In this document: piece by piece, positions 1-23,975 of the stretch
Position numbering within the stretch: position 1 is the stretch's first letter
Layout of the letters: each line of letters opens with the position of its first letter
DNA from: a virus
DNA: 23,975 nucleotides
Virus record (IMG/VR): IMGVR_UViG_3300025769_007954
Location: 1 to 23,975 of that record
Direction: 5' to 3' (one strand)
The notes under the pieces: model-generated
The model's input: only the letters and a program-made list of their open reading frames with translations
Databases searched by the model: none
Told to the model about the DNA's origin: nothing
Translations under genes and position numbers: made by a program

Positions 1-2
1 AC

Positions 3-143
3 CATGTACAAAACGGTACTCCTTTACATACGTTACAACATCTTGGTGGGTGGTCCGACTTCAATATAGTAAATAGGTATGCACACCTATCAAAAGATTA
101 TTTGAGCGATGCTTGTGAGGCAAGTAATACTCTGATATCTTAG
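3..143 (+). CDS. int: Tyrosine recombinase (integrase), C-terminal fragment cut by window edge
   Basis: This is the only plus-strand gene seen. The frame is open from the left edge and ends at TAG 141-143, giving the last 46 residues. The residues read like the end of the catalytic domain of phage integrases: a G-T-P-L stretch, then LGGW (Trp codon at 51-53, the usual His/Trp position of the active site), then NRYAHL, whose Tyr codon at 78-80 is the expected nucleophile that attacks attachment-site DNA. The earlier Arg and His-x-x-Arg motifs would lie outside the window. The gene converges on the giant minus-strand gene and is followed by a good terminator. It implies site-specific integration, so a temperate phage or a prophage edge. 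Motif spacing fits the family well. Whether the rest of the gene is intact cannot be seen. Confidence 0.85.
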   Translation, partial: HVQNGTPLHTLQHLGGWSDFNIVNRYAHLSKDYLSDACEASNTLIS

Positions 144-157
144 TTACTTAAACCTTC

Positions 158-221
158 AGCAGGGCTGGTAATGTTTTTCATACCTCCCTCATTAGTATGT
201 TTGCTAGTCCTGCTCTTTTTT
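158..221 (+). terminator. Rho-independent terminator of the integrase gene
   Basis: Bases 158-171 pair with 201-214 to form a 14-bp stem beginning AGCAGG/CCTGCT, with three G-U wobbles in the plus-strand RNA. A 5-bp inner hairpin (CATAC 179-183 with GTATG 195-199) fills the loop. A run of six T follows at 216-221. On the minus strand the wobbles become A-C mismatches and no T-run follows the stem, so the element should act on plus-strand transcripts. It starts 14 nt after the integrase stop and overlaps the last codons of the convergent giant gene. Confidence 0.7.
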
Positions 222-3200
222 CTTCTTTTTCTTTTCTATTTTCTCAAAACCTCTGACAAAGATATTATTGTATTTAAGATGTATGTCATGCCTCTGCATG
301 TCTATCTCGTCTGACAGTCTTACGTATTTAACATAATCTTTTTCTCTAAGGTTGAGAATAGTTTTTTCCCTCGACCCCAGCTTTCTTAATTCTGAGTCCG
401 CTTTTTTTGCAGCATCATTAAGAGATAGATATTCCTTATCAAAACCAGTTCTTTCAATATAGTCTTGCAACGCTGCTTTATCATTATCTTTTTTGTAATT
501 AAGATACTCTCCAGCCTTTTGCACTATCATCTCTTTGTTGTCATAGAAATTAGATGCATCAACATAATCCATTGGCTCTGCTGTTAACACTCTTATAAAT
601 GGTGTTTCGTTTAATTCTATTTTTTGATCTGTTCCCAAAACTAAATTGTCATAAACCTTATTACTTATTGAAGCAGTTCTTTCAGCCATTGTGTACATAC
701 CACCAAGATATGACTGCAAGTAGAACTTCATTTTATCTGGGCTCCAATCTATTATTCCCTTATCAAACTTTCCTCCACCAGTTTTTTCGTTAATTAGCAT
801 TGTAAATTCTCTGTAGAACTCATTGGTGTTTTTTAATTTTCTAGAAGACTTTGGAATCTCTGCTGTTCCTGGAAATTGTTCTTTATAAACTGGGGCACCG
901 GTCCATTTTTCATTAACCCTAGATTCATAGATTGGCTTGGCTATTGATGGAACAATCGTTTTAACTATATCAATACCTTGATCTTGTGAATATCCTATTC
1001 CTACTGGGGAGAATGCACCAGATATTATTCCAGCCATATCTTTACTCATTTCTATAGGAGTTCGTTTTTGATAACCAAGAACAGGCTTACTTGAAACCTC
1101 TACACCCATTCTTCCAAGGTTATAAAATATGTTATAGCCATAGGGTAATGGTATTGCTACAGCAAAAGGTTTTCCATCTACAGTATATCTTCTACTATAT
1201 TTATTAAATTTTATTTCTCCATCTCTGTATTTAACTCCAGGAATTGGAACAACCATAAACCTTTCTTTTTCATGATCTGGTATTTTATCTATAAGAAGTT
1301 TTCCATCTTCATCTTCATCTGAGATAAGCATAGAATACATTTGTACTAACGCACCAAGACCGGTTAAGCCTCCTATTATATTTCTTGAAGACTTAGACAT
1401 TCCAGACCAAACCATCTTCCCATCCTGGAATCCAATAGGATTCATTCCCCTGAACATATTTACAGATCCCTGAACGGATGCATTTGCAAATATATAAAAG
1501 GAGTTAACCAATGGTCCAAGTTTCCCTGATCTGTTAAAGTTTATTGTAAGGTTTTTGGCAAGAACTGCTGCATCATCAAAGTCCTGTTTAGATGCCTTAT
1601 TAGCACCTCCGGCTGCATTTATATATTCTTTAAATACTGCAAATCTTGCAGTGTTTTCTACAGCATTGTTAATGTTTTCGACAAACTGAAATGTGGAGTT
1701 ATATAGCTTTTTGGCACTAATTCTTTTTTTCCCGGAGTGAGCAAGCGACATCTCTTCCATTGCTTTTTCTATTTGATCTATATCTTTAGCGTTTACATAC
1801 CCAGTTTGACCACCAAATTTTCTAAAAGAATCAAATAACTTATATGTTTCTGGATCTTTATTTTTAAGAGTTCCGGTGACATAGCCATCTTTAAGCTGTC
1901 TCATTGTTTTGGCAATATTATTTGGTTTAAATGCCTTTGTTAAACTTAAACCCTGGGCTCTTCCATCTTTTATTTCTTGTTCTTTAATTAAATTAAAATA
2001 ACCTGTTTGGTAATCTCTAAAGAAGTTTCCAACAACAAACTCAGGAGCAAGTGATGTATATAAACTTGAAAGTGTTCCTGTTAAACCCCTCATTACACCA
2101 AGGCTCCAGTGCAAGCTGTTATTACCCCAAGAGTCTAATCCTTTAGCAAGCCTTTCATCTCTGATAACAATAAACTTTTGTTTGCCGCCTTCTTTAAATC
2201 CTATCTTTGATTCTCTTCCGTCCCATGCGTGAGGTCTTTCATTTCTTTTTACACCTCTTACTTGCCATATTTTTTTATCTGGGAATTTATTAACCAATTC
2301 AGAAAGAGACTTATCAACAAAATTTTTCTCCCCGCGAACCACGGCGGACTGTCTTCTTATAACTGCTTGCTCAAGAGGGGGTCCAGACTCTGATGTCCTT
2401 CCCTTGGCTTCCAGAACCTCTCTTCCAAAAACACTTATGCCCCCTCCGCCTGTTTTTGGGGAGCTGCCCTCAATAGTTTCAACCGAGAAACCTACTAAGG
2501 GTACATAATATTTATATGAGCTGTCCCAGTCTTCTAGGGTTTGTTCGTCTACAAGATCCTGATCTCTATATATATTTAATGTATCTTGTTGATACGCTTC
2601 TAACAATTTGAAAGCAGCTAAAAGATCTTTTCCTCTTTGATTGTTTGCTGTTGCCTTCCCTGTTTTTTCATTAAACTTAATTCCAAATTTATCTAAGGTT
2701 TCAATTGCCTTGTCTGTCTTTATTCCGGAACCGCTGTCTTGATATTTTGCTAAAACATTTTTTCTTTTTGTGATCTTTCCTTTTAAAACAGTTCTTTTTT
2801 TCTTGTCTGTTTCAGCTAAAAGTTCTGCCTCTAGTCCCGGAAGCTCAGCATTATATTTTTCATTGATCTTTGCATTTCTTTCTGGTGCATGAATATTTTT
2901 AAGGAATATATTAAAGTCTTCTCTGGATATATTTTTGTCATTTAAAAATTCACTAATTTTTGTTGTAGCCTCTACAGCATTATCCATACCATATTTAACT
3001 TTTCCATGATATACATCTGTCTTTCTTATTACAGAAAGTCTTTTCATTTCTTCTGGATCTATAAACTCTGAAAACTTTTTCTCAAACTCTTTAAGCCTAT
3101 CAAGCTTATCTACAGCTTGTTCTTGAAATGTTGAGAATGCTTGAAACATAACAGACGCATCATTTGCTGTAAGTGTTTCGTATATGTTAAAGTCTGGAGA

Positions 3201-6200
3201 CTCTTCTGGTAAAACCTTTTTAGCTAAGGTTGGTGGCGTTAGGTCTGCTGGTCCTTTGTATTCTGAGTTGATTGATTCATCTCTTGTCCATCCGTATTTT
3301 TCTGAGAAGGTTTGATCGACTTCATCAATTCTCTGTTTGAGTTCCCTGACGATATTCTCAACCCTTCCTTGAAGATCGGGTGAGATTCGTCCAATATTTT
3401 GAATGTACCCTTCGCCATTTTTGTCTTTACTCCAGTCGTTAGAAAGATATCCTTCGCTGGAAGCAAACTGTCCAGCAACATATTCTTCGTTATTTTCAAA
3501 TTGTACACTATCTAAAACATTGTTTACAATCTTTTTAAATTTTAAGTTTGGTATGTCAAGGTATGAGAAGTTGATTAACCTCGCCCCATTTGAAGTTCCT
3601 ATAGGGTTGTAGTCTTTAACTCCTGACTCTTTTTCCATTGCCTCTGCAATCATCTGTGTTTCGTTTTCAGTTAATGGTCTTCCTATATTAATATCCATGC
3701 CATTTAACTTACCCTTGGCTATTCCCTTTTGGTAAAAGGGTTTGTGGTAACCAACACCGTCCTGCTTCAAGAGTATTCCAATAGCTGCTGAGTATGCTTT
3801 TGCTAAGTTTTCTGCTGCTGGCTCTAGTTTTGCAAATTCAGTTTTTGGGTCTGCCTTGTATATTTTTGTAAGGGCTATCTCTGTTTGTGATCCTGGGCTG
3901 ACCTTTCCCTCAAAAAATCCTGGTGCTTCAACTATTCCAGGAGATAGTATTCCTAAAGTATTGGCAATAAAATCTGATCCATTTTCATCTTGTAGGGCTT
4001 TTGATATTGCAACATGATATTCTTGAAGCTGTTCATATGGAGCATTAAACATCTCTTGCATATGTGCAGATGTTGCTCCTGGGATAGACTCCCAGCTTAT
4101 TTGACCAAGTGACTTTTCTAGAGCGTTGGCATAATTAAAACCAGCTGCATTTACATCAGTTCCTTCTTGTCTTGCCTTTTGAGATGTCCATATTGCTGCT
4201 TGAACCTGCTGTGGCTCCCATCCAAGTTGATTACTTATTTTTTGTATTTCATTCTCTACAAAAGAATATTGAGCGTCTGTTGGTGCGTCCGTATCAAAAC
4301 CGAAAGCTCTAACCATCCAGACATCAACCGTAACACCTTGAGTTCTGGTTGGATCTATAACTCTCATGATGTTGTTATAGAATTCGTTAGTTTTTCTTCC
4401 GCCCCAATCCTTGCCCTGAAAAACATTAATTATTTTTTCGCTCATCTTTTCAGGGAATCTTCCTGTCTTTACTGTTTCTCCGGCGGCATATTGATAGTAT
4501 GCTTGTAATGCATAATTAAAGTTAGCCTCTACCGGTGTTCCTGGTGAGGTTATAGCAATAACCTGTGCAAGCTTATCTGCATCCTCTTTGTTATTGTTTG
4601 TTATATCTAAAAGTGCTTGACCACTTTGTTCATACCAGAATCTTTGAGACACTCCTTCCTTGGCGAGCCCTCTCATTTTTCTTCTGAGAGCACCAACTTT
4701 TTGTTTGGAGTCCATTCCCTCTGGAGCTCCCACAACCTGACCGGTTGTTCCTACCTGTCTTAAATCTGGTACTTCAGGTCGAACACGGTCCCCGTCTGTA
4801 GGCTGGACCTCTCCATCCACTCTACGACTGGTTTCTGGGATGCCATCGCCTGGTTGATCTTGTCCAAGATCTCTGTCTCTGGCTCGAACCTCAACACCTC
4901 GCTTGGCACGGGGTGATTGAAAAGCGAGTTGTACTCTCTCAGCTTTCTTTGTAGTTCCGTTAATTGATATTGCATCGTTTAAATCCTCTATTAATTTTAA
5001 TACTGTCGGAGCCTTCTCTTCAAGCAATGATCTATTAGTATAATATAATTCGTGTAATTGACCAAAGACCTCTGCCTTAATCATTCTTTGTATCGGCGGG
5101 GTCATATTATTATTTAAAGAAATCATTTCATTAAACGGATACCTTAATAGATTTCCATCATAATATTTACCCTTTTCACCCTCGTTAAAAATTTTGATTG
5201 CCTCTTGCATAACCTGACCGCCAGTACCATCTTCAATATCAAGGGTGTTATTTGCCTCATTATATTTAAATGTTGGTAAATCAAATAATGGTGAATCAGA
5301 CGTTACTGGTTGTAATATATTTGCATCAATACTTGGGTTTCTTCCTATAGTAAAATCAATATGGTGTCCCATTTCGTGTGCCATTGTTGATCTTAAATTT
5401 AATTTAGAACCTAGGTTATTTTGAAAGTTTAAGTTAGCTATACCAGATATAGGAGAAAAAGATATTCCCTTCAGGGTTGGCATATAAACACCATAAGATG
5501 TTTCATAGGTTTTATATCTATTATCTCTTACATGTGCTCCTATAAAGTCTAGATCAGAAAATATATCAATTGGCATTCCTGCTTTGCTTAAATCAATAAT
5601 ACTTTTAGATGCGTTTGTTGCCTCCTCTGTATTAAGATCTCTAAATCTATAATATTTTTCTTCTCCGTTTGGCTCTAGTAAAAACTTTTCTTCAAATGTT
5701 CTGCTGTCAACTATTAGGCTTTTTGTTAAATCTATCTCTTTTGCGTCATAGGAGTCATTTTTAATTAAATCTATATTTAGGGTTGGGCTTGAGGGTAAAT
5801 CTAATTCAAGAATGTTTGTAGCATTATTAACTCTTTCAGTTATTATAGGAGAAAGATCTAAATCTATTTCAGATGTTTTTGATCCTGCAACTTTTTTCTC
5901 TACTCCAGAATTTAATGGATCTACAAAATTAAAACCAGGCTCCCTAACTGGGGGAAATTTTAATTCCAAGGTTTCCGCATAATCATCTGGCTGTGAAACA
6001 CGACCTTCTTCTCCAACCACTAGGGGTTTTCTGTAATCAATGAACGGCTGATTAAAATACTCTAACGCAATAATCTCATCCGCTGTCCAGCCTTTTCCAT
6101 CAGTGTTAGGGTCTAATAATTTTCTAGAGAAACTATCTATTGCATTGTAATTAAGTTGTAGATTATTTACATTATTATTAAAATCTTCAATAAATAACTC

Positions 6201-7442
6201 TAGTTCTGGATTGTCTTTCTGGTTTCTTATAAATGTCTTAACATCTTCACTGTAAACAACTCCACCTGTAGTTCTAAATGCTGATATGGATCCAGAGGCT
6301 ACTATAGACGCTAGAGTTGTGTGTCCAGCAATATCTACTAAAACTTCACTTACAGATCTTCCCTCATACAAAGGATTGTTTGTATTATCAAAAGCGGTCT
6401 TGAGCTCTGAATCTAGATCAAACCAAACCGAGTTAAGTTCTTGTAAAACAGAATTAACATTTTCCATACCAACATCAATTCCAACAGTTGCAAGATCTCT
6501 TTTAAAAATATCTTTTATAGTGCCTCTTGATCCTGGAGATAAAAATCTCATTACAGGAACAGCCTCTGTACCAACTTCAAGCAAACTGTTTATACTAGCG
6601 TAGCCAAGGGCTGATTCATGAGGAAGACCTTGCTGTCTTGCTTCTGAATATGATGCCGCACCAGTCATCAATCCAAAATATGTAAGAGTTCCTCCAGTAA
6701 CTGCTGGAAAAGCAGCACCTCCACTGGCATAATTTACTGCCATTCCGGTGCCTATTATTGCTAAGCTCTCTACTCCGCTAGAGATAGAGCTTCCGTATGG
6801 ACCTATGTTGTTATCAGCTCTTTTTTTAGCTATGGCTTTGTCAATTTTTTTAAATTCTTTCAAGCCTTCTTCTTGTGCCTTAGCAAGGGTATCATCAACT
6901 TCTTTTCTATATGACTCATCGTTGTTGTAATCTTCTTTTGCTTTTAACTGCAATTTCATATTATAAAGATCTGAAAAACCAGAAGTTCCATATGGACTAG
7001 AAATACCAACAGGTCTTATACCTTTTAAGATGTCGTCCATTTCTTCTGCTGAACCAAGTTTGAAAGCAGAAAATATTTTTTGTGCGTTTTCTTTAAATGC
7101 TGTAGCTTTAATTATATCTAAGCCATAGCTTATGTTTTCTATTGGTGAATCCGGATATCTTTCTTCTGCCTCGGCTGCCGCCCCAACGAAGGGTTTTATA
7201 AAAACATCACCAAAAAAATTTCCAACTTTCCCAATTGGTGTGTCTGCAAAGTCTTCTGGTTTGGGTCCTGTGTTTGCATATGGATCTATACGCTTACCTT
7301 TTAATGGATCATTAAAATCAAACTGACCGTAGTTTTCTTCGACACCTTCTCCCAAAGAAGGTTCTGGAAATTCCTCCTCTTCTTTTTCTAACTCCTCTGC
7401 TGAAAGTCTTAAGGGATCTGTAAAGTCAAAAGGATTTGCCAC
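204..7442 (-). CDS. Giant polyvalent virion protein with metallopeptidase motif and LPD38-like region
   Basis: A 2412-residue protein, probably a packaged effector or ejection protein of the polyvalent type. It starts at GTG, with AAGG about 10 nt upstream inside the end of the preceding gene. Visible parts, in order: an acidic N-terminus; a Gly/Ala-rich hydrophobic stretch around residues 215-275 that could insert in membrane; a zincin motif HEMGHH (H689, E690, H693) in a locally helical context; an Arg/Asp/Pro/Gly-rich linker around 840-910; a globular region around 911-1105; long helical and charged regions; a region around 1795-2080 with APEFVVGNFFRD and FYIFANASVQG that resembles the LPD38 domain of phage polyvalent proteins; and a Lys-rich C-terminus. 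It lies last in the virion block behind smaller internal-protein candidates. By family knowledge such proteins enter the host with DNA. The peptidase substrate is unknown. The overall class is fairly secure; domain borders are estimates. Confidence 0.75.
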   Translation of the reverse strand: MANPFDFTDPLRLSAEELEKEEEEFPEPSLGEGVEENYGQFDFNDPLKGKRIDPYANTGPKPEDFADTPIGKVGNFFGDVFIKPFVGAAAEAEERYPDSPIENISYGLDIIKATAFKENAQKIFSAFKLGSAEEMDDILKGIRPVGISSPYGTSGFSDLYNMKLQLKAKEDYNNDESYRKEVDDTLAKAQEEGLKEFKKIDKAIAKKRADNNIGPYGSSISSGVESLAIIGTGMAVNYASGGAAFPAVTGGTLTYFGLMTGAASYSEARQQGLPHESALGYASINSLLEVGTEAVPVMRFLSPGSRGTIKDIFKRDLATVGIDVGMENVNSVLQELNSVWFDLDSELKTAFDNTNNPLYEGRSVSEVLVDIAGHTTLASIVASGSISAFRTTGGVVYSEDVKTFIRNQKDNPELELFIEDFNNNVNNLQLNYNAIDSFSRKLLDPNTDGKGWTADEIIALEYFNQPFIDYRKPLVVGEEGRVSQPDDYAETLELKFPPVREPGFNFVDPLNSGVEKKVAGSKTSEIDLDLSPIITERVNNATNILELDLPSSPTLNIDLIKNDSYDAKEIDLTKSLIVDSRTFEEKFLLEPNGEEKYYRFRDLNTEEATNASKSIIDLSKAGMPIDIFSDLDFIGAHVRDNRYKTYETSYGVYMPTLKGISFSPISGIANLNFQNNLGSKLNLRSTMAHEMGHHIDFTIGRNPSIDANILQPVTSDSPLFDLPTFKYNEANNTLDIEDGTGGQVMQEAIKIFNEGEKGKYYDGNLLRYPFNEMISLNNNMTPPIQRMIKAEVFGQLHELYYTNRSLLEEKAPTVLKLIEDLNDAISINGTTKKAERVQLAFQSPRAKRGVEVRARDRDLGQDQPGDGIPETSRRVDGEVQPTDGDRVRPEVPDLRQVGTTGQVVGAPEGMDSKQKVGALRRKMRGLAKEGVSQRFWYEQSGQALLDITNNNKEDADKLAQVIAITSPGTPVEANFNYALQAYYQYAAGETVKTGRFPEKMSEKIINVFQGKDWGGRKTNEFYNNIMRVIDPTRTQGVTVDVWMVRAFGFDTDAPTDAQYSFVENEIQKISNQLGWEPQQVQAAIWTSQKARQEGTDVNAAGFNYANALEKSLGQISWESIPGATSAHMQEMFNAPYEQLQEYHVAISKALQDENGSDFIANTLGILSPGIVEAPGFFEGKVSPGSQTEIALTKIYKADPKTEFAKLEPAAENLAKAYSAAIGILLKQDGVGYHKPFYQKGIAKGKLNGMDINIGRPLTENETQMIAEAMEKESGVKDYNPIGTSNGARLINFSYLDIPNLKFKKIVNNVLDSVQFENNEEYVAGQFASSEGYLSNDWSKDKNGEGYIQNIGRISPDLQGRVENIVRELKQRIDEVDQTFSEKYGWTRDESINSEYKGPADLTPPTLAKKVLPEESPDFNIYETLTANDASVMFQAFSTFQEQAVDKLDRLKEFEKKFSEFIDPEEMKRLSVIRKTDVYHGKVKYGMDNAVEATTKISEFLNDKNISREDFNIFLKNIHAPERNAKINEKYNAELPGLEAELLAETDKKKRTVLKGKITKRKNVLAKYQDSGSGIKTDKAIETLDKFGIKFNEKTGKATANNQRGKDLLAAFKLLEAYQQDTLNIYRDQDLVDEQTLEDWDSSYKYYVPLVGFSVETIEGSSPKTGGGGISVFGREVLEAKGRTSESGPPLEQAVIRRQSAVVRGEKNFVDKSLSELVNKFPDKKIWQVRGVKRNERPHAWDGRESKIGFKEGGKQKFIVIRDERLAKGLDSWGNNSLHWSLGVMRGLTGTLSSLYTSLAPEFVVGNFFRDYQTGYFNLIKEQEIKDGRAQGLSLTKAFKPNNIAKTMRQLKDGYVTGTLKNKDPETYKLFDSFRKFGGQTGYVNAKDIDQIEKAMEEMSLAHSGKKRISAKKLYNSTFQFVENINNAVENTARFAVFKEYINAAGGANKASKQDFDDAAVLAKNLTINFNRSGKLGPLVNSFYIFANASVQGSVNMFRGMNPIGFQDGKMVWSGMSKSSRNIIGGLTGLGALVQMYSMLISDEDEDGKLLIDKIPDHEKERFMVVPIPGVKYRDGEIKFNKYSRRYTVDGKPFAVAIPLPYGYNIFYNLGRMGVEVSSKPVLGYQKRTPIEMSKDMAGIISGAFSPVGIGYSQDQGIDIVKTIVPSIAKPIYESRVNEKWTGAPVYKEQFPGTAEIPKSSRKLKNTNEFYREFTMLINEKTGGGKFDKGIIDWSPDKMKFYLQSYLGGMYTMAERTASISNKVYDNLVLGTDQKIELNETPFIRVLTAEPMDYVDASNFYDNKEMIVQKAGEYLNYKKDNDKAALQDYIERTGFDKEYLSLNDAAKKADSELRKLGSREKTILNLREKDYVKYVRLSDEIDMQRHDIHLKYNNIFVRGFEKIEKKKKKKEQD

Positions 7443-7445
7443 ACT

Positions 7446-9026
7446 CTATTTACCTTGTAATGCTATTTTATTAATATAATCTGACATAAACGCCATATAT
7501 TCCATATCTGTAGAGTCTTCAAGCTTTTTACCGGGATAAACCCTTTCATAATAACTTTCTGCTGCTTTTTTATAGTCTTGATATTTGGCACCAAGAGTTT
7601 CCTCAAGAGTAACATCAACATAATTTTTAGATTTATCAAAAGAAATATTTATAATACCGCCAAAGTTATAGGTAGCTTTTTGCCCTGGAAGCAGATTGTC
7701 AAAGGTTTTAAAGTTTTGATATACATTTTCAATTTCTGCTGTCAATGTTTCAGAATTTGCATAAGTGTCTACAAAGTCTTCTTGTATTAACCCTGAGCTT
7801 GATCCTTCTTTATATTCATATAGATCATCACCAAACTCATCGGTTGTTTTTACAATATGTTTGCTTGAAAGGGTTCCGGGAAGGTTTGAATATAAGCTTT
7901 CAAGAAAAGCACTTTCTGAACCATCAAAGCTTTCTTCTTGGGCAGCGTTTGCTGTTTTAAATATAGTCCCAAGTCTTGCAAGTGATTTGTCTTTTTGTTC
8001 AAAATAAATATCTGACTTTGCTTTTTTTTCAGCAGGGCTTCCTTGAAAATTTAAATACCCTTTTGATGCTTTCATAAAAACCTCAAAGGTCTGACGATCA
8101 TTAATCATATGCATTGCAAAATCTTTTTCAGCAGAAATTTTATCAACTATATCTGCAACAGAAACTACTTTTGCATCTGTTCCTTCTTGATCTTCTTTTA
8201 TAACTTTTGCAAATTCAGTTTTATCTGGAGCATAACTAAAAACATTCTGTTCTTGATCTTCTCCATCAAACAAAACAGAATAATTTACCCCAACAAGCAT
8301 GTTTGCAGAGTTTTTTATTGCATTAAAATCACCAGAAAGTTTTGCACCCTTTATTATTCCTTTTTTTCCATCTTTTGCTATAAACTGCTTTCCATTAAAG
8401 ACCTCTAAACTATCTTTATATATGGTTGATAGTTCTTCTGTATTTTCTGCTGCTATTCCTTCAAAATTACCCTGCTCTAACTTGCTAGATATTTTTTCCC
8501 AACTTTGCCAGTATTCATCTTTAGTAAATTTTGTCCAATCCATAAATGGTCTAACTTGAGTCAGAGCTTCTTCAACCCTGTGAGCTCTTACGTTTTGTGG
8601 GATGCTCTGATCGCCAGCCATTTGATATGAATTTATTAAATTCGTCATTGCTCTTTTTTGATTGTCATCTTCTAGGTTATTTAATGCAATTTCTAAATTT
8701 GCCTCTCCTTCTTTTAATTTATTTCTGTTTTGATCTAATATTAGTTCGGCTTGTTCTTTTCTTTGATCGGCTGTGTCTTTGTATTCTTGGAGCAATAAAC
8801 CTTCTTTTTTTGCTCTGCTTGTTTTAAATTCTGTGTCTGCCTTTATACCCTCTATTCTTACTTCTCTTGTTGTTTCAGACTCGTCTATAGTGGCTTGATA
8901 TGACTGTTGTCTTAGTTCTTCGGTTTTTAGTTTTTGCTCGTTTAATAATTTTTTTTCTTCAAGCTCTGCAAACGCATTAAAATACGAGAGACCCGCACCG
9001 AAACCTTTTCCAAATTCATTTGCCAT
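7446..9026 (-). CDS. Probable internal virion protein with N-terminal coiled coil
   Basis: A 526-residue protein of no family I can name. It starts with MANEFGKGFGAGLSYF, and residues of about 22-125 are rich in Glu, Lys, Gln and Leu with few helix breakers, so a long coiled coil is likely. The remainder is soluble, acidic and mixed, with no evident catalytic motif, signal peptide or membrane span. It follows the Ala/Gly-rich membrane-like protein after 2 nt and precedes the giant polyvalent gene. This is the order in which podoviruses keep their internal core and ejection proteins, so a DNA-ejection or core role is inferred from position and coiled coil only. Its TAG stop is in the same frame as the following gene, separated from that gene's GTG by a single codon. 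Confidence 0.55.
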   Translation of the reverse strand: MANEFGKGFGAGLSYFNAFAELEEKKLLNEQKLKTEELRQQSYQATIDESETTREVRIEGIKADTEFKTSRAKKEGLLLQEYKDTADQRKEQAELILDQNRNKLKEGEANLEIALNNLEDDNQKRAMTNLINSYQMAGDQSIPQNVRAHRVEEALTQVRPFMDWTKFTKDEYWQSWEKISSKLEQGNFEGIAAENTEELSTIYKDSLEVFNGKQFIAKDGKKGIIKGAKLSGDFNAIKNSANMLVGVNYSVLFDGEDQEQNVFSYAPDKTEFAKVIKEDQEGTDAKVVSVADIVDKISAEKDFAMHMINDRQTFEVFMKASKGYLNFQGSPAEKKAKSDIYFEQKDKSLARLGTIFKTANAAQEESFDGSESAFLESLYSNLPGTLSSKHIVKTTDEFGDDLYEYKEGSSSGLIQEDFVDTYANSETLTAEIENVYQNFKTFDNLLPGQKATYNFGGIINISFDKSKNYVDVTLEETLGAKYQDYKKAAESYYERVYPGKKLEDSTDMEYMAFMSDYINKIALQGK

Positions 9027-9028
9027 AT

Positions 9029-9505
9029 TTAATCAAATAACTTCTTAAGAAGATATCCTCCACCAATAATTAATGCTACCCAGGGCAATGCTGCTGCTGC
9101 ACCTGCTGCTGCTGCTCCTGCTGCTCCACCTGCTGCTCCACCTGCTGCTGCTCCACCTGCTGCTCCACCTGCTGCTGCTCCTGCACCCCCTGCACCTGTT
9201 GCAAGAGTTCCAGATAAAACACCAAAGCCTCCGCCTGCACCAGCTGCTGCACCGCCTTGTGCTGCTGCACCTGCCGCTGCCTTCGTTGCTGCTCTTTTAG
9301 CTAATGCTTTTGGTATAAGATTTGCTCCAGCTATGCCTCCAACAGTTCCTATAACATTCATCTGTGCAGCATCTTTTTGTGCTTCTAATTGCATATTTGC
9401 AATGTCTTTTTGCGTTTCTAATTGTGCTGCTTTTGTTAGTCCAGCTAAAGCCTGACCCTTTTGGATCCTGCCTACTCCTATTAATCCACCTAATCCACTA
9501 GCCAC
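9029..9505 (-). CDS. Ala/Gly-rich small protein with C-terminal membrane segment, likely internal virion protein
   Basis: A 158-residue protein starting at GTG, with a GGAG Shine-Dalgarno 8 nt upstream (AAAGGAG), which supports this start. Residues of about 20-48 are helical and polar with repeated Gln and Asp/Lys. From about residue 49 it is almost purely Ala and Gly with glycine-zipper spacing, ending in a hydrophobic run (WVALIIGGGYLL) and KKLFD. This pattern fits a membrane-inserting ejection protein, similar in style to small podovirus internal proteins. No catalytic residue is seen. It overlaps the upstream gene by 8 nt and is 2 nt from the downstream coiled-coil protein. The function is inferred from composition and position only. 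A pure structural linker is an alternative. Confidence 0.55.
   Translation of the reverse strand: MASGLGGLIGVGRIQKGQALAGLTKAAQLETQKDIANMQLEAQKDAAQMNVIGTVGGIAGANLIPKALAKRAATKAAAGAAAQGGAAAGAGGGFGVLSGTLATGAGGAGAAAGGAAGGAAAGGAAGGAAGAAAAGAAAALPWVALIIGGGYLLKKLFD
9091..9197 (-). repeat. Imperfect GC-rich tandem repeat encoding Ala/Gly tract
   Basis: On the plus strand the tract is built from CTG-CTG and CTC-CAC-CTG triplets arranged in imperfect units of about 12-15 bp. On the coding strand it gives GGAAGGAA-like runs. It stands out from the AT-rich surroundings, and it leaves three frames open here. It lies inside the 158-residue protein gene. Length variation by slippage would keep frame because units are multiples of three. 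Confidence 0.7.
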
Positions 9506-9989
9506 TTAATGTACTCCTTTGCGTCATAGCACTGCCAAGACCGCCAGAAAGTATTTGTTGTCTTCTTTCTCCCGATCTCATTCGTGCAAAATTTCTTGCT
9601 GCTACCAAAGCAGATGTTTCTGACCTTTGATAATCTGTCTGTGTGTCTGGTCTAAGTTGTAATCCATAACCAGCCTGTCTTCTTTGTTCTTGTCCTCTAA
9701 CATTAGCATATTGTCTAGCTACCGCTTCCTGTGCTCTCCCAATTTCTTCTTGTTGTAGTTCTTCAAAACCAGTTGTCATTTGAGCTATAAGATCTTTTTC
9801 TACTGGAAAAAATCTATTTAAATAATCTTGAAATTCTGATTCATAAAGATCTGCTAAAGTATCTTGTGCTGATTGATCTCCACTTCTAAAAGGATTTACA
9901 TAGAGGTTATTTCCTTGATTAAAATATCCCTGTTGACCATATGTAGCATTACCAAAAAGACCCTGAAATCCACCATAAAAATCGTTCAT
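9498..9989 (-). CDS. Gln/Arg-rich phage structural protein of unknown function
   Basis: A 163-residue protein not recognised by name. ATG at 9989 is preferred: it shares one base with the TGA of the upstream gene (TGATG), a typical coupled start. A TTG one codon earlier is possible. The N-terminus is Gly, Asn, Tyr and Gln rich (FYGGFQGLFGN). The middle, around residues 60-110, is Glu, Gln and Arg rich and probably helical. The C-terminus has Arg-rich patches. There is no signal peptide, membrane span or catalytic motif. Small Gln/Arg-rich proteins of this kind commonly sit between tail and internal-protein genes in marine podoviruses, so an internal or connector role is the best guess. Confidence applies to the coding call rather than to a role. 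Confidence 0.5.
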   Translation of the reverse strand: MNDFYGGFQGLFGNATYGQQGYFNQGNNLYVNPFRSGDQSAQDTLADLYESEFQDYLNRFFPVEKDLIAQMTTGFEELQQEEIGRAQEAVARQYANVRGQEQRRQAGYGLQLRPDTQTDYQRSETSALVAARNFARMRSGERRQQILSGGLGSAMTQRSTLSG

Positions 9990-10561
9990 CAACCTTTTCC
10001 TTTATTACTATAAAGACCATATCCCAAACCAGCAGCTGTACCAGCCGCACCTAAAACATTTGTGTATTCACCCATGCTTTGTTGTGCTATTGCCTTTGAT
10101 CTTTGCAGCCCTAAAGAACCAACATCTCCTAAGCCAGCCATTGCTGTTCCAGCCTGCCCTTGACCCATTGCAACAATATTTTGCATGCCTTGGTAATATC
10201 TATCCACTTGTCCTGATAACGCTTCTGCTGTTCCTCTGCCCATGCCTTGTGCTTGAGCTTGTTGCATTTCACCCGCCCTTGCCTGGTATTGTCCACTGGT
10301 TGGATCGGCTCCAACTGAGAATGCTCTTTGTTGCATTTGTTTTCTTGCAGCCTGAAATTCTGGTTGTTGTAAAGCAGTAACAAAACTTTCAACATTTGAA
10401 AAACTAGATTCATTCTTCATAGAAAAAACATCAGACATATATTGATTTTCTAAGGGTACATAATACTGTTGATAAAGATTAAATCTTTGTGCTGCAATTG
10501 AAGCTAATGCTTTTTGTGATTTTGTGTCTTCGATTTTTGTTGATCCGCCGCCGCCTGACAT
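9989..10561 (-). CDS. Gln/Gly-rich phage structural protein, probable internal protein
   Basis: A 190-residue protein. Its ATG overlaps the stop of the GNAT-like gene (TAATG), and GTGGAGAAA lies about 11 nt upstream as a weak ribosome site. It begins MSGGGGSTK, has a helical middle (QEFQAARKQMQQRAF-like composition, residues 70-130) rich in Gln, Met and Gly, and ends with a Gly/Ala tract (GAAGTAAGLGYGLYS) resembling a short membrane-active segment before NKGKG. Composition and position match the neighbouring internal-protein candidates. I cannot tie it to a named family. Tail-tip or core protein are alternatives. Confidence 0.5.
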   Translation of the reverse strand: MSGGGGSTKIEDTKSQKALASIAAQRFNLYQQYYVPLENQYMSDVFSMKNESSFSNVESFVTALQQPEFQAARKQMQQRAFSVGADPTSGQYQARAGEMQQAQAQGMGRGTAEALSGQVDRYYQGMQNIVAMGQGQAGTAMAGLGDVGSLGLQRSKAIAQQSMGEYTNVLGAAGTAAGLGYGLYSNKGKG

Positions 10562-10974
10562 TATATTTCTTTCTCCACTATGTATTGTTTTGTTTCATAA
10601 CCTATATGAGACAAGACATCTGCTAATCCCTTCCAAGGCGTCCAAAATTCTACTTTGTTACATCCTCTTTGTTCAGCCATATGTTCAATATACTCCATGT
10701 ATTTGCCATTAGCATTTTCTCTTTTATCGTAAGCCACCCAAATTAACAATGATTGTGTGGGCTTAAAAACACTAGGCTTTACTTGTAGAATAATAAAGCT
10801 CTCACATGGGTCTTGCTCTATATCTACATAAAGCTCTGCTACCCCATTAACTAGTGCTGAATATATATCTTCTGGTCTCCATTCTGGATTTGCTTCTTTT
10901 TTTATTTCCCGCAAACCAGATTCTATATAATCCCAATAAACTCTAACATCTACTTGTGATAGCATTTTACCCAT
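10561..10974 (-). CDS. GNAT-fold-like protein, possibly T7 gp13-type morphogenesis protein
   Basis: A 137-residue protein starting at ATG. The pattern resembles a small GNAT (acetyltransferase-like) fold: strand segments around AELYVDIEQ and SFIILQVK, then LLIWVAYDKR, a helix YMEYIEHMAEQRGC, then VEFWTP and a final helix GLADVLSHIGYE ending in a C-terminal strand. The expected acetyl-CoA pyrophosphate loop (Q/RxxGxG/A) is not evident, so catalysis is doubtful. T7 gp13, a virion-assembly protein at an equivalent place in the gene order, also has this catalytically uncertain GNAT-like shape. Position directly upstream of internal-protein genes supports that parallel. The assignment is inference from pattern and context. 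Confidence 0.5.
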   Translation of the reverse strand: MGKMLSQVDVRVYWDYIESGLREIKKEANPEWRPEDIYSALVNGVAELYVDIEQDPCESFIILQVKPSVFKPTQSLLIWVAYDKRENANGKYMEYIEHMAEQRGCNKVEFWTPWKGLADVLSHIGYETKQYIVEKEI

Positions 10975-11018
10975 AAGATACCATTAAATTATATAATAAT
11001 GTAGCATTATATTACTAA
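10975..11018. other. AT-rich intergenic gap with small inverted repeat
   Basis: This 44-bp gap is one of the few gaps in the minus-strand gene train. It contains ATAATG (10996-11001), a 3-nt loop and CATTAT (11005-11010), a 6-bp AT-only palindrome, and several TATAAT-like hexamers. No matching -35 at normal spacing and no T-run after a GC stem was found, so I call neither a promoter nor a terminator. Confidence 0.3.
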
Positions 11019-11387
11019 TTAAGCTGGCTCTGAGGGGAAAACAATATCATCAAAATTTTCGGCTTCAGAATGTGAGCTGGGTAAATCTCTTAAAGATTGT
11101 CTATAATTTGCCCACTCTGTTTTTTTTAAATCTGATAAAGGACTGTCAGACATTTGCGTCCAGTCTGAATTTTGCAAAAGAATATTTCTTTGTGATCTTA
11201 CATCATCCCAAAAATCAACTGACACATTAACTGGGCTACCATCAACAAACTTTATACTTGATGGTGAATAATATCCCTCTACAATGGTTTCATCTGAGCT
11301 AACCAAAATATCATCAACGTCACAATCAGAGCTAATTACAGATTCAATAATACCAGTCTCTGTTTTATATATAGTAAAGTGTTTCAT
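11019..11387 (-). CDS. Phage tail assembly chaperone-like protein (Phage_tail_APC type)
   Basis: A 122-residue protein whose ATG shares a base with the stop of the upstream tail gene (TAATG), giving translational coupling. The diagnostic part is residues of about 80-110: RNILLQNSDW, a short spacer with S-P-L-S-D, then W-x-x-YRQSLRDLPS. This Arg-x-x-LL-x-x-SDW then W-x-x-YR-x-x-LRD-x-P arrangement is the signature of the small tail assembly chaperone family found next to tail fibre genes. The N-terminus (about residues 1-75) is acidic, beta-rich and variable. Members are thought to help assembly of tail proteins encoded beside them; here the partner is probably the FN3/repeat tail protein. The family call is good. 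The role is by homology. Confidence 0.75.
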   Translation of the reverse strand: MKHFTIYKTETGIIESVISSDCDVDDILVSSDETIVEGYYSPSSIKFVDGSPVNVSVDFWDDVRSQRNILLQNSDWTQMSDSPLSDLKKTEWANYRQSLRDLPSSHSEAENFDDIVFPSEPA

Positions 11388-12631
11388 TAAGTTGTGTTAT
11401 CCATTGTAACGTGCAATTGCATGTGAGTATGATTATAACTTCCAGAAAAGTAAACTCTCCAATATACAGTACTCTGCGAGGTTGTCATATTTGTTATCTG
11501 TCCTTGATATGTGTAGGTGTATCCACGATATGTACCCGCACTCCAATAAATATTAGCCTCACCTCCTGAGGCAGTTATCCAAGTAGAGTTATTTAAAGAA
11601 TATTGAACCTTGCCGCCATTAACGTTACCCAATACGGCAGACAAAACTACAGAATAAGAAGCATTGTTTCTAACCTGAGTAATAGTCACAGGCACAAAGG
11701 ATGCATTAGATCCTGTGTATATAGTGTTTCCGCCACTACCCCTTATGGCTGAACCATATCTTAAAAGCGGTACAAAGGCTCCTGTGTGTGATTTTATGTC
11801 TGTACTAACATCATCAAAGTGTTTTACATTAAGTGTATCCACATTAATTCTATCTGAATTAATTAACCCAGCATTTATTTTTGTAGCATTGAGGTCGTTA
11901 ATCTTAGCGTTTGTAATAGTTGCATCAGCTATCTTGGCATTTGTTATATTGGCATCAGCTATCTTAGCTGAAGTAATTGCAGCATCTGCTATCTTTGCAC
12001 TGTCTATAGCTGCTGTGCCTATTTTTGCATTTAAGATAGCACCATCAAGAATCTTTACAGAAGATATAGCACCATCATTAATGTCTGCTGTATTTATTAA
12101 TGCAGTGCTTGCCGATGTTCCTGTTGTTGAATTAAAGGGTCCTGGAGTGTCTTGGGTATTAACAAAGCGTATCCAATAGTACCTTGTCTGATTGGTTCCT
12201 ACTTGGTGATTAAAAACACTAGCAGTTGTCTGTCCAACAAAAGATCTGTTTGCAAAATTATTAGAGGTTGCAGACCATATTTCAGCATGAGAGAATCCTA
12301 TAAAATTAGTATTATCCCAGTCTAGTACTATGTTTTGAAATGCTCCAGTAGCACTAAGCCCAGTTGGTACTGGTGGTGTATCTAAAACTTCCTCATCGCC
12401 AATAATAACGTTGGTTGAGCTTCCACCAACCACAGACCCTGTTCCACTAATTCTTATGTCACGTTTTACAATACCTTTGTCAATAAGATCTCTAAAAGTT
12501 ACAGCCGCATCAAGAGGATTTCCTATCTCCCCTTTAAGTCGTGCAATAGACTCATTTACATTAGAGGCAAACCTTTTTCCCTCATGATCAAAAGTTCTAG
12601 GTACAACAAAGGTTCCTCTGGCTTTACCCAT
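11387..12631 (-). CDS. Tail/host-contact protein with FN3-like domain and decapeptide repeats
   Basis: A 414-residue protein; its ATG overlaps the upstream stop (TAATG). Parts in order: an N-terminal region of about 80 residues that looks like an attachment module; an FN3-like beta domain around 85-180 beginning [11 protein letters not shown] with the W-D core of such folds; a run of decapeptide repeats around 180-260 of the form AxITxAKIAD; then a short linker and a beta-rich C-terminal domain around 285-414 with Gly, Ser, Tyr and Trp. The same order, FN3 then A-K-I repeats, occurs in the C-terminal halves of phage tail-tip (J-like) and fibre proteins, so a receptor-contact role is likely. 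The tail chaperone follows directly. Membership in a specific named family is not certain. Confidence 0.65.
11890..12095 (-). repeat. 30-nt repeats encoding AxITxAKIAD decapeptides
   Basis: About six to eight imperfect copies of a 10-residue unit, best preserved as [16 protein letters not shown] and ITNAKIND, lie in the middle of the tail protein. On the plus strand the copies share GCATCAGCTATCTT-like blocks. Such repeats usually form a shaft or beta-helix and vary in number between related phages. Confidence 0.7.
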
Positions 12632-14313
12632 TAAGTTATCTCCTGAGGACTTTCATATACACATACCTCATTTACTGGGTCTGTTCCTTCTAAAATAATA
12701 TGAAAGGATTTTGTTTTATATCCTCCAGGTAGTCTAAATATATTGTTACTAGTAACCGTTTGTGTATGCTTTAACACACCATCAGTATAGAGTTTAAAAG
12801 TTAAACTGTTATAAGAGTCAGCACTTACTTTTGCAACTCCTGGTGATATAGGTCTATTGGTATAGAACTCTTTTGATTTCCACGTATAAGTTCTCTTACT
12901 GTTTGATCTGCCAAACTTTTTAAGAACTCCACCAATAACCAAATATAGCTCATCGTTTTCTCTGTCGTTGTAACCAGCATGTGCATAAAAATCTAAATTG
13001 ACAAAAGCATTCTTTCCGCCCCTTGGATCAAAGATAAAGCCCTTTTTAGTATTTGCATCTGAACCATCCCAAGTAAATCCAAGATACTTACCCTCATACT
13101 CATAACCCTCTACGTTAGAAGGATAGTAATCCTGCCATTGATCTCTGGTAAATATCTGTTGTGTAATAAGCTGTATTCCTGAATTAGAAGCCAAGACTAG
13201 ACCGTCTGGTGATGAATATATTGCGTACTCTCCCATATCAACAAGAGACCTTTTATTCACACATGGCAAGTTTGCATCTATTTCTACCATAGCCATAGAA
13301 CTTGGATCTGTTCCTGATGCAATAAAGGGCTTCCCGTTTGTTGTTACTAGCAAGCCAGATGCTATAGATGTTATAGCAACTATGTCTGTTGAGGTTGTTA
13401 ATTGATTGGCTAATGGATAGGAGTGTGGTAAAAAGGATTCACTAAAAAGCAAAGTGTTACCACTAAACCCTGCTGTTATACCGTTAGGCATGGTAGTGAT
13501 ACCAAGCATAGGTCCATCTGGATGATCTGCTGAGGTATCGTCTGGTGGTGCAAGGTTGTCGGTTGATTCTATTTCTTCCCCAAGTGACGAGTCCAGCAAT
13601 GCCTCTGTTGTTGAGCCTGCTGATGTTCCAGCAACATCCTTAACAAATCTAAATACACCATTTATATCTGTTCTATATATTCTTCTTTTGGAAATATTAT
13701 AAGTTCCACTTGTAGCTGCTGGCAGTGATATAGTAACAGTAGCACCGTCAGAAGCGTCTACAATATCTGTAGATGCTACAACACTTGGCGGACCTTCCTC
13801 ACCAAATGCAGTAATCTCTGTATAAAGATAGGCTCTAGAAGATATGGCAGCACCATCTGCTGCGGTTGCATTGTTAACAGATGGCGGAGAAGTAAATGCT
13901 CCAGGGGTTGGTAAACCTAATCTATAAGATGTTACAGGATAGGGACCTGATCCAGTTATGCCATTTGAAGCGTCTACCATCCTTGGAAAACCAGAAGATC
14001 CGTTTACTCCTGTAAAGTAAAACCTACTAAATGCATCTTCCTTGATTGGGCTTTTAATAACATTAACATCATCATTGAAAGTAAACCATTCATTATCTGT
14101 TGCTTTAAATATTGTTTTAGTTGACGTAGTTATGTGTGATGCTGGGTGTGTAGGACCTGACTCTGATGGATCGTTTACATCTTGAGGTAAAGCCTCTAAC
14201 CTACCTCTATCTAAAAAAGCATTCTCAGTACTTTGTGCTACATCCTCAGGCAATAACCTAGGTGCAATTTTTTCGTTTAATCCACTAAATGTTGTAAGTT
14301 TAAATCCAGCCAC
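12631..14313 (-). CDS. Large virion structural protein, probable beta-propeller tail/head-completion type
   Basis: A 560-residue protein starting at GTG one base after the nuclease stop. It is nearly all beta, with repeated Gly, Ser, Thr, Asp and aromatic residues. It opens with [19 protein letters not shown] and [14 protein letters not shown], a start seen in phage structural proteins that go on to WD/Kelch-like blades (here [47 protein letters not shown]). The central part around 165-245 resembles an FN3-type insert. No enzyme motif is seen. Stabilisation proteins of P22 gp10 type are propellers at the tail, and this may be a distant analogue. Position ahead of the tail protein and chaperone fits a tail hub or nozzle. 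The structural role is fairly safe. The exact role is an inference. Confidence 0.55.
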
Positions 14314-14314
14314 G

Positions 14315-14737
14315 TTAACTCTCTGTTGGTTTGAATACTCCTGCCTTTATTAGTTTTTCTCTATTGTTCATATGCTCTTCTTCTATATCGTCTTTTGACT
14401 GACCATGATAAGCAACGGCTAAGTTTCTCTTTATCATTTCAATATTTAAGTCTAAATCATCAGCAAGGATAGTTCCTAAAACTCTACCAAACTTACCTTT
14501 CTTATCCAGCCTTGTTTGTACCTTTACGAGGCTAGCACTTTCAATCTTTTCTTTTAAAAAACTTGAAGCTAATTTGCCTCTAGCTTTTTCATCAAGATCT
14601 CTAGTTCTTGACTCTGGGGTATCTACTCCATAAAGTCTAATTCTAGACTTGAAATTTATATCAAAACCTAAGTGAATCTCAGCATCAATAGTGTCACCAT
14701 CAACTATTCTAGTAACAGTGCATTTATATTCATACAT
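14315..14737 (-). CDS. Staphylococcal nuclease-like (thermonuclease) protein
   Basis: A 140-residue protein covering one OB-fold nuclease domain with no signal peptide. The SNase catalytic set is complete: the Ca-binding VDGDT (D15), RLYGVDTPE (R34, D39, E42) and KFGRVLG (R85), matching D21, R35, D40, E43 and R87 of the Staphylococcus aureus enzyme. It should be an active Ca-dependent DNase/RNase. The lack of export signal means it acts in the host cytoplasm or is released on lysis. It follows the 50-residue basic protein by 3 nt and precedes the structural gene by 1 nt, next to the holin, so expression late in infection is likely. Host DNA degradation or nucleotide scavenging are plausible jobs. 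Family assignment is strong. Confidence 0.9.
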   Translation of the reverse strand: MYEYKCTVTRIVDGDTIDAEIHLGFDINFKSRIRLYGVDTPESRTRDLDEKARGKLASSFLKEKIESASLVKVQTRLDKKGKFGRVLGTILADDLDLNIEMIKRNLAVAYHGQSKDDIEEEHMNNREKLIKAGVFKPTES

Positions 14738-14740
14738 TTT

Positions 14741-14893
14741 TTATTTTTTCTTTCTTTTCTTTATAGTTTTATAAGCTTCATTTTTAACAGTCTTTGGATC
14801 GTCTGCGACATAACGCCCTTTCTTATCCCTAGCTCTAACTACCTCAGACTCAACCAAGCCTAGTTTAGCTAACATATTACCAAACCAGCTCAC
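14741..14893 (-). CDS. Small basic phage protein (50 residues)
   Basis: A short gene with GTG start whose first bases overlap the holin stop (GTGA, 4-nt overlap), a classic coupled junction. It ends at TAA 14741-14743, 3 nt before the nuclease ATG. The product begins MSWFGNMLAKLGL, has a central RDKKGRYVADDP segment and a Lys-rich end (KKRKKK). The D-K-x-GRY-x-A-DDP segment is a style I associate with small phage proteins near lysis and structural genes. No function is known to me. The exact fit between two genes and the balanced codon pattern support it being real. Confidence 0.6.
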   Translation of the reverse strand: MSWFGNMLAKLGLVESEVVRARDKKGRYVADDPKTVKNEAYKTIKKRKKK

Positions 14894-15375
14894 CTGCCAT
14901 CCTCTTTAGATTGTGAAGCTCCAAAATAAAAAGATATCACAGCACTAGCCAAACCACCTAAATATCCTAAAACTAAATTAATTAAAGCTTCGCTGTTTTG
15001 CTCTGGGGGCTGGAGTGTTACCAAGAATATATATGTCATAAACCCAGTTAGAGTCATGATTCCCATTATTCTTGTTGTCCAATCTTTGCTAAAGCTTTTT
15101 CTAGCATCTCGTTTGTCATCAGTTTCTAATTTAAATATATCAACATCTAATTGTTTCATCTGTTGCTCAAACTCCTGCTCTGCTTTTTTGAGCTGTAGCA
15201 TTTGTTCTGGTGTTGCTTCAGCTATTGCCCTTTCTATAGACTTTGTATTGTTTGGTACGCCTAATGTTTCGGCTATAAGGTTTGCTGCCATACCGCCCAT
15301 TGGACCTCCTAGAGCCGTACCAAGAGTTGGGGCTACTGCTCCAACTACATTTTTTAATAAATTCTTTAATGCCAT
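14890..15375 (-). CDS. Holin, 3-TM (gene-transfer-agent) type
   Basis: A 161-residue protein with ATG preceded by AAGGA at 5 nt. Residues 11-40 form a Gly/Ala-rich amphipathic or membrane segment. Residues 45-98 are charged and coiled (QLKKAEQEFEQQ, LDVDIFKLETDD), then KDWTTRIMG leads into membrane spans at about 101-121 and 130-152, ending FYFGASQSKEDGR. The order hydrophobic-coil-DWT-R-TM-TM-YFG is that of the holin family described with gene-transfer-agent release. It would permeabilise the inner membrane at the end of infection. No endolysin is seen beside it. It is separated by 8 nt from the cyclase gene and overlaps the next small gene. Confidence 0.75.
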   Translation of the reverse strand: MALKNLLKNVVGAVAPTLGTALGGPMGGMAANLIAETLGVPNNTKSIERAIAEATPEQMLQLKKAEQEFEQQMKQLDVDIFKLETDDKRDARKSFSKDWTTRIMGIMTLTGFMTYIFLVTLQPPEQNSEALINLVLGYLGGLASAVISFYFGASQSKEDGR

Positions 15376-15383
15376 AATTGTCC

Positions 15384-17129
15384 TTATATTGTATAAATAA
15401 CTAAAGGTTTTTCTTTTCCTTTAACTTTTATTGGTTTAAGTAATTTTAACCCAATTTGCGACTTATTTGCAGTTGATTCACCAATCAATATATCTACTCC
15501 TGCTTCCTTGGTAGCTGATTCAAGTCTTGCTGCAACATTAACAGAATCTCCAATAGCAGAATAATCAAACCTAGTATCGCTACCCATATTACCTATTACC
15601 GCATTGCCACTATTAATTCCACACCCAATCGCTATGGGTTCTGGTAGATCTTTTTGTAATTGTTGAATAGCTGTACGCATATCTCTTGCACAGGCTATAG
15701 CTCTGTCCTCATGACAGTCTAAATCCAATGGTGCATTAAATATTGCCATACAGGCATCACCGATAAATTTATCTACCATGCCTCCATGTGCCTGAATACA
15801 TTTAACCTGAACAGTTAAAACTTTATTCATAATATCTGTAACTTCTTCTGGTGTAAGTTTTTCTGATAAATTTGTAAAGCCTCTTACATCTGTGAATAAA
15901 AATGTGCAGTTTCTTTTTTCTCCCCCGAGTTGCAAGAGGTCAGGATTGTTTTGTAATTGCTTAACCTGCCTTGGATCAAGATAGTGTTCAAATTGTTTTT
16001 TGATCTGTTGACGTAATTTATATTGTTTTTTAAAGTTAATATAGTATGCAACTGTAGAAGTTATGACTTGAGAGATAAAAGTCCATGAAAAATCTAACAA
16101 AATGCCTTTCTGAACGCTAAAAACTCCTGAGAAGCCCGTGGCGAAGAGTAAAATTATTACGATACTTAGACCCTTACCTATACCAAGATAATTGATTGTG
16201 AGCCACGTCAGCGACACAAAAATTCCTAAAATTAAAATTTCGGCTGCTAAATGCCAGTCTGGAATATATGGAGAGTTTTCTATTAAGATTGACTCAGATA
16301 ATGCTGCTTGAATTTTGTGTGGCTCTAGTAATCCAACTGGAGTTGCAATCTGTGGCATGATTCCATTAGCGGTTATCCCAACAAAAACAAATTTACCCTG
16401 CACATTCATTTCTTGTAAATTGGTTTGTGGTGTATCTACCCAGCTGATCCATTTACGACCTAAACTGTCTGTCTTAACTGGTGGTAATCCTTTGACCCGT
16501 ATCTCCTCTATACCAAGATCATTTGTTTTTATAATATAAGTATCAGCACCAACCAATGCTTTCAATACCTCTGTGCCAAATGCGGGGACATACCCATCTG
16601 GTGTTTTTAATAATAAAGGGATTCTACGAACCAGGTTGTCAATATCGGTAGGTGCAGTTGCAATACCCTGTTGTACATAATTTCTAAGGTTGATAGTATT
16701 TTGAACTACACCTTCAGATAACATACCACCTTTTTCTTCTCCCAGGATCACAGTACCAACTGTTTTTGGGTATATTTGATTTGGGGCTTCAAACATTGCC
16801 AATATTGATGTACCTTGTTGTAAAGACTCTGCAAATTTTTTATCTCCCCCGAGTCGATCAGGGTGAGGAAAAGATATAACCCAACCAACACCAAGAGCAC
16901 CATTACTTAATATTTCATTATTTATTTCTGCAAGTCTCTGTCTGGGTAAAGGATAACCCCCCTCCTGATCTATAAAATTTTCATCTATGTTTAGTATTGT
17001 GAAGTACCCAGAAGGCTGTTGCTTTGGTACTAAATAATCAAATACTTTTAACTTTAATATTTCTGTGGGCGGACTTTGAAATACCAGGGGTGTTGCTAAT
17101 ATAGCTAATAATAAAACAAATATTCTCAT
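15384..17129 (-). CDS. CHASE2-domain class III adenylate/guanylate cyclase
   Basis: A 581-residue inner-membrane sensor cyclase. Residues 1-18 are a hydrophobic N-terminal anchor. About 25-285 is an extracytoplasmic CHASE2 domain (VFDYLVP, FTILNIDENFI, GALGVGWVISFPHPD, then FVFVGITANG). Three membrane spans lie around 291-313, 317-336 and 343-366. The cytoplasmic cyclase domain covers 400-581. Catalytic residues are all visible: metal-binding D414 (FTDVRGFT) and D458 (DKFIGDA), base-selecting K454, and transition-state N531 and R535 (DSVNVAARLE). The second base-selecting position is S524 where many enzymes have Asp or Thr, a class IIIb-like feature. An active, probably cAMP-forming enzyme is predicted. 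ATG overlaps the fecR stop (TAATG). CHASE2 ligands are unknown. Cyclic nucleotide made here would act on host regulators, as no phage receptor is visible. Confidence 0.9.
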   Translation of the reverse strand: MRIFVLLLAILATPLVFQSPPTEILKLKVFDYLVPKQQPSGYFTILNIDENFIDQEGGYPLPRQRLAEINNEILSNGALGVGWVISFPHPDRLGGDKKFAESLQQGTSILAMFEAPNQIYPKTVGTVILGEEKGGMLSEGVVQNTINLRNYVQQGIATAPTDIDNLVRRIPLLLKTPDGYVPAFGTEVLKALVGADTYIIKTNDLGIEEIRVKGLPPVKTDSLGRKWISWVDTPQTNLQEMNVQGKFVFVGITANGIMPQIATPVGLLEPHKIQAALSESILIENSPYIPDWHLAAEILILGIFVSLTWLTINYLGIGKGLSIVIILLFATGFSGVFSVQKGILLDFSWTFISQVITSTVAYYINFKKQYKLRQQIKKQFEHYLDPRQVKQLQNNPDLLQLGGEKRNCTFLFTDVRGFTNLSEKLTPEEVTDIMNKVLTVQVKCIQAHGGMVDKFIGDACMAIFNAPLDLDCHEDRAIACARDMRTAIQQLQKDLPEPIAIGCGINSGNAVIGNMGSDTRFDYSAIGDSVNVAARLESATKEAGVDILIGESTANKSQIGLKLLKPIKVKGKEKPLVIYTI

Positions 17130-18292
17130 TAGTTGCTTTGGGTAATCTTTATAGTACTACCCTCTCCTCCATTGATTGATACCACTCTAGATACTCCATC
17201 CTGAATAAAAATAACTGTATAACCTGTATCAGAATCAACATCCACTCTTGCAGTATTGTTTACGCTTCTTATTATAGTTAGCTTTTCTCCTGTCATATAA
17301 GTTGTGATTTGAGTCTCTAGATCTTGACCAAGCCTGGTTCCAACAATGTTTAATGTGGTTGCATCTTGTGCTAGCTGATCTTCCTCTTGAATCACTTCAA
17401 GTTCGTCTAATATATCCAACAGATCCTCAAGAAAGTTTACGTCCAACCAATTGTAATCTAGCTCACTAAATTCAAGACTATCACCGTCTAAGTAATCTTT
17501 GTCTAGCTCTTCAAACTCTAGATAATCTACATCCAATATGTTGTTTGATCCCTTTGCTGTTGTCTCTTCTATTAGCTGTATATTTTGTTTTGGTGGGTTA
17601 ACAATAAGCATGTTATCTATAACATCTAAGGTTAAGTCTAAAATGACTGGCTTGGTTGGTGGTTTCTCAAATACATCTACGGTTGTAGCCTGATATGGTT
17701 TGTTAAGTGTAACTGTACCCATAGCTGTAGTTACTAATATTTCACCGCTAGATAAACCATTGATATCAGGTAATAGTATTAATAAACTACGTCCAGTTTC
17801 ATCTACAGTTACGGTAAAGTCAGTACCTCTTATAGCTATATTAGCTGTAGGTGTCTTAAGATCTATATTGTTTTTATCTATCTTATTAAGACTTCCTGTA
17901 ATAAACCTAGCTGTACCAAGACCAAAGGTAATAGCCATTTTAGATTTGCTAGGGTTTGGATCAAAGACGTATTCGTCAATGGTAAGCTGTGAGTGTTCAG
18001 TTAGTTTAACTTTAGAATCATCTAAGAACGTAATAGCCATACGACCATTAGTAGTTATAGCTTCATCATTTTGTTGGATATTAAAGGCTAGTTTAGCACT
18101 GTACGACTGATCTCTTACTACTTGTGCAGATCCGTTTAGCTCAGATATATTTCCGACATCAACAGCTGGTTGTTGTTCCGCTATCGTTTTGAATGATACA
18201 GATATTAGAATTAGAAGCAGAGCTAGTAATTGATATCCAGTCTCTAGCCAGTGTTGACTGTTGTTTAATATTGAATGTGTTTGAGCTGCCAT
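17129..18292 (-). CDS. Exported FecR-domain protein with acidic repeat tail
   Basis: A 387-residue protein. The hydrophobic run LLALLLILISVSF at 22-34 followed by KTIAEQQ is a signal peptide or anchor. ATG at 18292 is the only usable start upstream of it, which forces a 134-nt overlap with the curlin-like gene. A beta-rich FecR domain spans about 45-200 (N-G-S-A-Q-V, DEAITTNGRMAITFLDDS, LTIDEYVFDP, then TPTANIAIRGTDFTV). A Pro-rich linker follows, then an acidic repeat part around 250-305 with LEFEELD (258-264) and LEFSELD (273-279), and a C-terminal beta region. FecR periplasmic domains relay envelope signals. Here no TonB receptor or sigma factor is near, and the coupled partner is the cyclase, whose sensor faces the same compartment. 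Binding to it is inference. Confidence 0.8.
   Translation of the reverse strand: MAAQTHSILNNSQHWLETGYQLLALLLILISVSFKTIAEQQPAVDVGNISELNGSAQVVRDQSYSAKLAFNIQQNDEAITTNGRMAITFLDDSKVKLTEHSQLTIDEYVFDPNPSKSKMAITFGLGTARFITGSLNKIDKNNIDLKTPTANIAIRGTDFTVTVDETGRSLLILLPDINGLSSGEILVTTAMGTVTLNKPYQATTVDVFEKPPTKPVILDLTLDVIDNMLIVNPPKQNIQLIEETTAKGSNNILDVDYLEFEELDKDYLDGDSLEFSELDYNWLDVNFLEDLLDILDELEVIQEEDQLAQDATTLNIVGTRLGQDLETQITTYMTGEKLTIIRSVNNTARVDVDSDTGYTVIFIQDGVSRVVSINGGEGSTIKITQSN
18159..18292 (-). other. 134-nt dual-coding overlap (curlin-like C-terminus and FecR signal peptide)
   Basis: Both frames carry meaningful sequence. One ends the curlin-like protein with a last repeat (SNSNICIIQND) and a terminal Cys before TGA 18161-18159. 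The other encodes the FecR start and its signal peptide. Lack of any alternative ATG, GTG or TTG in the FecR frame before the hydrophobic run means that the overlap cannot be trimmed without losing export. Confidence 0.7.
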
Positions 18293-18884
18293 CTAGATCC
18301 AAATAAAAGTAACCAGCGTCTGAAGATGTTGATCCTCCATAGCCATTACCAAGAAAGTTAATTGTGTTACTGCTTCCGTTAACATCTACATAGTTTGTAG
18401 CATTCTCGTAGTCAATGTCAAAATCAAATGCGTTGGAATCTCCAGAGATAATCCAGTCTAGGTCGAGATAAGAAACATCATCATCCTCACCTGCTTTTAA
18501 ATCAAATGTATTACTACTACCAGTAACGTCTATGTTCATGTTTACATAATCAGCAGTGATTAATCCTGTACTGTTTAATAATAAATCAAATACATTAGAG
18601 TCACCATCAAACTCAAAGAAACCTGTAAAATTATCTCCTTCTATAGCATCTGATCTAAATATATTACTACTACCTATTTGATTAATATCAAGAGTCATTG
18701 AAACTCCGTCTAGATCTAAAGCAGTCATGGTTCCAGATGTTGCTTGGGTACCACCGATTAAGTTAGATGATCCTAACTGTTCTAAATCAATAGATGCTGA
18801 ATTTCCGCTTTGATCGACATGAACTTCATTGTCCGCTAATACAGATACGCTAAATAACAAACCAATTAAAAATTTATTCTTCAT
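18159..18884 (-). CDS. Secreted curlin-like repeat protein, probable CsgG substrate
   Basis: A 241-residue protein with ATG and GGAG at 5 nt. MKNKFLIGLLFSVSVLA is a cleavable signal peptide. The mature part has eight to nine repeats centred on G-x-S-N followed by hydrophobic-x-hydrophobic: G27, G38, G71, G94, G122, G148, G170, G199 and a final SNSN at 224-227, spaced 22-33 residues. The first repeats keep curlin-like Gln (VDQSGNSASIDLEQLGSSN, INQIGSSN) and later ones replace Gln with Asp (DLDGSSN, DVNGSSN). CsgA and CsgB repeats share the x-Q-x-G-x-x-N-x-hydrophobic pattern and stack as beta-solenoid amyloid. The predicted product is very acidic and has two Cys (C229, C241). It directly follows csgG with an 11-nt overlap. 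Amyloid formation is a prediction and not certain. Confidence 0.75.
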   Translation of the reverse strand: MKNKFLIGLLFSVSVLADNEVHVDQSGNSASIDLEQLGSSNLIGGTQATSGTMTALDLDGVSMTLDINQIGSSNIFRSDAIEGDNFTGFFEFDGDSNVFDLLLNSTGLITADYVNMNIDVTGSSNTFDLKAGEDDDVSYLDLDWIISGDSNAFDFDIDYENATNYVDVNGSSNTINFLGNGYGGSTSSDAGYFYLDLDGSSNTFNIKQQSTLARDWISITSSASNSNICIIQNDSGTTTSC

Positions 18885-19692
18885 TTATACTCCAGTAACT
18901 TTTTGTTGCTCCTTGTTTAACTGTTTCCAAGACTGCGGTTTCGATTGCTGTTTGTAATGCTATGTCTATAGATTCGTTTCTAACTAAACCGTTTTCTATT
19001 TCTACTAGCTCTGTTTGATTGGCTACAAAACGAAATACATCATTGTCTAACGATGCACTTAATATTGTTTTGGTAACTAACACTTCAAGCAATACTTTAC
19101 CCGTAGTTACGGAAACAGTGCGAAGAGATATGGTGACTGTGTCTTGTTTATACTGCCTAGACATTCCTATGCCCAAGTATCTAGCACCAGCCCCTCCACT
19201 TTTAATGTTACTTTCGTAAGATATCACACCACCCTGCATAATCAAGCCAGCAAACATTAGGGGTGGTAACTTCTTTTCCTCGTCAAAATCCTGTCTTGTG
19301 CTTCTTATAATCTGTCGTTCTTTAGTAACATTATCTAAACCAACACGTTCTACTACTTCAAAGAAACCATTGTTATTACTACCAGCATGCTTTAACGCTC
19401 TAATTAAGTAAGCATCTGGAGCTTGTGTTACCGCAGATGAAAAGGTTGCGTATGTACTATTACTTCTACGTTGACCAGTTTGGTCTGTAAATGATCCAGC
19501 ATAAATTGCTACCACTGGTTTTTTGTTGCTTGCTATCTTTATATTAGCCAAGTCAGGCACCAATAAAGATCCAATCTTTGCTGGTTCTGATTCTTGTATT
19601 GGTGGTAAATTGTTTTCTATTGGGTCGAACAGTAATGCACAACTAGAAAGAAAAGTCACCAAGAGGAAGTTGTATAATAGTTTCTGAACCAT
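18874..19692 (-). CDS. csgG: CsgG-family curli secretion pore lipoprotein
   Basis: A 272-residue protein from ATG 19692; an earlier TTG at 19701 is less likely. The lipobox LSSC puts the lipidated Cys at residue 18, followed by Ala, so it should be sorted to the outer membrane. The body matches E. coli CsgG closely: VAIYAGSFTDQTGQ, FSSAV, ERQIIRSTRQ, ESNIKSGGAGARYLGIG (from about residue 160), QYKQDTVTISLRTVSVTTGK and TKTIL then VFRFV. CsgG forms a nine-subunit outer-membrane channel that exports unfolded curlin. At the pore constriction the E. coli Y51-N55-F56 set appears here as Tyr81-Thr83-Phe84, so Phe is kept, Asn is changed and the Tyr is shifted. It overlaps csgF by 50 nt and the curlin-like gene by 11 nt. 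Length is near the E. coli 277. Identity is strong. Confidence 0.93.
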   Translation of the reverse strand: MVQKLLYNFLLVTFLSSCALLFDPIENNLPPIQESEPAKIGSLLVPDLANIKIASNKKPVVAIYAGSFTDQTGQRRSNSTYATFSSAVTQAPDAYLIRALKHAGSNNNGFFEVVERVGLDNVTKERQIIRSTRQDFDEEKKLPPLMFAGLIMQGGVISYESNIKSGGAGARYLGIGMSRQYKQDTVTISLRTVSVTTGKVLLEVLVTKTILSASLDNDVFRFVANQTELVEIENGLVRNESIDIALQTAIETAVLETVKQGATKSYWSINEE

Positions 19693-20140
19693 CGCTTGCA
19701 ATTATTGTTAGTGTAATCATACCATCTTCGATAGTATAACTAATTGTGTTTCCTTCTAAATTAAATGTACCCTCTGTTGACTGCGTTTCTCCAAACATAT
19801 TTTCTACTATCTGCCTGGATATTTGTGCATATATTCTTGACTCTAAGTTACGAATAAATCTAGCCAAGGTTGTGTTTTCTTTATCTCTCTCGAGTTGCTC
19901 CTGGATGGCTTTCAGCTCTTCCTTAACAGTTAATTTTCTTTGATACTCCTGTGAATCAATGGTCAAATAATGTGCGGATGTTCCAATACCAGAGAACGAA
20001 GGTGACTTAAATTTATGCACCATTTCATCTGCTTTTACATTCTGCACAAAAATACCTACAAATAAAATTATTCCTATAAAAGATATAATCTTGATTATTA
20101 AATCTTTTTCTTTGGCTTTCTTAATCTCTTCTTTGGTCAT
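19643..20140 (-). CDS. csgF: CsgF-like curli assembly factor
   Basis: A 165-residue protein from ATG 20140 (a TTG six codons earlier is possible). A positively charged start and hydrophobic 14-32 end in VKADE, so cleavage after A37 is predicted. The mature N-terminus KFKSPSFSGIG (43-51 on) matches the CsgF peptide FRNPNFGG that enters the CsgG pore. The C-terminus has the CsgF order: helix ARFIRNLESRIYAQISRQI, then strand YTIEDGMITLTI, then DGSETIIQL and an end in SF. Around residues 70-95 lies a Lys/Glu-rich helical insertion (KEELKAIQEQLERD) that E. coli CsgF lacks. It would sit at the CsgG pore and aid curlin secretion or nucleation. It overlaps the holin-like gene by 20 nt. The family call is good. 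Confidence 0.85.
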   Translation of the reverse strand: MTKEEIKKAKEKDLIIKIISFIGIILFVGIFVQNVKADEMVHKFKSPSFSGIGTSAHYLTIDSQEYQRKLTVKEELKAIQEQLERDKENTTLARFIRNLESRIYAQISRQIVENMFGETQSTEGTFNLEGNTISYTIEDGMITLTIIASDGSETIIQLPLGDFSF

Positions 20141-20471
20141 CTCTATCCGCCTTAGCAATTTTGTTGCTATCTATTAATTGGGGGACACCAAGAATAGTCT
20201 TAATAAGAGTATCTTGTCGTATAATCTCATTGTCTAAACTTCGAACCCTATCGATTAATGCTACCAAAATACCATGCTGAGAATCAAGTTTAGTTCCAAG
20301 TCTATCTTCCATAGCAGAAATAGATGCATTGACTTTTTCATCAACAGTATCGATTTTAGTTTCCATACCATCGATAATACGCATGATGAGCTTCCAAACA
20401 AAAAAGCCAAGACCCAAAGACGCAGCTATAGGAAAGCCTAACTCTGTAATTAAACTTACCGCCTGGTCCAC
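20121..20471 (-). CDS. Holin-like small membrane protein with coiled coil
   Basis: A 116-residue protein starting at GTG. There is no clear Shine-Dalgarno, but the next in-frame ATG would remove the membrane span. One membrane span occupies about residues 8-27 (LGFPIAASLGLGFFVWKLI), followed by a charged coiled coil of about 36-110 (METKIDTVDEKVNASISAMEDRL, DRVRSLDNEI). The architecture, N-out short span and cytoplasmic coil, resembles BhlA/UviB-like and other small phage holin-like proteins. The gene follows a 35-residue membrane protein and precedes csgF with a 20-nt overlap. A holin or spanin partner role is inferred. Involvement with the curli cassette cannot be excluded. Confidence 0.5.
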   Translation of the reverse strand: MDQAVSLITELGFPIAASLGLGFFVWKLIMRIIDGMETKIDTVDEKVNASISAMEDRLGTKLDSQHGILVALIDRVRSLDNEIIRQDTLIKTILGVPQLIDSNKIAKADRDDQRRD

Positions 20472-20478
20472 AGGTTAA

Positions 20479-20586
20479 CTATTTGTTAATTTTAGATTTT
20501 AGCCAATCAATCCACTCAGGCTTTTTCTTATTAATTATAAATAAAGCTATACCAGCAATAATAATTATTTGAACTAAGACTTCCAT
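20479..20586 (-). CDS. 35-residue single-span membrane protein
   Basis: A very short gene with an excellent ribosome site. The product starts MEVLVQIIIIAGIALFIINK and ends in a Trp-containing basic tail (KKKPEWIDWLKSK). One membrane span covers about residues 3-18 with positive charge inside. Its start is just 2 nt from the end of the upstream gene, in whose last codons the Shine-Dalgarno lies, and it ends 7 nt before the GTG of the holin-like gene. Size and form suggest a pinholin or lysis regulator, unproven. Confidence 0.6.
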   Translation of the reverse strand: MEVLVQIIIIAGIALFIINKKKPEWIDWLKSKINK

Positions 20587-20587
20587 A

Positions 20588-20944
20588 TTAACCTCCTATA
20601 GTTTTTGTTTCAGTGGTAGGTGTTATCTCTTCAGCTATTTTAGAGTCTAAAGCAGACTTTAAGTTTGCTACTTCCTCTTCACCCATAATGCCCTCAACCC
20701 AACCAGTAACTGTTGCATTTGTTAAGTCTGCAAAGGGTATAAAGTCTGAACCAATATCATCAAGTGATAAAGACTGAGTGCCATAAACACTAGCTGTATA
20801 TGGTACTTGAACACCATCTACTTCGTGTGTCTCGCTGCTCTCAGCGTTTAATCTCCAATGCACATTGTAGACTGTGTCACTGTGTTCTTCGTATGTGGGA
20901 TAAACGTCTACTGTTTTGCAATTCCACTCATATGTATTACTCAT
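20588..20944 (-). CDS. Conserved small phage protein of MSNTYxW type
   Basis: A 118-residue protein with ATG and TAGGAG 6 nt upstream. It begins MSNTYEWNCKTVDVYP, continues with VYNVHWRLNA, then TASVYGTQSL, DFIPFADLTNATVTGWVE and a C-terminal ANLKSALDSKIAEEITP. This pattern (MSNTYxW, VHWR, YG-x-QSL, F-x-x-Y/F-ADLT-x-x-x-V-x-GWVE, LD-x-x-I) is a recurrent family in marine phages near tail fibres; I believe it is DUF7936 but could not check. It looks beta-rich and soluble, with no enzyme motif. It sits between the endonuclease and a membrane peptide. The function is unknown. Confidence 0.65.
   Translation of the reverse strand: MSNTYEWNCKTVDVYPTYEEHSDTVYNVHWRLNAESSETHEVDGVQVPYTASVYGTQSLSLDDIGSDFIPFADLTNATVTGWVEGIMGEEEVANLKSALDSKIAEEITPTTETKTIGG
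20592..20597 (-). promoter_or_regulatory. Strong Shine-Dalgarno AGGAGG of the 35-residue gene
   Basis: A full AGGAGG lies 5 nt upstream of the ATG at 20586. It overlaps the final codons of the upstream gene (GGA-GGT-TAA). It is the most complete ribosome site noticed in the window and is the main reason to accept so short a gene. Confidence 0.7.
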
Positions 20945-20957
20945 ATTATTCTCCTAG

Positions 20958-21392
20958 TTATTGAACTAATTTTAATTTTTTAATGTTAAATTTTTTTAAA
21001 TATTTTATTGCTGAATATAATACATCTATATCTTCATGTGCATAACCAATAACAGCATTACAAGGCGTGCATAATAAACCTCTAACCTCGCCTGTTTCGT
21101 GATTATGGTCTACACAAAGATTTTTTTTTAAATCATCATTATGAATTCCACAAATCATGCATTTGTCTTCACAATCAACAAACATTTGATTATATTCTTC
21201 AATTTCTAAATTATATCTTGTTTTCATTCTCCAAGCATGTTTTGTTTTTTTTGCTTTTTCAGTAGAATTCATTTTAACAGTACATTCCTTGCAATAACTT
21301 CTGTAAAGATGTGCTTGTTTGCCTCCCACTTTGTAAAAGTCTTTTAAACTTTTATTTTTTTTACATTTGTTGCAAGTTTTGTTTTGAAACAA
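20958..21392 (-). CDS. Endonuclease VII / HNH-type nuclease, probably homing-like
   Basis: A 144-residue protein from a TTG start supported by AAAAGGAG 8 nt upstream within the end of the fibre gene. No ATG lies before residue 41, and the Cys motifs start at 7. An N-terminal zinc knuckle has C7, C10, C34 and C37. The recombination endonuclease VII fold follows: YNLEIEEYNQMF, C78-x-x-C81, DHNH (95-98), TGEVRGLLC, then C108-x-x-C111-N112. These give the second zinc site and the ββα-metal catalytic core. T4 endonuclease VII cuts branched DNA. Stand-alone versions beside fibre genes are often mobile. The gene is visibly more AT- and Lys-rich than its neighbours, which supports recent insertion. 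Nuclease identity is strong. The resolvase or homing role is open. Confidence 0.85.
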   Translation of the reverse strand: MFQNKTCNKCKKNKSLKDFYKVGGKQAHLYRSYCKECTVKMNSTEKAKKTKHAWRMKTRYNLEIEEYNQMFVDCEDKCMICGIHNDDLKKNLCVDHNHETGEVRGLLCTPCNAVIGYAHEDIDVLYSAIKYLKKFNIKKLKLVQ

Positions 21393-21395
21393 TTA

Positions 21396-23975
21396 CTATT
21401 CTCCTTTTAAGTTAGCAATTTCTTCTTTAAGTTCTATTGTTTGTTGTTCTAATTCCTGAACAGCTTTAACAAGATGTGTTACAAGTTTACTGTAATCCAT
21501 TTGATAATGCTCATCTTCAGAACCTGTTACTGCATTTGGTACTAACTCTTTAACTTCTTGAGCTATAAGACCTTCGTCTGCTTTACCATCTGCTTTCCAA
21601 TTATACGCTACTGGGTTTAGTTTGGTAATTACTTCTAAACCACGAGCTTCGCCTGTAACGTCTTTTAATCTTGCATCTGATGATGTGTTGTAGCTAACGC
21701 CTGTAGTACCGTTTTGAGTTATAGACCCAATGATTCCCGCGTTATATGTAAATAAAGCATAGCTGTTTCCGCTAGTAGAGTCGACTGGGTGTGTTACAGC
21801 AACATAAGAAGCTCCAGCAGGATTAACTGTAACTCCAGACTGAGAAGCGTATCCAGCCGTAGTAGTACCCACCAACAGATTGCCCGATGTATCGAAACGT
21901 CCAGCCTCGCTTCCGTCAACTTCAAAGCCTATATAAGAACCTGCGGTTTCATTGTTGTAATCTGCTTTTAAAACTAATGCACCATAACCTGAACTAGCTG
22001 TTATTTGGCTATCTGCGCCTGTATCTGAGTCTGTAAATCTTATATTAGGAGTAGTGCCATTTATATAAACTTGGTTTGCAAGGTGAAGGTTTGTAAATCT
22101 TGCACTAGCACCGCCTAACTCATAAGTATCATCTGCAAGACTTGCACCTGTTGATGGTCTTATACCAGCACTTTGAAATCTTAAATTGGATGATGATTCT
22201 CTACCAATATAAAAATCAGTTCCTGTAACACCAATAGAGCCAATATTTTCACCATCTTGTCTAAAAGTTAAAATGCTTCCATCACTACTTAGTCTGTTAA
22301 GTATCATTACCTCATTGCCTGAACGAACATGAGACACAAAACCACTAGGGCTTAAACGATGTCCTGCTGTAGTATTATCAGCACTTGTTTTTCCTGCTAA
22401 TAACTCGCCCGAGGAATCCAGTCTCATGCGTTCTAAATCTGAGCCACCTGTAGTATCTGTATGGAATTTTAAATAACCACCACCGCCACTTTGATAACCA
22501 CCTACTATCCTTGCTCTTGTGCTATCAGCAACAAATTCTATTTCACCTGTACTATTAGAGCCACCTCCTCCAGTTTTAAGATGTCCTGAAAGGTAAAGGT
22601 CTTTAAATCTTCTGTTGCCATTTCCTAAGTCTATAACACCGTTAGAAGCACCACCACTTGTGTTACCCATAGGGATAACACTCGCATTTAAAAACCCTAA
22701 ATTACCAGTTCCCAGACCAATACCTAAAATACCTGCACCAGTACCAATACTTCCAACTGTTGAGCCATCTTTGCGGAATTCTGTGATAGTTCCGTCACTC
22801 GTTTGGCGATTAAAATATGCAGTTGCTTGTCCACTTGCTGCTGCAACTAAATACCCCTGCCCACCATTAAATGCTACTCCTTGTGTTGATGATGCTCCCA
22901 AAAGAGTGTTTGGAGCTGTAGTAGTACCCACCAACAAGTTGCCTGATGCATCGAATCTTCCAGCCTCTCCTGAACCAAAAGTAGAATTATTTACACAGAA
23001 AATAATACCTTTAGTAATACCACCTTGAACAACAGCAGAATTATTTGAACTGTCATAACCAAACTTTGACCTAGCACCTGCTATTGCGATGTTAAAGTCT
23101 GCATCTGAATCGCCAATTTGTAGGTTGCCATCGTCAATAGTAGTTGCTCCTGCAATACCAACTTTTCCAAATGAATTTATTGTTATGGCTTCAACACCAG
23201 CATTTGACCTAGTTACCTGAAACTTTAACCCTGATGACCTTAATGCTGTTGTACTGTAATCAGCATCTCTGTAAGAAATTATAGCTGGTGCTGATGCGTT
23301 AGAACTTAGTGAGCCATTAGCCAAAATTATTGAAGCTGTAGGTGTTGTAGAAGCTGTTTGACCTGCTGCTTTTACAAGTATTGATGGGCTAGATGCATCA
23401 TCTTCTATAATAGCTGAACTTGAAAGGTAGAGGTCTTTGAATCTAACTCCTGAATAACCCAAATCAACTGCTGCATCCCTACCTGAATCATTAGATGTAT
23501 TCCAAGCATAAATAGAATCACCGCCATCCCAAAACTGTAATCCAACATCACCAGTACCTATGTTTAAATCACCACTTTTAGTACCAATCGAGCCGACTGT
23601 TGCACCGTCTTTACTGAATAAAACAACATCACCATCAGCTGTTGTTCTGTTAACAGCTAATCCATATTGATTACCGCCTGTGATAAACACTTGACCATCG
23701 GGTGCAAGTTGTGTTCCTGCTGTGTTGTAAACTGCACTAGTCTTCCCAACTAATAGATTCCCCGATGAATCCAGTCTCATGCGTTCTGTGCCGTTAACCC
23801 TAAAATCCATTCTATTGTTACTAGCTAAATATATCCCAGCATTATTAAGATTAGTGTCATAAATCGCAACACCACTGGTATCACTATATAAATAACCTGA
23901 ATGTCTAGTACCTTGTTTCCAAGTTATAGAAGCTCCTGATGTATCATCACCGAGAACATCTAATTTAGCACTTGG
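21396..23975 (-). CDS. Tail fibre with C-terminal S74 intramolecular chaperone (N-terminus outside window)
   Basis: The frame is open through the right edge, so the ATG at 23810 is internal: the codons upstream read fibre-like sequence (KLDVLGDD, GTRHSGYLYSDTSG). At least 859 residues are encoded here. The body is a Ser/Gly/Asn/Thr-rich beta-helix with repeated modules: ERMRLDSSGNLLVGKTS and GRFDASGNLLVGTTTA types (four or more), and RFKDLYLS types (three). The end is a peptidase S74 chaperone (SSDARLKDVTGEARGLEV, KLNPVAYNWK, GLIAQEVKELVP, YSKLVTHLVKAVQELE). By family knowledge it trimerises the fibre, then cuts itself off before the Ser of SDARLK (codon 21678-21680), releasing about 94 residues ending in a coiled coil. 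It binds the host surface. Receptor unknown. Confidence 0.9.
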   Translation of the reverse strand, partial: PSAKLDVLGDDTSGASITWKQGTRHSGYLYSDTSGVAIYDTNLNNAGIYLASNNRMDFRVNGTERMRLDSSGNLLVGKTSAVYNTAGTQLAPDGQVFITGGNQYGLAVNRTTADGDVVLFSKDGATVGSIGTKSGDLNIGTGDVGLQFWDGGDSIYAWNTSNDSGRDAAVDLGYSGVRFKDLYLSSSAIIEDDASSPSILVKAAGQTASTTPTASIILANGSLSSNASAPAIISYRDADYSTTALRSSGLKFQVTRSNAGVEAITINSFGKVGIAGATTIDDGNLQIGDSDADFNIAIAGARSKFGYDSSNNSAVVQGGITKGIIFCVNNSTFGSGEAGRFDASGNLLVGTTTAPNTLLGASSTQGVAFNGGQGYLVAAASGQATAYFNRQTSDGTITEFRKDGSTVGSIGTGAGILGIGLGTGNLGFLNASVIPMGNTSGGASNGVIDLGNGNRRFKDLYLSGHLKTGGGGSNSTGEIEFVADSTRARIVGGYQSGGGGYLKFHTDTTGGSDLERMRLDSSGELLAGKTSADNTTAGHRLSPSGFVSHVRSGNEVMILNRLSSDGSILTFRQDGENIGSIGVTGTDFYIGRESSSNLRFQSAGIRPSTGASLADDTYELGGASARFTNLHLANQVYINGTTPNIRFTDSDTGADSQITASSGYGALVLKADYNNETAGSYIGFEVDGSEAGRFDTSGNLLVGTTTAGYASQSGVTVNPAGASYVAVTHPVDSTSGNSYALFTYNAGIIGSITQNGTTGVSYNTSSDARLKDVTGEARGLEVITKLNPVAYNWKADGKADEGLIAQEVKELVPNAVTGSEDEHYQMDYSKLVTHLVKAVQELEQQTIELKEEIANLKGE

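What the first reader, a model, noticed from the sequence alone, without database searches (positions are those of the whole stretch)
15384..20140. Curli-type secretion pore, partner and candidate substrate inside a phage gene train
Seen: CsgF-like and CsgG-like proteins with strong motif matches, then a signal-peptide protein with curlin-like repeats, all overlapping and flanked by phage genes on both sides. Known: CsgG/CsgF secrete and nucleate curlin amyloid in Gram-negative bacteria. Inferred: the phage makes its infected or lysogenised host display its own amyloid-like fibre, for aggregation, attachment, masking of receptors or to hold released virions. No CsgE, CsgC or CsgD is in the window, so it would be a reduced system.
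Basis: partly seen in the sequence, partly recalled or inferred. Interest (0 to 1): 0.88.

Follow-up and report, generated by a model that had tools for sequence, protein, structure and literature searches.

The report
Phage-borne curli secretion cassette
A marine bacterial virus carries a six-gene set for exporting an amyloid-like surface protein, an already described kind of phage cassette, but here in an integrase-bearing virus family and, as in most relatives read here, plugged in directly ahead of the genes that burst the host cell.

Summary
CsgF, CsgG and a diverged curlin-repeat protein sit among phage genes, with a FecR-domain protein and a CHASE2-cyclase behind them and a small membrane protein (g116) in front. 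Independent contigs span cassette and flanks, so it is not a chimera. The kind is already published: Wittmers 2022 (PMC9599517) describes the same order in HTVC023P-type and T4-like pelagiphages, so this is a new member of a known kind.

Three things seem new. (1) The carrier belongs to neither published background: it is a ~54-kb phage lineage distantly related to Stx-type podoviruses, with a tyrosine integrase in every large relative. (2) In 82 of 83 loci the cassette is directly followed by a holin-type gene or a spanin-lysozyme set, in three unrelated backbones; relatives without it carry only the holin there. It sits in a late, pre-lysis slot, although T4-like carriers do not keep this. 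(3) Its first gene, probably the published 'histidine kinase', has no kinase domain and no invariant histidine.

All six genes are under purifying selection and the module moves between lineages. Most likely it is a late-expressed surface-display system; fibre formation and benefit are untested.

The parts
20121..20471 (-). g116: small protein with one N-terminal membrane segment and a coiled coil; first gene of the cassette (probably the 'HK' of PMC9599517, but not a kinase)
   Evidence: Conserved ahead of csgF in all lineages, two copies in HTVC008M and Melnitz; no kinase domain, no invariant His
19643..20158 (-). CsgF (signal peptide, then mature DEMVHKFKSPSFSG...)
   Evidence: Pfam CsgF 3.5e-19; phrog_35372 4e-40; N-terminal motif invariant in relatives
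18874..19701 (-). CsgG, outer-membrane secretion pore lipoprotein
   Evidence: Pfam CsgG 3.8e-46; invariant lipobox Cys; solved E. coli CsgG 4.4e-59 with the profile
18159..18884 (-). Curlin-like acidic repeat protein, candidate secreted substrate
   Evidence: 7 GxxN repeats against 0.3 expected; profile-profile 98.8% to other curlins; Pfam Curlin_rpt only 0.054; strand-turn repeats in the model
17129..18292 (-). FecR-domain protein, N-terminal membrane or signal segment; overlaps the curlin gene by 134 bases if the listed ATG is the start
   Evidence: Pfam FecR 1.3e-9; phrog_37870 2.3e-65; alignment
15384..17129 (-). CHASE2 sensor + class III adenylate/guanylate cyclase
   Evidence: Pfam CHASE2 2.6e-27, Guanylate_cyc 1.7e-20; catalytic motifs kept in 89-95 of 95 relatives
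14890..15375 (-). g161: holin-like gene directly downstream of the cassette (neighbour, not part of the module)
   Evidence: Weak GTA_holin_3TM match 0.052; two C-terminal membrane segments; followed by lysozyme in L201 and other loci; alone in this slot in cassette-free relatives

Best explanation
A mobile six-gene phage accessory module (g116-csgF-csgG-curlin-fecR-cyclase) builds a reduced curli (type VIII) secretion system in the infected cell. CsgG makes the outer-membrane pore, CsgF sits on it, and the acidic curlin-like repeat protein is exported and probably assembles on the cell surface. The FecR-domain protein and the CHASE2 cyclase probably form an envelope sensor that changes cAMP. 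In this integrase-bearing lineage the module lies just ahead of the lysis genes, so it is probably made late, with virion and lysis proteins. Shown here: families, gene order, selection, transfer between lineages, and position. Inferred: secretion, assembly, late timing and sensing. Most likely benefit: a coat or glue on cells about to burst, which blocks superinfection or holds sister cells near; the choice between these is open.
For: Family matches for CsgF, CsgG, FecR, CHASE2-cyclase; curlin evidence; six genes in the same order in 83 of 83 loci and directly followed by a holin-type gene or a spanin-lysozyme set in 82 of 83; lysis genes confirmed by family models; cassette-free relatives carry only the holin-type gene there in 16 of 17; dN/dS 0.02-0.145 for all six genes, cyclase motifs intact; cassettes exchanged between backbones. 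No CsgG of its own in SAR11-family genomes apart from phage-type cassettes.
Against: No CsgE or CsgC homologue; the curlin-like protein is below the Pfam cut-off and unusually acidic; no fibre or clumping was seen with the cultured carrier Melnitz (PMC9004378); the FecR model failed; late expression is read from position only; promoter and terminator scans gave nothing beyond chance.
Confidence: 0.6

Rival explanations
1. The module takes part in lysis itself: the CsgG/CsgF pore, or curlin growth in the envelope, opens or weakens the outer membrane together with the neighbouring holin (the lysis-timing idea of PMC9004378 in another form).
For: Constant place directly ahead of holin, spanin or endolysin genes in three unrelated backbones; a g116 homologue also stands beside the holin-like g161 in relatives without the cassette.
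Against: Relatives without the cassette keep the holin alone, so lysis does not need it; the HTVC023P-related lineage has the cassette and Rz/Rz1 spanins together; T4-like carriers have it away from lysis genes.
Confidence: 0.15
2. The pore serves uptake: CsgG lets nutrients, cofactors or siderophores into the infected cell, and the FecR protein and cyclase sense the supply (proposed in PMC7029224 and PMC9599517).
For: FecR domain and cyclase always travel with the pore; no CsgE gate in the cassette.
Against: Does not explain the co-conserved CsgF and the curlin-like protein, which is under strong purifying selection (dN/dS 0.03-0.09).
Confidence: 0.1
3. The cassette is a decaying passenger picked up from bacteria, without function.
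For: Function is unproved and presence is patchy among relatives.
Against: All genes open, order fixed, dN/dS far below 1, cyclase motifs intact.
Confidence: 0.03

Closest known systems
Pelagiphage T8SS (curli) module of HTVC023P-type podoviruses and pelagimyophages (Wittmers 2022, PMC9599517; Zaragoza-Solas 2020, PMC7029224)
   Same: Same order CsgF-CsgG-curlin-FecR-cyclase, preceded by a small gene called HK there, without CsgE/C/D
   Different: The window sits in another, integrase-bearing phage lineage and lacks the second curlin gene; the lysis-gene neighbour and the non-kinase nature of the first gene are not in the parts of the paper read here
Methylophilales phage Melnitz and Pelagibacter phage HTVC008M (T4-like; PMC9004378)
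   Same: Homologous g116 (two copies), CsgF, CsgG, curlin, FecR and cyclase
   Different: CsgG only 42-43% identical; a second curlin gene after FecR; not next to lysis genes
Bacterial curli (type VIII) secretion, E. coli csgBAC/csgDEFG
   Same: CsgG pore, CsgF partner and curlin repeats
   Different: No CsgE, CsgC or CsgD; FecR and CHASE2-cyclase added; substrate diverged and acidic
Stx-type podoviruses, Aeromonas phage phiARM81mr, Vibrio phage douglas 12A4
   Same: Homologous internal virion protein and terminase at about 32-34% identity
   Different: No cassette there: a CsgG search of the phage records hit only HTVC008M, Melnitz and one 1.5-kb record

Membership tests
Pelagiphage-type T8SS module (PMC9599517) | Gene order CsgF-CsgG-curlin-FecR, commonly followed by a cyclase | tested here: met
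   83 of 83 loci in the same order
Pelagiphage-type T8SS module (PMC9599517) | Preceded by one or two histidine kinase genes | tested here: inconclusive
   A small g116 gene is there, once or twice in relatives, but it has no kinase domain and no invariant His; the published HK sequences were not at hand
Pelagiphage-type T8SS module (PMC9599517) | Carried by an HTVC023P-type or T4-like pelagiphage | tested here: not met
   Structural genes match another group; host unknown
Curli (type VIII) secretion system | CsgG pore lipoprotein | tested here: met
Curli (type VIII) secretion system | CsgF partner with the conserved mature N-terminus | tested here: met
Curli (type VIII) secretion system | Substrate with curlin repeats | tested here: inconclusive
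   Below the Pfam cut-off, but repeats beyond chance and profile match to curlins
Curli (type VIII) secretion system | CsgE gate, CsgC and CsgD | tested here: not met
   No such gene among the ORFs of the window or beside the cassette in relatives; the host could supply them
Curli (type VIII) secretion system | Amyloid fibre on the cell surface | not testable with these tools
   Needs expression, dye binding and EM
Temperate phage | Integrase, repressor and integrated copies | tested here: inconclusive
   Integrase in all 16 large g560-bearing records searched; the window ends before that region; no repressor recognised in G002; no prophage found
Histidine kinase (for g116) | Kinase domain and phospho-accepting His | tested here: not met

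The most novel reading that the evidence does not exclude
The curli-like module is a working part of the phage release programme: a portable late module that keeps its place directly ahead of holin, spanin or endolysin genes in unrelated phages because its surface protein, laid down shortly before lysis, shapes what happens at lysis (outer-membrane opening, debris, retention of virions or sister cells).
Probability: 0.2. Interest if true: 0.78.

Novelty: new member of a known kind. Interest (0 to 1): 0.48.

Why it matters
Phage curli modules are abundant in the ocean and unexplained. The constant position beside lysis genes in three backbones, the natural pairs of phages with and without the module, and the probably misnamed first gene give concrete, testable handles on what it does and when it is made.

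Tried and rejected
Chimeric assembly: rejected by independent contigs across the joins. HTVC023P-type backbone for the window: rejected, its structural genes match another group, while G019 (L178-L180) is the HTVC023P-related one. Host by prophage: none found in genome contigs. Host by tRNA-type attachment site: the regions beside the integrase gave no tRNA-like end. FecR structure: model useless (pLDDT 33). Curlin fold search: only insignificant beta-helix-type matches. Bacterial source of the whole module: no FecR or cyclase found by these profiles beside CsgG in four alphaproteobacterial loci; the sample is too small to settle origin, and PMC9599517 already argues for an alphaproteobacterial source. 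Histidine kinase for g116: rejected. Promoter and terminator scans and Rfam: nothing beyond chance. CsgF against solved structures: no significant match by sequence. g161 as homologue of the 3TM holins: only weak profile similarity.

Full report
The window is a 23,975-base virus record with all long genes on the - strand. Reading in that direction: S74-type tail fibre, endonuclease VII, a DUF7936 protein, g116, CsgF, CsgG, curlin-like, FecR, CHASE2-cyclase, g161, a nuclease, an internal virion protein (g560), a second tail fibre, and further genes down to a 2,412-aa protein. The genes of the cassette overlap or nearly touch, and g161 follows the cyclase after 8 bases.

The family calls hold. 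CsgG and CsgF pass Pfam cut-offs and the CsgG profile matches the solved E. coli pores at 4e-59, with an invariant lipobox Cys. CsgF keeps its short mature N-terminal motif in relatives. The curlin-like protein is diverged: below the Pfam cut-off, but with seven GxxN repeats against 0.3 expected, alternating strands in a moderate model (pLDDT 69, pTM 0.68) and strong profile similarity to curlins of a bacterium and of T4-like phages. It is very acidic and ends with two invariant Cys.

The system is known. Wittmers 2022 (PMC9599517) reports the same gene order in nine HTVC023P-type genomes and in pelagimyophages. Zaragoza-Solas 2020 (PMC7029224) proposed sibling capture. Buchholz 2022 (PMC9004378) proposed pinholin- or secretin-like action for Melnitz and saw no clumping. 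csgGF in temperate sediment viruses was noted at gene-list level (PMC9636769), and csgG is common in seawater phages (PMC7003362, PMC11309003).

What the window adds starts with its backbone (lineage A). Its internal virion protein and the terminase of its relatives match Stx-type podoviruses, phiARM81mr and douglas 12A4 at about 32-34%, not HTVC023P. All 16 large records of this lineage that were searched encode a tyrosine integrase, and in G002 recombination and lambda-like replication genes lie near it. No repressor was recognised and no prophage was found, so 'temperate' is likely but unproved. The window itself ends before the integrase region. Two other backbones carry the same cassette: an HTVC023P-related one (B) and a ~37-kb lineage related to DSL-LC05 and Manatee Spring phages (C).

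Position is the most useful new fact. All 83 loci that show the six genes keep one order. In 82 of the 83 loci with readable sequence after the cyclase, the next family-matched gene is g161 (40), a GTA-type 3TM holin (37) or a small gene leading into Rz, Rz1 and lysozyme (5). Some loci are second stretches of one contig, so the counts are not independent. Holin, M15 endolysin, Rz, Rz1 and lysozyme were confirmed with family models. g161 itself has only weak direct holin similarity; its role is read from its place, two C-terminal membrane segments and lysozyme neighbours. In 16 of 17 lineage-A relatives without the cassette the slot holds a holin-type gene, in six of them g161 with a shorter g116 homologue. 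The T4-like carriers do not share the lysis neighbour. The pattern fits a late accessory slot; it does not prove a part in lysis.

The module moves. On a CsgG tree lineage A is not one clade (AU p 4.5e-7; seven changes of backbone). L073 (lineage A) is 89.4% identical over the cassette to L072 (lineage C) but about 75% to the lineage-A loci L131 and L066, though 88% to L104. In L010 a 96.8% lineage-A stretch ends near the end of the cyclase gene, after which a C-type holin follows. All six genes show dN/dS of 0.02-0.145 where it could be computed.

The first gene deserves a second look. g116 homologues stand ahead of csgF in every lineage, in two copies in HTVC008M, Melnitz and two further phage-type loci. 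This matches the published 'HK, sometimes two', yet the family has no kinase domain and no invariant His. I infer, without having the published HK sequences, that they are the same.

Hosts: in 147 genomes of the family of a Pelagibacter MAG, CsgG occurs twice, both times in a phage-type cassette. The host of lineage A remains open.

Mechanism, with steps marked. Shown: the proteins belong to the named families, the genes are kept in order and under selection, and the cassette is a unit of exchange. Inferred from the families: CsgG pore in the outer membrane, CsgF on it, export of the curlin-like protein, CHASE2 domain facing the periplasm and cyclase in the cytoplasm. Guessed: FecR and CHASE2 act as one sensor; the exported protein coats or glues cells shortly before lysis.

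Noticed in passing
L202 5082-6111: A phage-type contig binned in a Pelagibacter MAG carries IscU-like and IscA-like iron-sulfur proteins (named by eye) just ahead of the g116-CsgF-CsgG cassette.
   Followed up: no
L201 and L207 (same Maricaulis MAG): One MAG holds two different phage-type curli cassettes on separate contigs; L201 lacks the cyclase and goes from FecR straight to g161 and lysozyme.
   Followed up: partly
L178 14954-15631: A gene that reads like a DNA methyltransferase (by eye) is inserted between FecR and the cyclase in an HTVC023P-related contig.
   Followed up: no
window 18159-18884: The curlin-like protein ends with two Cys that are invariant in 21 relatives, possibly a capping hairpin.
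   Followed up: no
L200 6701-9495 (Melnitz): The Melnitz record annotates two curlin-associated repeat proteins, although its paper says csgA and csgB are lacking.
   Followed up: partly
phage record OR851715.1 (1,499 bases): A tiny 'Salmonella phage' record encodes a CsgG (36.8% identity); probably host DNA rather than phage.
   Followed up: no
window 204-7442: A 2,412-aa protein matches very large phage proteins of unknown function (phrog_14770, phrog_616) and varies strongly between close relatives.
   Followed up: no
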